Below, piece by piece: positions 1 through 64,000 of a DNA stretch of 64,000 nt (the stretch's first letter is position 1; each line of letters starts with the position of its first letter). The stretch is from assembly GCF_035918235.1 (NCBI RefSeq), contig NZ_CP109485.1, positions 9,145,001 to 9,209,000 on the forward strand, written 5' to 3'. A model generated the notes under the pieces. That model did not search any database. It was not told the DNA's origin and worked only from the letters and a program-made list of their open reading frames with translations. This stretch comes from Streptomyces sp. NBC_01445. GTDB taxonomy: Bacteria > Actinomycetota > Actinomycetes > Streptomycetales > Streptomycetaceae. A program made the translations under genes and the position numbers.

Positions 1-153
1 GTAGCGGATCGTGGCGGACAGGCCGCCGCCGTGCGGGTGGTGCTCGGGCCGGCCGTGGCCGCCGGCGGCTGCCGACGGGAGTGAGGCCGTGGTGCTCAGC
101 GCGGTCAACAGGGCGAAACCGATGACCGCGAGACGTCTCGGGCGGGTGCGCAT
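1..153 (-). CDS. Secreted protein, N-terminal part (possible penicillin-acylase family)
   Basis: Only the first 51 codons lie in the window; the gene runs off the left edge. The ATG at 153 has a GGGAGGC ribosome site just upstream. The translation begins MRTRPRRLAVIGFALLTAL, an arginine-rich n-region followed by a hydrophobic core and an Ala-rich cleavage region near residue 30. It is therefore probably exported. The mature start is His/Gly-rich and continues LSATIRY, which resembles from memory the mature start of Streptomyces secreted penicillin-acylase-type Ntn hydrolases. The family call is an inference from a few residues. Confidence 0.55.
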   Translation of the reverse strand, partial: MRTRPRRLAVIGFALLTALSTTASLPSAAAGGHGRPEHHPHGGGLSATIRY

Positions 154-293
154 CGTGCCTCCCAACTGGAGTGAGGGAAGGGGCGGTTGAGCGTACCAAC
201 GGGTATGCCCGGAAGGACGGCGTCCGGTGCGGCCTGCGCGCGACGCGCGTCACCGGCCTTGATTTCGTGTCGGCCGGGGCACAGGATCGCGCC

Positions 294-1817
294 ATGACGG
301 GTGCCCGGGATGAACAAGACGTACGTGCCAGCACGGTCGACGGGACGCTGCGCCGCAGCGCACGACGCGCCCCCGAGCGCGTCGCCGTCCGCTACGGCCC
401 GCGCGCATGGACGTACGCCGAACTCGACGCGGCCGTCTCGCGCGCGGCCGGCGTGCTGCGCGGCCTGGGCCTCGGACGAGGGGACCGCGTCGGCGCCTAC
501 GGGCACAACTCGGACGCGTACCTGATCGGCTTCCTGGCCTGTTCACGCGCCGGGCTCGTGCACGTGCCGGTCAACCAGAACCTCACCGGGGACGACCTCG
601 CCTACATCGTCGGCCAGTCCGGCTGTGCACTTGTACTGACCGACCCCGGCCTCGCGGACCGGCTCCCCGCCGGCGTGCGCACCCTGGCCCTGCGCGACGC
701 GGACGACTCCCTGCTCGCCAGGATCCCCTCCGCCGAGCCGTACGACGGTCCGCAGCCGGACGCCGACGACCTGGTGCAGCTCCTGTACACCTCCGGCACG
801 ACCGCGCTGCCCAAGGGCGCGATGATGTCGCACCGCGCTCTCGTCCACGAGTACGTCAGCGCGATCCATGCCCTCGGCCTCACGGAGACGGACCGGCCCG
901 TCCACTCCCTGCCGCTCTACCACTCGGCGCAGATGCACGTCTTCCTGCTGCCCTACCTCGCCGTCGGCGCGCAGAACACGATCCTCGACGCACCGGACGC
1001 CGCGACAATCTTCGACCTGGTGGAGGCGGGCGCGGGCGACAGCCTCTTCGCGCCGCCCACCGTCTGGATCGGCCTCTCGCAGCACCCGGACTTCGCCACC
1101 CGGGACCTGAGCGGCCTGCGCAAGGCCTTCTACGGCGCGTCGATCATGCCGGTGCCGGTCCTGGAACGGCTCCGCGCGCGCCTGCCCGGACTCGCCTTCT
1201 ACAACTGCTTCGGCCAGAGCGAGATCGGGCCCCTCGCCACCGTCCTCGGACCCGACGAGCACGAGGGCCGGATGGACTCGTGCGGGCGGCCCGTCCTGTT
1301 CGTCGAGGCACGTGTCGTCGACGAGGACGGGAAGGAGGTGCCCGACGGCACGGCCGGTGAAGTGGTCTACCGCTCACCGCAGTTGTGCGACGGCTACTGG
1401 GACAAGCCGCAGGAGACCGAGGCGGCCTTCCGCGACGGCTGGTTCCGCTCGGGAGACCTCGCGGTGCGCGACGCCGAGGGCTACTTCACCGTCGTCGACC
1501 GCGTGAAGGACGTCATCAACTCCGGGGGAGTGCTCGTCGCCTCACGCCAGGTCGAGGACGCGCTCTACACCCACCCGCAGGTGGCCGAGACCGCCGTCAT
1601 CGGCCTGCCCGACGAGCGCTGGATCGAGGCAGTCACGGCCGTCGTGGTCCGCGGTGGCGGCGAGGTGACCGAGGCGGAGCTCATCGCCCACGCGCGCGAG
1701 AAACTCGCCCACTTCAAGGCGCCCAAGCGGGTCGTCTTCGTGGACGAACTCCCGCGCAACGCCAGCGGCAAGATTCTCAAGCGCGAGCTGCGGGACCGGT
1801 TCCGTACGGTGCACTGA
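294..1817 (+). CDS. Acyl-CoA synthetase (class I adenylate-forming enzyme)
   Basis: A 507-residue ANL-superfamily enzyme that should activate a fatty or other carboxylic acid with ATP and load it on CoA. The AMP-binding P-loop LLYTSGTTALPKG lies near residue 165. The adenine-binding stretch YNCFGQSEIGP, the hinge GWFRSGDL, the C-terminal DRVKDVINSGG and the catalytic lysine motif NASGKILKREL are all intact. I start at ATG 294; the frame is open back to 171, but the upstream residues do not look like part of the family. The substrate cannot be read from the sequence. The gene stands alone and precedes the ThrRS attenuator by about 50 bases. Confidence 0.88.
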   Translation: MTGARDEQDVRASTVDGTLRRSARRAPERVAVRYGPRAWTYAELDAAVSRAAGVLRGLGLGRGDRVGAYGHNSDAYLIGFLACSRAGLVHVPVNQNLTGDDLAYIVGQSGCALVLTDPGLADRLPAGVRTLALRDADDSLLARIPSAEPYDGPQPDADDLVQLLYTSGTTALPKGAMMSHRALVHEYVSAIHALGLTETDRPVHSLPLYHSAQMHVFLLPYLAVGAQNTILDAPDAATIFDLVEAGAGDSLFAPPTVWIGLSQHPDFATRDLSGLRKAFYGASIMPVPVLERLRARLPGLAFYNCFGQSEIGPLATVLGPDEHEGRMDSCGRPVLFVEARVVDEDGKEVPDGTAGEVVYRSPQLCDGYWDKPQETEAAFRDGWFRSGDLAVRDAEGYFTVVDRVKDVINSGGVLVASRQVEDALYTHPQVAETAVIGLPDERWIEAVTAVVVRGGGEVTEAELIAHAREKLAHFKAPKRVVFVDELPRNASGKILKRELRDRFRTVH

Positions 1818-1858
1818 GCCCGCCGGAAAATGACGAGCGGAGGCGGCCGGGGCCCTGT

Positions 1859-1864
1859 TACGGT
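1859..1864 (+). promoter_or_regulatory. -10 box of a leaderless promoter for the Thr leader peptide
   Basis: TACGGT fits the TAnnnT form of actinobacterial -10 boxes. It ends 6 bases before ATG 1871, so the transcript would begin at or next to the leader-peptide start codon. No good -35 box is visible at 17-18 bases. This is an inference from spacing alone. Confidence 0.45.
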
Positions 1865-1870
1865 CCGGCC

Positions 1871-1927
1871 ATGAAGCGATGCGCAGCTGCCATGACGACG
1901 ACGCCGGAGAGTGTCCCGGCGCGCTGA
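1871..1927 (+). CDS. Threonine-rich regulatory leader peptide upstream of ThrRS
   Basis: An 18-codon open reading frame reads MKRCAAAMTTTPESVPAR and stops at TGA 1925-1927. Three consecutive ACG threonine codons occupy 1895-1903. It lies 86 bases before a threonyl-tRNA synthetase start codon and 15 bases before a 12-bp hairpin. In ribosome-mediated attenuation, a ribosome stalled at codons for the scarce amino acid stops the downstream terminator from forming. Match of codon identity to the downstream enzyme, small size and position all fit that model. The peptide itself probably has no function. I cannot show translation or regulation from sequence. Confidence 0.72.
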   Translation: MKRCAAAMTTTPESVPAR

Positions 1928-1942
1928 CAGCTGTCTCAGTCC

Positions 1943-1972
1943 GAAGCCCCGGGGCGAGTGCCCCGGGGCTTC
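1943..1972 (+). terminator. Attenuator hairpin before ThrRS
   Basis: GAAGCCCCGGGG and CCCCGGGGCTTC form a perfect 12-bp stem around a 6-base loop. There is no U-run after it, as in many Streptomyces terminators. It begins 15 bases after the leader-peptide stop. The upstream segment TCCCGG (1914-1919) could pair with CCGGGG inside the stem as a competing structure. That makes it a plausible conditional terminator, but an ordinary terminator of the preceding gene cannot be excluded. Confidence 0.65.
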
Positions 1973-2013
1973 GCCGTGGGACCACTCGCCCGACGACCGC
2001 GAGGGATCCCACC

Positions 2014-3324
2014 GTGAACCAGCAGAAGCAGGACCAGCAGAAGTACGAGCAGCGCAGTCAGGAACACCCGCAGCGCGAGCGCCCCGAGCACGAGAGTCCG
2101 AAGCACGACCACCGCAAGCTCGGCCGTGAGCTCGGCCTCTTCGGCACCGACCCGCTGATCGGCGCGGGACTGCCCTACTGGCTGCCCGACGGCGCGGCCG
2201 TACGGCACACCCTCGAGGAGTACATCCGCACCGCCGAGCGGCGGGCCGGCTACCGGCACGTGTACTCGCCGGTCCTCGGCAAGCGGGAGCTGTACGAGAT
2301 CTCGGGGCACTGGTCGCACTACAGCGACGACATGTTTCCCCCGATGGACCTGGGCGGCGAGCAGGTCGTCCTGCGGCCCAGCCTCTGTCCCCACCACGCC
2401 GTCATCTACCGTTCCCGCTCCCACAGCTACCGCGAACTCCCGCTGCGTATGGCGGAGTTGGGCGGCATGTACCGCTCCGAGCTGTCGGGCGTGCTCGGCG
2501 GTCTGACCCGCGTACGGGCCATCCAGCTCAACGACGCGCACATCTTCTGCACCCTCGCCCAGGTGGCCGACGAGGCGCGGGCGGCCCTGGAGATGATCCG
2601 CAGGGCCTACGAGGCGCTCGGCATCAACCCCGCGCGCTACCGGCTCTCTCTGCCGGGCCCGGGCGGCAAGTACGTCTCCGCCCCCGGGATGTGGCAGCGC
2701 TCGACCGCACTGCTCACCGATGTCCTCGACCGCTCGGGCCTTCCCTACGAGGCGGCCGAGGGAGAGGCAGCGTTCTACGGGCCCAAGATCGACGTCCAGG
2801 TCGCCGACGGCGCGGGACGCGAGTCCACCCTCTCCACCGTCCAGGTCGACTTCCACCAGCCCGAGCGTTTCGACCTGCACTACATCGGTCCGGACGGCGC
2901 GAAGCACCGGCCGGTGATGGTCCACCGCAGCATCATCGGCAGCGTGGAGCGGGTCGTCGCGCACCTCATCGAGCAGCAGGGCGGCGCCTTCCCGGCGTGG
3001 CTCGCGCCCACCCAGGTGGCGATCCTGCCGATCTCGGACGCAGAGCTTCCGCACGCCGATGCCCTCGCGCGGCGGTGCGCCGAGCTGGGGCTGCGGGCGG
3101 AGGTCGCGGGCCCGGACCGCGGCACCCTGGGCGCCCGTGTCCGGGAGGCCAGGCTCGTGCCGTACCAGGCGGTCATCGGCGGGAGGGAGGCGGCGGACGG
3201 TCGGGTCGCGCTGCGCCTGCGTGACGGCCGTCGCCCCGCCCCGCTGCCCGCCGAGGAGGTGCTTGCCAGGGTCGGGGCAGTCGTCGACGCGTACGGGCAC
3301 GACCTGTGGGACGAGGCGAGCTGA
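2014..3324 (+). CDS. Short threonyl-tRNA synthetase lacking TGS and editing domains
   Basis: A 436-residue class II synthetase that should charge tRNA-Thr with threonine. Only the catalytic core and C-terminal anticodon-binding domain are present; the N-terminal TGS and editing domains (over 200 residues) of standard bacterial ThrRS are absent. Zn/substrate ligands are conserved: Cys125 in LCPHH, His176 in NDAHIFC and His304 in MVHRS. The spacing between Cys125 and His176 matches E. coli Cys334-His385. Flanking residues differ from the E. coli motif as I recall it (Met-Asn before Cys is Ser-Leu here, and Pro-Gly-His is Pro-His-His). GTG 2014 is chosen for the GAGGGA site 7 bases upstream. The first 35 residues are a Gln/Glu/Lys/His-rich low-complexity extension. 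It is probably a second, inducible or drug-tolerant ThrRS beside a housekeeping copy elsewhere. Confidence 0.85.
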   Translation: MNQQKQDQQKYEQRSQEHPQRERPEHESPKHDHRKLGRELGLFGTDPLIGAGLPYWLPDGAAVRHTLEEYIRTAERRAGYRHVYSPVLGKRELYEISGHWSHYSDDMFPPMDLGGEQVVLRPSLCPHHAVIYRSRSHSYRELPLRMAELGGMYRSELSGVLGGLTRVRAIQLNDAHIFCTLAQVADEARAALEMIRRAYEALGINPARYRLSLPGPGGKYVSAPGMWQRSTALLTDVLDRSGLPYEAAEGEAAFYGPKIDVQVADGAGRESTLSTVQVDFHQPERFDLHYIGPDGAKHRPVMVHRSIIGSVERVVAHLIEQQGGAFPAWLAPTQVAILPISDAELPHADALARRCAELGLRAEVAGPDRGTLGARVREARLVPYQAVIGGREAADGRVALRLRDGRRPAPLPAEEVLARVGAVVDAYGHDLWDEAS

Positions 3325-3349
3325 CGGAATCGGGGCCGATGGGGGCGGG

Positions 3350-4645
<1,296 letters not shown>

Positions 4646-4706
4646 CGTCGACCGCACTCCCGAGCCCTGAGGGCCGACCATCCACCCACACTGGCATAAC
4701 GGGCAA

Positions 4707-4728
4707 ATCGGTCGACCGATCATTCGGT
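4707..4728. promoter_or_regulatory. Overlapping palindromes upstream of paaK (probable operator)
   Basis: ATCGGTCGACCGAT (4707-4720) is a perfect 14-base palindrome. ACCGATCATTCGGT (4715-4728) is a second inverted repeat (ACCGA, 4 bases, TCGGT) that shares its left arm. ACCG/CGGT half-sites are common in actinobacterial TetR operators. They lie about 60 bases upstream of the paaK start. The cognate repressor is not in the window. Confidence 0.5.
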
Positions 4729-4819
4729 TGATCCGTTCAGGGTCAGTAATTCAAGGGGCGGGGGCAGGCGTCAAGAGGCGGGACGGACTCAATCGCCGGC
4801 CGGGCGCCCCCAGATTCCC

Positions 4820-5611
4820 TCAGGCGCCACCGGCGGCCTCGTGGACGTACGGAGTCGTCGTGCTCAGGGCCGCGAAGCCGAGGCGTTCCAGGATCGGGCG
4901 GCTCATGCTGGAGGCGTCGACCTGGAGGTAGCGGTAGCCCCGCTCGGCGGCGATGCGGGTGCGGAACGCGACGAGGCTGCGGTAGATCCCGCGCCCGCGC
5001 CACTCGGCGACGGTGCCGCCGCCCCACAGGCTCGCGAAGTCCGTCCCCGGGTGCGTCTCCATGCGGGCCGCGCTCACCGGCACGTCCCCGGCCAGCGCGA
5101 GCACCGCGGGAACGGCGTCCGGGTCCTCGGCGAGCTGGGCGAGGAGCTGGTGCCGGGTGAGGCCGAGACTCCTGCCGAAGGCCTTGTCGTGCACCTCCGA
5201 CATGAGGTCGACGCCTGCCTCGTCGGTGACGGGGAGCAGCCGGATCCCCTCGGGAAGCGGGACATCTGTCGGCAGGTCCGCGACCTCGGCGACCAGGAGC
5301 GTCTCCACGGGCTCGGGGAGGAATCCGGCGGCCGTGAGCCGCTGCGGAAGGTCGTGCGGCAGGTCGTGCCCGTACACCTTCCACTCGAATTCGCGTCCGA
5401 GGTCGGTGAAATGGCGTACCTGCGCGGCGATCGCCGCGTCGGCCGAGTCCTCGTCGAGGTCCGACCACACGACGCCGTTCCAGGAGCTGCCCTCGGCGCC
5501 GGTCTGCCGCACCACGCCGTCCACCCGCTCGACCCGCGTGCCGGGGCCGTCGGGCCTCGCGTCCCGCCTCATCTGCTGGTCGAACAGGCCCAGCACCGCT
5601 TGGTGATCCAT
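4820..5611 (-). CDS. GNAT-family N-acetyltransferase
   Basis: A 263-residue protein whose C-terminal half has the acetyl-CoA-binding pattern of GNAT acyltransferases: VPVSAARMETHPGTDFASL, then WRGRGIYRSLVAFR (the Q/RxxGxG/A pyrophosphate loop), then YLQVDASSMSRPILERLGF. The N-terminal half is a divergent region often present in single-chain GNATs with two related domains. The substrate is unknown. The ATG at 5611 begins MDHQAVLGLFDQQMRRD. It is a monocistronic gene between paaK and a fadD gene, with no sign of a functional link to either. Confidence 0.8.
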   Translation of the reverse strand: MDHQAVLGLFDQQMRRDARPDGPGTRVERVDGVVRQTGAEGSSWNGVVWSDLDEDSADAAIAAQVRHFTDLGREFEWKVYGHDLPHDLPQRLTAAGFLPEPVETLLVAEVADLPTDVPLPEGIRLLPVTDEAGVDLMSEVHDKAFGRSLGLTRHQLLAQLAEDPDAVPAVLALAGDVPVSAARMETHPGTDFASLWGGGTVAEWRGRGIYRSLVAFRTRIAAERGYRYLQVDASSMSRPILERLGFAALSTTTPYVHEAAGGA

Positions 5612-5743
5612 CCGGTCACTTCAGCACCGGGACGACGGGGTGGCAACCGGATTGAGCCCGGCGCGAGGCCGCGCCCCGGTACGAGGCCGTGTCCCGCCAC
5701 GCGCCGTCGCCATGTCCCGCTACGAGCCCCCGGTCGCGCCCCG

Positions 5744-7357
5744 CTACGCCCCGCCCGCTACTGCCCGCGCCCACCGGTAGTCCGCCTTGCCGCTGGGTGA
5801 GCGCTGGATGCGGTCGGTCAGGACCAGCTGGCGGGGGATCTTGTAGCCCGCGAGGCGGGTGCGGCAGTGGGTCTGGATGTCGTCGAGCGAGGGCGGTTCC
5901 GCGCCGTCGCGCAGTTGGACCACCGCGGCGACGTGATTGCCCCACTTGGCGTCGGGCACCCCGGCCACCAGCGCGTCGTACACGTCGGGGTGGGACTTCA
6001 GGGCCTGCTCGACCTCTTCCGGATACACTTTCTCGCCGCCCGTGTTGATGCACTGCGAGCCGCGTCCGAGGACCGTGACGATGCCGTCCTCGTCGACCGT
6101 CGCCATGTCCCCGAGCAGCACCCACCGCTCGTCGCCCTTCTGGAAGAACGTCTCGGCCGTTTTCGCGGGGTCGTTGTAGTAGCCGAGCGGGACGTGCCCG
6201 CGCTGGGCGATGCGGCCCGGCTCTCCGGGGTCGACCGGCTCGTAGGTCGCCGGATCGACCACCTGCGTACGGGAGTTGACCCGCAGGCGGAAGCCCTTCT
6301 CCGGGCCGGAGTCGTCCGTCGCCGTGCCGTTGAAGCCGGACTCGGACGAGCCGAAGTTGTTCAGGAGCATCACGTTCGGGACGAGCGCCTGGAACTGCGC
6401 GCGCACCGTCTCCGACATGATCGCGCCCGACGACGAGACGCTGAACATCGACGAGCAGTCGGTGCCCTTCATCGGCCCGTTCAGCGCGTCGATCAGGGGC
6501 CGCAGCATCGCGTCCCCGACGAGCGACATGCTCGTCACCTTCTCCTTCTCGACCGTACGCAGCACTTCTTCGGGCACGAACTTCGTGTGGATGACGAGGC
6601 GTTGGCCGAAGTTGAAGCCGATGAAGGCGGTGAGCGTGGACGTGCCGTGCATCAGGGGAGGCGTCGGGAAGAAGGTGATCCCGTCACCGCCTGCCGCCAC
6701 GCGTTCGGCCAGCTCCTCCGGCCTGCTGACCGGGTCGCCCGTCGGTGCGCCGCCGCCGAGCCCTGAGAAGAACAGGTCCTCCTGGCGCCACATCACGCCC
6801 TTGGGCATGCCGGTCGTGCCGCCCGTGTAGATGATGAAGAGGTCGTCGGCCGAGCGCGGCCCGAAGCCGCGCTCCGGCGAGCCCGTGGCCTCCGCCTCCG
6901 TGAAGTCCACGGCCTTGACGGGCGGCGCGCCGGTCGGCGGGGTTCCGACGCGCACGAGGTGGCGCAGCTTCTCCGTCTGCGGCTGAGCGGCCGCGACGCG
7001 TTCGGTGAACTCGGCGTCGAAGACGAGCGCCGCGAGGTCCGCGTCACGGTAGAGGTAGACCAACTCCTCCTCTACGTAACGGTAGTTGACGTTGACGGGC
7101 ACGATCCGCGCCTTGAGGCAGGCGAGCACCGTCTGGAGATACTCGATGCCGTTGTAGAGGTGCAGGCCCAGATGTTCGCCGGGGCGGATCCCGCTGTCGA
7201 TCAGATGGTGCGCGAGGCGGTTGGCCGCCGCGTCGAGTCCGGCGTACGTGAGCCGGCGCTCCGCGCCCGTGCCGGGATGGTCGATGTGCACGAGCGCCTC
7301 GCGGTCGGGGACCACGTCGACGACCGACTCGAACAGGTCGGCAAGGTTGTACTCCAC
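5744..7357 (-). CDS. Long-chain/steroid-type acyl-CoA synthetase (FadD19-like)
   Basis: A 537-residue ANL-superfamily acyl-CoA ligase. The P-loop is IIYTGGTTGMPKGVMWRQED, a variant typical from memory of mycobacterial and rhodococcal FadD enzymes acting on steroid side chains and branched acids. NNFGSSESGF, VLGRGSQCINTGGEKVYPEEVE and the catalytic lysine in RSPSGKADYRW are intact. I choose GTG 7357 because AGGAGG lies 4 bases upstream; an ATG at 7381 is possible. It is transcribed away from a crotonase/DUF35/thiolase operon, with a shared 196-base control region holding a palindrome. It probably supplies the CoA ester that the operon degrades. Confidence 0.88.
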   Translation of the reverse strand: MEYNLADLFESVVDVVPDREALVHIDHPGTGAERRLTYAGLDAAANRLAHHLIDSGIRPGEHLGLHLYNGIEYLQTVLACLKARIVPVNVNYRYVEEELVYLYRDADLAALVFDAEFTERVAAAQPQTEKLRHLVRVGTPPTGAPPVKAVDFTEAEATGSPERGFGPRSADDLFIIYTGGTTGMPKGVMWRQEDLFFSGLGGGAPTGDPVSRPEELAERVAAGGDGITFFPTPPLMHGTSTLTAFIGFNFGQRLVIHTKFVPEEVLRTVEKEKVTSMSLVGDAMLRPLIDALNGPMKGTDCSSMFSVSSSGAIMSETVRAQFQALVPNVMLLNNFGSSESGFNGTATDDSGPEKGFRLRVNSRTQVVDPATYEPVDPGEPGRIAQRGHVPLGYYNDPAKTAETFFQKGDERWVLLGDMATVDEDGIVTVLGRGSQCINTGGEKVYPEEVEQALKSHPDVYDALVAGVPDAKWGNHVAAVVQLRDGAEPPSLDDIQTHCRTRLAGYKIPRQLVLTDRIQRSPSGKADYRWARAVAGGA

Positions 7358-7443
7358 CGCTCCTCCTGACCCAGGCGCCATCTCGATGTGGCCGTCATCT
7401 CAGCAGAGCCGCATGGAACAGGGAAGGGCCCCCGCACAAGAAA

Positions 7444-7460
7444 TCTGACTGACTGTCAGA
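7444..7460. promoter_or_regulatory. Palindromic operator between fadD and the crotonase operon
   Basis: TCTGACTGACTGTCAGA is an inverted repeat (TCTGAC / GTCAGA, 5-base centre) placed midway between the divergent fadD and enoyl-CoA hydratase genes. Its size and symmetry fit a TetR-family operator. A regulator bound here could silence both arms together. A TTGAAC box follows at 7467 but no clear -10 box. No regulator gene is adjacent. Confidence 0.5.
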
Positions 7461-7553
7461 AAACTCTTGAACTGGCCACCCGCCTACTGCAACCTGTTCT
7501 CGCATCCGAGACGTACGCGGCATCCGAGACGCATCCGAGACGGGAGCACGGCC

Positions 7554-8390
7554 ATGGATGGCACGGAACACGACGCGGGACACGGGACGGGTCACGGGAC
7601 GGAACACCTCGCGGTGCGGCGCGAAGGCGCCACCCTGGTCCTCACGCTCAACAGGCCCGAGGCCAAGAACGCGCTCTCCCTGCCGATGCTGGTCGGCCTC
7701 TACGACGGATGGGTCGCCGCCGACGAGGACGACTCGATCCGGTCGGTCGTCCTGACCGGCGCGGGCGGCACCTTCTGCGCCGGCATGGACCTCAAGGCCC
7801 TCGCCGGCAAGGGGATGGAGGGCGAGCAGTACCGGGACCGCCTCAAGGCCGACCCCGATCTCCATTGGAAGGCGATGCTGCGCCACCACCGGCCCCGTAA
7901 ACCCGTGATCGCCGCCGTCGAGGGCTACTGCGTGGCCGGCGGCACGGAGATCCTCCAGGGCACCGACATCCGCGTCGCCGCCGAGAGCGCGACCTTCGGA
8001 CTCTCCGAGGTCAAGCGAGCCCTCTTCCCGATCGGCGGCTCCACCGTGCGGCTGCAGCGCCAGATCCCGCGCACCCACGCCCTGGAGATGCTGCTGACCG
8101 GCAGGCACTACAGCGCGGCCGAGGCCCTCTCCGTCGGGCTGATCGGCAGCGTCGTCCCGACCGGCACCGCGCTCGACAAGGCCCTGGAGATCGCCGAGCA
8201 GGTCAACGCCTGCGGCCCGCTCGCGGTGGAGGCGGTGAAGGCCTCGGTGTACGAGACCGCCGAGATGACCGAGACCGACGGCCTCAAGTCCGAACTGGAG
8301 CGCGGCTGGCCGATCTTCGCCACCGAGGACGCGAAGGAGGGCCCCAGGGCCTTCGCCGAGAAGCGTCCCGCCGTCTACCGGCGCGCGTGA
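7554..8390 (+). CDS. Enoyl-CoA hydratase/isomerase (crotonase family)
   Basis: A 278-residue crotonase-fold protein, likely hydrating an enoyl-CoA thioester. After a His/Gly-rich head of about 20 residues the fold begins at LAVRREGATLVLTLNRPEAKNALS. The oxyanion-hole segments AGGTFCAGMDLKAL and EGYCVAGGTEI are present. Both glutamates that act in hydratases have counterparts, in GGTEILQGTD and FGLSEVKRAL. ATG 7554 follows a CGGGAGC site. It is the first gene of a four-gene operon (28 bases to the next). Three copies of CATCCGAGAC lie just upstream (7503-7541). Confidence 0.9.
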   Translation: MDGTEHDAGHGTGHGTEHLAVRREGATLVLTLNRPEAKNALSLPMLVGLYDGWVAADEDDSIRSVVLTGAGGTFCAGMDLKALAGKGMEGEQYRDRLKADPDLHWKAMLRHHRPRKPVIAAVEGYCVAGGTEILQGTDIRVAAESATFGLSEVKRALFPIGGSTVRLQRQIPRTHALEMLLTGRHYSAAEALSVGLIGSVVPTGTALDKALEIAEQVNACGPLAVEAVKASVYETAEMTETDGLKSELERGWPIFATEDAKEGPRAFAEKRPAVYRRA

Positions 8391-8418
8391 AGCCCTCCGA
8401 CCGCCAAGGAGTCCTGAA

Positions 8419-9366
8419 GTGCCCGAAGTACTCAAAGCCCCGCTCGTCGTCGAGTTCCCCTTCACCCGCTCGCTCGGCTCCGTCCAGAGCGCGTTCCTGA
8501 CCGGCCTGCGCGAACGCACCGTCCTCGGTGTGAAGACCACCGACGGCAAGGTCATGGTCCCGCCCGTCGAGTACGACCCCGTCACCGCGGACGAACTCCG
8601 CGACCTCGTGGAGGTCGAGTCCACCGGCACCGTCACCACCTGGGCCTGGAATCCCGAACCCCGGCGCGGCCAACCCCTCGGCACACCCTTCGCCTGGGTC
8701 CTGGTCAGGCTCGACGGCGCCGACACCGCCCTCCTGCACGCACTCGACGCGCCGGGCCCCGACGCCGTGACCACCGGCATGCGCGTCCGCGTCCGCTGGG
8801 CCGCCGAACGCACCGGCGCCATCACCGACATCGCCTGCTTTGAGCCGTACGAGGGCGAGGCCGCGGATGCCGAACCCGCCGCGCACGACGGGCAGTTCGA
8901 CGATGCGGTTACCGGGATCGTCGCGGCGGCCCGCCTCGACTACGTGTACTCCCCGGGCCGCGCCCAGACCGCGTACATCAACGCCCTCGCCGACCGGCGC
9001 ACGGTCGGCGAACGCTGCCCGTCCTGCCGCAAGGTCTACGTCCCGCCGCGCGGCGCCTGCCCCACCTGCGGCGTCGCCACGACCGACCGGGTCGAGGTCG
9101 GCCCGGCCGGCACCGTCACCACCTTCTGCATCGTCAACGTCAAGGCCAGGAACCTCGACATCGAACTGCCCTACGTCTACGCCCACATCGCGCTCGACGG
9201 CGCCGACCTCGCACTCCACGGCCGCATCGCCGGCATCCCGTACGACCAGGTGCGAATGGGCCTCAAGGTCGAGCCGGTGTGGACCGAGGGCGGGCGCTAC
9301 CCCGACCACTACCGGCCCACCGGCGAACCGGACGCCGACTACGACACGTACAAGGAGCTGGTGTAG
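8419..9366 (+). CDS. Tandem DUF35 OB-fold protein, one zinc ribbon lost
   Basis: A 315-residue protein made of two DUF35 (ChsH2-like) units. The second unit (residues about 180-300) keeps the rubredoxin-like zinc ribbon, with CPSC at 200-203 and CPTC at 214-217, followed by an OB fold starting VGPAGTVTTFCIVNVKA. The first unit has the OB-fold part (VESTGTVTTWAWNPEP) but no cysteine pairs. DUF35 proteins bind thiolase-superfamily partners and help present acyl-CoA substrates. Two such partners follow directly. Start is GTG 8419 behind AAGGAG; the stop at 9366 abuts the next ATG with no gap, so translation is likely coupled. Confidence 0.85.
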   Translation: MPEVLKAPLVVEFPFTRSLGSVQSAFLTGLRERTVLGVKTTDGKVMVPPVEYDPVTADELRDLVEVESTGTVTTWAWNPEPRRGQPLGTPFAWVLVRLDGADTALLHALDAPGPDAVTTGMRVRVRWAAERTGAITDIACFEPYEGEAADAEPAAHDGQFDDAVTGIVAAARLDYVYSPGRAQTAYINALADRRTVGERCPSCRKVYVPPRGACPTCGVATTDRVEVGPAGTVTTFCIVNVKARNLDIELPYVYAHIALDGADLALHGRIAGIPYDQVRMGLKVEPVWTEGGRYPDHYRPTGEPDADYDTYKELV

Positions 9367-10409
9367 ATGCGAGAGGTGGCGATCGTCGCCTTCGCGCAGA
9401 GCGACCATCTGCGCACGACCGACGAACTCTCCGAGGTCGACATGGTGATGCCGGTGCTGCACCAGGTCCTGGCGCAGACCGGCCTCAGGACAAGCGACAT
9501 CGGCTTCACCTGCTCCGGCTCGTCCGACTATCTCGCGGGCCGCGCCTTCTCCTTCACCATGACCCTCGACGGCGTGGGCGCGTGGCCGCCGATCTCCGAG
9601 TCGCATGTGGAGATGGACGGTGCCTGGGCGATGTACGAGGCCTGGGTGAAGCTGCTGACCGGCGAGGTCGACACCGCGCTCGTCTACTCGTACGGCAAGT
9701 CCTCGCCGGGCTCGGTGCGCGATGTGCTCACGCGCCAGCTCGACCCGTACTACGTGGCCCCGCTGTGGCCGGACTCCGTTGCCCTGGCGGCACTTCAGGC
9801 ACAGGCCCTGATCGACGCGGGCGAGACCGACGAGACCGCGCTCGCCGGGATCGCCGCAAGGAGTCGGGAGTCCGCTTCGGCCAACTGCCATGCGCAGGTG
9901 AAGGGTTCGGTGCCGCAGGGCGACTACGAGGTGCAGCCGCTGCGCAAGGGCGACTGCCCGCCCGTCAGCGACGGCGCCGTCGCCGTGATCCTGGCCGCCG
10001 GGGACAAGGCCCGCGAACTGTGCGAGCGGCCGGCCTGGATCCGCGGCATGGATCACCGCATCGAGGCACACAGTCTCGGCGTCCGCGACCTCACCGACTC
10101 CCCGTCCTCGCGGCTCGCCGCCGAGCGAGCGGGTGCCTTCGAACGGCCGGTGGACACCGCCGAGTTGCATGCACCGTTCACCTCCCAGGAGGTCGTCCTG
10201 CGCAAGGCGCTGAAGCTGGGCGACGACGTGGCCGTGAACCCCTCCGGCGGCGCGCTCGCCGCCAACCCGGTGATGGCCGCGGGTCTGCTGCGTATCGGAG
10301 AGGCCGCCGCCCGTATCCACCGCGGTGAGTCCGACCGGGCACTCGCTCATGCCACGTCCGGCCCCTGCCTGCAGCAGAACCTGGTCGCCGTTCTGGAAGG
10401 AGACGCCCG

Positions 10410-10413
<4 letters not shown>
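9367..10413 (+). CDS. Thiolase-like lipid-transfer protein (Ltp-type), first subunit
   Basis: A 348-residue SCP-x/Ltp-type thiolase-superfamily protein. In the region where classical thiolases carry the nucleophilic cysteine it reads ISESHVEMDGAWAMYEAW, with no cysteine. The C-terminal NPSGGALAANPVMAAG loop is conserved. It is therefore unlikely to be a standard thiolase. Relatives without this cysteine include retro-aldolases that work with DUF35 partners in steroid side-chain cleavage. It starts at ATG 9367, immediately after the DUF35 stop, and overlaps the next gene by 4 bases (ATGA). I infer that the two thiolase-like chains and the DUF35 protein form one complex. Confidence 0.85.
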
Positions 10414-11612
<1,199 letters not shown>

Positions 11613-11694
11613 ACGGCTCACCGCCGCGGCCTGTCCGCCGCGCGGGCCGATCGCTAGGCTGGCGGGCGGACGACGAACCGGGAGGAGCACGGAC

Positions 11695-11937
11695 GTGGCC
11701 GAAAGCACCATGGAGCAGCACACGCTCGCGGGTTGGGACAAGCCGGACCTCGATCTGAGTGCCGCGGACTGGCATTCGAGCAGCAAGGGGCTGGGGGACG
11801 TCCAGATCGCCTTCGTCGAAGGCTTCATCGCGATGCGCAATGGCGGCAGTCCCCATAACCCGTCCCTGATCTTCACGCCCGCGGAATGGGGGGCGTTCGT
11901 GCTGGGGGCACGCGAAGGGGAGTTCGATCTGACCTGA
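11695..11937 (+). CDS. DUF397-like small protein
   Basis: An 80-residue protein with the C-terminal DUF397 signature LIFTPAEWGAFVLGAREGEFD. DUF397 proteins are abundant in Streptomyces and often act with an XRE-type regulator next door, but none is adjacent here. The N-terminal part lacks the usual WxKSSYS motif and instead has DWHSSSKGLGDVQIAF. GTG 11695 is preceded by GGGAGGAG at good spacing; ATG 11710 is an alternative start. It follows the thiolase operon after an 82-base gap and is probably independent of it. Confidence 0.7.
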   Translation: MAESTMEQHTLAGWDKPDLDLSAADWHSSSKGLGDVQIAFVEGFIAMRNGGSPHNPSLIFTPAEWGAFVLGAREGEFDLT

Positions 11938-12144
11938 GCCGGGCTGACCGCGGCGGGTCCGACCTCGGCGGGCCTGGCCCGAGCCGGCCTGGCCCGAGCC
12001 GCGGTCAGGTGATGTTTCCGGCTTTTCCGGCGACATATGAAAAACGGCCCTGCCCCTTGGCCCCGGTGTGCGCGAGGCTGGGGGCAGGAACAGTCGCTCT
12101 TGCCGGGGCCCGTCGACACCGTGCCCCGGTGTCGGAGGTTGGAC

Positions 12145-13059
12145 ATGAGTACCCCGCGCCCTCTGCCCGTCGTGGCCGCCGTCGACGGATCCGAAGACAG
12201 CCTGCGCGCCCTGGAATGGGCGCTGACGGAAGCGGGCAGGCGCGGGGCGCCCGTGCAGATCGCCCATGTGCGCCAGTACGCCCCCTGGACCCAGCCAGGG
12301 GTACTGGTGTCCGGCCCGCCGGAGCCCCCGGGTGACCCGGTCGTCGACGAGGTGCGCGCCTCCCTGACCGGCCGAGGCGGTCTGCCTCCGGTGGAATACG
12401 TGACGCTGGAGGGCGCTCCCGCGGCTGTCCTGCCCGAACTCGGCGCTGAGGCACAACTGTTGGTCCTCGGCTCGCGGGGACGCGGCGGCTTCGCCAGCCT
12501 GCTGCTCGGTTCGAACGGTGTGGCGGTGGCACGGGACGCCGCCTGCCCCGTCGTCGTGGTGCCCAGGCCCGGACGCGCCGTGCACGGTGACGACGACCTG
12601 CCCCCCGGACCGCGCGTGGTCGTCGGCGTCGAGGTGGACGAGCCCGACGACACCCTCCTCGCCTTCGCCTTCGAGGAGGCCGCGCGGGGCGGGGCGCGCC
12701 TTCAGGTGATCGCGGTGTTTCCGTGGCCGGTGCTCGCCTGGACGACGTTCGGCGACTTCACGCCCACGACGGTCGACCAGGAAGAGGCCGAGCGCGAGAC
12801 GCTGACGCTGGTGAACGCGGCGGTGGCGCCCTTCCGCAAGATGCATCCCGATGTCGAGGTCGACCTGTACGTGGCGCCGGGCGACGCGGCCGGGCACCTC
12901 GTCGAGAACTCCCGCGAGGCAGACCTCGTGGTCGTGGGCCGCCACCGCCGCCGCCTCACGCGCCCCGCGCCGATGCTCGGCACGGTGACCATGGCCGTAC
13001 TGCTGCACGCGGCGAGCCCGGTCGCGGTTGTGCCGCCGGTTCTGGAAGCCGCGCCCTAG
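12145..13059 (+). CDS. Universal stress protein with two Usp domains
   Basis: A 304-residue tandem UspA protein. Domain 1 runs from about residue 6 (PVVAAVDGSEDSLRALEWAL) to residue 145 and ends in VLGSRGRGGFASLLLGS and ACPVVVVPRPG, the ATP-binding glycine pattern. Domain 2 (RVVVGVEVDEPDDT to the C-terminus) has the weaker VVGRHRRRLTRPAPMLGTVT, so only the first domain clearly has a nucleotide site. Such proteins are cytosolic and respond to starvation, hypoxia or redox stress. ATG 12145 follows GGAGG. The gene is monocistronic and meets the LRR gene tail to tail. Confidence 0.9.
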   Translation: MSTPRPLPVVAAVDGSEDSLRALEWALTEAGRRGAPVQIAHVRQYAPWTQPGVLVSGPPEPPGDPVVDEVRASLTGRGGLPPVEYVTLEGAPAAVLPELGAEAQLLVLGSRGRGGFASLLLGSNGVAVARDAACPVVVVPRPGRAVHGDDDLPPGPRVVVGVEVDEPDDTLLAFAFEEAARGGARLQVIAVFPWPVLAWTTFGDFTPTTVDQEEAERETLTLVNAAVAPFRKMHPDVEVDLYVAPGDAAGHLVENSREADLVVVGRHRRRLTRPAPMLGTVTMAVLLHAASPVAVVPPVLEAAP

Positions 13060-13074
13060 AAGATCTTCGGCGAA

Positions 13075-13785
13075 TCAGTACAGCACCACGCACCCCCGCG
13101 CCGTGAGGGCCTCGAGCAGCCCGGACGGCACGTGCATGTCGTTCCACCGGAGGTCCAGCTTCTCCAGGGCGGGCAGCGCGGCGATCCAGTCGGGCAGGTC
13201 GCGCAGCCGGTTGGACCGTAGGTCGAGCCGCCGTAGCAGCGGAAGTCCGCGCAGGGATCCGGGCACGTCGGTGAGGGCGTTCTCGCGCAGTTCGAGTTCC
13301 CGCAGCTCACGCAGGTGCCGTACGGAATCGGGGAGGGCGGTGAGGCGGTTGCCGCGCAGCCACAGCTCGCGCAGCGCGGTCAGGCCGCCGATCGATTCGG
13401 GGAGCCGGGTGAGGGTGGCGTGCTGGGCGCGCAGCTCCACGAGGCCCTTCATCGAGCCGATCGATTCATGGAGTCCGGTGAGCGCGTTCTCGCCGACGTT
13501 GAGATAGGCCAGCCGAGAGAGCCTGCCGAGCGAGTCCGGGAGCGCGGTGAGCTCGTTGTCGTGCAGGTAGAGGAAACGGGTCAGGCTCGTCAGGTCACCG
13601 AGCGTGTCCGGGACCGAGGCGAGGCGGTTGTGCCCGAGATCGAGAGTGTGCAGGTGGGGGAGCGATCCGATGCGGTCGGGGAGCCGGGTGAGTGCGTTGT
13701 CGGGCAGGAGGAGAACCTCCAGGCGGGGGTGGTCCCACACCTCGTCCGGTACGTCTCTCAGGCCCGCCCGCCAGTACGAGAGCAC
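13075..13785 (-). CDS. Leucine-rich repeat protein
   Basis: A 236-residue protein built almost entirely of bacterial LRRs of about 23 residues, of the form LxxLxLxxNxLxxLPxxIGxL. About nine units can be read from LEVLLLPDNALTRLPDRIGS to LEKLDLRWNDMHVPSG. There is no signal peptide, so it should be cytosolic; LRRs usually bind proteins. I choose GTG 13785 because GGGGAGG lies 6 bases upstream. The frame is open far upstream, but that part overlaps the divergent CGNR gene. No enzymatic domain is attached. Confidence 0.85.
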   Translation of the reverse strand: MLSYWRAGLRDVPDEVWDHPRLEVLLLPDNALTRLPDRIGSLPHLHTLDLGHNRLASVPDTLGDLTSLTRFLYLHDNELTALPDSLGRLSRLAYLNVGENALTGLHESIGSMKGLVELRAQHATLTRLPESIGGLTALRELWLRGNRLTALPDSVRHLRELRELELRENALTDVPGSLRGLPLLRRLDLRSNRLRDLPDWIAALPALEKLDLRWNDMHVPSGLLEALTARGCVVLY

Positions 13786-13824
13786 AGCCGGCCTCCCCCG
13801 AGATTTAATGGATGCGCGGGACCT

Positions 13825-13830
13825 TATCAT
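13825..13830 (+). promoter_or_regulatory. -10 box of a leaderless promoter for the CGNR gene
   Basis: TATCAT fits TAnnnT and ends 7 bases before ATG 13838, which predicts a leaderless transcript. The 52-base gap to the LRR start leaves room for little else, so the two divergent promoters overlap. Confidence 0.45.
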
Positions 13831-13837
13831 TAGCCCC

Positions 13838-14461
13838 ATGCGCGACATCAGCTCCGGCCCGCACAGCACGCCGCTCGCCCTGGACCTCGTCCTCACTATC
13901 CGCCACGACGGGCACGGCGGTGTCGCCGACGACCTCGACCGGCCCGAAGACCTGACGGCCTGGGTGCGGGAGCGTGCCGAGGTGCTGCCGGGCGCCGCCG
14001 GGTTCGAAGCGGACGCGACCGCGCTCGCCGAGGTGTGCGAGGTGCGGGCCGCCGTCCGCGCGCTGTTCGCCCACGCCGTGCGCCCCGGCGAGCCCAGCCC
14101 GGCGGACGCCCACCGGCTGCTCCCCGTGAGCGAGGCCGTGCGGCGGCTCAACGAGGCGGCGGCGCTCACCCCTACCGTTCCCGTCCTCACCTGGGACGAC
14201 GGCGCCATCCCCCGCGTACGCCATGAGGCGCGCACCTCCGCGTCCGCCCCCGACGTGCTCACCGCGGCCCTGGCCCGCGCCGCCGTCGGCTTTCTCGCGA
14301 GCGACGACCGCGAGCGGCTGCGGGCCTGCCACGCCCCGCGCTGTGTGCGCTACTTCCTCAAGGATCATCCCCGTCAGGAGTGGTGCAAGCCGTCCTGCGG
14401 CAACCGCGCACGGGTCGCCCGGCACCACGAGCGGCACCGCGCGGAGGCGGTACAAGACTGA
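13838..14461 (+). CDS. CGNR zinc-finger (ABATE domain) putative regulator
   Basis: A 207-residue protein with an N-terminal ABATE-like helical domain and a C-terminal CGNR zinc finger. The finger reads CHAPRCVRYF then WCKPSCGNRARVARHHERHR, giving four cysteines in two pairs plus the CGNR signature. CGNR proteins are actinobacterial DNA-binding regulators of mostly unknown targets. ATG 13838 lies 7 bases after a TATCAT box. It is divergent from the LRR gene, the nearest candidate target. Confidence 0.85.
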   Translation: MRDISSGPHSTPLALDLVLTIRHDGHGGVADDLDRPEDLTAWVRERAEVLPGAAGFEADATALAEVCEVRAAVRALFAHAVRPGEPSPADAHRLLPVSEAVRRLNEAAALTPTVPVLTWDDGAIPRVRHEARTSASAPDVLTAALARAAVGFLASDDRERLRACHAPRCVRYFLKDHPRQEWCKPSCGNRARVARHHERHRAEAVQD

Positions 14462-14669
14462 ACTCGCCGCGGGGCAGGTGGTGTTGAGTGAGGGCGCCGG
14501 CGTGGGCCCGGGCCGGCGCCCCCGGCCGGTTGCACACCGATGAGCAGACCATTGCGCCGCCGCGGGAACCCCCGACGCCCCGGGATTCGCCCGCGTCGGC
14601 CCGGTCACGACCCCGTCGGGGCCGCGGCCCCCGCGCCGCGGACCGCCCCGGTGCACGTACCATTGCGGC

Positions 14670-15170
14670 ATGTCCTTCCTCCGCCGACGCAGCTCCGCCA
14701 CACCCGCGGGTCCTGACTTCGATGTTCTCGCCATGGACCCGGGCGACTGGCCGGGCAATCTCGGCGCGGGCCTGCTGCCCGCCCCTGACGGCAGCTGCCA
14801 GGGCGTTTTCCTGCGCTACGACCTGTTCGGCGGCCGCGGCCCCGCGATGATCATCGGCAATCTCCCCGAGGGCTCGTCGGCCCGCGAGACCGCCGAGGGC
14901 GAGATCCCCTTCGAGGTCGCCCAGCTCCTTCTCGCGCTGGAGAACGACGAGGAGGTCACCGTCGTCGGCACCGAGGACATCCCGGTGATGCAGGGCGACA
15001 ACCTCCTCATCGTGCGCCGCCTCAAGCTCTCCGAGGGCCGTATCTCCTGCGTGCAGTTCGACCGCAGCGACAACGTCCTCGTGACCATCGCGGCCTGGGA
15101 CCGGCCCATCACGGACGACCTCTACGCGCTTCTGAAGCCGCTGCCCCCCGAGCTGTTCCAGCAGGCCTGA
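14670..15170 (+). CDS. Conserved hypothetical protein
   Basis: A 166-residue protein starting MSFLRRRSSATPAGPDFDVL. I do not recognise a named domain. It is acidic and probably soluble and cytosolic: there is no signal peptide after the short basic N-terminus and no membrane segment. Sequence features include WPGNLGAGLLPAPDGSCQGVFLRYD, an MIIGNLPEGSSARE segment and a C-terminal amphipathic end PLPPELFQQA. Codon use matches its neighbours. It is followed by a strong bidirectional terminator. A 208-base stretch before it holds no gene I can support. Confidence 0.7.
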   Translation: MSFLRRRSSATPAGPDFDVLAMDPGDWPGNLGAGLLPAPDGSCQGVFLRYDLFGGRGPAMIIGNLPEGSSARETAEGEIPFEVAQLLLALENDEEVTVVGTEDIPVMQGDNLLIVRRLKLSEGRISCVQFDRSDNVLVTIAAWDRPITDDLYALLKPLPPELFQQA

Positions 15171-15181
15171 GCCAGGAGAAA

Positions 15182-15226
15182 CGGCCGGGCCCGGACCTGC
15201 CCCCACGGCAGATCCGGACCCGGCCG
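15182..15226. terminator. Strong bidirectional terminator
   Basis: A 20-base arm CGGCCGGGCCCGGACCTGCC faces GGCAGATCCGGACCCGGCCG across a 5-base loop, with 18 of 20 pairs canonical. It sits between the convergent hypothetical gene and the amidase gene and can end both. Confidence 0.8.
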
Positions 15227-15239
15227 AGTCATGTGCGCT

Positions 15240-17225
15240 CTAGGCTCCCGACGGCAGCACCTGCACGTCGGCGGCCCGCACGTACGCCACCCGGTGACCG
15301 AACTGGATCTCGTAGTAGACGTCCTTGCCGCGCACCACCCGGTGCGACGTCGTGTCGAACGTCGGCGAGAAGAAGTACTCACCGGTCGTCCTGCCACCCG
15401 CGACATACCGCTGCCCCGCGAGCAGCTTGTACGGCAGCGGAGAGATCGCCTGCGGCGTGATGTCCGCCGGGTACGCCTCCTTCTCGGGGTAGGCGCGCCC
15501 GTACACGGGGACGTCGGTGCGGCCGGCCTTCGGGGCGATGACCAGGCCTGCCGCGTTCACGGCCGTGGGCTGCTTCTTCGGGTTCTTGAACCAGGCCTTC
15601 TGGCCGAGGTACCAGACCGCGGTCCAGTCGCCCTTGCGCTCCGCGACGGCGTACTGCTGGCCGGTCGACAGGCGTGCGCCCATGTCGTTCACATCGGTCG
15701 TGGAGTCCTCGCCGCCGGGCCGCAGCCCGATGTCCTTGATCAGCGGCGCGTCCTCGCTGGGCGCGGTGTACACCCGTACGGCGCCGGAGCCGTGTGCCGC
15801 GCAGGTCTCGCCCGCCTTGACGCAGCCCGTGTACACCGGCTTGTTCCTGGCGAAGTCGGGGGCGATGGTGACGAGGCCGCCCTTCGTGCCTGCGGTCGCC
15901 TTGAACGGCTTGCCCATCAGCGCGAAGTAGTGGGCCCAGTCCCAGTACGGACCGGGGTCCGTGTGCATCGTCTTGATCCCGGCGGGTGTCGTGCCGGGCA
16001 CGTTGTCATGGCCGAGGATGTGCTGCCGGTCCAGCGGGATGTCGTACTTCTTCGCCAGGTACTTCACCAGACGCGACGACGCCCGGTACATCTCCTCCGT
16101 GTACCAGGAGTCCGGCTGGGCGAGGAAGCCCTCGTGCTCCAGGCCCAGGGACTTGGCGTTGACGTACCAGTTGCCCGCGTGCCAGCCGACGTCCTTGGCC
16201 TTCACGTGCTGGGCGATGTGCCCGTCCGTGGACCGCAGCGAGTAGTGCCAGGCCAGATACGTCTTGTCCTGCACCAGCTGAAGCGTCGTGTCCCACGTCG
16301 CCTCGGTGTCGTGGATGACGATGTAGTCGATGCTCTGGTCGTTCGGCCGGTCGGCGAGGTCGTGGTTGCCGTAGTCGCCGTCCCCGAACTCCTCGTAGGG
16401 CGCCGGGATCCACTCGCACGACACGGTCGCCGGGCACTCGGTGCCGCTCTCGTCGGACTTGCGCAGGCCCATGCTCCGGACCTGCGCCGCGTCGGCCTTC
16501 AGGCTGCGGTCGGCCGCGAGCTCCACGCGCTGCCCGGCGTCCGTGGTGCGCCGCTCGCCGTCGTGGATCACGGCGAACACGTCGTTCGCGTACGTCGCCG
16601 CCGTGGCGGTGTCATCGGCGCCGGAGAATTTCGCGATCGCGCCGTACCAGTCGGCCGGGTCGGAGCTGAGGGGCTTGCCGAGGGCCTTCTGGGCCGCGGC
16701 GAGCAGGGCGGCGCCGCCGCGCACATTGGCCGCGGGGTCGGAGCGCAGCTGTTCGGCCGGGATGCCGCTGAGCTCGGCGGCACGCGTCAACGACTTGAGG
16801 CGGGCCGGGAGTTGGGAGTTGCGCGGCACCTTCGTCTTCGGGGTGAGCGCCGGCCGTGACGTGTCACCACGCGGATCGCCCTCGGCCTCGCTGTGCGCGG
16901 CCACACCGGCGAGCGCGGCGCGGGCGTCCGTGAGGTGCATGGGGCCGTAGCCGCCGGTGACGCTGGGCGCACCGCCGTGCGTGTCCCACCGGGACTGGAG
17001 GTAGGAGACGCCGAGCAGGACGCTCTGGGGCACCCGGTACTCGGCCGCCGCGGTCGCGAACGCGTGCTGGAGGCCCGCGTCCGACGCCCCCCGGGCCTCG
17101 CTCGGGGGCGCGGCGCCGAGGAGGGGGAGCAGCAGGGCCGCCGTCGCGAGCGTCCCCGCCGCCCGGGCCGCCTGGTTGGTGCGTCTGCGGGCGGCCGGGG
17201 AGCGGTCGCTGGTGGTCGAGGGCAA
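15240..17225 (-). CDS. Secreted N-acetylmuramoyl-L-alanine amidase
   Basis: A 661-residue exported protein that should cleave the amide between MurNAc and L-Ala in peptidoglycan. A signal peptide (residues 1 to about 45) is followed by a helical region (50-240) with a transglycosylase-like or substrate-recognition look (VPQSVLLGVSYLQSRW). The Amidase_2 domain (about 295-435) has zinc ligands His305 (IVIHDTEATW), His406 (ILGHDNVPG) and Asp423 (HTDPGPYWDW). The C-terminal 200 residues look like SH3-type wall-binding units. The start appears to be TTG 17225, with AGGAGG 5 bases upstream. It is monocistronic, with a promoter at 17291-17319. Confidence 0.9.
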   Translation of the reverse strand: MPSTTSDRSPAARRRTNQAARAAGTLATAALLLPLLGAAPPSEARGASDAGLQHAFATAAAEYRVPQSVLLGVSYLQSRWDTHGGAPSVTGGYGPMHLTDARAALAGVAAHSEAEGDPRGDTSRPALTPKTKVPRNSQLPARLKSLTRAAELSGIPAEQLRSDPAANVRGGAALLAAAQKALGKPLSSDPADWYGAIAKFSGADDTATAATYANDVFAVIHDGERRTTDAGQRVELAADRSLKADAAQVRSMGLRKSDESGTECPATVSCEWIPAPYEEFGDGDYGNHDLADRPNDQSIDYIVIHDTEATWDTTLQLVQDKTYLAWHYSLRSTDGHIAQHVKAKDVGWHAGNWYVNAKSLGLEHEGFLAQPDSWYTEEMYRASSRLVKYLAKKYDIPLDRQHILGHDNVPGTTPAGIKTMHTDPGPYWDWAHYFALMGKPFKATAGTKGGLVTIAPDFARNKPVYTGCVKAGETCAAHGSGAVRVYTAPSEDAPLIKDIGLRPGGEDSTTDVNDMGARLSTGQQYAVAERKGDWTAVWYLGQKAWFKNPKKQPTAVNAAGLVIAPKAGRTDVPVYGRAYPEKEAYPADITPQAISPLPYKLLAGQRYVAGGRTTGEYFFSPTFDTTSHRVVRGKDVYYEIQFGHRVAYVRAADVQVLPSGA

Positions 17226-17290
17226 AGCGGCCTCCTGGGGACGGTCCTGGGACAGATGAGCTCGACGGTGTGCGGGGCGATCGTGGGTCA

Positions 17291-17319
17291 GTGGTATCGG
17301 CTTGCCGACGATCCGTCAA
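17291..17319 (-). promoter_or_regulatory. Promoter of the amidase gene
   Basis: On the minus strand TTGACG (17319-17314) is followed after 17 bases by TACCAC (17296-17291), a good vegetative-type promoter. Transcription would start near 17284, giving a leader of about 60 bases. This is too short to hold a c-di-AMP riboswitch of the kind found before some Streptomyces wall hydrolases. Confidence 0.55.
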
Positions 17320-17550
17320 TCATGCTCAGGGCAAGGGATTTCCCATGTCAGCGCCCGTTCGGCGGGCTTTCGCCGGGGAGGCCTCACCGCCTGCGGCGCG
17401 TCAGTGGAGTGGACCAATGACCGTCCGCAAAGAGTGGGGTCGTCGTCTCGGCATACGGGAGGGCGCCGCGCGCTCACAGTGCACTCCACCTGATCGGGGG
17501 ATCGACCACGCGGCTGTTCCCCCACAGCCGGCCCGGGGTGGGCGGCGCGG
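17320..17550. other. Non-coding stretch between amidase promoter and ROK gene end
   Basis: The gap from 17226 to 17550 (325 bases) holds the amidase promoter at its left end. In the remainder I see no convincing gene, RNA or long hairpin. Short open frames here have no ribosome site and do not show the third-position GC pattern of the genes around them. Confidence 0.4.
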
Positions 17551-18756
17551 CTATGTGCCGCCCAGGACCCGATCCACCTGCTCCGGCGAGAGGGCGTGCT
17601 CGATCGCCAGGATGGCCGCGCCGACCACGGCCGCGTTCGCCCCGGTGCGGCTCGGCTCGATGCGCAGGACATGGGTGGCCAGCGGATGGGAGCGGCGGTA
17701 CACGGCCTCCCGTACGCCCGCGAGGAGTTGGTCGTGGACGGCGGCCAGCGCGCCGCCGACCACCACCGTGTCCGGGTTGAAGAAGTTCACCAGCCCCGCG
17801 AGAACCTCGCCGACCGCACGCCCCGCCTCGCGCACCATCCGTACGGCGTCACGGTTGCCGGACTTCACCAGGCGCACGACATCGCGGCTCGACGCGGCGT
17901 CCAGGCCCAGGTCCGACAGCTCGCGGGCCAGCGCCGCGCCGCCTGCCACCGCCTCGAGGCACCCCGAGTTCCCGCATCGGCACGGCGCCGTCTCCTGACG
18001 GCTGTCGCCCACCCGGATGTGCCCGATGTCGCCCGCGCTGCCCTGCGCGCCCCGGTGCAGCCGGCCGTCCGCGACGATGCCGCAGCCGATGCCCGTACCG
18101 ACCTTGATGTAGAGGAGATAGCGGGTGTCCGGAAACGCCCGGCGCTGCTCGGCCAGCGCCATCACGTTCACGTCGTTGTCGACGAGGGCCCGCACGCCGA
18201 AGCGGTCGGCGAAGAACTCCGGGATCGGGTACTGGTGCCAGCCGGGCATGATGGGCGGATCCACGGGCCGGCCGGTGGTGAACTCGACGGGGCCCGGCAC
18301 GCCCACACCGATCGACTGGAGCGAGGCCGGGTCGAGGCCCGCCTCGTCGAGGAGCGCGTGGAGCGTCCGCTCGACGTGGCCGAGAATCGACGCAGGACCG
18401 TCGGCGATCGACAACTGGTCCTCGCGCAGCGCCAGTTGATCCCCGCCGATGTCGAGCAGCGCGACCCGGCAGTGCGAGGCGCCCAGGTCGACGCCCGCCA
18501 CCACGTGCTCGCGGGTGCGCAGATGGAGGCGGCGCGGGGGCCGGCCACCCGTCGAGTCCCCGGCCTCCGCCCCGGCCTCGGTTAGGAAGCCGTGCGCGAT
18601 GAGTGCGTCGACGCGCTGCGACACGGTCGACCGCGCGAGACCGGTGATCCGCGCGATGTCCGCGCGGGTCGTGGCGGCCCCCGTACGCAGCAGGGCGAGG
18701 ACCTCGCCGGGCGACGACGGCGGCGCGGAACTGGGGTGATCCGGCGCTCCAGACAT
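17551..18756 (-). CDS. ROK-family transcriptional repressor
   Basis: A 401-residue repressor. An N-terminal winged HTH (residues about 18-65, TTRADIARITGLARSTVSQRVDALIAHGFL) is followed by a ROK sugar-binding/kinase-fold domain. The first phosphate loop is VVAGVDLGASHCRVAL. The zinc motif CRCGNSGCLEAVAGG is complete, and the ED/GHI region reads GTGIGCGIVADG...AGDIGHIRV. Such proteins repress a sugar operon until its sugar or sugar phosphate binds. It is divergent from a complete CUT2 sugar ABC operon, its probable target. ATG 18756 is chosen; GTG 18765 is equally possible, as no strong ribosome site separates them. Confidence 0.87.
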   Translation of the reverse strand: MSGAPDHPSSAPPSSPGEVLALLRTGAATTRADIARITGLARSTVSQRVDALIAHGFLTEAGAEAGDSTGGRPPRRLHLRTREHVVAGVDLGASHCRVALLDIGGDQLALREDQLSIADGPASILGHVERTLHALLDEAGLDPASLQSIGVGVPGPVEFTTGRPVDPPIMPGWHQYPIPEFFADRFGVRALVDNDVNVMALAEQRRAFPDTRYLLYIKVGTGIGCGIVADGRLHRGAQGSAGDIGHIRVGDSRQETAPCRCGNSGCLEAVAGGAALARELSDLGLDAASSRDVVRLVKSGNRDAVRMVREAGRAVGEVLAGLVNFFNPDTVVVGGALAAVHDQLLAGVREAVYRRSHPLATHVLRIEPSRTGANAAVVGAAILAIEHALSPEQVDRVLGGT

Positions 18757-18822
18757 GGCAGTCACGATAGGGACGAGTTTCGCTGCTCACAAGCCCGATG
18801 CTGTTCGCCGATCGACCTAAGT

Positions 18823-18872
18823 ACCTGTCAATTTCCTTTGTACGGACCAGGGTTGAGCCCTTGACAGGTCAA
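18823..18872. promoter_or_regulatory. Divergent ROK/sugar-operon promoter region with paired operator half-sites
   Basis: ACCTGTCAA (18823-18831) and TTGACAGGT (18861-18869) are exact inverted copies 29 bases apart. Each contains a TTGACA -35 box, one pointing to the ROK gene and one to the ABC operon. For the operon a CACATT box lies 17 bases after TTGACA. The right copy is also part of the palindrome TTGACAGGTCAA. The shared word is a likely ROK operator overlapping both -35 boxes, so binding would block both promoters. Confidence 0.5.
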
Positions 18873-18940
18873 AGAAGGGTCAGCACATTGCAATGCAGAC
18901 CGCTGCGGAAGACTGCCGAAGAGGCCGGAGAGGCTGAACG

Positions 18941-20479
18941 ATGCAGGCGACACAGACGATGTTGGCGATGCACGGCGTGTCCAAGAGCTTTCTCGGTGTA
19001 CGGGTGCTGCACGGGGTGTCCCTGGACCTCGCCCCGGGCGAGGTGCACGCGCTCGTCGGGGAGAACGGCGCGGGAAAGTCCACCCTGATGAAGGTCCTCG
19101 CGGGAGAGCACGTCCCCGACGAGGGCACCATCACCCTGGACGGCGCCGAGCAGTCCTTCAGCCATCCCGCGCAGGCCCAGGCCGCCGGAATCGGCATCAT
19201 CCACCAGGAGTTCGCGCTCCTGCCCCACCGCACCGTCGCCGAGAACGTGTTCCTCGGCCGCGAACCGACCCGGCGCGGACTCGTCGACCGTCGCGCCATG
19301 GAGGCGCGCACCGCCGAACTCCTCGCCGAACTCGGCGAGTCGGGCATCACCCCGCGCACCTATGTCCGTGATCTTCCGGTCGCGCGCCAGCAGACCGTCG
19401 AGATCGTCAAAGCACTCGCCTCCGACGACGCGCCCGCCCGCGTCCTCGTCATGGACGAGCCGACCGCCCCGCTCGCCGACCACGAGGCGGCCCAACTCCA
19501 CGCTCTCGTGCGCCGGCTGGCGGCCCGTGGCCTCGGCATCCTCTACATCTCGCATCGCCTGCGCGAGGTCTTCGACCTCTCGCAGCGCATCACCGTCCTC
19601 AAGGACGGCCGGCACGTCACGACCGTACGCACCGAGGACACCGACACCGACCAGGTCGTCCGCGCCATGGTCGGCCGGGAGCTCAGCGCCTACTACCCGC
19701 CGCGCGCCCGCCCCGGCGAGGCCGGTGACGTCCGGCTGACCGTGCGCGGTGGAGGCAACGCGCGCCTGCGCGACATCGACCTGACGTTGCGCTCGGGAGA
19801 GGTCACCGGTATCGCGGGCCTCCAGGGATCAGGACGTACGTCCCTGGCCCGTGCCCTGTTCGGGGCCGCGCCCTTCACCACCGGCGCCATGACCGTCGGC
19901 GGGCGCGACCTGCGCCCCACGAGCCCGCGTCAGGCCATCCGTGCGGGGATCGCCCTGGTCACCGAGGACCGCAAGGCCGAGGGCCTCGCGCTGCGCCAGT
20001 CCGTGCGCGACAACGCGCTCCTCGTGACCCGGGCCGTTCCCGCGCGCGGCCGGCCGCCCGCGGCCCGCGACCTCACCGCCCTCCTGGAGCGGGTCCGGCT
20101 GCACGCACGCGGCGAGGACCAGCAGGCCCAGTTCCTCTCCGGCGGCAACCAGCAGAAGGTCGTCATCGCCAAGTGGCTCGCCGCCCGCCCGCAGATCCTG
20201 CTCTTCGACGAGCCGACCAGGGGCGTCGACGTCGGCGCCAAGGCCGCCATTCACACCCTCGTCCGCGACCTCGCCCGCGAGGGCCTCGCCGTTCTGATCG
20301 TCTCCTCCGAACTCCCCGAACTCCTCGGCATGAGCGACCGCGTCCTCGTCATGGCGGAGGGGCGCCTGGCCGGTGAACTCCCCGCCGGCGCAAGCGAGGA
20401 GGACGTCATGCGCCTGGCCACACGCGGCGGCCCGGCAGCGCGCCCGCCCGCCCCCGCCTCACCGGAAGGAAGCGCATGA
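18941..20479 (+). CDS. Sugar ABC transporter ATP-binding protein (CUT2, RbsA/MglA type)
   Basis: A 512-residue tandem ABC ATPase energising import of a monosaccharide or polyol. Domain 1 has Walker A GENGAGKST, a C-loop replaced by VARQQTVEIVKAL, and Walker B VLVMDEPTAPL. Domain 2 has a degenerate Walker A (GLQGSGRTSL), signature SGGNQQKVVIAKW and Walker B ILLFDEPTRGVDVG. The asymmetry is normal for CUT2 ATPases. ATG 18941 begins MQATQTMLAMHGVSKSF. It overlaps the first permease gene by 4 bases. It is the first gene of an operon of probably six genes facing a ROK repressor. Confidence 0.94.
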   Translation: MQATQTMLAMHGVSKSFLGVRVLHGVSLDLAPGEVHALVGENGAGKSTLMKVLAGEHVPDEGTITLDGAEQSFSHPAQAQAAGIGIIHQEFALLPHRTVAENVFLGREPTRRGLVDRRAMEARTAELLAELGESGITPRTYVRDLPVARQQTVEIVKALASDDAPARVLVMDEPTAPLADHEAAQLHALVRRLAARGLGILYISHRLREVFDLSQRITVLKDGRHVTTVRTEDTDTDQVVRAMVGRELSAYYPPRARPGEAGDVRLTVRGGGNARLRDIDLTLRSGEVTGIAGLQGSGRTSLARALFGAAPFTTGAMTVGGRDLRPTSPRQAIRAGIALVTEDRKAEGLALRQSVRDNALLVTRAVPARGRPPAARDLTALLERVRLHARGEDQQAQFLSGGNQQKVVIAKWLAARPQILLFDEPTRGVDVGAKAAIHTLVRDLAREGLAVLIVSSELPELLGMSDRVLVMAEGRLAGELPAGASEEDVMRLATRGGPAARPPAPASPEGSA

Positions 20480-21477
20480 CCGGGACCGCCGTCGCCCCGC
20501 CGACCGTCGCGAAGTCCGCCCCGCCGCGCAGGATCCGCCTCGCCGACCCCGCTGTCGGCGTCTGGCTGGCCGCCGCGGCCGTCACCGCCGCCGGGTGGAT
20601 CGTGGTGGCCGCGCGCGGCGGGGACTTCCTCACCCTCGCCAACGTCGTCGGCATCCTCCAGAACTGCGTGGCACTCGGACTTGTCGCCGTCGGGCAGACC
20701 GCCGTGATCCTCAGCGGCTCCCTCGACCTCTCCGTGGCGTACCTCATCAGCCTCGGCACGCTCGTCGCCGCCACCACGATGGAGGACGGCAGCGTCGTCA
20801 CGGCCGTCCTCGCCGTACTCGCGCTCTCCGCCGCCGTCGGCCTGGCCAACGGCCTCGTCGTCACCGGCCTCAAGGTCAACGCGTTCATCGCGACCCTGGG
20901 CACGGCGTTCATCCTGCGCGGCTGGATCGAGGACACCTACACGGGCCCCGCGGGCAAGGTCCCCGCCTCGTTCCAGCATCTCGGCTACGACCGCATCGGG
21001 CCCGTCCCCGTCTCCGTGTTCCTGCTCGCCGCGGTCGCCGCCGCCCTGTGGCTCGTCACCCGCCGCACCCGATTCGGCCACCACCTCTACGCGACCGGGG
21101 GTGACGAGCACGCGGCCCGCCTCTCCGGCGTCCGCACCCGGCGCACCGTCGTCGCCGCCCACGTCCTGTGCTCGCTGTGCGTAGGAGCCGCCGCGCTCTT
21201 CCTCGCCGCGCGGCTCGGCGCAGGCGCCCCCTGGGCCGGCACCGAGGCCCGCTACGACCTCGAGTCGATCGCCGCCGTCGTCCTCGGCGGTACCGCGCTC
21301 GCGGGCGGCCGTGGGGGAGTGGCGGGCACGCTCGGCGGCGTCCTGGTCCTCGCCGTGCTCGACTCCGTCTTCAACCAACTGGGCGTCGACCCGTTCTTCA
21401 AGAACGTCGTACGCGGCGTCGTGATCACCGCCGCCGTCGCCCTCTACGCCCGGCGCGGCACACGGAGGCCCGCATGA
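20476..21477 (+). CDS. Sugar ABC transporter permease 1 (RbsC type)
   Basis: A 333-residue inner-membrane permease of the CUT2 branched type with about eight to ten hydrophobic segments. Family marks include GLVAVGQTAVILSGSLDLSVAYLISLGT, ALGSA-like LNGLVVTGLKVNAFIATLGTAFILRG and the late AAVVLGGTALAGGRGGVAGTLGGVLVL. It pairs with the second permease to form the channel. Both ends overlap neighbours by ATGA, so translation is coupled. Confidence 0.93.
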   Translation: MTGTAVAPPTVAKSAPPRRIRLADPAVGVWLAAAAVTAAGWIVVAARGGDFLTLANVVGILQNCVALGLVAVGQTAVILSGSLDLSVAYLISLGTLVAATTMEDGSVVTAVLAVLALSAAVGLANGLVVTGLKVNAFIATLGTAFILRGWIEDTYTGPAGKVPASFQHLGYDRIGPVPVSVFLLAAVAAALWLVTRRTRFGHHLYATGGDEHAARLSGVRTRRTVVAAHVLCSLCVGAAALFLAARLGAGAPWAGTEARYDLESIAAVVLGGTALAGGRGGVAGTLGGVLVLAVLDSVFNQLGVDPFFKNVVRGVVITAAVALYARRGTRRPA

Positions 21478-22484
21478 CCACCGCGAATCCAACGGCCGTC
21501 TTCCACAAGCGAGTTGCCCGATCCCTGGGCGCCGGCGCCCCCGTCTACGTACTCCTCGCCGTGCTCCTCGTGGCCCTGGCCGCCACCGACCCCGGCTTCT
21601 ACGAACCCGACCGCTTCCTCGCCTTCGTCAAACGCGCGGCGCCGCTCGTCATTTTGGCGGCGGGCCAGTATCTGGTCATCGTCTGCGGGGAGTTCGACCT
21701 CTCCGTGGGGGCCGTCGTCACCGCCGGTGTCGTCGTCGCGGCGGAGCTCTACGGCTCGTACCCGGGCGCCTCCTGGATCGTGGTGACGGGCGGGCTGCTG
21801 CTCGCCGGAGCGCTGACCGGTCTCGTCAGCGGGCTGATCACGACGAAACTGCGCGTGCCGTCGTTCATCACCACGCTCGGCATGATGCTGATCCTCGAAG
21901 GCGCCGTCTTCTTCTGGACCGGGGGCTCGCCGCACGGATCGCTCCCGGAGGAGTTCCGCCGGCTCGGCCGCGGCACGGCGGGCGGCTGGCTGCCCTGGGC
22001 GGTCCTCGCCTGCCTCGTCGCGGGCGCCGCCGCAGTGTTCCTCATGCGCTCGGACTTCGGCCGCACGCTGATCGCGACCGGCGACAGCGAACGCACCGCC
22101 GCCCTCGCGGGCGTCCGCGTGCACCGGGCCCGCATCATCGCGTTCGTCCTGTCGGGCGTCGCGGCCGCGCTCGCTGCCGTACTCGTCGGCGGATTCTCCG
22201 GAGTGTCCGCGCAAGCGGGCCGCGGCTACGAGTTCGAGGCCATCACGGCCGTCGTGCTCGGCGGCGTCGCACTCGGCGGGGGCCGCGGCAGCGTCGTCGC
22301 CGCGATGGCCGGGGCCTTCTCGCTCCAGGCCCTGTTCACGCTGCTCAATCTGCAGGGCGTCTCGGGCGCCCTCGAATCCACGGTCCAAGGCGTCATCGTC
22401 ATCGCCGCCGTAGGTCTCGGAGCCGCCGACTTCTCCCGCCTGCGCCGCCGTCGTACTCATCCCTCGGGAGGGACCCCCTCATGA
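21474..22484 (+). CDS. Sugar ABC transporter permease 2 (RbsC type)
   Basis: A 336-residue CUT2 permease. It carries the motifs APLVILAAGQYLVIVCGEFDLSVGAV, LRVPSFITTLGMMLILEG and FEAITAVVLGGVALGGGRGSV. Its counterpart in many systems is a homodimeric single permease, so the two distinct permeases here imply a heterodimer. ATG 21474 overlaps the stop of permease 1; the 3' end overlaps the binding-protein gene by ATGA. Confidence 0.93.
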   Translation: MTTANPTAVFHKRVARSLGAGAPVYVLLAVLLVALAATDPGFYEPDRFLAFVKRAAPLVILAAGQYLVIVCGEFDLSVGAVVTAGVVVAAELYGSYPGASWIVVTGGLLLAGALTGLVSGLITTKLRVPSFITTLGMMLILEGAVFFWTGGSPHGSLPEEFRRLGRGTAGGWLPWAVLACLVAGAAAVFLMRSDFGRTLIATGDSERTAALAGVRVHRARIIAFVLSGVAAALAAVLVGGFSGVSAQAGRGYEFEAITAVVLGGVALGGGRGSVVAAMAGAFSLQALFTLLNLQGVSGALESTVQGVIVIAAVGLGAADFSRLRRRRTHPSGGTPS

Positions 22485-23689
22485 CCCGCAGACGTCCACT
22501 CGCGGTCGCCGCCGCAATTGCGGCCGCCGCCCTGCTCACCTCGTGCTCCAGCGACATGCCGGCCGACTCCGCGGCGGGCACGGCGTCGGAGAGCGCGACG
22601 AAGGGGGGCGCCGACAAGCCGTCGAAGTTCTTCCAACAGGCCGAGTACGAAAGGCAGTTGGCGCTCGCCGAGGTCACGCCCGAGGGGCCCGCCGACAAGC
22701 CCTGGGAGCAGATGCTCGAACCCGAGATGACCGACACGGCCCAGTACAAGAAGAAGGGCTCCGGCGGCACCCACCTCTGCTTCTCCAACGCCGGAGTCTT
22801 CAACCCCTGGCGCCAGGTCGGCCTCAAGGACATGAAGGCCGAGGTGAAACTCCACAAGGAGATCACCGACTTCACCGTCCTCGACGCCCAGGGCAAGGAC
22901 GACAAACAGATCTCCGACATCCAGGAACTCGCCGGGAACAAGAACTGCGACGCCCTGATCGTGTCCCCGAACACCACCGCGACGCTCACCCCGGCCGTGA
23001 AGGAGGCCTGCGGCAAGCTGCCCGTCATCGTCTTCGACCGGGGCGTCGAGACGGACTGCGCCGTCACCTTCATCAACCCCATCGGCGGCTACGGCTACGG
23101 GGCCGTCGCCGCGGACTTCCTCGTCGGCAAGGTCAAGCCCAAGGGCAAGATCCTCGCCCTGCGCATCTCACCCGGCGTCGATGTCCTGGAGACCCGCTGG
23201 TCCGCCGCGAAGCTCGCCTTCGACAAGAGCCGACTCGACGTGGTGGACGTCAAGTTCACCGACGGCGACCCCGCCAAGACGAAGTCGATCGTGGCGGACG
23301 CGATCTCCCGGCACGGCTCGGTCGACGGCGTCTGGATGGACTCGGGCGCCACATCCGTGGCCGCCGTCGAGGCGTTCGAGGACGCCGGCGTGGACGTCCC
23401 GCCCATCACCGGCGAGGACCAGCAGGACTTCCTCCAGGCGTGGAAGGACAAGAAACTCACCGCGATCGCGCCCACGTACCCCACCTTCCAGTGGCGTACG
23501 CCGGTCATCGCCGCCCTGCGCGTGCTTGACGGCAAGCAGGTCCCCAAGGAGTGGAAGCTGCCGCAGCCCACCGTCACCCAGGACAACCTCGACGAGTACC
23601 TCCAGGAGGGCATGCCGCCCCTGCACTACGCCATGTGCGGCTGCAAGGACCTGCCCGGCTACCCGAAGGACTGGGGAGGCAAGAAGTGA
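22481..23689 (+). CDS. Sugar-binding lipoprotein of the CUT2 transporter
   Basis: A 402-residue periplasmic-binding-protein-like (RbsB-fold) lipoprotein. The signal peptide ends in the lipobox LLTSC (Cys21), which would be lipidated and anchored outside the membrane. The ligand-binding fold begins near residue 95 (GSGGTHLCFSNAGVFNPWRQVGL). The usual substrate contacts CDALIVSPNTTATLTPAV and VIVFDRGV are followed by DGVWMDSGATSVAAVEAF. There is a 70-residue linker after the lipobox, longer than usual. The C-terminus has CGCKDLPGYPKDWGG. The sugar is unknown. It overlaps both neighbours. Confidence 0.9.
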   Translation: MTRRRPLAVAAAIAAAALLTSCSSDMPADSAAGTASESATKGGADKPSKFFQQAEYERQLALAEVTPEGPADKPWEQMLEPEMTDTAQYKKKGSGGTHLCFSNAGVFNPWRQVGLKDMKAEVKLHKEITDFTVLDAQGKDDKQISDIQELAGNKNCDALIVSPNTTATLTPAVKEACGKLPVIVFDRGVETDCAVTFINPIGGYGYGAVAADFLVGKVKPKGKILALRISPGVDVLETRWSAAKLAFDKSRLDVVDVKFTDGDPAKTKSIVADAISRHGSVDGVWMDSGATSVAAVEAFEDAGVDVPPITGEDQQDFLQAWKDKKLTAIAPTYPTFQWRTPVIAALRVLDGKQVPKEWKLPQPTVTQDNLDEYLQEGMPPLHYAMCGCKDLPGYPKDWGGKK

Positions 23690-24561
23690 CGGCGCCTGCC
23701 TGGAAGTTGGGCGCCAACCCCTGGATCTGGCACTCGCCGGTCACCGGCCGCGCCCTCGCCGACACGCTGCCCCGGCTTGCCGCCTGGGGGTTCGACTGCG
23801 TGGAACTCCCCATGGAGAGCGCGGGTGACTGGGACCCGGGCGACGCGGCGAAGCTCCTCGATGCGACCGGTCTCGCCCCCGCCGCCGTGATCGCCGTCAT
23901 GCCGCACGGCCGCGAGCTGGTCGACGCGGACGCCGCCACGGTGCGCACCACACAGGACTACTTACGCCACTGCGTGGACGCCGCCCACGCGATCGGGGCG
24001 CCGGTCGTCGCGGGACCCCTGTACGCCTCCGTCGGCCGGACCTGGCGCATGGACCGCGCCGCACGCGAGGCCGCGTACGACGAACTGCGAGGGCACCTCG
24101 CCCCCCTCGTCGAGCACGCCCGCACAGCCGGGGTGCGCCTCGCGGTGGAACCCCTCAACCGCTATGAGACCAGCCTGCTCAACACCGTCGCCCAGGCCCT
24201 GGACGCCCTCGACGGGCTGCCGCACGACGGGATCGGCGTCGCACTCGACACGTACCACCAGAACATCGAGGAACACTCGCTCCCCGCCGCCGTCGGCGCG
24301 ACCGGGGACCGCATCGCGCACGTCCAGGTCTGCGCGAACGACCGCGGGACACCTGGGGCCGACCACCTCGACTGGAGCGGCTTCCTGGACGCGCTGCGCG
24401 AGGCGGGCTACCAAGGCCCCTTGTGCATCGAGTCGTTCACCGCGCACAACGACGCGATCGCCGTCGCGGCCTCCGTGTGGCGCCCGCTCGCCGGCAGCCA
24501 GGACGCCCTGGCCACGGACGGCCTGCGCTTCCTGCGCGCCGCGACCGGCCGAACCCGCTGA
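23686..24561 (+). CDS. Sugar phosphate isomerase/epimerase (TIM-barrel, DTE-like)
   Basis: A 291-residue xylose-isomerase-like TIM-barrel protein. The metal-ligand pattern of D-tagatose/D-psicose 3-epimerases is visible: Glu in LAVEPLNRYET, Asp in VALDTYHQNIEE, a His/Asp-rich loop HVQVCANDRGTPGADHLDW, and Glu in LCIESFT. The likely role is epimerisation or isomerisation of the imported sugar in the cytosol. Start is GTG 23686, which overlaps the stop of the binding-protein gene (GTGA). Confidence 0.88.
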   Translation: MTAPAWKLGANPWIWHSPVTGRALADTLPRLAAWGFDCVELPMESAGDWDPGDAAKLLDATGLAPAAVIAVMPHGRELVDADAATVRTTQDYLRHCVDAAHAIGAPVVAGPLYASVGRTWRMDRAAREAAYDELRGHLAPLVEHARTAGVRLAVEPLNRYETSLLNTVAQALDALDGLPHDGIGVALDTYHQNIEEHSLPAAVGATGDRIAHVQVCANDRGTPGADHLDWSGFLDALREAGYQGPLCIESFTAHNDAIAVAASVWRPLAGSQDALATDGLRFLRAATGRTR

Positions 24562-24630
24562 ACCTCTGAGTTCCTCCGCATTCCGGCACCCCGCAAGTCC
24601 GTCCACTGTTTCCACGGAAAGGACCACCTC

Positions 24631-27600
24631 ATGGGATGTCATGCTCGTGACATCAGAGGCATGCGAAGAGCTGCCCTCGCGTTACTGACCGCACTGCTGC
24701 TCGCCGTCGGCTTCCTGCCCACCGGCGCCACAGCCGCGGGCAAGGCCCCCGCCTTCCGCGCGCTGCTCTTCACCAAGGCCGTCGGCTACGTCCACGGCTC
24801 CATCCCGGACGGCATCAAGATGGTCGAGGAGGAGGCCGCGGCGAACAACTTCGAGGTCGTCCAGACCGACGACTCGACCGTCTTCGACGACGCGAAGCTC
24901 AAGGACTTCGACGTCATCATCATGCTGCAGAACTCCGGCATGGTCTGGGACACCGACGGCCAGCGCGAGGCCCTGCAGAAGTACGTCCGCGGCGGCAAGG
25001 GCGTCGTCGCCATCCACAACACCCTCGACATGGGCGTCGAGGAGCAGTTCCCCTGGTGGGACGAGACCATCAACGGCGGCGCCCACATGCCCGCCCACTC
25101 ACCCGGCGTGCTCCAGGGCACGGCCAAGGTCGCCGACCGCGTGCACCCCTCCACCAAGGGACTTCCCGAGCGCTGGGAGCGCCCCGAGGAGTGGTACAAC
25201 TTCGACAAGGACCCGCGCGGCGACGTGCACGTCCTCGTCACCGCCGACGAGACCACGTACGACCCGGGCGGCTCCGCGATGGGCGCCGACCACCCCATCT
25301 CCTGGTGCCGCAACGCCGAGGGCGGCAAGGTCTGGGCGACCGCCATGGGCCACGACAGCGCCTCGTACACCGAACCCGCCTTCCGCTCCCACGTGCTCGG
25401 CGGTATCCAGTGGGCCGCGGGCAACAAGCCCGGCGACTGCGGCGGCACCGTCTGGTCCGGCTACGAGAAGACCGCCCTCGACGACAACACCGCCGACCCG
25501 ATGGAGCTCGACGTCGCCAAGGACGGCAAGGTCTTCTACATCCAGCGCAGCGGCGAGGTGAAGGTCTACGACCCCGCCACCCACGCCACCGCGACCGCGG
25601 GCAAGCTCGACGTCTACACCGGCGGCGAGGACGGCCTCGTCGGCATGGAGCTCGACCCGTCGTTCAAGGACAACCACTGGATCTATCTGTACTACGCGCC
25701 GAAGGACGCCAAGGACGACGTCAACCGGCTCTCCCGCTTCACGGTCAAGTCCGACAACACCCTTGACCTCGGCAGTGAGAAGAAGCTCCTAGACGTCCCC
25801 GCCTACCGCGACCGCAGCTTCCCCGAGCCCGGACACACGGGCGGCGCCGTCGAGTTCGGCCCGGACCGCACCCTCTACCTCGGTGTCGGCGACGACACCC
25901 CGCCCAACCTCGACCCCGACTGGCAGGGCTACGCGCCGATCGACTGGCGCCCCGGCAAGCAGATGCTGGACGCCGCCCGCACGGCCGGCAACACCAACGA
26001 CCTGCGCGGCAAGATCCTGCGCATCAAGCCCACGAACGCGGGCGGCTACACCATCCCCAAGGGCAACCTCTTCGCCAAGGGCACGGCCAAGACCCGCCCC
26101 GAGATCTACGCGATGGGCTTCCGCAACCCGTTCCGCTTCAACGTCGACCCGAAGAACGGCGCCCTCCACGTCTCCGACTACGGCCCCGACCGCGGCGCCC
26201 CGACGACCGACCGCGGCCCCGAGGGCCTCGTCGAGTACAACGTCATCAAGAAGCCCGGCAACTACGGCTGGCCCTTCTGCCACGGCAACAACCAGCCGTA
26301 CGCCCCGTACAACCCGGACACCAAGGAGGTCGGCGCCAAGTTCGACTGCGACAAGCCGGTCAACCCCTCGCCGAACAACACGGGCCTCAAGGACCTGCCG
26401 CCCGTGCAGCAGCCGGTGATCTGGTACGGCTACGGCAAGTCGAAGGAGTTCCCGGAGATGGGCGAGGGCGGCTCCGCACCGATGAGCGGGCCCGTCTACC
26501 ACTACGACGCGAAGAACCCGTCGAAGACCAAGTTCCCCGCCTACTTCGAGGGCGCGAGCTTCTTCTACGAATGGGCCCGCGACCAGGTCAAGGAGATCCG
26601 CTTCGACCAGGACGGCAAACTCCTCAAGATCAACGACTTCCTGAAGACCGCGAAGTTCGCCAAGCCGATGGACATGACCTTCGGTCCCGACGGCTCGCTC
26701 TACGTCCTCGAATGGGGCAGTCAGTTCGGCGGCGGCAACAACGACTCCGGGCTCTACCGGATCGACTACGCGCAGGGACAGCGCGTACCGATCGCCGAGG
26801 CGAAGGCCTCCGTCACCAACGGCCCCACCCCGCTCGAGGTCTCTTTCTCCAGTGAGGGAAGCAAGGACCCCGACGGCGACCCGCTCACCTACGCCTGGGA
26901 CTTCGACGGCGACGGCACCTACGACTCCACCGAGGCGAGCCCGAGCCACACCTACACGGCGAAGGGTGATTTCAACGCCCAGCTGAAGGTCACCGACTCC
27001 ACCGGCAAGTCCGGTTACGCCAACGTCCCCGTCACCGCGGGCAACACCGCGCCCAAGGTGAAGATCGAGTTCCCCGTCGACGGCAAGCTCATCGACTTCG
27101 GCGACAAGATCCCGTACAAGGTGACCGTCACCGACCCGGAGGACGGCACGGTCGACTGCTCCAAGGTGACCGTCAACCCGGCCCTCGGCCACGACGACCA
27201 CGAGCACCCCACCACCGACATCCCCGGCTGCGAAGGCACCGTCGACACCGGTGACCTGGGTGGCCACCCCGAGGGCGCGGACCTCACCTACGTGCTCAAC
27301 GCCAAGTACACCGACAAGGGAGGCGACGGCGTCAGCGCCCTGACCGGCTACGGGCGGTCCGTGCTCCAGCCCAGGCACAAGCAGGCCGAGTACTACGACG
27401 GCCAGTCCGGCACGCGCGTCGTCGCACAGGAAGGCGCCGAGAACGGCAAGCGCATCGGCGACGTCAGCGACGGCGACTGGGTCCAGTTCGACCCGATGAG
27501 CGTCGAGGGCATCGGACAGGTGAGCTACAAACTGTCGTCACCGTACGGAGTCGGCTCCATCGAGCTGCGCGCGGACGCCCCCGACGGCAAGCTCCTGGCC

Positions 27601-27759
27601 ACCACACCCGTCCCGAACACCGGCGACTGGGACACCTACCAGGCCACACCCGCCGTCCCGGTCGACGCGCTGACCGGCACACACAAGCTGTACCTCGTGT
27701 TCAAGTCCCCGCAGGACAACTCGTTCGACGTGGACGCCGTGCAGTTCAGCAACCCGTAG
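24631..27759 (+). CDS. Secreted ThuA / PQQ-type sugar dehydrogenase / PKD / CBM fusion
   Basis: A 1042-residue exported multidomain protein. The signal peptide covers residues 1 to about 36. A ThuA-like (class I glutamine amidotransferase fold) domain spans about 41-270 (FRALLFTKAVGYVHGSIPDG, GGKGVVAIHNTLD). A glucose/sorbosone dehydrogenase beta-propeller spans about 285-715 (GGEDGLVGMELDPSF, EPGHTGGAVEFGPDRTLYLGVGD, GFRNPFRFNVDP). A PKD domain is at about 720-800 (DPDGDPLTYAWDFDGDG), then a linker and a CBM6-like C-terminal domain from about 920 (AEYYDGQSGTRVV). It probably oxidises or binds a carbohydrate outside the cell. It lies 69 bases after the epimerase on the same strand, with AAAGGA upstream of ATG 24631. 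Confidence 0.9.
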   Translation: MGCHARDIRGMRRAALALLTALLLAVGFLPTGATAAGKAPAFRALLFTKAVGYVHGSIPDGIKMVEEEAAANNFEVVQTDDSTVFDDAKLKDFDVIIMLQNSGMVWDTDGQREALQKYVRGGKGVVAIHNTLDMGVEEQFPWWDETINGGAHMPAHSPGVLQGTAKVADRVHPSTKGLPERWERPEEWYNFDKDPRGDVHVLVTADETTYDPGGSAMGADHPISWCRNAEGGKVWATAMGHDSASYTEPAFRSHVLGGIQWAAGNKPGDCGGTVWSGYEKTALDDNTADPMELDVAKDGKVFYIQRSGEVKVYDPATHATATAGKLDVYTGGEDGLVGMELDPSFKDNHWIYLYYAPKDAKDDVNRLSRFTVKSDNTLDLGSEKKLLDVPAYRDRSFPEPGHTGGAVEFGPDRTLYLGVGDDTPPNLDPDWQGYAPIDWRPGKQMLDAARTAGNTNDLRGKILRIKPTNAGGYTIPKGNLFAKGTAKTRPEIYAMGFRNPFRFNVDPKNGALHVSDYGPDRGAPTTDRGPEGLVEYNVIKKPGNYGWPFCHGNNQPYAPYNPDTKEVGAKFDCDKPVNPSPNNTGLKDLPPVQQPVIWYGYGKSKEFPEMGEGGSAPMSGPVYHYDAKNPSKTKFPAYFEGASFFYEWARDQVKEIRFDQDGKLLKINDFLKTAKFAKPMDMTFGPDGSLYVLEWGSQFGGGNNDSGLYRIDYAQGQRVPIAEAKASVTNGPTPLEVSFSSEGSKDPDGDPLTYAWDFDGDGTYDSTEASPSHTYTAKGDFNAQLKVTDSTGKSGYANVPVTAGNTAPKVKIEFPVDGKLIDFGDKIPYKVTVTDPEDGTVDCSKVTVNPALGHDDHEHPTTDIPGCEGTVDTGDLGGHPEGADLTYVLNAKYTDKGGDGVSALTGYGRSVLQPRHKQAEYYDGQSGTRVVAQEGAENGKRIGDVSDGDWVQFDPMSVEGIGQVSYKLSSPYGVGSIELRADAPDGKLLATTPVPNTGDWDTYQATPAVPVDALTGTHKLYLVFKSPQDNSFDVDAVQFSNP

Positions 27760-27790
27760 CCGTTGCTCAGAGCCTCAGTAGCTCTCAGCA

Positions 27791-27812
27791 TTCCGGGCAT
27801 TGCGGCCCGGAA
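27791..27812 (-). ncRNA. Hairpin at the 3' end of tnpB, likely part of its omega RNA
   Basis: TTCCGGGC and GCCCGGAA form a perfect 8-bp stem with a 6-base loop, 12-33 bases beyond the tnpB stop on the minus strand. TnpB guide (omega) RNAs usually overlap the 3' end of tnpB and end in a hairpin at the element's right end, the guide being the flanking DNA. Only the hairpin is seen; the extent of the RNA is inferred. Confidence 0.4.
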
Positions 27813-27823
27813 GGTCCGTCTCA

Positions 27824-29281
27824 TCACCAAAGCGTGAGTGCTTCGGCTTGAGTACGGTCTCTCGTTTCCGTCTGCCGTTGGTGCGGCAGGGTTGCGCCAC
27901 CTGCCCGCCCGCCCGTGGCCTTGCGGCTGCGGGCGGTTGCGCGGGTCTTACGGTCAGCTCCACGAGGCTTCGACGCCGCCGGGGCGGTGTCCTGGTCTCC
28001 GGCCACTCCGGTACCAGTTACTGCGGCTGCCGCGAGGGCTGCGAGGTTGAGTGCGGCGTTTTCGTCCCGGTCGATGACCAGGCCGCAGGCGTCGCATTCG
28101 TAGGTTCGAACGTGCAGCGGCAGCTTGACTTTCACTGCGCCGCACTCGGAACAGGTCTTCGAGGAGGGGTACCAGCGGTCCGCGAGCACGATGCGGGTGG
28201 CTTGGCGCTGGCGGGTCTTGTAGTCGAGCTGGTGGCGGATCTGGCCGAATCCGGCGTCGGCGATCCGGCGGGCCAGGCGCCGGTTGCGGAGCATCCCGGC
28301 GACGTTGAGGTCCTCGATCACGATGGTGCCGTACTCGGCCGCGACGCTCGTGGTGAGTTTGTGTAGGGCGTCTTCGCGGAGGTTCGCTACGCGGTGGTGG
28401 ACCTTGTTCCGCTGGGCGTTGGCCTTCTCCCACCGCTTCGAGGGCTTGTGTCCGGTGCGTCGGTCGGGGCCCTGGCGTCGGGAGACGACGCGGGAGGCGC
28501 GGCGCAGCTGCTTGCGTGCCCGGTCGTAGTGCCCGGGGTTGGCGACAACGCGGATCTCGCCGGTGGTGTCGGCCATGACAGCGAGGGTCTTCACGCCGAG
28601 ATCGATCCCGACCGCCGTGTCCGGCCGGGCGACCCGGCCGAGGTCCTGCTTCACCTCTACCTGGAAGGAGACGAACCAGCGCCCCCGCTCGTGCCGCACA
28701 GTTGCGGACAGAACCCGGGCCTTTTCGGCCTGGACGCGGGTGAGGAGTTTGACGGTGGGCTCGTAGGTGCGGATCGTGCCCAGCCTCGGCAGCGTGACGT
28801 GCCGGCCGTCGGCATCGACGCGGATCGTGCCGGTGGTGAACCGGCAGGCGAGGCGCGCTTTCCGCTTCGACTTGAACCGCGGCGCACCCATCTTCCGGCC
28901 GTGGCGCTTGCCCTGCTTGGACTTGGAGTAGTTGTCGAACGCGGCCGACGCGTTGGCCAGCCCGGTGGAGTACGCCTCCTTAGAGTTCTCTCCCCACCAG
29001 TGCGCGAATCTGGGGTCGGTGTGCTTGGCGGCGTTGAATGCCTTGCGCAGCGACGGCAACGACCACGGCCGCCACTGCGTCAGCCCGGCCTCGGGCACGC
29101 CGTACGTCTCCTCGGCCTTGCGCTGCCACCACGAGGCGGTCACCCAGCCCACAGCCCAGTTGTACGCGGCACGTGCGGCGCCGCAGTGCGAACGCATCGC
29201 GGCCTGCTGTGCGGCGTTCGGGTTCAGAGCGAACCGGTACGCCTGGACCACGAACCCGGGCTGCGGCCGGAACTTCTTCAC
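27824..29281 (-). CDS. tnpB: TnpB RNA-guided nuclease of the IS607 element
   Basis: A 485-residue TnpB, ancestor family of Cas12. An N-terminal HTH_OrfB-like part (AYRFALNPNAAQQAAMRSHCGAARAAYNW) leads into a split RuvC domain with Asp227 (GIDLGVKTL), Glu323 (IVIEDLNVAGM) and Asp406 (DRDENAALN), all intact. The zinc finger has Cys377/Cys380 and Cys396/Cys399. The C-terminal 70 residues are a basic, low-complexity tail that probably overlaps the guide RNA. GTG 29281 overlaps the stop of the recombinase gene. The protein looks active. Confidence 0.93.
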   Translation of the reverse strand: MKKFRPQPGFVVQAYRFALNPNAAQQAAMRSHCGAARAAYNWAVGWVTASWWQRKAEETYGVPEAGLTQWRPWSLPSLRKAFNAAKHTDPRFAHWWGENSKEAYSTGLANASAAFDNYSKSKQGKRHGRKMGAPRFKSKRKARLACRFTTGTIRVDADGRHVTLPRLGTIRTYEPTVKLLTRVQAEKARVLSATVRHERGRWFVSFQVEVKQDLGRVARPDTAVGIDLGVKTLAVMADTTGEIRVVANPGHYDRARKQLRRASRVVSRRQGPDRRTGHKPSKRWEKANAQRNKVHHRVANLREDALHKLTTSVAAEYGTIVIEDLNVAGMLRNRRLARRIADAGFGQIRHQLDYKTRQRQATRIVLADRWYPSSKTCSECGAVKVKLPLHVRTYECDACGLVIDRDENAALNLAALAAAAVTGTGVAGDQDTAPAASKPRGADRKTRATARSRKATGGRAGGATLPHQRQTETRDRTQAEALTLW

Positions 29282-29853
29282 TCGGCGGCCTCACCGGTCG
29301 CCACGGCCACCGCGCGGGCGGCCCGGTTCTTCGCCGCCCGCCGCCCGTACAGGCGCGCGCACATCGACGTCAGCACTTCGGTGACGTCGCGCACCAGGTC
29401 ATCGGCTGTCTCGGTGGGGTCGAGGACAACCAGGCGACGCCCAGACGCGGACAAGACGGCTTCGAGGTGCTCGACGCCGAACCGGGCCAGCCGGTCTCGA
29501 TGCTCGACCACGATCACCACCGCCTGCGGGTCTGACAGAACCCGGTGCAGCTTGCGCCGACGGCCGTTCAATCCCGAGCCGACCTCGGTCACGACCTCCG
29601 CGACCGGCAGGCCGAGACCAGTCGCCCCCTGGACCACGCGGGCCACCTGCCGGTCAAGGTCCGACTTCTGGTCCGCTGACGACACTCGGCAGTACGCCAC
29701 GACGCGGCCAGGCGCCTGCGAAGCGGGCTCGTCGACCAGCCACGTGCCGGACGGCGTCTGGCGCACTGGGACCGGCATACGGCCCTCTTTCGCCCACGTC
29801 CACGCGGTCTGGTAGTGCACGCCATTGCGCGCCGCCCACTCGGAAAGCTTCAC
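29278..29853 (-). CDS. tnpA: IS607-family serine recombinase (TnpA)
   Basis: A 191-residue transposase. It has an N-terminal MerR-like HTH (MKLSEWAARNGVHYQTAWTWAKEG) and then a resolvase domain with RVVAYCRVSSADQKSDLDRQ; the serine in RVSSADQ is the expected nucleophile. EHRDRLARFGVEHLEAVL contains the conserved arginines. This N-terminal HTH order, reversed from ordinary resolvases, marks IS607. The C-terminus is basic (RRAAKNRAARAVAV). It is complete and translationally coupled to tnpB. Confidence 0.92.
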   Translation of the reverse strand: MKLSEWAARNGVHYQTAWTWAKEGRMPVPVRQTPSGTWLVDEPASQAPGRVVAYCRVSSADQKSDLDRQVARVVQGATGLGLPVAEVVTEVGSGLNGRRRKLHRVLSDPQAVVIVVEHRDRLARFGVEHLEAVLSASGRRLVVLDPTETADDLVRDVTEVLTSMCARLYGRRAAKNRAARAVAVATGEAAE

Positions 29854-29986
29854 ACAATCAAGATAGCGGATGAGAAAGGCTGAGATTCACTGATGACTCA
29901 CGCAACAGTTGGTCGCCCCTAGGGACAAGGGCACACGAGAATCCGCGGTGCGCCGCTGTCCTGGCGCACCGCGGATTCCTGTCCCC

Positions 29987-31165
29987 TCAGCGAGTGCCGA
30001 CCGCCGCACGCACGGCCCTGCGGGCCAGCTGGCAGTCGTCGTGCAGCCGCCTCAGCAGCAGCCGCTGTTCCTCGCCGGACGGCGCAGCACCGTGCGGGGC
30101 TGTGCCCGATGCCGCCGGGGTCGTGTCGTGCATCGAACGCTGCACGGCCGTCTCGTACGTCCGGATCTCCCGCGTCAGTACGAGCATCAGGTTCACCAGG
30201 AACGCGTCCCGCGCCGCGGGACCGCCGGACTGCGCGAGCTGGCTGATCTGGCGGCGCGCCACCGGCGCGTCACCGAGCACCGACCACAGCGTCGCCAGGT
30301 CGTACCCCGGCAGATACCAGCCCGCGTGCTCCCAGTCCACGAGTACCGGGCCCGCCGGTGACAGCAGGATGTTCGACAGCAGTGCGTCACCGTGACAGAA
30401 CTGGCCCATGCCCTGGCGGCCCGACGAGTGCGCGATGCCGTGCAGCAGCTTCTGCAGATCGCCCATGTCCCGGTCGGTGAGCAGCCCGAGGTCGTGGTAG
30501 CGGGAGATCCGGTCCGCGTAGTCGAGCGGCGCGTTGAACGTGCCGGCCGGCGGACGCCAGAGGTTGAGCCGGCAGATCGCGCTGAGCGCGGCCCGCACGT
30601 CCGCCCGGGGCGGTGCCTCGGCCGGGTGCCGCTGCAGGGCGGCGACCCGGCCGGGCATCCGCTCGATCACCAGCGTGCAGTTGTCGGGGTCCGCGGCGAT
30701 GAGCCGCGGCACCCGGACCGGTGGCCGGTGCCGGACGAACGAGCGGTATGCAGCTATCTCGTGGCGGATCCGCTCGGCCCAGATCGGGGAGTGGTCCACT
30801 AAACACTTGGCGACGGCGGTGCTGCGCCCTGTGGTGCCGACGAGCAGCACGGACCGTCCACTGCGGCGCAGCACCTGCACCGGATTGAACTCCGGGCAGA
30901 TCCGGTGCACCGAGGCGATCGCCGCGCGCAGCTGCGCCCCCTGGGGGCCGGACAAGTCGAGTCTCCCGCTGAGCGGTTGGGTGCCGAGCCCCGGGACGCG
31001 CCTGGTCCGACCGGAGCCGAGCGCTGCGGCCGCAGGTCGCGCGGGGTCGAGATACGGGCCGCCGCCCGCCGGTGGGGCCTCCCCTGCGCGGCCGTTGCCG
31101 CGAGCCGGGGGCCGGGCGTAGAGCGGCCGGGGCGGGGCGGACACGGAGGACGATGCTGCGTACAT
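29987..31165 (-). CDS. Aminoglycoside-phosphotransferase-like kinase
   Basis: A 392-residue APH/choline-kinase-fold protein. The N-terminal 80 residues are Pro/Gly/Arg-rich and probably disordered. The kinase core starts near residue 100. Its catalytic loop is [18 protein letters not shown] and the metal-binding motif is [21 protein letters not shown]. The substrate is unknown; real aminoglycoside resistance is not implied. ATG 31165 ([14 protein letters not shown]) is taken as start. It is divergent from the Nsd-type regulator gene with a 233-base gap full of short repeats, so the two may be co-regulated. Confidence 0.82.
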
Positions 31166-31297
31166 GGGCGAACAGATCCCTTCGTGTGCCTGCGAGTTGC
31201 CTGCGCCACCCGCCCCGGGGAACCGTGGTGCACCCTGGGGAGTGAGCCGCGGCAACCGGGTCGGGGTGGCGCATTCCTACCTGACACCCGGTGCCCA

Positions 31298-31339
31298 CTG
31301 GCACACCATCTGGCGCACCCTGGCGAACCCTGGCGAATA
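31298..31339 (+). repeat. Four CTGGC repeats at helical spacing
   Basis: CTGGC words start at 31298, 31310, 31320 and 31330. The last three are decamers CTGGCGCACC, CTGGCGAACC and CTGGCGAATA with an exact 10-base period. They lie 60-100 bases before the GTG of the Nsd-type regulator. Repeats on one face of the helix suggest cooperative protein binding. Confidence 0.5.
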
Positions 31340-31352
31340 GTCGCTCTGCAAC

Positions 31353-31371
31353 TGACAGAGGGTTACTGTCA
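31353..31371. promoter_or_regulatory. Inverted repeat upstream of the Nsd-type regulator
   Basis: TGACAG and CTGTCA are perfect arms separated by AGGGTTA. A TACTGT word (31364-31369) that could be a -10 box overlaps the right arm, so the site could be an autoregulatory operator 28 bases before GTG 31399. Confidence 0.4.
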
Positions 31372-31398
31372 ACTCAGCCGAGAACCTGGGGGCTTGAC

Positions 31399-32898
31399 GT
31401 GAACGGACAACCCAACACCCGCCTGAACGACCTGTTCGGCCTCGCCGGCTGGTCCAAGGGGGAGCTCGCGAGGCTGGTCAACCGGCAGGCGGCGGCCATG
31501 GGCCACCCACAGCTGTCGACCGACACCTCACGGGTGCGGCGTTGGATCGACATGGGAGAGATCCCGCGCGATCCGGTTCCACGGGTGCTGGCGGCGCTGT
31601 TCACCGAGCGACTCGGCCGTGTCGTGACCATCGAGGACCTCGGTCTGGTCCGGCACGGGCGCACGGGGAAACGGCGTGACGACGGGGCTGTGCAACACCC
31701 CGACGGAATGCCATGGGCGCCCGAGCGGACAGCTGCGGTCCTCACCGAATTCACGGGAATGGACCTCATGCTCAACCGACGCGGCTTGGTGGGCGCGGGT
31801 GCCGCGCTTGCCACAGGATCTGTACTCAGCGGCGCCATGCATGACTGGCTGCACACCGATCCGGCCCTCGCGGCCGACGCCCCACGTTTCGAAGACCCCC
31901 TGCACGCCGACCCCGCTGGGTTCGACCGCTATGAGGCCGCCCCCATCGGGTCGCAGGAGATCGAGGAACTGGAGCGCTCCGTCGAGGTGTTCCGGGCCTG
32001 GGACGCGGCCCGCGGTGGCGGCCTGCAACGCAAGGCGGTGGTGGGCCAGCTCAACGAAGTGGGCGGCATGCTCAGCTACCGGCACCCCGACCATCTCCAG
32101 CGGCGCCTGTGGGGCGTCGCTGCCAACCTGGCCGTCCTCGCGGGCTGGATGTCGCACGACGTCGGCCTCGAACCCACGGCCCAGAAGTACTTCGTCATCG
32201 CCGCGCACGCGGCGCGGGAGGGCGGCGACCGGCCGCGCGCCGGGGAGGCCCTGTCCAGGGCGGCCCGTCAGATGGTGCACCTCGGCCGGCCCGACGACGC
32301 ACTCGACCTCATGAAGCTCGCCAAGTCCGGATCCGGCGACCAGACCCTGCCGCGTACCCGGGCGATGCTCTACACCATCGAGGCCTGGGCACAGGCGTCG
32401 ATGGGCAAGGGCCAGGCCATGCGGCGCACCCTCGGCCAGGCGGAGGACCTCTTCGTCTCCGACAAGGGCGACGTCCCGCCGCCCAGCTGGATGCAGATGT
32501 TCGACGAGGCGGACCTGCACGGGATGCAGGCCCTGGCGTACCGCACCCTCGCCGACCACGAGCCGGCCGCGGCGAACACGGCGCAGCGCCACGCCAAGGA
32601 AGCCCTCGAACTGCGGGCGAACGGGCGGCAGCGGTCGCAGATCTTCGACTACATCTCGCTCGCGTCGGCCCTGTTCATCGCCGACGACCCGGAGCAGGCC
32701 GACCGGTACGCGCGCCTGGCGCTGGTGTCGATGGGGGCCAACTCCTCCCATCGCACCTGGGACCGGCTCCGCGAGATGTACCGGCTCACCGGGCAGTACG
32801 CGAGCTACCCGAAGATCGTGGACCTGCGTGAGGAGATCAAGCTCGCGCTGCCGAAGCCCCCCGGAAAGCCCACGGGAGGCAAGCGCGCCCAGGCGTGA
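31399..32898 (+). CDS. NsdA/NsdB-type regulator with N-terminal DNA-binding region and TPR-like repeats
   Basis: A 499-residue protein. The N-terminal 90 residues (LNDLFGLAGWSKGELARLVNRQ, then STDTSRVRRWIDMGEIPRDPVPRVLAALFTERLG) look like an HTH domain. The rest is helical and repeat-like, in TPR style (AGEALSRAARQMVHLGRPDDALDLM; EADLHGMQALAYRTLADHEPAAANTAQRHAKEALEL). A hydrophobic stretch near residue 140 (RRGLVGAGAALATGSVLSGA) resembles a Tat or membrane signal but is internal. From memory this is the family of Streptomyces NsdA/NsdB, negative regulators of antibiotic production and differentiation. GTG 31399 is the best start. Confidence 0.75.
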   Translation: MNGQPNTRLNDLFGLAGWSKGELARLVNRQAAAMGHPQLSTDTSRVRRWIDMGEIPRDPVPRVLAALFTERLGRVVTIEDLGLVRHGRTGKRRDDGAVQHPDGMPWAPERTAAVLTEFTGMDLMLNRRGLVGAGAALATGSVLSGAMHDWLHTDPALAADAPRFEDPLHADPAGFDRYEAAPIGSQEIEELERSVEVFRAWDAARGGGLQRKAVVGQLNEVGGMLSYRHPDHLQRRLWGVAANLAVLAGWMSHDVGLEPTAQKYFVIAAHAAREGGDRPRAGEALSRAARQMVHLGRPDDALDLMKLAKSGSGDQTLPRTRAMLYTIEAWAQASMGKGQAMRRTLGQAEDLFVSDKGDVPPPSWMQMFDEADLHGMQALAYRTLADHEPAAANTAQRHAKEALELRANGRQRSQIFDYISLASALFIADDPEQADRYARLALVSMGANSSHRTWDRLREMYRLTGQYASYPKIVDLREEIKLALPKPPGKPTGGKRAQA

Positions 32899-32956
32899 CC
32901 CTCCGGGGCACGTGGCCCGAATTCAACAAGTAGCTGTCTGCAACCAGCTGTCCGCG

Positions 32957-34387
32957 TCAGGAGCCGATCCTGGCGACCAGCACACAGGCCTCGTCCGCGC
33001 GCTCGTGCGCGGCGAACTCCTCGAAGACCGTCCGCACACAGTCCTGCGCGGTGGCGGCCTCGGCGAGTCGTGGCGCGAGATCGAGGAGCCTGTTCGCCGC
33101 CGCGGCGCCGCTGCGGTGGGGGACCAGGCCGTCGGTGTGCAGCAGCAGCAGATCGCCTGCGCGGAGCGTCTCCTCGGCCAGCCCGTACGTGGCACCGGGT
33201 GTCGCTCCGAGCAGCACGCCCTCCGGCGGCGTCAGCGCACGCCCCACCCCGTCGCGGAAGAGCAGCGGGGCGGGGTGTCCCGCCTGCGCCCAGGTCAAGG
33301 TACGTGACCGGGGATCGTAGCGGCAGCAGACCGCGCTGCCCAGTGACGGCTGAACCGACGTGTCGGTCAGCTGGTTGAGCCAGCCCATCAGCTCGTCGGG
33401 GCGGGTCCCCGTGACGGCCATGCCGCGCAGGGCGCCGAGGAGCATCGCCACGCCGGAGGTCACGGCCACGCCGTGTCCGGTCAGGCCGCCCACGCTTAAC
33501 AGGGTCTGTCCGTCCGGCAGTTCGAGCGCGTCGTACCAGTCGCCGCCGACGAGTTCGCCCGTCGACGACGGCAGATGGCGGGCCGCGAGGTCGAGATCGT
33601 GCGGTGCGCCCTGGGAGAACCGCAGGGAGCCACGCCACGGCGGCAGCACGGCCTCCTGGAGCTCGACCGCGAGCCGGTGTTCCGTCTGCTCGATGTGCCG
33701 CCGGCGCTGGAGCGAGTCATGGGTCTCGCGTACGGTCCGCTGGGTGCGGCGCAGCTCGCTGACGTCGCGCAGGACCGCCCACATCGAGGCGGTGGAGCCG
33801 TCGGCGTCGAGCACGGGCTCGCCCATCATGTGCACAGTGCGGGCGGTGCCGTTGGTACGCAGGATGCGGAACTCGCCGTCGATCGGCTTCCCCTCGATGA
33901 GGCAGTCCGTCACCATCCTGGTGAGCATGGCCTGGTCATCGGTGTGCACGACGGACGGGAGTTCGTCGAGGGTCAGCGGGGGTGCGTCGGGGCTGCGGCC
34001 GAGGATCTGGAACAGCTCCCCGGACCAGCTCGCCTCGTCGGTGAGGAGATTCCACTCGGCGCTGCCCACGCGGCTGAGCAGGGAACCGCTCGGCGGCTCG
34101 GCAGGCGCACAGTCGCGGGCCTCGGGGATCAGCGAATCCACGGTCGGGCGCGGTGGCCCGTCGCGCAGCTGCGCCAAGTGCTTGTCGAGATCGCTGAGTT
34201 GGTGCACGGCGAGCTCGTAGAGGGCGCGCTGCCAGCGTCGCTCGGGGTCGCCGTCGTCCGAAATGGCCTCGCGGCGCACGGCGTCGACATCACCGAGCAG
34301 CCGACGCGTCTGCGTGATCAGCGCGTCGACCGAACCGTGCTCCGGCGGCTGGGCGGCGGGGCGGTCCGCGAAGACATGGGGAGGCAT
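32957..34387 (-). CDS. PAS-domain PP2C (SpoIIE-type) phosphatase
   Basis: A 476-residue signalling phosphatase. After an N-terminal helical region of about 100 residues, a PAS fold (about 105-235) reads GSAEWNLLTDEASWSGELFQILG and EFRILRTNGTARTVHMMGEPVLDADG. A linker helix precedes the PPM/SpoIIE phosphatase domain (about 255-476) with GELVGGDWYDALELPDG, SVGGLTGHGVAVTSG, WAQAGHPAPLLFRDG and LLLLHTDGLV; the final DE motif reads ADEACVLVARIGS. The GDxxGHG-like aspartate is replaced in SVGGLTGHG (Gly where Asp is usual), so metal binding may be altered. Such enzymes dephosphorylate anti-anti-sigma factors. Start ATG 34387, behind GGAG. Confidence 0.87.
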   Translation of the reverse strand: MPPHVFADRPAAQPPEHGSVDALITQTRRLLGDVDAVRREAISDDGDPERRWQRALYELAVHQLSDLDKHLAQLRDGPPRPTVDSLIPEARDCAPAEPPSGSLLSRVGSAEWNLLTDEASWSGELFQILGRSPDAPPLTLDELPSVVHTDDQAMLTRMVTDCLIEGKPIDGEFRILRTNGTARTVHMMGEPVLDADGSTASMWAVLRDVSELRRTQRTVRETHDSLQRRRHIEQTEHRLAVELQEAVLPPWRGSLRFSQGAPHDLDLAARHLPSSTGELVGGDWYDALELPDGQTLLSVGGLTGHGVAVTSGVAMLLGALRGMAVTGTRPDELMGWLNQLTDTSVQPSLGSAVCCRYDPRSRTLTWAQAGHPAPLLFRDGVGRALTPPEGVLLGATPGATYGLAEETLRAGDLLLLHTDGLVPHRSGAAAANRLLDLAPRLAEAATAQDCVRTVFEEFAAHERADEACVLVARIGS

Positions 34388-34537
34388 GACGTACTCCGAT
34401 ACAGGCGCGGCACGACCAAGACTGACGGAAGGACCGGTAATGACTGTTGCACAGCCGGACAGGCCCCGTAAGGGGTTTGGCAACACCCGGTGCGGTGATG
34501 CTTCTGGCATATACCTGAGTCCTCCCGGGCGTCCGGT

Positions 34538-36139
34538 TCAGGCGCGGAGCCACACCGCCGTGTCCCGTGGGAGTCGCCCCTCGTCGTCCAAGGGGCCACT
34601 GGCCAGCAGAAGACGTGAATGGGCCGGGAGCGGAGCGGCCGGATCGGAGAAGTTGACGACGCAGACCAGGCCCTCGCCCCGGGCAAGAGCCAGTACGCCA
34701 GGGGAACTTGGGAGCCAGCGCATCGGCCCGTCGCCGAATCCCGGCTCCGTGCGGCGCAGGCGAAGTGCCTCGCGGTAGAGCGACAGCATCGAGCCCGGAT
34801 CGGTGTCCTGCCGATGGGCCGCGTACGTCCCCCAGTCCGCCGGCTGCGGCAGCCAGGGCTCCCCGGCTGACCCGAAGCCGTACGAGGGTCCGTCCTGCGT
34901 CCAGGGCAGGGGCACGCGGCAGCCGTCGCGGCCCGGGTCGGTGCCGCCGGAGCGGAAGTGCATAGGGTCCTCGATGCGGCCGGGCGGAACCTCCGCCTCG
35001 GGCAGGCCCAGCTCCTCTCCCTGGTAGAGGTAGACGGCCCCCGGCAGGGCCAGCGACAGCAGCGCCGCCGCGCGCGCCCTGCGGGTGCCGAGCGCCAGGT
35101 CCGTGGGCGTGCCGAAGCGCTTCGACGCGAAGGCGAACGTGGTGTCCGTCCGGCCGTAGCGGGTCACCGTCCGCGTCACGTCGTGGTTGCACAGGACCCA
35201 GGTCGCGGGAGCCCCCACCGGCGCGTGGTGGGCGAGCGTCATGTCGATGGACTCGCGCAGTTCCGACGCATCCCATGGGCGTGACAGGAAGTCGAAGTTG
35301 AAGGCCGTGTGCAGCTCGTCGGGGCGCAGATAGCGGGAGAAGCGCTCGGGGTCGGGGACCCACAGCTCCCCGATGAGCACGCCGTCGTACTCGTCGGCGA
35401 CGGCCCGCCAGGAGCGGTAGATCGTGTGCAGCTCGTCGCGGTCCACATAGCCGCTCGTGTCGTCCTCGGCGGCGTCGGCGAGTGCCGGGTCCTTGGCGAG
35501 GAGTGCCGCCGAGTCGACGCGTACGCCCGATGCGCCGCGCTGGAACCAGAACCGCAGCACCTCCTCGTGTTCGTGACGCACCGTGGGGTGCGCCCAGTTG
35601 AGGTCCGGCTGCTCGGGCGTGAACAGATGCAGGTACCACTCGCCGTCGGGGACGCGGGTCCAGGTCTCGCCGGCGAACTGGGACGGCCAGTTGTTGGGAG
35701 GCAGTTCGCCGTGCGCGCCCCGGCCGGGCCGGAAGTGGAACAGCTCGCGCTCGGGGCTGCCCGGACCCGCCGCGAGCGCGGCCCTGAACCAGGCGTGCCG
35801 GTCGGAGACATGGTTGGGCACGACGTCGACGATGACGCGGATGCCGAGGTCACGCGCCTCCTCGATGAGCTTCTCCGCCTCGGCGAGCGTGCCGAACGAC
35901 GGGTCGATCGCCCGGTAGTCGGCCACGTCGTAGCCGCCGTCCGCCATCGGGGAGCGGTACCAGGGGGTGAACCAGATCGCGTCGATCCCCAGGCGGGCCA
36001 GGTGGCCCAGCCGGGCTCTGACCCCCGCGAGATCGCCCGTCCCGTCTCCGTCGCCGTCGGCGAAGCTGCGTACGTACACCTGGTAGATGGCGGCGGAACG
36101 CCACCAGTCGCCGGTGTCTGGGGTATGGGGGGCTGCCAC
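34538..36139 (-). CDS. Alpha-glucosidase (GH13)
   Basis: A 533-residue GH13 hydrolase of the oligo-1,6-glucosidase/alpha-glucosidase group, likely releasing glucose from imported alpha-glucosides in the cytosol (no signal peptide). Conserved regions in order: DVVPNH (105-110), GVRVDSAALLAKD with nucleophile Asp209, LIGELW with acid/base Glu258, and LCNHDVTR with Asp320. GTG 36139 follows AAAGGA. It is the last gene of a set of a solute-binding protein, two permeases and the hydrolase on the minus strand, 78 bases after the second permease. Exact linkage preference is unknown. Confidence 0.92.
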   Translation of the reverse strand: MAAPHTPDTGDWWRSAAIYQVYVRSFADGDGDGTGDLAGVRARLGHLARLGIDAIWFTPWYRSPMADGGYDVADYRAIDPSFGTLAEAEKLIEEARDLGIRVIVDVVPNHVSDRHAWFRAALAAGPGSPERELFHFRPGRGAHGELPPNNWPSQFAGETWTRVPDGEWYLHLFTPEQPDLNWAHPTVRHEHEEVLRFWFQRGASGVRVDSAALLAKDPALADAAEDDTSGYVDRDELHTIYRSWRAVADEYDGVLIGELWVPDPERFSRYLRPDELHTAFNFDFLSRPWDASELRESIDMTLAHHAPVGAPATWVLCNHDVTRTVTRYGRTDTTFAFASKRFGTPTDLALGTRRARAAALLSLALPGAVYLYQGEELGLPEAEVPPGRIEDPMHFRSGGTDPGRDGCRVPLPWTQDGPSYGFGSAGEPWLPQPADWGTYAAHRQDTDPGSMLSLYREALRLRRTEPGFGDGPMRWLPSSPGVLALARGEGLVCVVNFSDPAAPLPAHSRLLLASGPLDDEGRLPRDTAVWLRA

Positions 36140-36217
36140 GTAGTGGTCCTTTCGGGCAGGAGGGCGTGCCGGGGCGCGCCGTCACGGAGGCGGCGTACGG
36201 GGAGGGGCGGCGGGCGA

Positions 36218-37108
36218 TCAGCCCTTGAGGCCGCCCGCGGTGAGACCGCTCATGATGTTGCGCTGGAACAGCAGGAAGAGGATCAGGGTCGGCAGCGAGG
36301 CGATGGTGAGGGCGGCGATCAGCCAGTTCTCAGGAACGCCGCTGGCCAGCGAGTAGATGCCGACGTTCAGGGTCTGCTTGCCGGGGTCGGGCAGCGTCAG
36401 CATCGGCCAGAGGAAGTCCTTCCACACGCCGACGACCGCGAAGATGGAGACGACGCCCAGGATGGGCCGCGAGATGGGCAGTACCACGGACCGCAGGGTC
36501 CGCAGCGCGGACGCCCCGTCGATGGACGCCGCGTCAAGCAGCTCCTGCGGGATCGAGTCGAAGAACCGCTTGAGCAGGAAGATGTTGAAGGCGTTGGTGA
36601 CGGACGGCAGCCAGATCACCCAGGGGCTGTTGAGCAGATTACGCTCGAAGATCGGCACGTCGAGGACGGTCAGGTACTGCGGCACGACCAGGACCGTCGC
36701 CGGGATCATCAGCGTCGCCAGCATCATGCCGAGGATGACGTTGCCGAACAGGGGCCGCAGCTTGGACAGCGAGTAGGCCGCTGCGACGTCGAGGACGAGC
36801 TGGAAGGCGAGCGCGCCGAACGCGTAGTACAGCGTGTTGCCGAGCAGCTTCGCCAGATCCATCACCCGCCACGCGTCCCGGTAGTTGCCGGGGTGCACGC
36901 TGGTGGGTACGAGCGTCGGCGGGGACTTGACGAACTCCTGCGTGGTCTTGAGGCCGCCGCTGACCATCCAGTACATCGGCCCCAGGAAGACCAGCGTGAA
37001 GAGGACCATCACCAGGGCGAAGACGACCCAGTAGACGACCTTGCCGCGCCGCCTGCCGAGCTGGGCCGGTGAGATCAGAGTCCGGGGACGCATCGTGTCG
37101 GTGGCCAT
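36218..37108 (-). CDS. CUT1 sugar ABC permease (MalG type)
   Basis: A 296-residue inner-membrane permease with six predicted membrane segments starting VVYWVVFALVMVLFTLVFLGP. The EAA loop reads QELLDAASIDGASALRTLRSVVLPISRPILG, the contact site for the ATPase. No ATPase gene is in the locus; Streptomyces CUT1 systems commonly share the MsiK ATPase encoded elsewhere. ATG 37108, 17 bases after the partner permease. Confidence 0.92.
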   Translation of the reverse strand: MATDTMRPRTLISPAQLGRRRGKVVYWVVFALVMVLFTLVFLGPMYWMVSGGLKTTQEFVKSPPTLVPTSVHPGNYRDAWRVMDLAKLLGNTLYYAFGALAFQLVLDVAAAYSLSKLRPLFGNVILGMMLATLMIPATVLVVPQYLTVLDVPIFERNLLNSPWVIWLPSVTNAFNIFLLKRFFDSIPQELLDAASIDGASALRTLRSVVLPISRPILGVVSIFAVVGVWKDFLWPMLTLPDPGKQTLNVGIYSLASGVPENWLIAALTIASLPTLILFLLFQRNIMSGLTAGGLKG

Positions 37109-37125
37109 GTGAACTCCCGTGCGGG

Positions 37126-38073
37126 TCAGTCTTCTTGGGGGCGGCTGAGGCGTACGTACACCGCGGAGAACCCCGCGAGCAGGACGAGCAGGACCAGGCC
37201 GAGCGCTGCCGCGCCGCCGTAGTTGTTGAAGTTGAAGGCGTACTGGTAGATGAGGTAGACGACGGTCATGGTGGAGCCCTCGGGCCCCGCGCCGTTGGTG
37301 AGCAGGAACGGCTCGGTGAAGACCTGCATCGTGGCGATGATCTGCATGAGGAACATCAGCGAGAGGATCAGCCTCGTCTGAGGGATCGTCACATGCCAGA
37401 TCTTGCGCCAGAGTCCCGCGCCGTCCAGCTCCGCCGCCTCGTAGAGCTCGCCGGGGATGCCCTGGAGGGCGGCGAGATAGATCAGGGTCGCGCCGCCCAT
37501 GTTCATCCAGGTCGCCGCGATGACCACGGAGATCATCGCCGTACTCGTGGACTGCAGCCACTGCTGGTCAGGTATCCCGAAGATGCCGAGGATCCGGTTG
37601 AACAGGCCGTAGCCGGGGTCGTAGAAGTACTTGAAGAGCAGGACCGAGGCGACCGGCGGAAGCATGACCGGAAGGTAGACGAGCATCCTCAAGTAGCCCT
37701 GGCCGTGCCGGAATTCATTGAGCAGGACCGCCACGAGGAACGGCACCGCGAACCCCAGCACGAGCGCGAGTCCCGTGAACAGGAGGGTGTTGCGCCAGGC
37801 CTGCCAGAAGGCCGGGTCGTTGAAGACGTAGGAGAGGTTGGACCAGCCGGCCCAGGTGGTCCTGCCGTCCTTGTTCTTCTGGAAGGCCAGGAAGAACTCC
37901 CTGACCATCGGATACCAGGAGAAGAAGGAGAAGCAGAGCACCGCGCCGATCAGGAAGCCGTGGGCGGAGAGATTGCGCTTCACCGCTCGGGCCAACGAGC
38001 CGCGCCGCTCGGGGAGGTGATGCGGCGCGCGGGCGGACGCCGGCGAGCTCTTGGACAGCGTGGGGGCCGACAT
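37126..38073 (-). CDS. CUT1 sugar ABC permease (MalF type)
   Basis: A 315-residue permease. The N-terminal cytosolic 30 residues are followed by a membrane segment GFLIGAVLCFSFFSWYPMV and further segments. The EAA loop is PGELYEAAELDGAGLWRKIWHVTIPQTRLIL. It forms the channel with the MalG-type partner. It is 30 bases downstream of the binding-protein gene in the same operon. Confidence 0.92.
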   Translation of the reverse strand: MSAPTLSKSSPASARAPHHLPERRGSLARAVKRNLSAHGFLIGAVLCFSFFSWYPMVREFFLAFQKNKDGRTTWAGWSNLSYVFNDPAFWQAWRNTLLFTGLALVLGFAVPFLVAVLLNEFRHGQGYLRMLVYLPVMLPPVASVLLFKYFYDPGYGLFNRILGIFGIPDQQWLQSTSTAMISVVIAATWMNMGGATLIYLAALQGIPGELYEAAELDGAGLWRKIWHVTIPQTRLILSLMFLMQIIATMQVFTEPFLLTNGAGPEGSTMTVVYLIYQYAFNFNNYGGAAALGLVLLVLLAGFSAVYVRLSRPQED

Positions 38074-38103
38074 GGTCGCTCCTCGGGGTGCAGGTGCCGT
38101 GGG

Positions 38104-39516
38104 CTACTGGTTGGCCAGCACCTGGTTGACCTGCTGCTCCGCGGTGGCGAGCAGCTTGTCGATGTCGGCGTTGCGGTTGGTGAGGACGCCCGACATCACG
38201 TTGTCGAGGACCTTGTAGACCTCCTGCGCCTTCGGCGGCTCCGCCTTGCCGGGTACCGGATTGTCCAGGAACGGCTTGAAGTTCTCGACGGGCATCGTCG
38301 CGTTCTCCGTGCGGGACGCGAGGTCCTCGGCCTTGGTGTCACCGGTGAAGAAGTTCGGCTGCGGCAGGCCCACGGGCAGCTTGTCAGCCTTGGTGCGGTC
38401 CCACTGGAACTGACCCTTGCCCGGGGTGAGGTTCTTGAAGTTCAGCCAGGCGACGGCCGCCTTGATCTTGTCGGGCGACGAGCCCTTCTTGATCATGTAG
38501 TCGTTGCCGCCGAAGAGCGTGGCCTTGCCGCCGGGGATCGGACCCATGCCGAAGTTCTCGTAGTCGGCGCCCAGTTGCTGGACCATGTACGTGATGTCGT
38601 CGGGCGCGGCGAGGAACATGCCCAGCTTGTCGGAGGCGATCTGCTTCTGGAGGTCGCCCCACTTCAGCAGTTGCGTCTTGCCCATGCTGTCGTCCTTCCA
38701 GCGCATGTCGTGCAGCTGCTGGGCGACCTGCTTGCCGGTGGCGTCGTTGAACGCGGCCTTCTTGCCGTCGGCGGAGACGACGTCGGCCCCGAGGCCGTAC
38801 ATCGCGGCGGTGAAGTGCCAGCCGCCGGTGTTCTCCGCGCTGTACTCGCCGTAGCCCGAGATGCCGTTGCCGAGGCCGGCGATCTTCTTGGCGGCGGTGC
38901 GGACCTCTTCCCAGGTCGTCGGCGGCTTGTCCGGGTCGAGCCCGGCCCGCTCGAAGAGCTTGCGGTTGATCAGCAGGCCCATCGTGTAGTTGCTGGTGGG
39001 CAGCCCGTAGAGCTTGCCGTCCTTCTTCAGGACGCCGAGGACGTTCGGGTCGATGGAGTTCAGGGCCGGCACGGTCTTGGGTGTCACGTAGGCGGAGATG
39101 TCCTCGGCGCCGTTGTTGTCGAGCACCTGCTGGAGATCGGTGAAGTACGTGTAGAAGACGTCCGGTTGGGACTTCGCCTTGAGCTGGGCGGTGAAGCGGG
39201 CGGGCTCCTCGCACTGGCCCGGCGTCGACTTCCCGCTGATCGTGACGTTCGGGTACTTCTTGTTGAACTCCTTGACGTCCTCTTTCCACTCCCTGAGCTC
39301 GGCCGCCTTCGCCGCCGGCGGCATGCAGTCGATGGTGAGCGTGACCTTGGTCTTCGGATCCAGCGGAGCCGAAATGCCGGCCTTCGAGCCGCCGCCCGAC
39401 CCACTGTTGTCGTCGCTGCTGCTGGTGCCGCAGGCGGCGAGGGAGGTCAGGGTGAGCACGGCGGCGACCGCGGCCGCGGAGGTACGGCGGGTAGGGCGGA
39501 ACCAGGAGCTTCTCAT
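38104..39516 (-). CDS. Extracellular alpha-glucoside-binding lipoprotein (CUT1)
   Basis: A 470-residue solute-binding lipoprotein. Signal peptide and lipobox LTSLAAC end at about Cys28, followed by a Ser/Gly linker GTSSSDDNSGSGGGS. The SBP family 1 fold starts with VTLTIDCMPPAAKAAELREW and contains GLLINRKLFERAGLDPDKPPTTWEEV and a late FFTGDTKAEDLASRTENA. ATG 39516 is used. It is the first gene of the operon, with the alpha-glucosidase last, which suggests a maltose-like or other alpha-glucoside ligand. Confidence 0.9.
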   Translation of the reverse strand: MRSSWFRPTRRTSAAAVAAVLTLTSLAACGTSSSDDNSGSGGGSKAGISAPLDPKTKVTLTIDCMPPAAKAAELREWKEDVKEFNKKYPNVTISGKSTPGQCEEPARFTAQLKAKSQPDVFYTYFTDLQQVLDNNGAEDISAYVTPKTVPALNSIDPNVLGVLKKDGKLYGLPTSNYTMGLLINRKLFERAGLDPDKPPTTWEEVRTAAKKIAGLGNGISGYGEYSAENTGGWHFTAAMYGLGADVVSADGKKAAFNDATGKQVAQQLHDMRWKDDSMGKTQLLKWGDLQKQIASDKLGMFLAAPDDITYMVQQLGADYENFGMGPIPGGKATLFGGNDYMIKKGSSPDKIKAAVAWLNFKNLTPGKGQFQWDRTKADKLPVGLPQPNFFTGDTKAEDLASRTENATMPVENFKPFLDNPVPGKAEPPKAQEVYKVLDNVMSGVLTNRNADIDKLLATAEQQVNQVLANQ

Positions 39517-39632
39517 CGGTGGTCCCCTTCGGGCATGAGCATGGAGGGCCCACGGCTGACGACAACCGCAGGAAGGCCTACGGCTATCGAGCAGCCGGGG
39601 CGCGGCACACTCAACCACCGCGAACAGGTACC

Positions 39633-39640
39633 CGCAAGAT
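39633..39640. promoter_or_regulatory. CTTGCG-type operator upstream of the binding-protein operon
   Basis: ATCTTGCG on the minus strand (CGCAAGAT, 39633-39640) lies 117 bases upstream of ATG 39516; a second TTTGCGG word follows at 39654-39660. The same ATCTTGCG word occurs upstream of the neighbouring LacI gene, so this is the probable operator through which LacI controls the operon. MalR/AglR-type LacI sites in Streptomyces are built from CTTGCA-like words. Confidence 0.5.
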
Positions 39641-39666
39641 GTTGTGCAGACTCCGCAAAAAACTGA

Positions 39667-40689
39667 CTATGCCACGGTTGTGCGGGACGGAGCCTGTGCC
39701 GTGGAGCCGCGCACCACCAGTTCGGGCTCGAACAGCAGCTCACCGGGCGTCACCGAGCCGCCCTGGATCTGCGTGACGAGCAGCTCGACGGCGGCCCGGC
39801 CCATCGCCTCGATCGGCTGGCGCACGGTGGTGAGGGGCGGTTCCGTGCAATTCATGAACGCCGAGTCGTCGTAGCCGACCACCGAGATTTCGTCGGGCAC
39901 GCGCAGGCCCTCACGTCGTGCGGCCCGCACCGCGCCGAGCGCCAGCGGGTCGCTCGCGCAGATGATTCCCGTGATGCCGCGCCGCATGAGGCGCGCCGCC
40001 GCCGCGTGGCCGCCCTCCAGCGAGAACATGGCCCGCTCGACGGCGTCCTCGGGCAGCGTCCCGCCGGCTGCCCGCACCACGCCCCGCGCGGCGGCGAGTT
40101 TGCGCATCGACGGCACATGGTCGTCCGGGCCGAGCACGAGTCCGATGCGTTCGTGGCCGAGCGAGGACAGATGCCGCCAGGCCTGCTCGACCGCGACGGC
40201 GTCGTCACACGCGACACAGGGGAAACCGAGGTCCTCGATCGCCGCGTTCACAAGGACGACGGGGACCTTGCGTTCCGAGAGCAGTCGGTAGTGCTCGTGG
40301 CGGGCGTCCGCCTGGGCGAACTGGCCGCCCGCGAACACCACGCCGGACACCTGCTGCTGGAGCAGCAGTTCCACATAGTCCGCCTCGGAGACGCCGCCAT
40401 TGGTCTGGGTGCACAGGACGGGGGTGAGGCCCTGCTGGGCGAGCGCGCCGCCGATCACGTCCGCGAACGCGGGAAAGATCGGGTTCTGCAGCTCCGGCAG
40501 GACGAGCCCGACCAGGCGGGCGCGCTCGCCGCGCAGTTGGGTCGGCCGCTCGTAGCCCAGGACGTCCAGGGCCGTGAGCACGGCCTGCCGGGTGGCCTCC
40601 GAGACGCCGGGCTTGTTGTTGAGCACCCGGCTGACCGTCGCCTCGCTGACGCCGACCTTCTGTGCCACCTGAGCAAGTCTCCGTGTCAT
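39667..40689 (-). CDS. LacI-family transcriptional repressor of the alpha-glucoside locus
   Basis: A 340-residue LacI/GalR regulator. The HTH (MTRRLAQVAQKVGVSEATVSRVLNN) and the hinge helix region are complete. The effector domain carries ARLVGLVLPELQNPIFPAFAD, ACDDAVAVEQAWRHLSSLGHERIGLV and ISVVGYDDSAFMNCTEPPLTTVRQP. ATG 40689 is preferred over an in-frame TTG at 40698. It is encoded upstream of the transporter genes on the same strand but has its own promoter region. By position and shared operator words it should repress the transporter/alpha-glucosidase operon and itself. Confidence 0.9.
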   Translation of the reverse strand: MTRRLAQVAQKVGVSEATVSRVLNNKPGVSEATRQAVLTALDVLGYERPTQLRGERARLVGLVLPELQNPIFPAFADVIGGALAQQGLTPVLCTQTNGGVSEADYVELLLQQQVSGVVFAGGQFAQADARHEHYRLLSERKVPVVLVNAAIEDLGFPCVACDDAVAVEQAWRHLSSLGHERIGLVLGPDDHVPSMRKLAAARGVVRAAGGTLPEDAVERAMFSLEGGHAAAARLMRRGITGIICASDPLALGAVRAARREGLRVPDEISVVGYDDSAFMNCTEPPLTTVRQPIEAMGRAAVELLVTQIQGGSVTPGELLFEPELVVRGSTAQAPSRTTVA

Positions 40690-40693
40690 GGAA

Positions 40694-40729
40694 CGCAAGA
40701 TTAGCGCAAGAATTGCAGTCTGCTTGCGT
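40694..40729. promoter_or_regulatory. CTTGCG operator array before the LacI gene
   Basis: Read on the minus strand, ATCTTGCG (40701-40694) and TTCTTGCG (40712-40705) are direct repeats 11 bases apart. A third word, ACGCAAGC in the opposite sense, lies at 40722-40729. They sit immediately upstream of the LacI start. Direct CTTGC repeats at about one helical turn match the MalR-type site design. Confidence 0.55.
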
Positions 40730-40828
40730 AAGTTCGGTGAACGGTTGCCCAGGGCGCGGTGAGCAGGTTCTGAGAGGTGCTGACAGGCGCCCTGGGCAGG
40801 GAACGTATCCGTTCAGGGGATGGCGGCG

Positions 40829-41737
40829 TCAGCGCACGTCGCCCGTGGCCGGGTCGACGACCTTCTCCACGAGGAGTTCCAGGACCCGGCGGTCCTCGTC
40901 GGCCGTGGCGCGCGCGGCAGGGCCGCCCGGGTAGGTGTCGAACAGCACGTGCGTGGCGCCGAGTCCGGCCAGCGCGTGCAGGTCGCCGCGGACCTGGTCG
41001 AGACTGCCGTGGCCGAGCGGGCGCTCCTCGGTGTCGGGCCGTGCCCCGAGCGCGATCTGCAGCCGCGGCACGAGTGCCGGTACGGGCCGCCCGGCCTTCT
41101 CGGCCTCGGCGGCCACGACCGGCAGCTTCGCGCGCAGGCCCTCAAGCGTCGGCATGAAGGGGTGCCACCCCTCGCCGAGCCGCGCGGCCCTGCGCAGGGC
41201 GGCGGGCGAGTCGCCGCCGACCCAGACCGGCAGCTGCGCGGCAGCGGGGGCGGGGGCCGTGCGGACGCCTTCGTACGAGACGTAGTGCCCCTCGAAGGTG
41301 CACGGGTCCTGCGCCCAGGCGGCGCGGATCGCGGCCAGGTACTCGTCGGTGATGGCGCCGCGCTCCTCGAACGGGACGCCCAGCGCGCGGTACTCGGCGG
41401 CCGACCAGCCGACGCCCGCGCCGAGGATGAACCCGGCGTCGTTGAGCTGGTCGATGTTGGCCGCGAGCCGCGCCGTCTGGAGCGGGTGCCGGTACGGGAT
41501 GACGGTGATGGTCGTGCCGAGCTGAAGCCCCGGGACCCGGCCCGCGAGATGCGCGGCCAGGACGAACTGGTCGTAGAACGGGGCGGGATACACCTCGTGC
41601 ACGTCGGGGGTGACGGCTATGTGGTCGGAGATCATCGCGAATGTGAAGCCCAGCGCGCGGGCGTCCGTCGCCTGGCGCTCGAGGGTTCGCGGGGTGGTGC
41701 CGGAGCCGAAATTGAGAAGGTTCACGCCGAATCGCAT
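40829..41737 (-). CDS. LLM-class F420-dependent oxidoreductase
   Basis: A 302-residue luciferase-like monooxygenase-fold protein. It begins MRFGVNLLNFGSGT and has ALGFTFAMISDHIAV, QLGTTITVIPYRHPLQTARLAANIDQL and GRFILGAGVGW-like GFILGAGVGWSAAEYRALG. The late PVWVGGDSPAALRRAARLGEGWHPF is typical of the F420-binding subgroup. Substrate unknown; cytosolic. It is monocistronic, 91 bases from the LacI gene in the opposite arm, with no evident link to sugar use. Confidence 0.87.
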   Translation of the reverse strand: MRFGVNLLNFGSGTTPRTLERQATDARALGFTFAMISDHIAVTPDVHEVYPAPFYDQFVLAAHLAGRVPGLQLGTTITVIPYRHPLQTARLAANIDQLNDAGFILGAGVGWSAAEYRALGVPFEERGAITDEYLAAIRAAWAQDPCTFEGHYVSYEGVRTAPAPAAAQLPVWVGGDSPAALRRAARLGEGWHPFMPTLEGLRAKLPVVAAEAEKAGRPVPALVPRLQIALGARPDTEERPLGHGSLDQVRGDLHALAGLGATHVLFDTYPGGPAARATADEDRRVLELLVEKVVDPATGDVR

Positions 41738-41762
41738 GATCCGCAGTCTTGATGATCATGGG

Positions 41763-41796
41763 TGGGGTTGTCGAACCGGGGTTGTCGAGCCGGGGT
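41763..41796. repeat. Short tandem repeat upstream of the F420 oxidoreductase
   Basis: GGGGTTGTCGAACCG and GGGGTTGTCGAGCCG are near-identical direct repeats at a 16-base period, just upstream of the LLM gene start. They may be a duplicated binding site or simple slippage. Confidence 0.35.
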
Positions 41797-41811
41797 GGGT
41801 GCCCGGGTGGT

Positions 41812-41849
41812 CGTATCGGGGGTCGCGACCGGGCCCGACCCCCGATACG
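41812..41849. terminator. Perfect 14-bp hairpin terminator
   Basis: CGTATCGGGGGTCG and CGACCCCCGATACG are perfect arms around a 10-base loop. The hairpin starts 9 bases beyond the stop of the secreted 162-residue protein on the minus strand and should terminate it. Confidence 0.75.
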
Positions 41850-41857
41850 CCGCAGGG

Positions 41858-42346
41858 TCAGCGGGCCCAGAAGGGCACGGGGGCACAGGTGTTGGCGCAG
41901 GTGTAGGAGCCCGGCCTCAACAGGCCCGCGTCGTCCTCGTAGTTGCCGCCGCCCGCGAAGTACACCTCCGGCGTCCAGCCCCAACGGCCGTTGTCCGCCC
42001 GGGTGCTGGCCCACCAGTTGTTCTCCGCGGCGCCGTCCCGGTACGTCTCGCCCTTCATCTCGGTGACGAACCAGTTGGCCGCGCCGCCCTGTGCCAGATA
42101 GCCGACCACGGGGGAGCCGGGGGAGCGGCTCGCGTGGACCGGGACGTGGCCGCGCGTGAGGTTGCAGTACATGACGGCGGTCCCGGGCCAGGTGCGCCCG
42201 GACGACGGGTCGGTCAGGTCCCGCTTCACGGTGTTGTGGCACGGCACGTTGTCGGTGGCCTGCGCCGGGGCGGCGGCGGGCCCTGCGAGGCCGGCCAGCG
42301 CCACGACGGCGAGGGCCGCGAGTCGGACGCGGAGGGGGGTGCGCAT
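41858..42346 (-). CDS. Small secreted cysteine-containing protein, SH3-like
   Basis: A 162-residue exported protein. The signal peptide MRTPLRVRLAALAVVALAG ends near AQATDN at residue 31. The mature part has paired cysteines (NVPCHNT, VMYCNLT, YTCANTCAPVPF) and a segment HVPVHASRSPGSPVVGYLAQGGAANWFV that reads like a bacterial SH3 fold, then WWASTRADNGRWGWTPEVYFAGGGN. The cysteines probably form disulfides. No enzymatic motif. Function unknown; it may bind the cell wall or another protein outside the cell. Confidence 0.8.
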   Translation of the reverse strand: MRTPLRVRLAALAVVALAGLAGPAAAPAQATDNVPCHNTVKRDLTDPSSGRTWPGTAVMYCNLTRGHVPVHASRSPGSPVVGYLAQGGAANWFVTEMKGETYRDGAAENNWWASTRADNGRWGWTPEVYFAGGGNYEDDAGLLRPGSYTCANTCAPVPFWAR

Positions 42347-42487
42347 GGAGGTGTGGTCCTTCGCTCAGGGGTGGGCTCCGGGGGTGGGCGAGAGGGACGT
42401 TACGGCGGGGTGCCCGGTGGTGAGCGGTGACGACACGGCGCATCGGGGTGAGGGAGCGAGCATCCACCTGCGTGCCCAGCTGCAGGG

Positions 42488-42517
42488 TTGTCATATCAAA
42501 CTCACTCGCGCTAGGTT
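42488..42517 (+). promoter_or_regulatory. Leaderless promoter of the MFS exporter
   Basis: TTGTCA (42488-42493), an 18-base spacer and TAGGTT (42512-42517) form a good vegetative promoter. The -10 box ends 7 bases before ATG 42525, so the mRNA should be leaderless. Confidence 0.65.
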
Positions 42518-42524
42518 GCCGTGC

Positions 42525-44036
42525 ATGACGGTTGGAAAAGCAAACTCAATGGGTGGGGCGGGCGCGTCGACCGCGAGCTCGGACGCGCAATCGGGCACTT
42601 CGGCGTCGAAGGCGGAGGCGGGTTCAAGGGCAAGCGGTCCGGCTACCGGCAGGACCGGATCCGCCACCGCGTGGATCGTCTCCGCGGGCGTCTTCGTCGT
42701 GAACCTCGACCTGTTCATCGTCAATGTCGCCGTACCCGCCCTCTCCACCTCCTTCGACGGTGCCTCGCTCGCCTCCCTTTCCTGGGTCCTCAACGCCTAC
42801 GCGATCGTGTTCGCGGCCCTGCTCGTGGCCGCCGGACGCCTCGCCGACCGGTACGGACACCGCCTCGGATTCCTGCTCGGCCTCGCGGTGTTCACCGTCG
42901 CCTCCGCGCTGTGTGCCGTGGCACCCGACGTCGGCTGGCTGGTCGCGGCGCGGGCGCTCCAGGCTGCGGGCGCCGCCGCCCTCATGCCGACATCACTCGC
43001 GCTGCTCCTCGTCGCCACCCCGGCGGAGCGCCGCCCGCGCGCCATTCGCGGTTGGGCGGCCATCGGAGGCATCGCCGCGGGCCTCGGCCCCGTGGCGGGC
43101 GGGCTGCTCGTGGAGGCCGACTGGCGCTGGGTCTTTCTCGTCAACGTGCCTGTCGGGATAGCCGGCCTCGTGGCCGGGGTGCGGCTGCTGCCCGCCGACC
43201 GTCCCGACCGCAGCGGCCCGCTGCCGGACCTGGCGGGCGCCGTCCTTCTCACGCTCGCCATCGGCTCCCTGGCGCTCGGTCTCGTCAAGGCCGAGGCGTG
43301 GGGCTGGAGTTCGGGCCGCGTGCTCGGCTCACTGGCTGCCGCCGTGATCCTCGCGGCGGCGTTCTGGCTGCGCTCGGCCCGGCACCCCGTCCCCATCGTC
43401 GAACTGCCGCTCCTGCGCATCCCGGCCTTCGCGTTCGCGACGCTCGCCGCACTCCTCTTCACCGTGGCGTTCGCCGCGATGCTCCTCACTTCCGTCCTGT
43501 GGTGCCAGCAGGTGTGGAGCTACTCGGCGATCCGTACCGGACTGGCCATCGCGCCGGGCCCGCTGGTCGTCCCCGTCCTCGCCGTCGCGTCAGGACCCGT
43601 CGTGCGACGCCTCGGCGCCGGCCGCGTGGCCGCGGCCGGCTGCCTCCTCTTCGCCGGCGGCCTCGTGTGGTGGGCCCTCGCCCTGGACACGTCGCCGCAC
43701 TACGCCGCCGCGTTCCTGCCCGGCATGCTCATCACCGGCGTCGGCGTCGGATTCGCCCTGCCGACCCTCGTGGGGGCGGCCGCCACGGCGCTGCCGCCCG
43801 GCCGGTTCGCCACCGGGTCCGCGGTCACGACGATGGCCCGGCAGACGGGCGCCGTCCTCGGGGTGGCCGTGATGGTCGGCCTCATCGGCGAGCCCCGCAC
43901 GGCGGAAGCGGCCCTCACGGCGTTCCGCCACGGCTGGCTGACCGCCGCGGTCGTCGGGGCGCTCGCGGTGGCGGCGGCCCTGGCGCTGCCCCGCCCGGCA
44001 CCCGCCGCCGCGGCCCCGGCGAAGGCGCCTGCCTGA
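42525..44036 (+). CDS. MFS exporter, DHA2-like
   Basis: A 503-residue membrane protein of the drug:H+ antiporter type with about 14 hydrophobic segments. After a 45-residue Ser/Ala/Gly-rich cytosolic head, membrane segment 1 is AWIVSAGVFVVNLDLFIVNVAVPAL, followed by SWVLNAYAIVFAALLVAAGRLADRYGHRLGF (motif A) and RGWAAIGGIAAGLGPVAGGLL (motif C, antiporter type). Substrate not readable. ATG 42525 is supported by the promoter placement. It is followed after 61 bases by an F420-type gene. Confidence 0.88.
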   Translation: MTVGKANSMGGAGASTASSDAQSGTSASKAEAGSRASGPATGRTGSATAWIVSAGVFVVNLDLFIVNVAVPALSTSFDGASLASLSWVLNAYAIVFAALLVAAGRLADRYGHRLGFLLGLAVFTVASALCAVAPDVGWLVAARALQAAGAAALMPTSLALLLVATPAERRPRAIRGWAAIGGIAAGLGPVAGGLLVEADWRWVFLVNVPVGIAGLVAGVRLLPADRPDRSGPLPDLAGAVLLTLAIGSLALGLVKAEAWGWSSGRVLGSLAAAVILAAAFWLRSARHPVPIVELPLLRIPAFAFATLAALLFTVAFAAMLLTSVLWCQQVWSYSAIRTGLAIAPGPLVVPVLAVASGPVVRRLGAGRVAAAGCLLFAGGLVWWALALDTSPHYAAAFLPGMLITGVGVGFALPTLVGAAATALPPGRFATGSAVTTMARQTGAVLGVAVMVGLIGEPRTAEAALTAFRHGWLTAAVVGALAVAAALALPRPAPAAAAPAKAPA

Positions 44037-44097
44037 CCCGGCTCGCCGGTTCGCCTAGAGTGCGGCGGGTAGTCACAGTGCCGGCGGAGGGACGCGC

Positions 44098-44502
44098 ATG
44101 TCGCGGTATCGCGAGTTCAAGTTCAGGGCCGTGACGTCGTTCCAGCGGCGTATCGGCAACCCGCTCCTCTCCCGGCTCCCCGGCCAGATCCTGCTGGAGA
44201 CCACCGGCCGCACGTCCGGGCTGCCCCGGCGCACCCCGGTCGGCGGCCGCCTGGTCGGCCGCGAGTTCTGGTGGGTGTCCGAGTACGGTGACAAGTCGCA
44301 GTACGTGCGCAACATCCAGGCCGACCCGAAGATCCGCGTACGGATCAAGGGACGCTGGCACACGGGCACGGCACACCTTCTGCCGGACGACGACGCCCGC
44401 GCGCGACTGAAGCGCCTGCCCCGGTACAACAGCGCCGCCGTGCGCACCCTCGGCACGAACCTGCTGACGCTGCGGGCCGATCTCACGGACCTCACCGACT
44501 GA
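44098..44502 (+). CDS. Deazaflavin (F420)-dependent nitroreductase-family protein (Ddn-like)
   Basis: A 134-residue split-barrel protein of the Ddn/DUF385 type. Typical segments are LLETTGRTSGLPRRTPVGGRLVG, EFWWVSEYGDKSQYVRNIQADPKIRVRI and WHTGTAHLLPDDDA. Such proteins use F420H2 to reduce quinones or other small molecules, often at the membrane. ATG 44098 follows GGAGGGACGC. It may be co-transcribed with the MFS gene 61 bases upstream. Confidence 0.88.
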   Translation: MSRYREFKFRAVTSFQRRIGNPLLSRLPGQILLETTGRTSGLPRRTPVGGRLVGREFWWVSEYGDKSQYVRNIQADPKIRVRIKGRWHTGTAHLLPDDDARARLKRLPRYNSAAVRTLGTNLLTLRADLTDLTD

Positions 44503-44651
44503 GGCACGCCGTCCGCGCGCGGGTGCCGGCGCGGCATGGGCGTGGCGAGGCCGGCGGCCCGCGGCGCGGATACGTGAACTGGCTTGTGCGAGCACGAAGT
44601 TGACGACTTCGGGGCGGCGGAATCCGGTTGGTCGGATTCGGTGACAATCGG

Positions 44652-44679
44652 TTACCGGGTGCGCTCGACTGGCTACACT
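44652..44679 (+). promoter_or_regulatory. Candidate promoter of the SpoIIE-type phosphatase
   Basis: TTACCG (44652-44657), a 16-base spacer and TACACT (44674-44679) lie 56 bases before ATG 44735. The rest of the 232-base gap after the Ddn-like gene shows no gene. Confidence 0.35.
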
Positions 44680-44734
44680 TGCGCGGCGCGTCACGTCGGG
44701 CAGCACGTCCGGCCGCACCCCGGAAGGTCCCTGC

Positions 44735-45457
44735 ATGACTGCCCGTTCCCAGCCGGTGTCTCCTCTGCCCGAGCAGGTCGGCGCGCTGCGCGTCAGCGCC
44801 CGGCACCTGGCGAACGCCACCGTCGCGCCGGTGGAGACAGGCCCCGCGGCGGCGGGCGGCGATGTGTACGGAGCCGTTGAATCCCCTTACGGCACACGCC
44901 TGTTGATGGGTGATGTCATGGGCAAGGGCCGCGCGCTCGCCCGTACCGCGGACAGTGTCTTATGCGCCTGGCGCGATCTCGCCGTCTGCGAGGCGCGGTT
45001 GGAAGGGATCGCCGTACGGCTGCACTCGCTGGTCGCGTGCTCCGACGAACCCGACCGCTTCGTCACGGCGACCCTGCTCAGCGTCGAACCTGACGGATCC
45101 GCCCAACTGGTCTGCTGCGGACACCCGCCGCCCGTCCTGCTGCGCGACGGCGCCGCCGTCCACGCGGCGGTCCCCGCGCCCGCGCCACCGCTCGGCCTGC
45201 TCGACCTGCACTCCGGCTGGTGCGCCGCCCAACCGGTGCCCGCCACCGCCTGGGAGTGCATGCTGCTCTACACCGACGGGGTGAGCGAGGCCAGGGACGC
45301 GCGCGGGGCGTTCTACCCGCTGGCGGAGCGAGCCGCGGCCCTGGAGAACACGGTCCTCGAGGACTTCACCGACGCTCTCGCCGCCGACCTGCTCCGCCAC
45401 GCGGAGGGCCGGCTCCAGGACGACGCCTCACTCCTCGCGGTCCGGGCCGCGGCCTAG
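44735..45457 (+). CDS. PP2C (SpoIIE-type) phosphatase, catalytic domain only
   Basis: A 240-residue stand-alone PPM/SpoIIE phosphatase. Metal-binding motifs are complete: AGGDVYGAV, LLMGDVMGKGRAL, LVCCGHPPPVLLRDG, LLYTDGVSEARD and LQDDASLLAVR. No sensor domain is attached, so input must come from a partner. Substrates are typically phosphorylated anti-anti-sigma factors. The core glycine-aspartate motif is intact here, unlike in the PAS-linked relative at 32957-34387. ATG 44735. Confidence 0.9.
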   Translation: MTARSQPVSPLPEQVGALRVSARHLANATVAPVETGPAAAGGDVYGAVESPYGTRLLMGDVMGKGRALARTADSVLCAWRDLAVCEARLEGIAVRLHSLVACSDEPDRFVTATLLSVEPDGSAQLVCCGHPPPVLLRDGAAVHAAVPAPAPPLGLLDLHSGWCAAQPVPATAWECMLLYTDGVSEARDARGAFYPLAERAAALENTVLEDFTDALAADLLRHAEGRLQDDASLLAVRAAA

Positions 45458-45530
45458 GGCTCTCGTTCGGATCATGCCGGGCTCGCGGGGTCTGGTGCCG
45501 CACCTCGCGGCGTTGTCGTCAGTGGCCGAC

Positions 45531-45573
45531 TCCCCCCCCGAGCTCTTGGCTGCGCTCGAGCAGGGGGACCCCA
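45531..45573. repeat. Interspersed C-rich/G-rich hairpin repeat
   Basis: The block starts with an eight-C run followed by GAGCTC, passes TTGGCTGCGCTCGAGC and ends AGGGGGACCCC. CCCCC/GGGGG and GAGC/GCTC arms fold into a hairpin. I recall near-identical blocks scattered through intergenic regions of many Streptomyces genomes. Here it lies between convergent genes, where it could terminate transcription. Confidence 0.5.
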
Positions 45574-45639
45574 GCCCCGCTCCCTGATCCGGCCTCGTCC
45601 AAACGAAAGACCTTGGGCGAGAGTCCGAGGCGGGCGGGA

Positions 45640-46218
45640 TCAGACCTTCAGGGCCCCTGCGCCGACGGACTCGGCCAGGACCTCGTCCGCCAGGTCCCGC
45701 GTCGGCTGCCACAGCGTTGTCACCGGAGACCAGACGCGCAGCCCGCCCGGCTCGGAGAGTGAGGCGGCGGTGAACTTCTGCCCATCGTGTTCCGGATTCG
45801 CCGCCACCACGACGTAGCCGACCGACCGCGCATCGGCGTCAGCGCTCGCGGACACGGAGCGCACAGCGGCGTGGGCGGTCTTCCCCGCGTCCAGCTTGTA
45901 CGTGGCGCTCCCGGAGAGCGGGAACGGGACGGCGGCCCCGTCCAGATCGCCGTAAGTGACCAGCGGGACGTGGCCCACGAGGCACGCGTGCGAGGAGTTG
46001 TTCTTGACGCTCAGGCGCAGGACGTGGTCCTCGCCCGATGCGGCCGCCCGCACCGTCAGCGCGTTCTCCGCGCACTGCTTGAGGGCGGCGGCCGGTGCGG
46101 CGGCCGGGTGAGCGGGGCGGGGGTCGGCCGACGCGGCGGAGGCGGAGGCGCCGGTGGCTGACACGCCGGTCGCGGATACGAGCAGCGCGGCGGCGGCGAG
46201 AACGGTGCGAGTGGGCAT
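45640..46218 (-). CDS. Secreted DUF4232-like protein
   Basis: A 192-residue exported protein. A signal peptide (MPTRTVLAAAALLVSATG) and an Ala-rich segment precede a beta-rich domain of DUF4232 type: QCAENALTVRAAASGEDHVLRLSVKNN, then SSHACLVGHVPLVTYGDLDG and AVRSVSASADADARSVGYVVVAANPE. One cysteine pair probably forms a disulfide. ATG 46218 has GGGAGA 8 bases upstream. DUF4232 proteins are common secreted or lipid-anchored actinobacterial proteins of unknown role. Confidence 0.82.
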   Translation of the reverse strand: MPTRTVLAAAALLVSATGVSATGASASAASADPRPAHPAAAPAAALKQCAENALTVRAAASGEDHVLRLSVKNNSSHACLVGHVPLVTYGDLDGAAVPFPLSGSATYKLDAGKTAHAAVRSVSASADADARSVGYVVVAANPEHDGQKFTAASLSEPGGLRVWSPVTTLWQPTRDLADEVLAESVGAGALKV

Positions 46219-46410
46219 CAGTCTGGTCTCCCGGCGAACAGTGGCTTTTCGCATTTCACCTGAAATGACGCTTAAGGAGCCTATCTCGGATGAATGCCTC
46301 TGCCCATGTCAGTGCCCATGTCAGCGCCTGAGCCGGTGTTCAAGCCGGTGCCTGCGTCGCTGACGTGACCACGGGTGTCGAGGGTCCATGGGCCCTAGGT
46401 GCAGTGCGCG

Positions 46411-46440
46411 CAAAGATTGCAGTGTGTGCAAGAATCTTTG
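46411..46440. promoter_or_regulatory. 30-base palindromic TetR operator
   Basis: CAAAGATT (46411-46418) and AATCTTTG (46433-46440) are perfect arms. Inside them TTGCA and TGCAA form a second symmetric pair around GTGTG. The site ends 5 bases before the TetR start, so binding would block autoregulated transcription, and possibly that of the MFS gene behind it. Confidence 0.75.
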
Positions 46441-46445
46441 GCGTG

Positions 46446-47120
46446 ATGACATCAGGCACCGCGACGTCGGCGGTCCGCGAGCAGGCGCCGGCCGAGGGGC
46501 TGCGCGCCCGGCGACGGCGCCAGACCCGGGCCGAACTGCACGCCGCCACGGTCCGCCTGGCCCGTGAACACGGCCTCGAACACGTCACGGTCGAGATGAT
46601 CAGCAAGGAGGCCGGCGTCTCCCCGCGGACCTTCTTCAACTACTTCCGCACCAAAGAGACCGCGCTCTTCGCCTGGCCCGGTGGCCTGACGGAGGCCGAG
46701 GCGGAGCAGTTCGTCTCCGCGCCCGGCCGCGACCCGGACGCCGTGCTGCGGGACCTGGGCGAGGTGTTCGCCACGCACGTGGACGAGATGGCGCCCGGCG
46801 CCGGAGCGTTCGAGGACGTCTTCGCCATCGTCGAGAAGGTGCCCTCGGCACTCGGTGCGTTCCTCGCCGAGTGCGACGCGCTCGAACGGGATCTCGCCGG
46901 CGCCATCGCCCGCCGCACCGGAGACGCCCCCGACGGGCAGACCGTCGCTCTTCTCGCGGGGATCGCCATGACCGCCGTACGCAACGGCCTCATGCGATGG
47001 GCCCGCGACAAGCAGCACCCCGACGGACCCGCGGCCTCGGTGCGCGACTCGTTCACCGCCCTGCGCGGCCTCCTCTCCCCGGCGGACTTCCCACACGCCA
47101 CCACCGACCGGGAGGCCTGA
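46446..47120 (+). CDS. TetR-family repressor
   Basis: A 224-residue TetR regulator. The N-terminal HTH reads RRRQTRAELHAATVRLAREHGLEHVTVEMISKEAGVSPRTFFNYFRTKE-like, in line with AcrR-type TetR proteins. The C-terminal helical domain (ALGAFLAECDALERDLAGAIARR) is the ligand-binding part. It precedes an EmrB-type exporter by 173 bases on the same strand and has a palindrome directly before its start. The likely job is to sense a toxic ligand and derepress the exporter. ATG 46446; GTG 46443 is an alternative. Confidence 0.9.
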   Translation: MTSGTATSAVREQAPAEGLRARRRRQTRAELHAATVRLAREHGLEHVTVEMISKEAGVSPRTFFNYFRTKETALFAWPGGLTEAEAEQFVSAPGRDPDAVLRDLGEVFATHVDEMAPGAGAFEDVFAIVEKVPSALGAFLAECDALERDLAGAIARRTGDAPDGQTVALLAGIAMTAVRNGLMRWARDKQHPDGPAASVRDSFTALRGLLSPADFPHATTDREA

Positions 47121-47293
47121 GGCGCGGCTCCGAAGCGCGACCCGGCTGCCGCCCCCACGGCACCGGTGCGCGCACTCCCCGCGCAGGGCCCCCACACGAC
47201 TCCCCACCCGAGCCCCGAAGACTCCCCAGCCTCCCCGGGCGGCGACCGCTCGCGCGCCGCGCACCCCATCCCTTCACGTACGGAGACCTGAGC

Positions 47294-48901
47294 ATGACCC
47301 ACGCCCCCGCACCGGCGGGCTCCGATCCCGCCCCTGAGGACGGCATAGCCAAGCCGCACAACTTCGGGCTGATCTTCGGCGCGCTGATGCTGACGATGCT
47401 GCTCGGCGCGCTCGACCAGACCATCGTCAGCACCGCCCTGCCGACCATCGTCGGCGAGCTCAACGGCATCGAGCACATGGCGTGGATCACCACCGCGTAC
47501 ATCCTCGCCGCCACCATCGGCATGCCGGTCTACGGCAAGCTCGGCGACCTCATGGGCCGCAAGAACATCTTCCTCGCGGGCATCGCGCTCTTCCTGGTCG
47601 GCTCCGTGGTCTGCGGGCTCGCCCAGAACATGGGCACCCTCGTCGCCGGCCGCGCCCTCCAGGGCCTGGGTGGCGGCGGCCTCATGATCACCTCGCAGGC
47701 GATCATCGCCGACCTCGTTCCGCCCCGGGAGCGCGCCAAGTACATGGCCCCCATGGGTGCCGTGTTCGGTCTTTCCTCGGTCGTCGGGCCGCTGCTCGGC
47801 GGCTGGTTCACCGACGAGCACTCGTGGCGCTGGGCGTTCTGGGTCAATCTTCCGCTCGGCATCCTCGCCTTCTTCGTCGCGGCCGTCGCGATCAAGCTGC
47901 CGCGGAAGGCCGTCAAGGTCACTCTCGACTACCTCGGTACCGCCCTGATGGCCGCCGCCGTCACCTGCACCGTGCTGTTCGCCAGCTGGGGCGGCACGCA
48001 GTACGCGTGGTCCGACCCGCTGGTCATCGGGCTCGGCGTCGGCGCGGTCGTCGCCTGGGTGCTGTTCTTCGTCGCCGAGAAGCGGGCCGCCGAGCCCGTC
48101 ATCCCGCTGCACCTCTTCCGCAGCCCGATCTTCAACGTCGCCACGCTGCTCGGCATGATCGTCATCGGCCTCGGCATGTTCGCGATCGTCGGCTACATGC
48201 CCACGTATCTGCAGATGGTCTACGGCAAGACGGCCACCGAGTCGGGGCTGCTGCTCATCCCGATGGTCGTCGGCATCATGGCCACGGCGCTGCCGTCCGG
48301 CGCGATCATGAGCAAGACCGGCCGCTACAAGGTCTATCCGATCGTCGGCACGGTCATCATCATGCTCGTCGCGTTCCTGATGTCCCGCCTCGACGTGAGC
48401 GACCCGGTCTGGCAGGTCTGCCTGTACGTCGGACTCGCGGGCGCCGGTGTCGGCCTGATGATGCAGACGCTCGTACTCGCCGTGCAGAACGACTTCCCGG
48501 GCGCCGAGGTCGGCACCGCCACCTCCGCGAACAACTTCTTCCGTGAGATCGGCGCGACGCTGGGCACCGCCGTCGTCGGCGCGGTCTTCGCCAGCCGCCT
48601 CACCGACCAGCTCGCCACGCGCCTGCCCGTGGACGCCGCCTCGAAGGTCGGCGACAGCGACTCACTGACGCCCGCGCTCGTACGAGCCCTGCCGGCCGAC
48701 CTGCGCGCCACGGTCGTCTCCTCGTACCAGGAGGCACTCGTGCCGATCTTCCTGTACCTGGTGCCCGTCTTCGCGGTCGGTCTCGTCCTCGCCTTCGTGC
48801 TGAAGGAGAAGCCGCTCGCCGACAACGAGGACTGGCATGCCGAGAACGAGACGGCGCGGCCGGGCGGTGAGGAGAAGGAGTTGGAGCCTGCCGTCGGTTG
48901 A
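47294..48901 (+). CDS. DHA2-family MFS multidrug exporter (EmrB/QacA type)
   Basis: A 535-residue membrane protein with 14 predicted membrane segments. Segment 1 reads FGLIFGALMLTMLLGALDQTIVSTALPTIVGEL, carrying the DHA2 motif D1 (LDxTIVNVALP-like). Motif A is GKLGDLMGRKNIFL; motif C is MGAVFGLSSVVGPLLGGW. It exports drugs or metabolites using the proton gradient. ATG 47294 follows GGAG. It is paired with the upstream TetR repressor and ends at a T-rich terminator. Confidence 0.93.
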   Translation: MTHAPAPAGSDPAPEDGIAKPHNFGLIFGALMLTMLLGALDQTIVSTALPTIVGELNGIEHMAWITTAYILAATIGMPVYGKLGDLMGRKNIFLAGIALFLVGSVVCGLAQNMGTLVAGRALQGLGGGGLMITSQAIIADLVPPRERAKYMAPMGAVFGLSSVVGPLLGGWFTDEHSWRWAFWVNLPLGILAFFVAAVAIKLPRKAVKVTLDYLGTALMAAAVTCTVLFASWGGTQYAWSDPLVIGLGVGAVVAWVLFFVAEKRAAEPVIPLHLFRSPIFNVATLLGMIVIGLGMFAIVGYMPTYLQMVYGKTATESGLLLIPMVVGIMATALPSGAIMSKTGRYKVYPIVGTVIIMLVAFLMSRLDVSDPVWQVCLYVGLAGAGVGLMMQTLVLAVQNDFPGAEVGTATSANNFFREIGATLGTAVVGAVFASRLTDQLATRLPVDAASKVGDSDSLTPALVRALPADLRATVVSSYQEALVPIFLYLVPVFAVGLVLAFVLKEKPLADNEDWHAENETARPGGEEKELEPAVG

Positions 48902-48942
48902 GTCGGTCGGTCGGGTCAGCCGGCTGCTTGTGTGGCGCTGGG

Positions 48943-48986
48943 CGCGCCCGTCGGAGGGGTCTTCGGCGGGCGCGTTCTGTGTTTTT
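48943..48986 (+). terminator. Rho-independent terminator of the exporter gene
   Basis: CGCGCCCGTCG (48943-48953) pairs with CGGCGGGCGCG (48964-48974) with one G-U pair, followed by the T-rich TTCTGTGTTTTT. This is the clearest classical terminator in the window. Confidence 0.75.
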
Positions 48987-49045
48987 CGGCCTCGGGGGTG
49001 CGGTGAGTGGCGGTGCTCTTCAACTCGTGCGGCGGTGCAGGTGGT

Positions 49046-49510
49046 TCAGCCCTCGATCCACGCGCCCTCCCGCATCAGCTCCCTGCCCGCCAGCTCGTTG
49101 GCCTCCCGCCAGGCCTGGACCCGCTGCGGCGTGACCCGGAAATAGAGGTACTCCGAGGTCAGCCCGCGCGGGTCGAACCCTGTCTTCGCCGCGAACGCGT
49201 CACCGACGTCGTCCGGGAGCTCCGTGGCCGTCAGCGTCTGTGCCGTGCCCTCGATCATGACTACGTCACGCGTCGGCCCGATGCCGAGCCTGGCCCGCCC
49301 CGCGGACCGCAGATTGCGTCCCGTGGGACTGGCCGCCGGGGTGGCGAGCAGCAGCGTCGAACCGTCCCACAGGAACGACAGCGGCACGAGATAGGGCGTC
49401 GCGCCTTCCCCGTCCGACGTGTCCGCCGTGGCCACCCATACGTCCTCGTCGCGTTCGAGCCGGTCGAGGGTGTCCTGCTTGCGCTGTTTCGCGGTCCGGG
49501 CGGGTGGCAT
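49046..49510 (-). CDS. Pyridoxamine-phosphate-oxidase-like split-barrel flavin/F420 protein
   Basis: A 154-residue split-barrel protein. Segments typical of this group are DRLERDEDVWVATADTSDGE, YLVPLSFLWDGSTLLLATP and SPTGRNLRSAGRARLGIGPTRDVVMIEG. The C-terminus reads YLYFRVTPQRVQAWREANELAGRELM. Such proteins bind FMN or F420 and reduce or detoxify small molecules. ATG 49510 follows GGGAGA. It is divergent from the SDR gene across a 220-base gap, so the two may share control. Confidence 0.83.
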   Translation of the reverse strand: MPPARTAKQRKQDTLDRLERDEDVWVATADTSDGEGATPYLVPLSFLWDGSTLLLATPAASPTGRNLRSAGRARLGIGPTRDVVMIEGTAQTLTATELPDDVGDAFAAKTGFDPRGLTSEYLYFRVTPQRVQAWREANELAGRELMREGAWIEG

Positions 49511-49730
49511 CGGCGTCTCCCTGTCGCATCGGGCGGGTTCCCTGGTCACTGTTATGACACGGGTCGGCCCTGGAATGTGACCGATGGGCGAGAACGCGCT
49601 TCTCGTTCCGGGCGTCGTCATCGCCGTCATCCGCTCAGGAATGGCGACACTCGGTGTCCTGATTTCGGGCCATGCTCGAACCGGGGACGGGCCACGACGG
49701 CCTGTCCGGCAGCAGCGAGGAGGCGGCTTC

Positions 49731-50666
49731 ATGACGCAGGAACCCGGGACCGGAAGCGCCCGGCTGGACGGCAAGGTCGCCCTCGTGGCGGGTGCGACCC
49801 GCGGCGCGGGACGGGGCATCGCCGTGGAACTCGGCGCGGCCGGCGCCACGGTGTACGTGACCGGGCGCACCACGCGGGCCCGGCGCTCCGAGTACGACCG
49901 GCCGGAGACCATCGAGGACACGGCCGACCTGGTGACCGCGGCCGGCGGACGCGGTATCGCCGTGCCCACCGACCACCTGGAGTCCGCCCAGGTCAAGACC
50001 CTCGTCGACCGCATCGCCGACGAACAGGGTCGGCTCGACGTGCTGGTCAACGACATCTGGGGCGGCGAGAACCTCTTCGCCTGGGACACCCCGGTCTGGG
50101 AGCACGACCTCGACGACGGGCTTCGGCTGCTCCGCCTCGCCGTCGAGACACACGCCATCACCAGTCACTACGCGCTGCCGCTCCTGCTCCGCAGCCCCGG
50201 CGGTCTCGTGGTCGAGGTGACCGACGGCACGGCTGAATACAACCGCGACAACTATCGCGTCTCCTTCTTCTACGACCTCGCCAAGAGCTCCGTCCTGCGC
50301 ATGGGCTTCGCCCTCGGGCAGGAGCTGGGTCCACGGGGCGCCACAGCCCTCGCCCTCACCCCGGGCTGGCTCCGCTCGGAGATCATGCTCGGGCACTACG
50401 GCGTCACCGAGGACAACTGGCGCGACGCCCTGGAACGGACACCGCACTTCGGCATCTCCGAGACCCCGTTCTACGTCGGCCGGGCCGTCGCCGCGCTCGC
50501 CGCCGACCCCGAAGTGGCCCGCTGGAACGGGCAGTCGACGTCCAGTGGGGCACTTGCCCAGGTGTACGGGTTCACCGACATCGACGGGAGCCGGCCCGAC
50601 GCCTGGCGCTATCTCGTCGAGGTGCAGGATCCGGGCAAGCCGGCTGATGCGGGCTCTTACCGCTGA
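49731..50666 (+). CDS. Short-chain dehydrogenase/reductase
   Basis: A 311-residue SDR, longer than the classical 250. The cofactor loop is VALVAGATRGAGRGIAVELG (TGxxxGxG-like). NDIWGGENLFAWD replaces the NNAG motif, and the active-site pair is YDLAKSS with Tyr and Lys present. An extended C-terminus reads ISETPFYVGRAVAALAADPEVARWNGQ. It is an NAD(P)-dependent oxidoreductase of unknown substrate. ATG 49731 with GAGGAGG upstream. Confidence 0.9.
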   Translation: MTQEPGTGSARLDGKVALVAGATRGAGRGIAVELGAAGATVYVTGRTTRARRSEYDRPETIEDTADLVTAAGGRGIAVPTDHLESAQVKTLVDRIADEQGRLDVLVNDIWGGENLFAWDTPVWEHDLDDGLRLLRLAVETHAITSHYALPLLLRSPGGLVVEVTDGTAEYNRDNYRVSFFYDLAKSSVLRMGFALGQELGPRGATALALTPGWLRSEIMLGHYGVTEDNWRDALERTPHFGISETPFYVGRAVAALAADPEVARWNGQSTSSGALAQVYGFTDIDGSRPDAWRYLVEVQDPGKPADAGSYR

Positions 50667-50709
50667 CGCTGTGGGGGCTGGGGCTGGGGCTGAGGGCTCG
50701 GCGGTTGGT

Positions 50710-50928
50710 CTAGATCTGTGCCGGCCACACCTGCGTGCCGCCACCCCGCCACTCGACCAGCTCGGGGTCGTCCAGCCGCGCGTCCTCCAGGCCCGCGCGC
50801 CGCAGGAACTCGAGCACGTCCTCCTGCCCGGTGGCCAGCCCGGCGTCCTCGCCGCGGATCGTCACCCGGCGCCCGCCGGGCTGAGTGGCGTGCACGACTA
50901 CAGGGGGAAATCCTTCAGGTTCGTCCAT
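50710..50928 (-). CDS. Small hypothetical protein
   Basis: A 72-residue acidic soluble protein beginning MDEPEGFPPVVVHATQPGGR. It has no recognisable domain, signal or membrane segment. ATG 50928 lies behind CTGAGGA. Codon use and third-position GC look like a real gene, and it is tail to tail with the SDR gene. VEWRGGGTQVWP near the C-terminus is its most distinctive segment. Confidence 0.55.
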   Translation of the reverse strand: MDEPEGFPPVVVHATQPGGRRVTIRGEDAGLATGQEDVLEFLRRAGLEDARLDDPELVEWRGGGTQVWPAQI

Positions 50929-51071
50929 AGTCCTCAGCTTCCGTGAGGTGAATCGGCTCCGCACCCGGACGGGGTCCCGGCGGCGGACGCGTGGCGTTCT
51001 CGTTCCGCCAACAATGACGGAACGCGTGCGCGTGCGGCAGCCACTTCCCGATTACGTCCAAATCGCCCTGT

Positions 51072-52313
51072 ATGAGCACCAGTCGAGCTGCTCCTGCCGG
51101 TCACGCGCGGCACAGAAGGACCAGTTACGGTGCTGTAGTGGTGACCACTCAGCAGGACAACGGGGAACAGACAGTGACCGGGACCGCGCTGCTCCTTGCG
51201 GCCGCCCCGGCGAACAAGAGCTGCCTCATCGACGCGACTTCCGTACTGCCCGCGCTCGCGGCCGTACCGCCCAGTGCCCTGACCGGCACCACCGCCGCGA
51301 CCGTCGTCGAACTCGCCGATCCCGTCGATCCGCAGACTGTCCTCACCCGCATCCGTACGGCGGTCGCCGCGCCCGGGCCTCTCGCCCTGTTCGTGACCGG
51401 GCAGCTTCATCTGGATCAGCGCCAGCGTCTGCTTCATCTCGCCCTGGCCCGTACCACTCCGTCGACCCTGCGGTACACCTCCCTGCCCTGGCACTGGCTC
51501 ACCGGCGAACTCGCGTTGCGGCGGCCCGACACCACCACGGTTGTCCTTGACCTGGTGGCCGATGGGGATGCCTGGGAGCAGGTGCGGGGCGGGGGGTTCG
51601 GTGTGGGGGTGGGTGTTCGTTTGTTCGGGCGGGTCTCGCCTCCGCCTCCGCGTCGTTCCACCGCCGTGCCCGGATATCTCAAGACCTACGCCTCGATATG
51701 GCGCAACGGGCACCGTCCGCCGCTTGCGCATCTTCATGCTCAGGCGGCTGGGGAGGCCGGTCCGGATGGTGCCCTGTTCCTCGCGGTCGATGGTGGGCCG
51801 GGGCCTGTTCCGGCGGCTCCCCGCCCGCCTGTGCCGGCCGCTCGGCAGGAGGAGGTACCTGTCGTCGAGCCTCGCCCTGATGCCGATCCGCACCCGGCGA
51901 TCCTCGCCGCCGCGCAGTCCGGGCGGCACGGTGAGGCCGCTGCCCTCGCCGCGATGTGGGAGAGCACTGCTCTGCGTACCCATGGTGCGGGGTCGCCGGA
52001 GGCACTCCACTGGCTCGAGGTGCGTGCCGATCTTGCGCGGCTCGCTCAGGATCCTGGGCGCAGTTGCGAACTGTGGACAGCTGCGGCCGAGGCTCGGCTT
52101 GCGCGCGGGCAGGCGGTGGGCTCGGAGGATGTCGAGGCTGCCGTCGATCGCGCTCATCACCAGTGGGAGCAGCTTGGTGATCCGGCGCAGGCCCGTGCGC
52201 TTGCGGCCTCTCTTACGCGGTTGCGGCGTGCGGTTCCCGGGCGGCGGCCCGGTGCGCTCGAGGCCATTGGCCGGCGGATCTCGGCACTGGAGGGTGTGGC
52301 TGTGACGCCGTGA
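51072..52313 (+). CDS. Hypothetical protein with C-terminal helical repeats
   Basis: A protein of up to 413 residues without a domain I can name. The N-terminal half (TALLLAAAPANKSCLIDATSVLPALAAVPPSALTG, VVELADPVDPQTVLTRIR) reads like a degenerate phosphoribosyl or Rossmann-type fold. A Pro/Ala-rich linker follows (VPAAPRPPVPAARQEE). The C-terminal 130 residues are helical and TPR-like (HGEAAALAAMWESTALRTHGAGSPEALHWLEVRADLARLAQD). ATG 51072 is used. GTG 51138, 6 bases after a TACGGT box, may be the true leaderless start. Base use is less biased around 51580-51700. Confidence 0.65.
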   Translation: MSTSRAAPAGHARHRRTSYGAVVVTTQQDNGEQTVTGTALLLAAAPANKSCLIDATSVLPALAAVPPSALTGTTAATVVELADPVDPQTVLTRIRTAVAAPGPLALFVTGQLHLDQRQRLLHLALARTTPSTLRYTSLPWHWLTGELALRRPDTTTVVLDLVADGDAWEQVRGGGFGVGVGVRLFGRVSPPPPRRSTAVPGYLKTYASIWRNGHRPPLAHLHAQAAGEAGPDGALFLAVDGGPGPVPAAPRPPVPAARQEEVPVVEPRPDADPHPAILAAAQSGRHGEAAALAAMWESTALRTHGAGSPEALHWLEVRADLARLAQDPGRSCELWTAAAEARLARGQAVGSEDVEAAVDRAHHQWEQLGDPAQARALAASLTRLRRAVPGRRPGALEAIGRRISALEGVAVTP

Positions 52314-52812
52314 CGGAAGGGTGGGTGGTGAGGTCCGGTGCGTTAGCTGGTGCGGGGCGTCTTCGGGCGGTGTGTTGCCGGGTGCGGGGCCGCGGGGGCA
52401 TGGACGTGCTCGCTGTTCCACGGGTTTTCGCAGGTTGGCCAATTGCCGGTCCCTGTCTCGTGCGGGCATCCGCCTGGCTTTGTGTGCCGGGGCGGTCCGT
52501 GACGTAGTTCATAGGGCCGGTTGCGGGGTGGGGAATTCCCCGGGGTGGTTCTTCGTTAAACTAGACGTGGACGCGGATGGAGCTGTGTCCCCGGGCCTCA
52601 TCTCATTTGCCTGCAAGGACGATCGTTCGGCTGATGCCTTGTGGAGCCCCCGCCGAGAGGCGACCGCCATCCGCGACCACTCAGACCGCCCCGGCCGTGA
52701 TCCCCCGTCACGGTCGGGGCACTTCCGTTTCCGGGCCGTCCGTCCTTCCGCAGGACGTGCCGCCCCCTCGCCGCCCACAATGGAGACAGAGGCCACCGCT
52801 GAAGGAGGCGAC
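52314..52812. other. Gene-free stretch with a SigR-type promoter
   Basis: A gap of 499 bases. Its first 200 bases show nothing I can support. A SigR-type promoter lies at 52531-52557, followed by a leader of about 245 bases to the DUF5709 start. An in-frame GTG at 52567 could extend that protein, but it lacks a ribosome site and the extension has a non-coding look. Confidence 0.45.
52531..52557 (+). promoter_or_regulatory. SigR-type (thiol stress) promoter
   Basis: GGGAAT (52531-52536), exactly 18 bases, and GTT (52555-52557) match the sigma-R consensus (GGAAT-N18-GTT) of Streptomyces. The -35 box lies in a 12-base palindrome GGGGAATTCCCC. The first gene downstream is the DUF5709 gene at 52813. 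Confidence 0.6.
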
Positions 52813-53307
52813 GTGGACATCGACGATCAAGGGCGGGGAGACGACGTCTACCAGCCCGACGGGTCCGAGGTCCAGGACGACGAAGGGCTCCTCGACCAGG
52901 AGGACACCCTGCTCGGCGGCGGCGTCACCGATCCGCTCGACCAGGGCTATTCGCCGCCCGAGCGGCCCTGGGGGGTCGAGCACACCGGTGTCACCTGCAC
53001 GGAGCAGCGGCTCGGCGAGACGCTGGACGAGCGTCTGTCCGAGGAGGTCCCCGATCTGGTGGTTCCTGATGACGACGGTATGGGCGACACGTGGGACACC
53101 GATGGCGAGTCGCTCGACGACGAGGTGGGGGCCGAGCGCTCCGGTCGGCTCGTGGCGCCCGACGAAGGCGTGCGCAAGAACGAGGAGGGCGAGCTGTTCG
53201 CCGAGGACGTCGGGATCGACGGCGCGGCCGCGTCCGCAGAGGAGGCTGCCATGCATCTCGTGGAGGACGTCCGCAGAGGGCGTGATCCACGGCGGGTCAC
53301 CGACTGA
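52813..53307 (+). CDS. DUF5709 acidic protein
   Basis: A 164-residue, very acidic protein (Asp/Glu over a quarter) of the actinobacterial DUF5709 family. Family segments are DDVYQPDGSEVQDDEGLLDQEDTL, EQRLGETLDERLSEEVPD, TDGESLDDEVGAERSGRLVAPDEG and VGIDGAAASAEEAAMHLVED. It is predicted to be soluble and poorly ordered. Function unknown; the SigR-like promoter hints at an oxidative-stress role. GTG 52813 is chosen because AAGGAGG lies 5 bases upstream. Confidence 0.85.
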   Translation: MDIDDQGRGDDVYQPDGSEVQDDEGLLDQEDTLLGGGVTDPLDQGYSPPERPWGVEHTGVTCTEQRLGETLDERLSEEVPDLVVPDDDGMGDTWDTDGESLDDEVGAERSGRLVAPDEGVRKNEEGELFAEDVGIDGAAASAEEAAMHLVEDVRRGRDPRRVTD

Positions 53308-53383
53308 CCGTGCGGGAGAGGTGAGCCCGGCTTAGGGTGACGGAAGTCAGCCGACCGCATCGTGCACCCCTGCGGGAGAGTCA

Positions 53384-54424
53384 GTGACGCAAACGCAGCC
53401 TGTCATGGCGCCGCACTCGACAGCGGCCCTTTTTCTCGTGGTGACCACGGCACCTGGCGCCGAACCCCGCGTACGCGACCAGCTCGGTGGTTTGAACGGG
53501 CTGCTCCGCTCGGTCTCGTTCCGCTCTCCCGACTCGTTTCTGTCGTGCACCGTCGGGATCGGGTCTGTTGTCTGGGATCGGTTGTTCGGCGGGCCGCGGC
53601 CTGTTGGGCTGCATCCCTTTCGTGAGCTGAACGGCGATCGGCATCGGGCCGTCGCCACTCCGGGGGATCTGCTCTTTCATGTGCGGGCGCGGCGCATGGA
53701 CCTCTGTTTTGAGCTGGCCGGCCACATCGTCGGTCAGCTCGGCGACGCCGTGACCGTTGCGGACGAGGTGCACGGCTTCAACTACTTCGACGACCGGGAC
53801 CTGCTCGGGTTCGTCGACGGCAGCGAGAATCCGACCGGTGACGCGGCGCGCGCTGCCGTGTTCATCGGCGACGAGGACGCCCCGTTCGCGGGCGGCAGTT
53901 ACGTCGTGGTGCAGAAGTACCTGCATGACATGACTGCCTGGAACGCTCTGTCGACGGAGGAGCAGGAGAAGGTCATCGGCCGTTCGAAGGCCGACAACAT
54001 CGAGATGTCCGACGAGACCAAGCCCGCCGACTCCCACGTCGCCCTCAACACCATTACCGAGGACGGCGAGGAACGGAAGATCTTCCGCAAGAACATGCCG
54101 TTCGGCACCCTGGGGCGCGGCGAGTTCGGGACGTACTTCATCGGGTACGCGCGGACCCCCGCGGTCACCGAGCAGATGCTCGAGAACATGTTCATCGGCA
54201 GCCCGCCCGGCAACACCGACCGGATCCTCGACTTCTCCACCGCCGTCACGGGAAACCTGTTCTTCGTCCCCACCGCAGACTTCCTCGACAACCTGCCGGA
54301 CCCGCCCGCCCTGCCGGACGCCGCACGCGAACTTCCCCTCCCTGCCGCGTCACCGCAGCCCGTCGTCGCCCCGCCCGACGGCTCGTTGGGCATCGGCGGC
54401 CTCAAAGGAGCCCCCGCGTCATGA
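53384..54424 (+). CDS. Dyp-type peroxidase with encapsulin-targeting peptide
   Basis: A 346-residue heme peroxidase. The DyP signature GFVDGSENPTG supplies the catalytic aspartate. The proximal histidine is in DSHVALNTI, and FRKNMPFGTLGRGEFGTYFIGYAR carries the conserved arginine. The C-terminus, after a Pro/Ala-rich linker, is DGSLGIGGLKGAPAS (residues 332-346), an encapsulin cargo-loading peptide. The enzyme should therefore be packed inside the shell encoded by the next gene, which overlaps by ATGA. GTG 53384 follows CGGGAGAG. Confidence 0.95.
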   Translation: MTQTQPVMAPHSTAALFLVVTTAPGAEPRVRDQLGGLNGLLRSVSFRSPDSFLSCTVGIGSVVWDRLFGGPRPVGLHPFRELNGDRHRAVATPGDLLFHVRARRMDLCFELAGHIVGQLGDAVTVADEVHGFNYFDDRDLLGFVDGSENPTGDAARAAVFIGDEDAPFAGGSYVVVQKYLHDMTAWNALSTEEQEKVIGRSKADNIEMSDETKPADSHVALNTITEDGEERKIFRKNMPFGTLGRGEFGTYFIGYARTPAVTEQMLENMFIGSPPGNTDRILDFSTAVTGNLFFVPTADFLDNLPDPPALPDAARELPLPAASPQPVVAPPDGSLGIGGLKGAPAS

Positions 54425-55218
54425 ACAACCTGCACCGCGAACTCGCCCCCATCAGCGAAGCCGCCTGGGCGGAGATCGAGCAAGAGGCCGGCCGGACCTT
54501 CCAGCGTCATGTCGCGGGACGCCGCGTCCTCGACGTCACCGGCCCCGACGGGCTCGAACTCGCCGCCGTCGGCACCGGGCATCTGCGGTCCGTCACGCCG
54601 CCCGCCCCGGGAGTCATGGCACGCCTGCGCGAGGCCCAGCCGCTTGTCGAACTGCGCGTTCCCTTCACCGTCAGCCGCGAGGCCGTGGACGATGTCGCGC
54701 GCGGCTCCAACGACTCCGACTGGCAGCCGGTCAAGGACGCGGCCCGCACCATGGCCTTCGCCGAGGACCAGGCCATCTTCGACGGCTACGCCGCGGCCCG
54801 GATCGAAGGTGTCCGCGAGCGCACGTCCAACCCCGTCCTGAGTCTGCCGGCCGAGCCTCGCGACTACCCCGACACCATCGCGAGGGCCCTCAGTGCCCTG
54901 CGCCTCGCCGGCGTCGACGGCCCGTACTCGCTGCTGCTCGGCGCGGAGGCGTACACGGCGGTCAGTGAGACCACCGACCACGGCTTCCCCGTGGCCGGCC
55001 ACATCGCCCGCCTCCTCGACGGTGATCTGATCTGGGCACCCGCGATCAACGGCGCGTTCGTCCTGACCACCCGCGGCGGCGACTACGAACTCCGCATCGG
55101 CCAGGACCTGTCCATCGGCTACACCTCGCACGACGCGACCGGCGTCGAGCTGTACTTCCAGGAGACGTTGACGTTCCTGATGTACACGGACGAGGCCGTT
55201 GTCGCTCTGCGGGCGTGA
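54421..55218 (+). CDS. Encapsulin shell protein (family 1, linocin-like)
   Basis: A 265-residue HK97-fold capsid-like protein that self-assembles into a nanocompartment. It begins MNNLHRELAPISEAAWAEIEQEA, the N-terminal helix that binds cargo peptides. Family segments are TFQRHVAGRRVLDVTGPDG, WQPVKDAARTMAFAEDQAIFDGY, PYSLLLGAEAYTAV and YFQETLTFLMYTDEAVVAL. It is coupled to the Dyp peroxidase gene. Together they form an enclosed peroxidase, probably for oxidative stress. Secretion as a bacteriocin (an old annotation of this family) is not supported, as there is no signal peptide. Confidence 0.95.
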   Translation: MNNLHRELAPISEAAWAEIEQEAGRTFQRHVAGRRVLDVTGPDGLELAAVGTGHLRSVTPPAPGVMARLREAQPLVELRVPFTVSREAVDDVARGSNDSDWQPVKDAARTMAFAEDQAIFDGYAAARIEGVRERTSNPVLSLPAEPRDYPDTIARALSALRLAGVDGPYSLLLGAEAYTAVSETTDHGFPVAGHIARLLDGDLIWAPAINGAFVLTTRGGDYELRIGQDLSIGYTSHDATGVELYFQETLTFLMYTDEAVVALRA

Positions 55219-55266
55219 CGGCTGGGATTCATTGACGGGGTGTGCCGGGGCGGTTAGGAAGACCGG

Positions 55267-55992
55267 ATGAGTCGACCTACCGTTTGCGGGCCCGAAGGGC
55301 CTCTGCGCGCCGGACCCGCTGTATCCGAACTGCCTGTGCGTGCCGTTCTCTTCGACTTCTCCGGCACCCTGTTCCAGATCGGCACATACGCCGACAGGAT
55401 CAGGGCCGTGCTGGGGCCCGTCGACGGCCCGGTGATGGACGCCATCCTCGACGGACTCGAAGCCGGCCTCACCGACCCGGACGTGGTCGCAGCGCAGCTC
55501 GGCAGGGACGTGTCCGCGAAGGCCCACCGGCACGCCTTCACCACCTGGTACGCGTCGGCTCCGCAGCTGGCTCCGGTCGCGGACGCGCTGTACGAGCAGC
55601 TGCGCGAGCCCGAACACTGGGTGCCGTACGCCGATGTGGAGGCGACCCTTGTCCGGCTTGCCGGCAGGGGGATTCCGTTGGGCGTCGTCAGTGACGTCGG
55701 CTGGGATCTGCGAGCGACCTTCGCCCGGCGCGGGCTCGACGGCTTCTTCTCCAGCTGGGTGCACTCCTATGAGCACGCCACCGAGAAGCCGGATCCGGTG
55801 CTCTTCCAGCTGGCCTGCGACGAACTGGGCGTCTCGCCCGCCGAGGCCCTGATGGTGGGCGATCACCCGGCCAAGGACGGCGGGGCCGTCGCCGCGGGGC
55901 TGCGCGCCTACGTCCTGCCCTCCGGGGCGGCCCCCGGGGCTCGACGCGGGCTCGACGCCGTGCTCCGGCTCATGGAGGCGGAACGCGTTTAG
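55267..55992 (+). CDS. HAD-family hydrolase with altered DxSGT motif
   Basis: A 241-residue haloacid-dehalogenase-fold protein. Motif I is VLFDFSGTLF, with nucleophile Asp30 but Ser32 where phosphatases have the second Asp. Motif II is VVSDVG, motif III lysine in EKPDPVLF, and motif IV GDHPAKDGGA. The Ser substitution may shift chemistry or slow phosphate release. Start is taken as ATG 55267; the N-terminal 24 residues are not conserved-looking, and GTG 55336 is possible. It is monocistronic, 48 bases after the encapsulin gene. Confidence 0.85.
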   Translation: MSRPTVCGPEGPLRAGPAVSELPVRAVLFDFSGTLFQIGTYADRIRAVLGPVDGPVMDAILDGLEAGLTDPDVVAAQLGRDVSAKAHRHAFTTWYASAPQLAPVADALYEQLREPEHWVPYADVEATLVRLAGRGIPLGVVSDVGWDLRATFARRGLDGFFSSWVHSYEHATEKPDPVLFQLACDELGVSPAEALMVGDHPAKDGGAVAAGLRAYVLPSGAAPGARRGLDAVLRLMEAERV

Positions 55993-56020
55993 GGAGCGGG
56001 CCTTTCTCCTGGGTGCGGCG

Positions 56021-56611
56021 TCAGGGGCCGGTCTCTTCCAGGCCGGGTGCGCCCCACACCGGGAACCAGCGTTCCAGGTCCGGCTCTATACGGAGGTCGT
56101 CGCCGACCACCGCGCGTACGCGCAGTTCCAGGGCGTTGTCGCGCTTCTCGCCCGGGAGCGGTGCGAAGGGGTAGAACGTGCCCCGCTTGTAGAGGTAGAC
56201 GAGCGCCAGTGAGTGGCCCTCCGCGTTGTGGAATCCGGCCAGGGAGCAGAGGAGTTGGGGGCCGAAGCCGTTGCCTTCGAGTGTGGCGTTCACCGCGTGG
56301 AGATCGCCGACCAGTGCCGGGAGATCCGAGGGGGCGCGTTGGGAGAGCAGCCATGTGTAGCCGTATGCGTCCCGGCTGAACTCCGTCGCCACGGCCCGCT
56401 CCGCATCGGCGTTCAGGAGCGCCCCCACGTCCTGGCGGATCGTGTCGAAGGCCGTCCCCTCCACGGTCGTGAAGCACACCGAGCCCAGGCCGGTCGGGGT
56501 GAACCCGGCCGCCGCCTCAAGGGTGACCGCGGCCGACGGCAGGCCGAAGAGCCGGTCGAGGTCCGGTGGGGCGGGCCTGGTGCGCCCGAGCAGGATGTCC
56601 AGGAAACCCAT
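56021..56611 (-). CDS. PspA-associated protein PspAB
   Basis: A 196-residue protein. It begins MGFLDILLGRTRPAPPDLDRLFGLPSAA-like and contains AAGFTPTGLGSVCFTTVEGTAFDTI and LCSLAGFHNAEGHSLALVYLYKRGTFYPFAPL, typical of the actinobacterial PspAB family. It is thought to take part in the envelope-stress response with PspA. ATG 56611. It lies 17 bases after the HtpX gene on the same strand, an arrangement that recurs in Streptomyces. No pspA gene is in the window. Confidence 0.85.
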   Translation of the reverse strand: MGFLDILLGRTRPAPPDLDRLFGLPSAAVTLEAAAGFTPTGLGSVCFTTVEGTAFDTIRQDVGALLNADAERAVATEFSRDAYGYTWLLSQRAPSDLPALVGDLHAVNATLEGNGFGPQLLCSLAGFHNAEGHSLALVYLYKRGTFYPFAPLPGEKRDNALELRVRAVVGDDLRIEPDLERWFPVWGAPGLEETGP

Positions 56612-56628
56612 GTGGATCCCTTCGGGGC

Positions 56629-57555
56629 TCAGGCCGGGCGGCCGAGGTCGGCGGAGATCGCCGCCAGCTGGTCGAGGCGCTGTTCGAGCGAGGGGTGCGT
56701 GGAGAAGAGACGGGGGAGCGGGGCGGTCTTCGACAGCGCCGGGATGAAGTAGAACGCGTTGAACGCGCGGGCCGTCCGCAGGTCCTTGTTCGGGATGCGG
56801 GCGATGTCCCCGTCGAGCTTGGTCAGCGCGGACGCCAGCGCGGACGGCCTGCCCGTGAGCAGCGCCGCGGCCCGGTCGGCGGCCAGCTCCCGGTACCGGG
56901 ACAGCGCCCGGATGAGGACGAAGCTGATCGCGTAGACGGCGGCCGAGACGCCCACCACCACCGCGAGGACGACCAGCGTGTTCTGGTCGGTCCTGCGGCG
57001 GCCGCCGAGCAGCTCGGAGTAGAACGCGAAGCGCACGACGATGCCGGCGATCACTCCGAGGAACGACGCCACGGTGATCACGGCGACGTCGCGGTGCGCG
57101 ACGTGGGACAGCTCGTGCGCGAGGACACCCTCCAGCTCGTCGGGTTCGAGGCGGCGCAGCAGGCCCGTGGTGACGCACAGCACCGCGTGATCGGCGTTGC
57201 GGCCGGTGGCGAAGGCGTTCGGAAGGTCGGTGCCGGCGATGGCCACCTGCGGTTTCGGCATGTCGGCGGTCGCGCACAGCCGGTCGACGACGCCGTGCAG
57301 CTGGGGCTGCTCCTCACGGGTCACGATCCGGCCGTGCATGGCGTACAGGGCGATCCGGTCGGAGAACCAGTACTGCGACGCGAGGAGTCCCGCGGCGAGC
57401 ACGACGACCAGGAGCGTCGACTTGAGCAGGACCAGGAGCGCGCCGATGAACGCCACGTACAGCAGGCCCAGCAGGAACACGGTGACCAGCATGCGCACGG
57501 TCAGCTGCCGGTCGGCCTTGAACCGGCTCCCTCCGGCCTTCAGAGTGCTTGTCAC
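56629..57555 (-). CDS. htpX: Membrane zinc metalloprotease HtpX (M48)
   Basis: A 308-residue membrane protease for quality control of membrane proteins under stress. Two N-terminal membrane segments (MLVTVFLLGLLYVAFIGALLV and STLLVVVLAAGLLASQYWF) precede the catalytic domain. HELSHVAHRD carries HExxH, and ELAADRAAALLTG gives the third zinc ligand. A second membrane pair (ITVASFLGVIAGIVVRFAF; TLVVLAVVVGVSAAVYAIS) follows. GTG 57555 (VTSTLKAGG) is chosen over upstream GTGs. It forms an operon with pspAB. Confidence 0.92.
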   Translation of the reverse strand: MTSTLKAGGSRFKADRQLTVRMLVTVFLLGLLYVAFIGALLVLLKSTLLVVVLAAGLLASQYWFSDRIALYAMHGRIVTREEQPQLHGVVDRLCATADMPKPQVAIAGTDLPNAFATGRNADHAVLCVTTGLLRRLEPDELEGVLAHELSHVAHRDVAVITVASFLGVIAGIVVRFAFYSELLGGRRRTDQNTLVVLAVVVGVSAAVYAISFVLIRALSRYRELAADRAAALLTGRPSALASALTKLDGDIARIPNKDLRTARAFNAFYFIPALSKTAPLPRLFSTHPSLEQRLDQLAAISADLGRPA

Positions 57556-57755
57556 AGCCGTCACCGCCTTCGCTCCGCGGTGCGCGCCGCCGTACGGGCC
57601 GCTCACGCGGAGCGGGACCGGCGGTGCGCTCACCTTCCACGATGCCACTTACCGGGGCTCTTCCGACCAGTAGCGCACGGACCCTGTCAGTTCCCTGTCA
57701 GTCCCGGCTCCCGCCGTCCTGCCGGGTCGCGTAGGTGTCCTTCTAGAGTGGCGCC

Positions 57756-58262
57756 ATGCCGCCGCGCGAGCAGTACGAAGGGACCGCCGTGTCACTTGCC
57801 CTACCCGTGATGAAGCAGGGCGAGGTGTGGACGGTGGGTGCCTTGATCCTCAATGCGCAGGGGCAGGCTTTCGCGCAGAGGCGAAGCCCCGACCGGCGCC
57901 TCTTTCCCGACACGTGGGACATCGTCGGTGGCCATGTCGAGCCGGGCGAGAGTCTCCTCGGCGCGCTGGCCCGCGAGATCGACGAGGAGACGGGCTGGCG
58001 CCTGCGGCGGGTGGATGCGTTCCTCGGTGTCTCCACCTGGACCGGCGACGACGGTGGCGGCCGACGGCACGAGGCCGACTGGGTCGTCGAGGTCGACGGG
58101 GATCTGGACCACCCCGCCCTGGAGTGGTCCAAGCACTCCGCGTACGGCTGGTTCGGTGCTGCCGACCTGGACCGGCTCAAGGAGAACCGTGGGCCGGGCG
58201 AGTTCCTGGTCCACGATCTGATCGCCGGCGTCCTGCTCGGCCCGGCCCGAGGCTCCCGCTAG
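57756..58262 (+). CDS. Nudix hydrolase
   Basis: A 168-residue Nudix protein. The Nudix box GHVEPGESLLGALAREIDEETGW matches Gx5Ex7REUxEExGU apart from the last hydrophobic position (Trp), with all metal-binding glutamates. It should hydrolyse a nucleoside diphosphate derivative or similar. LFPDTWDIVGGHVEPG is the usual approach to the box. ATG 57756. It is tail to tail with the ROK remnant, 8 bases apart. Confidence 0.92.
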   Translation: MPPREQYEGTAVSLALPVMKQGEVWTVGALILNAQGQAFAQRRSPDRRLFPDTWDIVGGHVEPGESLLGALAREIDEETGWRLRRVDAFLGVSTWTGDDGGGRRHEADWVVEVDGDLDHPALEWSKHSAYGWFGAADLDRLKENRGPGEFLVHDLIAGVLLGPARGSR

Positions 58263-58270
58263 CGCGCCGG

Positions 58271-59309
58271 TCACCCCTCGTTCGTCCCCAGTACCAGTAC
58301 CTGGATGGCCAGGACCGCGGCGCCGCGGGCCCACTCGTGGAAGTCGGAGACCTTTGTTTCCAGGTGGACGGGGTCCGCCTGGGGATGGCGGTTGGCGAGG
58401 ATCGTTTCGTGGACCACGCCGCCCGCTACGTCGGCCAGGCCCACCCCCTCGCCCGCCAGCAGGATCTTCTCCGGCATCGCGAAGTTGGCGATCTGTGCGA
58501 CCAGGGTGCCCAGGGCCCGGGCCGCCTCGTCGATCACGCGGGAGCAGAGCGGGTCGCCGGAGGCGGCGCCGGAGGCGGCGCCGGCCAGGATCTCCTCGTA
58601 CGTCACGTCCCGGCCGGTGGCCGCGCGGACCTGGTAGCAGATGCTGGGAATGGTCAACAGGGCCATGGCGCTGCCCCGTTCGCCCTCCGGGGTGAGCGGG
58701 CCGTTGGCGTTGATGATCCAGCGCTTGCCGACGCCGTGGCCGTCCTCGCCGGTGCGGACCAGGCGTCCGCCGAGCACGAGGCCGTAGCCGATGCCCGCCC
58801 CGATGGTGAGGACCGCGAACCGGTCGAGGCCGCGGCCCGCGCCGAACCAGGCCTCGGCCTCGATCAGCGCCGCCACGTCGCTGTCGACGACGACGGGCAG
58901 CCCCGTGCGCTCCTCGACCATCCCGGCGAGGGGCACCTCCTCCCAGCCGAGGAACGCGTTCGCGACGACGGTCGCCCGGTGTCTGACGTTGCCGCCCACG
59001 CCGATGCCGACTCCGGCGAGGCGGGGGAAGTTCTCCTGGAAACCGGTGGTCATCCGGTGCAGGAGATCCGCGATCTCCTGCGGATCGTGCGTGTCCAGGG
59101 GCTCGGAGCGGCGGGCGACGATCTCGCTCCTGAGGGTGGTGACCACCCCGTAGACCGCGTCACCCGTGATCTTGAACCCGGCGAAGCTCTGTGACCCGGC
59201 CACGATGTCGAGCGGCTGCGAGGGGCGTCCCTGGCGCAGGGATGCCGCCGTCGTGGCCTCCTCGACCAGCAGGCCCGACTCTATGAGCGGCTTCGTCAGG
59301 CGGAACCTG
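58271..59309 (-). pseudogene. ROK-family repressor lacking most of its DNA-binding domain
   Basis: The C-terminal about 340 residues form a normal ROK domain (VTTLRSEIVARR; VGIGVGGNVRHRATVVANAF; VVDSDVAALIEAEAW; IGAGIGYGLVLGG; SDFHEWARGAAVLAIQVLVLG). At the 5' end only the last part of the wing-HTH remains (RLTKPLIESGLLVEE, 59302-59258). Upstream of 59302 the reading frame runs on into the antisense of the binding-lipoprotein gene and has no ROK-like sequence and no start codon with a ribosome site. A nearby GTG at about 59205 would make a protein without HTH. I infer loss of the first 50 or so codons by deletion. The CxCGxxGC zinc motif is also not present. Confidence 0.7.
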
Positions 59310-60653
59310 ATGCGACTGCGTGCCTTGACCGCCCTCGCGGGGGCACTCGCCCTCTCACTGGTGTCCGGCTGTTCGGCGGGATCCTCCTCCGGCTCCGCCT
59401 CGCACACCGTCACGTACTGGCTGTGGGACTCCAACCAGCTGCCCGCGTACGAGGCCTGCGCCAAGGACTTCGAGAAGGAGAACCCTGGCCTCGACGTACG
59501 GATCACGCAGATGGGGTGGAACGACTACTGGACCAAGCTCACCGCGAGCTTCGTCGCGGGCACCCAGCCCGATGTGTTCACCGATCACATCCAGAAGTTC
59601 GCCCAGTTCGCCGACCTGGAGGTGCTCGCGCCCCTCGACAGGCTCCCGCACACGAGGAGCATCAAGGACGCGGACTACCAGCCCGGGCTCGCCGCAGCCT
59701 GGGTCGGCCAGGACGGACACCGCTACGGCGCACCCAAGGACTGGGACACCGTAGCCCTCTTCTACAACAAGAAGATGACGCGCGAGGCCGGACTGACCGC
59801 CGGCCAGCTGAACAACCTCACCTGGAACCCCGAGGACGGCGGAACCTTCGAGAAGGCCATCGCGCACCTGACCGTCGACAGGAACGGCGTGCGTGGTGAC
59901 GAGAAGGGCTTCGACAAGAACCACGTCAAGGTCTACGGCCTCGCCACGAACGACGCGGGCGACGGCGACGGCCAGACCCAGTGGAGCGCGTTCGCCGCGT
60001 CCATGGGCTGGCGCTACACCGACCAGCCGGCCTGGGGCACCCACTACAACTATGACGACAAAAGGTTCAAGGCCGCGATCGACTGGTACTTCGGTCTCGC
60101 CAAGAAGGGCTACCTCCCGCCCCAGAAGGACTTCTCCCAGACCAACGGCCCCGATGTGCAGTTCGGTTCGGGCACGGCGGCGACCTCGCTCAACGGCTCG
60201 TGGATGATCAAGACGTACTACGGGTTCAAGGGCATCGAGACCGGCACCGCCGTCACCCCGGTCGGCCCGAGCGGCCGGCGCGCCACCATGATGAACGGCC
60301 TCGCCGACTCCGTCACCAAGAACGCGCGCAACAAGCCGGGCGCCGAGAAGTGGGTGGCCTACCTCGCCTCCCACGCCTGCCAGCGGACGGTCGGCGAGCA
60401 CGGGATCGTGTTCCCGGCCACCAAGGACGGCACGGCGGCGGCCGTGGCCGCGTACAAGAAGGACGGCATCGACGTCACGGCGTTCACCAAGCCGGTCGCC
60501 GACAAGACGACCTTCTCCTTCCCGATCACCAACTACGCGGCGGACGTGTACGCGTTGATGCGGCCCACCATGCAGGACATCTACGCCAACGACGCGCCCG
60601 TCGGCGACCTCGACCGCACCAACAGCCAGATCAACCTCCTGCTCTCCCAGTGA
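59310..60653 (+). CDS. Sugar-binding lipoprotein of an orphaned CUT1 system
   Basis: A 447-residue solute-binding lipoprotein. The signal peptide MRLRALTALAGALALSLVSGC ends in lipobox LVSGC. The SBP fold starts VTYWLWDSNQLPAYEACAKDFEKENPG and contains ITQMGWNDYWTKLTASFVAGTQPDVFTDH, DTVALFYNKKMTREAG and FGSGTAATSLNGSWM. ATG 59310 begins 8 bases after the ROK remnant, so no promoter region is left between them; ATG 59283 would add nine residues. Its usual permease partners are missing. A TnpB element follows, then a Gfo/Idh dehydrogenase. Confidence 0.88.
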   Translation: MRLRALTALAGALALSLVSGCSAGSSSGSASHTVTYWLWDSNQLPAYEACAKDFEKENPGLDVRITQMGWNDYWTKLTASFVAGTQPDVFTDHIQKFAQFADLEVLAPLDRLPHTRSIKDADYQPGLAAAWVGQDGHRYGAPKDWDTVALFYNKKMTREAGLTAGQLNNLTWNPEDGGTFEKAIAHLTVDRNGVRGDEKGFDKNHVKVYGLATNDAGDGDGQTQWSAFAASMGWRYTDQPAWGTHYNYDDKRFKAAIDWYFGLAKKGYLPPQKDFSQTNGPDVQFGSGTAATSLNGSWMIKTYYGFKGIETGTAVTPVGPSGRRATMMNGLADSVTKNARNKPGAEKWVAYLASHACQRTVGEHGIVFPATKDGTAAAVAAYKKDGIDVTAFTKPVADKTTFSFPITNYAADVYALMRPTMQDIYANDAPVGDLDRTNSQINLLLSQ

Positions 60654-60658
60654 AGTTC
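60650..60658 (+). repeat. Left copy of the GTGAAGTTC word at the lipoprotein stop codon
   Basis: CAGTGAAGTTCAG (60648-60660) covers the lipoprotein stop and is identical to 62205-62217 on the far side of the TnpB element. It is either a target duplication, a recombination scar or part of the same repeat array. Confidence 0.5.
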
Positions 60659-60678
60659 AGCGGATTCTTGCGAGGAAC

Positions 60679-60698
60679 CCTGGGCGTTCCCGCCCGGG
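60679..60698. repeat. Left-end hairpin of the TnpB element
   Basis: CCTGGGCG pairs with CGCCCGGG (one T-G wobble) around TTCC, flanked by GATTC (60663-60667) and GAATC (60701-60705) that extend the structure. The region between here and the tnpB start (60706-60904) shows no other gene. Confidence 0.5.
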
Positions 60699-60904
60699 AG
60701 GAATCGCATCCACGGGGTGTGACGCGGAGCGTCGCCGTGATGTGCCGCAGGCCATCACGGCCGCGCAGCGGCCGGGAGGCGTTCCGGCGGAGCCGGGATT
60801 TTTCGGCCTTGAGCGCGGTGAGGGTCGGGGCGGGTTTCGCTCGTTCGGGTGAGGTGAGGCGAACGTGTGGTGGGTCTTCGTCCAGGTGTATAGGTTCGCT
60901 GATC

Positions 60905-62077
60905 GTGAAGCTGGTGGTGCGGGTGAAGGTGCTGCCGACGCCCCTACAGGCGGCGGCACTTGAGGCGACCCTGCACGCCTGCAACGAGGCCGCCACGTGG
61001 GCCGCGTCCGTCGCATTCGAGAACGAGGCGCGACGCCCGCTGGAGCTCCGCAAGCACACCTATGCCGAGATCCGGGAGAGGTGGGGGCTGGGCGCGCAGG
61101 CCGCCCAGCACGCCATCAAGAAGACCTGCGACGCCTACACCACCTTGAAGGCGAACCTGCGTAACGGCCGCTACGGACGGCCCGGGACCAAGCGGCACAC
61201 TCGCGCCTCGGGCAAGCCGGTCGTCTTCCGGCCCCAGGCCGCCCAGCCTTACGACGACCGGATGCTGTCCTGGCAGCACCAGGCACGCACGGTATCGATC
61301 TGGACCACCGCAGGCCGCCTCAAGGGTGTGGCCTTCACGGGGCAGGCCGAGCAGCTGGAGGTTCTGGCTGCGCACCGCCAGGGTGAGTCCGACCTGCTGT
61401 TCCGGGACGGGAAGTGGTTCCTGATCGCGACCTGCGAGATCCCCGAGGGGGATCTGAACACTCATCCGGTCGGGTTCCTCGGGGTGGACCTGGGGATCGT
61501 GAACATCGCGGTCACCTCCGATGGCGAGCGCCACTGCGGTCGCCGGATCAACCGCAAGCGGGAACGGGATCGCAAGCTGCGTTCCAAGCTGCAGAAGAAG
61601 CAGACCAAGTCCGCCAAGCGGCGGGCGAAGAAGTACGCGGGCAAGGAAGCCCGGCGGAACAAGGACATCAACCACAAGATTTCGAAGCGGATCGTGGCGG
61701 AGGCTGAACGCACCGGTCGCGGGATCTCCCTGGAGACACTCACGGGCATTCGCGAGCGGGCACGGCTGAGAAAGCCCCAACGCACCACGCTCCACTCCTG
61801 GCCATTCGCCCAGCTCGGCTCCTTCATCGCCTACAAGGCGAAGCGGGCCGGGGTGCCGGTCGTCTACGTCGACCCGGCCTACACCAGCCAGGAATGCTCC
61901 CTGTGCCATCACACCGAACGCGGAAACCGGCCCGCCCAGGCCGTCTTCGCGTGCCGGGTCTGCGGCTTCGTTGATCACGCAGACCACAACGCGTCCCACA
62001 ACATCGCCCACCGCGGGTGGTACGTGTGGGTCTGCGGGGCTCAGTCAATGGCCCCTGAACTCACCCTCATCGCGTGA
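60905..62077 (+). CDS. tnpB: TnpB RNA-guided nuclease (IS200/IS605 type)
   Basis: A 390-residue TnpB, distinct from the IS607 copy. RuvC residues are Asp195 (GVDLGIVNIAV), Glu277 (ISLETLTGIRER) and Asp360 (DHADHNASHN). The zinc finger has Cys331/Cys334 and Cys350/Cys353. A basic stretch around 215-250 (RKRERDRKLRSKLQKKQTK) binds nucleic acid. GTG 60905 starts MKLVVRVKVLPTPLQAA. All catalytic residues are present. The guide RNA probably overlaps the 3' end and ends in the hairpin at 62128-62150. Confidence 0.93.
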   Translation: MKLVVRVKVLPTPLQAAALEATLHACNEAATWAASVAFENEARRPLELRKHTYAEIRERWGLGAQAAQHAIKKTCDAYTTLKANLRNGRYGRPGTKRHTRASGKPVVFRPQAAQPYDDRMLSWQHQARTVSIWTTAGRLKGVAFTGQAEQLEVLAAHRQGESDLLFRDGKWFLIATCEIPEGDLNTHPVGFLGVDLGIVNIAVTSDGERHCGRRINRKRERDRKLRSKLQKKQTKSAKRRAKKYAGKEARRNKDINHKISKRIVAEAERTGRGISLETLTGIRERARLRKPQRTTLHSWPFAQLGSFIAYKAKRAGVPVVYVDPAYTSQECSLCHHTERGNRPAQAVFACRVCGFVDHADHNASHNIAHRGWYVWVCGAQSMAPELTLIA

Positions 62078-62127
62078 GAACTGGACGCAGCCGAACCCAT
62101 CACAGCCAGTGATGACTCGAGCAGCAA

Positions 62128-62150
62128 GCCCGGTCGTTTCACGACCGGGC
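62128..62150 (+). ncRNA. Right-end hairpin, 3' end of the predicted omega RNA
   Basis: GCCCGGTCG and CGACCGGGC form a perfect 9-bp stem around TTTCA, 51 bases after the tnpB stop. In well-studied TnpB systems the RNA ends in such a hairpin followed by a few bases and then the guide copied from the flank. If so, the guide would start near 62158 (GGAAGTGGAGGAGCGTGCAG). Extent of the RNA is inferred. Confidence 0.45.
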
Positions 62151-62176
62151 AGTTGACGGAAGTGGAGGAGCGTGCA

Positions 62177-62226
62177 GTGAAGTTCCGTGAAGTTCTTTGA
62201 CGTTCAGTGAAGTTCAGTCTGTGAAG
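62177..62226 (+). repeat. Tandem 10-base repeats of GTGAAGTTC
   Basis: GTGAAGTTC begins at 62177, 62187 and 62207, with a degenerate copy TTGACGTTC at 62197 and a partial GTGAAG at 62221. The period is exactly 10 bases for four units. They lie directly before the dehydrogenase start and its GAAGGGA ribosome site. Confidence 0.6.
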
Positions 62227-62234
62227 GGATCCTC

Positions 62235-63440
62235 ATGACGTTCTCCATCGGCATCGTCGGCGCCGGGCAGTTCTCCGGGCAGTTCGCCAAACTGTTCCGC
62301 GCCCACCCGAGTGTCGGCGACATCCACGTCACGGACCTGCTGCCGGAGCGCGCCGAACAGCTCGTCGCCGCCGAGCGGCTCACCGGCACCTTCCCCTCGT
62401 TCGACGCCATGCTGGAGTCCGACGCGGTCGACGCCGTGGCGGTCTTCACCCAGCGCTGGACCCACGGCCCGCTCGTCCTGAAGGCGCTGCGCGCCGGGAA
62501 GCACGTGTACTCGGCGGTGCCGATGGCGATCACCGAGGACGAGATCGCCGCGATCATCGACGCCGTGCGCGACACGGGGCTGACGTACATGATGGGCGAG
62601 ACCAGCCAGTACAACCCGGCGACGGTGCACGCCCGCAACCAGATCGCCGACGGTGCCTTCGGGCGGCTCTTCTACGCCGAGGGCGACTATGTCCACGACA
62701 TGGACCTCGGTTTCTACGACGCCTACCGGTACAGCGGCGGCGACGACTGGAAGGCCACCGCCAGCTATCCGCCCCTGCTCTACCCGACGCACTCCGTCGG
62801 CGGCGTGCTCGGCGCCTGGCAGACCCACGCCGTGAGCGTCTCCGCGATCGGTGTGCCCGACGAGCGCGGTGACGGGGTCTTCGACAAGGAGGTCAGCCAG
62901 TTCGGCAACGACCTGTCGAACGCGACGGCGCTCTTCGAGGTCGCGGGCGGCGGCTCGTTCCGTACGAACGAGTTCCGCAGGGTCGGCTATCCGTCGCACA
63001 TCCGGGAATCGCGGTTCAGGTTCTTCGGCACGGACGCCAGCATGGAGCAGCTGGCCACGGTCAGCTTCTGGCAGGACAAAAAGGGGGTCCAGGACATCTC
63101 GGAGCTCCTGCAGCCCAAGCCGACCCTGCCGGCCGACGATCCCTCGCTCCAGCACATCGCGCCCGCGCTCAGGGACGCGTTCACCTCCGGTTCGGCGCCC
63201 GTGCACGACCGCGCCCGGTTGCCCCGGGAGTTCGACCACATGCCCAACGGCCACGAGGGAAGCCATCACTTCCTCGTCGACGACTTCGTCACCGCCGTCG
63301 CCACGAGGACTCTGCCGTCGGTGAACGCGTGGGTCGCCGCCCGCTACACCCTGCCCGGCATCGTCGCTCACGAGTCGGCGCTTCGAGGGGGTGCACGTCT
63401 GGACATCCCGGACTTCGGGGACGCTCCCAACTCCCTCTGA
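62235..63440 (+). CDS. Gfo/Idh/MocA-family oxidoreductase
   Basis: A 401-residue NAD(P)-dependent sugar or inositol dehydrogenase-like protein. The Rossmann start is SIGIVGAGQFSGQFAKLF, followed by VAVFTQRWTHGPLVLKALRAGKHVYSAVPMA, where the usual catalytic EKP lysine motif reads SAVPMA, without Glu-Lys. The C-terminal domain contains GDYVHDMDLGFYDAYRY and LLYPTHSVGGVLGAW. The missing lysine suggests non-standard chemistry, as in some glycosidase-like or lyase members. ATG 62235 follows GAAGGGA. It was probably in one operon with the binding lipoprotein before the TnpB element arrived. Confidence 0.88.
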   Translation: MTFSIGIVGAGQFSGQFAKLFRAHPSVGDIHVTDLLPERAEQLVAAERLTGTFPSFDAMLESDAVDAVAVFTQRWTHGPLVLKALRAGKHVYSAVPMAITEDEIAAIIDAVRDTGLTYMMGETSQYNPATVHARNQIADGAFGRLFYAEGDYVHDMDLGFYDAYRYSGGDDWKATASYPPLLYPTHSVGGVLGAWQTHAVSVSAIGVPDERGDGVFDKEVSQFGNDLSNATALFEVAGGGSFRTNEFRRVGYPSHIRESRFRFFGTDASMEQLATVSFWQDKKGVQDISELLQPKPTLPADDPSLQHIAPALRDAFTSGSAPVHDRARLPREFDHMPNGHEGSHHFLVDDFVTAVATRTLPSVNAWVAARYTLPGIVAHESALRGGARLDIPDFGDAPNSL

Positions 63441-63486
63441 ACCAGGGGTGCGCGAGATTAGGGGGAGGCGGTTGCGAGCCCCTGGT
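63441..63486 (+). terminator. Long-loop inverted repeat after the dehydrogenase gene
   Basis: ACCAGGGG (63441-63448) directly after the stop pairs with CCCCTGGT (63479-63486). The 30-base loop weakens it as a terminator. Confidence 0.35.
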
Positions 63487-63547
63487 GCGTCAGGAGTAGG
63501 GTGCGCGCACTGTCAAACGGGGCGAACACATCGCGGAGGAAAATTCT

Positions 63548-64000
63548 GTGGTAGAGAACAAGAAGACGTGGCGGGCATCGGGCGCCCTCATAGCGGCCGC
63601 CACGGCAGGTGCGTTCGGCGTGGGGCTCTTCGCGAGCCCGGCGCAGGCGCACACCCCCGTGTGGGAGGTGACCTGCTCCCAGGTCAGCCTCGACCTGACC
63701 AACTACGGGTCGCGGTCCGACAACACGGTGACGGTCACGGTGGACGGAAAGGACCTGCTGCCCACCGAGAAGTTCCAGAACGACTTCCACAAGAAGCTGG
63801 AGCTGCCCGAGCACAGCAAGGAACTCACGGTCCGCCTGGTCGTGAAGGCCAGCGACGGTGACCAGTACTCGCGCGACGAGGAGAAGACGGCCCCGGTGTG
63901 CGAGGGCAGCACGCCCAAGCCGTCGGACACGCCGAAGCCGACGCCGACGCCGACGAAGCCCGCCGACTCGGCGACTCCGACGCCGAGCGAGAAGCCCAGC
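63548..64000 (+). CDS. Secreted, probably wall-anchored protein, N-terminal part
   Basis: The first 151 codons of a gene that runs off the right edge. GTG 63548 follows GGAGGA. The signal peptide (TWRASGALIAAATAGAFGVGLFASPAQA) ends near residue 35. A beta-rich domain of about 85 residues (WEVTCSQVSLDLTNYGSRSDNTVTVTVDG, LTVRLVVKASDGDQYSRDEEK) with a Cys pair follows, and then a Pro/Thr/Lys-rich spacer of TPKPTPTPTKP type. In Streptomyces such proteins usually end in an LAETG sortase signal, which would lie beyond the window. Confidence 0.8.
   Translation, partial: MVENKKTWRASGALIAAATAGAFGVGLFASPAQAHTPVWEVTCSQVSLDLTNYGSRSDNTVTVTVDGKDLLPTEKFQNDFHKKLELPEHSKELTVRLVVKASDGDQYSRDEEKTAPVCEGSTPKPSDTPKPTPTPTKPADSATPTPSEKPS

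Follow-up and report, generated by a model that had tools for sequence, protein, structure and literature searches.

A threonine-codon leader and a covarying hairpin before the second threonyl-tRNA synthetase gene of a Streptomyces: a probable leaderless attenuator

The auxiliary threonyl-tRNA synthetase (ThrRS) gene thrS2 of Streptomyces sp. NBC_01445 is very probably controlled by ribosome-mediated transcription attenuation through a leaderless leader peptide. The gene lies in the window, by which we mean the whole stretch of 64,000 nt that was analysed (NZ_CP109485.1, positions 9,145,001 to 9,209,000). Its leader, the codons of the leader, the promoter spacing and the terminator stem were each recognised from the sequence and from comparison with relatives. 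Judged by these features, the window element is a further member of the thrL-type attenuator described in Streptomyces lividans. The features are listed below in window coordinates.

1826-1831, plus strand: GAAAAT, candidate WblC/WhiB7 box (GAAAWY), starting 33 nt before the -10 hexamer
1856-1864, plus strand: extended -10, TGT plus TACGGT (TACGGT at 1859-1864, 6 nt before the leader ATG)
1871-1927, plus strand: leader peptide ORF MKRCAAAMTTTPESVPAR*, 18 codons plus TGA, predicted to be leaderless
1895-1903, plus strand: three ACG (Thr) codons, predicted stall site; ACG ACG ACG in 136/139 loci
1899-1923, plus strand: hairpin 1:2, CG 1899-1900 and CGCCGG 1902-1907 with CCGGCG 1916-1921 and CG 1922-1923
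1913-1925, plus strand: predicted antiterminator strand 2, GUCCCGG.G.GCU, complementary to 1945-1955
1942-1973, plus strand: terminator-like hairpin 3:4, 14 perfect bp (1942-1955 with 1960-1973), loop GAGU
2001-2006, plus strand: SD-like GAGGGA of thrS2, 7 nt before the GTG
2014-3324, plus strand: thrS2, short threonyl-tRNA synthetase of 436 aa, GTG start (TIGR00418, PF00587, PF03129)

The 18-codon reading frame with three adjacent ACG codons, the TACGGT box six bases before its ATG and a ThrRS gene behind a hairpin had been named in the original prediction, and all are present; the product of the gene scores 447.5 bits against TIGR00418 (cut-off 383.65). The hairpin, predicted as a perfect 12-bp stem, is indeed perfectly paired, but it is 14 bp long and has no U-tract. 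It starts 14 nt past the leader stop codon.

We propose that RNA polymerase would begin its transcript on the leader ATG or about one base away, and that a ribosome would load at the RNA 5' end and trail the polymerase closely. With Thr-tRNA plentiful, the ribosome would clear ACG ACG ACG and halt on the UGA where strand 2 ends, so that this strand is masked; the 14-bp hairpin would then form and transcription would end before thrS2. When charged tRNA-Thr is short, the ribosome would wait with ACG in its A site and open hairpin 1:2, and the freed strand 2 would base-pair to the terminator's 5' arm, letting the polymerase read into the auxiliary ThrRS gene. The attenuation reading of the original prediction is supported by the comparisons below; the stalling of the ribosome and its response to threonyl-tRNA are what we infer from the arrangement of codons and strands.

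A Thr-Thr-Thr leader (TTTP) was found upstream of thrS2 in all 79 evaluable loci among the best 80 of 585 relatives (at the remaining locus, L061, the contig begins 93 nt before the match). The genera include Streptomyces, Streptosporangium, Microbispora, Kitasatospora, Nocardiopsis, Amycolatopsis and Saccharopolyspora. In a survey of the class, thrS2 was detected at E <= 1e-125 in 62 of 394 genomes, and the leader was present in 59 of 60 upstream regions, a set that left out the own genome and G297, where thrS2 starts at a contig end; the exception, L134 (209 nt), reaches the contig edge. The leader is retained down to 52% ThrRS2 identity (L143). In both sets, therefore, the comparison of orthologues, which had been set beforehand as the refuting test, showed the Thr codons to be kept within a predicted translated leader whose codon run is cognate to the enzyme, as expected of an attenuator. 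The counts over 139 loci that follow combine the 80 and the 59 (134 distinct over 110 nt), and they refer to loci, not independent events: some species occur in both sets, and relatedness makes the sequences non-independent.

A covariance model (R1) was built from an alignment that includes survey sequences, so that many of its survey matches are there by construction. Across the 394 class genomes it gave 58 matches at E < 1e-8, 57 within genomes on the thrS2 list and the other in G239. At this threshold 5 of the 62 thrS2 genomes had no match, namely G157 and G297, where contigs end, and the divergent G201, G205 and G214. Weak R1 matches (E <= 0.01) occurred in at least 127 of 394 genomes, most without explanation, and are taken as chance. 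Within one GTDB family (150 genomes), R1 matched at E <= 1e-5 in 57 genomes and thrS2 was found at E <= 1e-115 in 49, with the R1 match adjoining thrS2 in 49/49. Of the eight remaining genomes with an R1 match, G708, G720 and G756 contain a thrS2 start or fragment, G774 has its R1 match at a contig end and gave no thrS2 match, and G771, G382, G733 and G764 are taken up below. As far as sequence comparison reaches, this distribution shows the attenuator to be an old and widely shared device.

Some single loci depart from this arrangement. At L232 (G771:C1, about 3034896) a decayed thrS2 start follows a decayed leader with the Thr run ACA ACG ATG, and thrS2 and its attenuator seem to decay together in G771. 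At L185 (G239:C18:107-196, minus strand) an intact leader and terminator lie 107 nt from the contig end and precede a start unlike thrS2 (MTVSSRLRGW...); G239 has no thrS2 match.

Within the leader, the Thr run is nearly fixed. The 3/139 loci that deviate from ACG ACG ACG do so in the first codon only (ACC in two, ACT in one), and codons 2 and 3 show synonymous changes in 0/139. The absence of ACC at these two codons can be explained by their place in stem 1:2; a preference for an ACG-reading tRNA is another possible cause. Downstream of the run comes CCGG, followed by an 8-nt loop (133/139) and by CCGGCG or CCGGUG (139/139), while the encoded tail ends exactly in VPAR in 125/139 leaders and is similar and in frame in 133/139. 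Two loop codons (Glu-Ser) vary in the encoded amino acid among the 80 loci. Six leaders (L044, L120, L124, L141, L142 and L143) have a loop of 6, 7 or 10 nt, so that the frame is shifted and the peptide tail is gone; both halves of the stem core, CGCCGG and CCGGCG, are intact in 6/6. Because these tail-less loci retain the stem core, selection is, on this comparison, acting on the leader RNA and the Thr run rather than on the tail peptide. The window has two TANNNT-headed mini-ORFs on both strands together, each with a triple residue, and the leader ORF alone is followed by a stem of 11 bp or more. In ten windows shuffled by a Markov model there were 85 mini-ORFs; a triple residue occurred in 21 of them, and a stem of this length in none.

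Structure was counted on an alignment of 85 sequences (84 distinct), made up of 26 diverse members of the first 80 loci and the 59 survey loci. Stem 3:4 was paired in 91.5% of cells, versus 29-68% when slid, and 7 of its 14 pairs have changed on both sides, with 27 such cells versus 6.5 +/- 2.3 in shuffles. By this count the terminator stem is covarying, and the hairpin, like the codons, came through the orthologue comparison that the original prediction had called for. Leader and hairpin together (1871-1985) fold with z = -4.3, and 0/200 shuffles fold as well; the leader region minus the 3' arm of the hairpin folds unremarkably (z = 0.4). What lies between leader and gene is thus a 14-bp covarying stem, as expected of an attenuator, but one without a U-tract: a scan of 1700-2100 for U-tract terminators found none, and near the stem end the loci have at most 5 T per 8-nt window, with at least 4 T in only 33/139. 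Hairpin 3:4 would be the site of transcription termination. At gathering thresholds, Rfam gave no match anywhere in the window, T-box included. A T-box riboswitch was considered separately and rejected, as none of six weak Rfam matches in 1700-2100 is a T-box.

Hairpin 1:2, which partly overlaps Thr codons 2 and 3, was paired in 99.4% of cells (28-79% when slid) and is so nearly invariant that it carries no covariation information. In a fold model of the window RNA, hairpins 1:2, 2:3 and 3:4 could each form. The model, which rests on assumed footprint lengths for the ribosome, predicts hairpin 1:2 when no ribosome is present and the terminator when a ribosome sits at the stop codon. With the A site at Thr codon 1 or 2 and the 5' arm already transcribed, the modelled 2:3 pairing has -21.1 kcal/mol, and it weakens to -13.4 kcal/mol with the A site at Thr codon 3; after the whole terminator has been transcribed, the terminator is favoured whatever the ribosome position. 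The scheme follows the classical attenuator layout. Antiterminator 2:3 was paired in 95.3% of cells and shows no covariation. At least 7 cross pairs can form in 137/139 real sequences versus 479/695 versions with shuffled strand 2, and the mean energy is -20.2 kcal/mol for real sequences versus -15.3 when strand 2 is shuffled (about 5 kcal/mol weaker). Exchanging strands between the two types of ThrRS gene that carry such leaders did not weaken the pairing. Neither control sets 2:3 apart from the complementarity of GC-rich sequence. We infer the antiterminator from complementarity alone.

The promoter has a similarly constant layout. TANNNT, searched at 4-9 nt before the start in the window and 79 further loci, precedes the leader start by 6 nt (5/80) or 7 nt (75/80). 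Among survey leaders the spacing is 7 nt in 45/59 and 6 nt in 14/59, where the presence in 59/59 is built in, since the survey scan itself demanded TANNNT 5-8 nt before the start. G stands at -2 in 131/139 promoters, and a scan of 1700-2100 for canonical sigma-70 promoters gave no match. The leaderless start that had been predicted from this spacing is backed by the S. lividans orthologue, which the available text of PMC8079986 reports as leaderless from RNA-seq.

The main other conserved upstream feature of the 139 promoters is an A-rich block at about -30 from the -10 hexamer. GAAA starts at -35 to -31 from the hexamer in 83/139 promoters, with 11 occurrences at the other 65 positions; strict GAAAWY occupies this band in 42/139 and occurs nowhere else, and GAAA is missing from the band in 56/139. 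The WblC consensus is given as GAAAWY, 3 nt upstream of -35 (PMC7157823, Fig. 8 legend), and the window has such a box at the fixed spacing upstream of -35. The same source names S. coelicolor thrS2 among WblC-activated genes (PMC7157823), and from its name this gene would be the orthologue of the window gene. The window promoter therefore resembles the WblC/WhiB7 regulon both in the gene that is activated and in the place of its box; the regulon differs from the attenuator in being promoter-level activation, and the parts of PMC7157823 available to us make no mention of a thrS2 attenuator. WblC may thus control the thrS2 promoter of the window, and the box points to a possible second gate, acting at the promoter, that would answer translation stress.

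The closest described relative is thrL (SLIV_19412, MKRVRPFLETTPGFVPAR) of S. lividans TK24, located upstream of thrS SLIV_19410 and reported from RNA-seq in 2021 as a leaderless attenuator of thrS (PMC8079986). The original prediction knew of no described attenuator for this class of ThrRS, a statement that thrL overturns. According to the available text, thrL is like the window leader in being leaderless, in its 18 codons, MKR start and VPAR end, in its place before a ThrRS gene and in its single hairpin without a U-tract, for which reason its authors call termination unclear (PMC8079986). The window element likewise has a VPAR-ending Thr leader directly upstream of a ThrRS gene and one hairpin without a U-run, its leaderless start being predicted from promoter spacing. 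The two differ in that thrL has two Thr codons, not three (GAG ACG ACG in L182 and L183). A search for the thrL peptide in 295 genomes of the genus gave a partial match in 2, both of which encode the whole peptide; at L182 and L183 the exact peptide stands before thrS2, with the same RNA core. Unlike the present analysis, the description of thrL in the available text carries no alignment, antiterminator or distribution (PMC8079986). Our literature search on ThrRS attenuation in Actinobacteria, which covered few subscription papers, found it reported only in PMC8079986. Within that same search we found no description of the breadth, the RNA-level constraint, the WblC-like promoter or the either-or placement set out below.

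Ribosome-mediated transcription attenuation of the auxiliary TrpRS1 gene of Streptomyces was reportedly described by Vecchione and Sello in 2010. It would be the nearest functional parallel to thrS2, in that a spare aminoacyl-tRNA synthetase is under attenuation, and it differs in the amino acid and in the gene. TrpRS1 of Streptomyces is described as indolmycin-resistant (PMC9437257, in the text available). Classical attenuators are reported for the trp operons and leuS of Actinobacteria (PMC1262725); they resemble the thrS2 leader in codons that match the regulated gene and in alternative hairpins, but their terminators carry poly-U tracts, which the thrS2 hairpin does not. The accessible portion of this 2005 survey of Actinobacteria gives no conserved structure for threonine operons, and it notes that mutating the candidate regulatory codons of S. 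coelicolor ilvB had no effect (PMC1262725), so look-alike leaders in the genus can mislead.

A similar attenuator also stands before the canonical gene. In G382, G733 and G764 an R1 element lies upstream of a canonical full-length ThrRS, and no thrS2 was found in these genomes. Scanning 70 canonical loci of the family for leaders headed by TANNNT, we found a TTTPG leader followed by a terminator-like GC-rich hairpin before canonical thrS in 10:

L246, L248, L263, L264 (= L184), L277, L278, L283: canonical thrS with leader
L294, L303 (= L235), L304 (= L234): canonical thrS with leader, continued

The 70 loci comprise 68 from an even draw (70 rows minus G691 and G703) plus G733 and G764, which were added for their R1 matches. 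In the even draw the frequency is 8/68, or 7/67 without the seed G382, and 8/68 is a lower bound since a simple scan misses leaders of other form. Gene starts were located before the scan except at L303 (positive) and L301 (negative), which are short pieces without a gene start. Among genomes with a thrS2 attenuator, the canonical thrS had a leader in 0/24 draw loci, and a search for thrS2 in the ten canonical-leader genomes found none, the best match being the canonical ThrRS (E 1e-97 to 3e-108, 41-45% identity). Across the class, own genome included, a leader preceded canonical thrS in 0/26 loci (27 loci, of which L158 lacks upstream sequence). The middle Thr codon is ACC in the canonical leaders L246, L283 and L294. 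Because the leaders share the core ACG-ACS-ACG-CCGGG...CCCGG, common descent of canonical thrS and thrS2 leaders is likely. The pattern in the family is that the attenuator sits either on canonical thrS or on thrS2 (ten genomes, all without a thrS2 found).

A wider proposal is more tentative, and we hold it to be possible rather than probable: a class-wide actinobacterial RNA family in which a ribosome at the 5' end senses Thr-tRNA, placed on the gene of a sole housekeeping ThrRS or of an auxiliary one and never on both, and stacked on a WblC/WhiB7 promoter where the gene is auxiliary. If this is true, thrS2 would require translation stress and uncharged tRNA-Thr together as its signals, and its product would be a reserve enzyme, purpose-built for conditions in which something such as a natural inhibitor blocks the main ThrRS. 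The idea of a reserve enzyme can be tested because the attenuator sits on one or the other of two ThrRS genes. Through the analysis, what was a single entry in a reannotation paper becomes an RNA family that is defined and searchable, whose terminator covaries and which includes naturally occurring frameshift variants. The family would also connect amino-acid-specific attenuation with spare synthetases that are induced by stress, and it would offer a clean case of a sensing ribosome at the extreme 5' end of a leaderless RNA.

Other readings of the element need to be weighed against attenuation by a threonine-sensing leader. The leader could be a general sensor of translation stress like the wblC uORF, in which the switch would respond to any slow ribosome, for example under a sub-lethal dose of a ribosome-targeting antibiotic, with the Thr codons merely fixing the place of the stall. 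This would be consistent with WblC activation of S. coelicolor thrS2, with wblC itself being under a uORF attenuator (PMC7157823, as far as its available text goes) and with a GAAA box fixed in 83/139 promoters. We nonetheless consider it unlikely, as codon identity fits the enzyme in every leader found and as the leaders of canonical type, which belong to another family, also retain a Thr run ahead of a ThrRS gene. Control after initiation might also proceed without intrinsic termination, through Rho acting on the RNA that is bare beyond the leader stop codon or through an effect of the hairpin on mRNA stability or thrS2 translation. The missing U-tract, for which the S. lividans authors likewise call thrL termination unclear (PMC8079986, available text), speaks for it; the hairpin, however, is conserved and covarying, and 27 nt separate its end from the SD-like sequence, which it leaves uncovered, and this makes such control quite improbable.

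That the peptide TTTPESVPAR itself stalls the ribosome as an arrest peptide would account for the exact VPAR end in 125/139 leaders and the similar in-frame tail in 133/139, but 6/139 have lost the tail through changes in loop length with the RNA stem core kept, the S. lividans thrL has two Thr codons and an altered tail, and the Glu-Ser codons vary. An arrest peptide is therefore highly improbable. It is hardly credible that the hairpin merely terminates the upstream acyl-CoA ligase gene and that the short ORF is a GC-rich accident; a same-strand gene does end at 1817, yet the unit of leader, hairpin and thrS2 is kept in all evaluable loci of many genera, and the arrangement occurs once in the window and in none of 10 shuffled windows. 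Attenuation by the leaderless threonine leader is thus the reading that we retain.

With regard to the enzyme, ThrRS2 consists of the catalytic and anticodon-binding domains only. The other ThrRS of the genome (G000:C1:8036516) is canonical and full-length and is 43% identical to ThrRS2. Among PDB entries, ThrRS2 scores higher with S. aureus ThrRS (388 bits) than with E. coli ThrRS (278 bits), and a separate search gave 349.5 bits with the genome's canonical ThrRS. That the S. aureus score exceeds both of the others hints at a separate origin of ThrRS2.

Mutations that confer borrelidin resistance map at human L567 / E. coli L489 (PMC4389257, available text). The corresponding residue of ThrRS2 is Q in 105/105 readable sequences (104 HQ, 1 YQ), with 4/109 thrS2 loci unreadable; which residues correspond was judged by visual inspection of the alignment. 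Among 19 readable canonical sequences from the class, 4 have Q, 13 L and 2 M (8/27 unreadable). Human M411, Q566 and L567 are described as borrelidin contacts in the same portion of PMC4389257. At the equivalent positions, which lie within the motifs DFHQP and RPSLCP, no fewer than 104/105 readable ThrRS2 have S, H and Q. ThrRS2 as a borrelidin-resistant isozyme is a weak candidate and a lead only, given that Q also occurs in 4/19 canonical ThrRS. Around thrS2 lie genes for AMP-forming acyl-CoA ligases, at 171-1817 (PRK08316-like), 3350-4723 (PaaK-like) and 5744-7381 (PRK07798-like).
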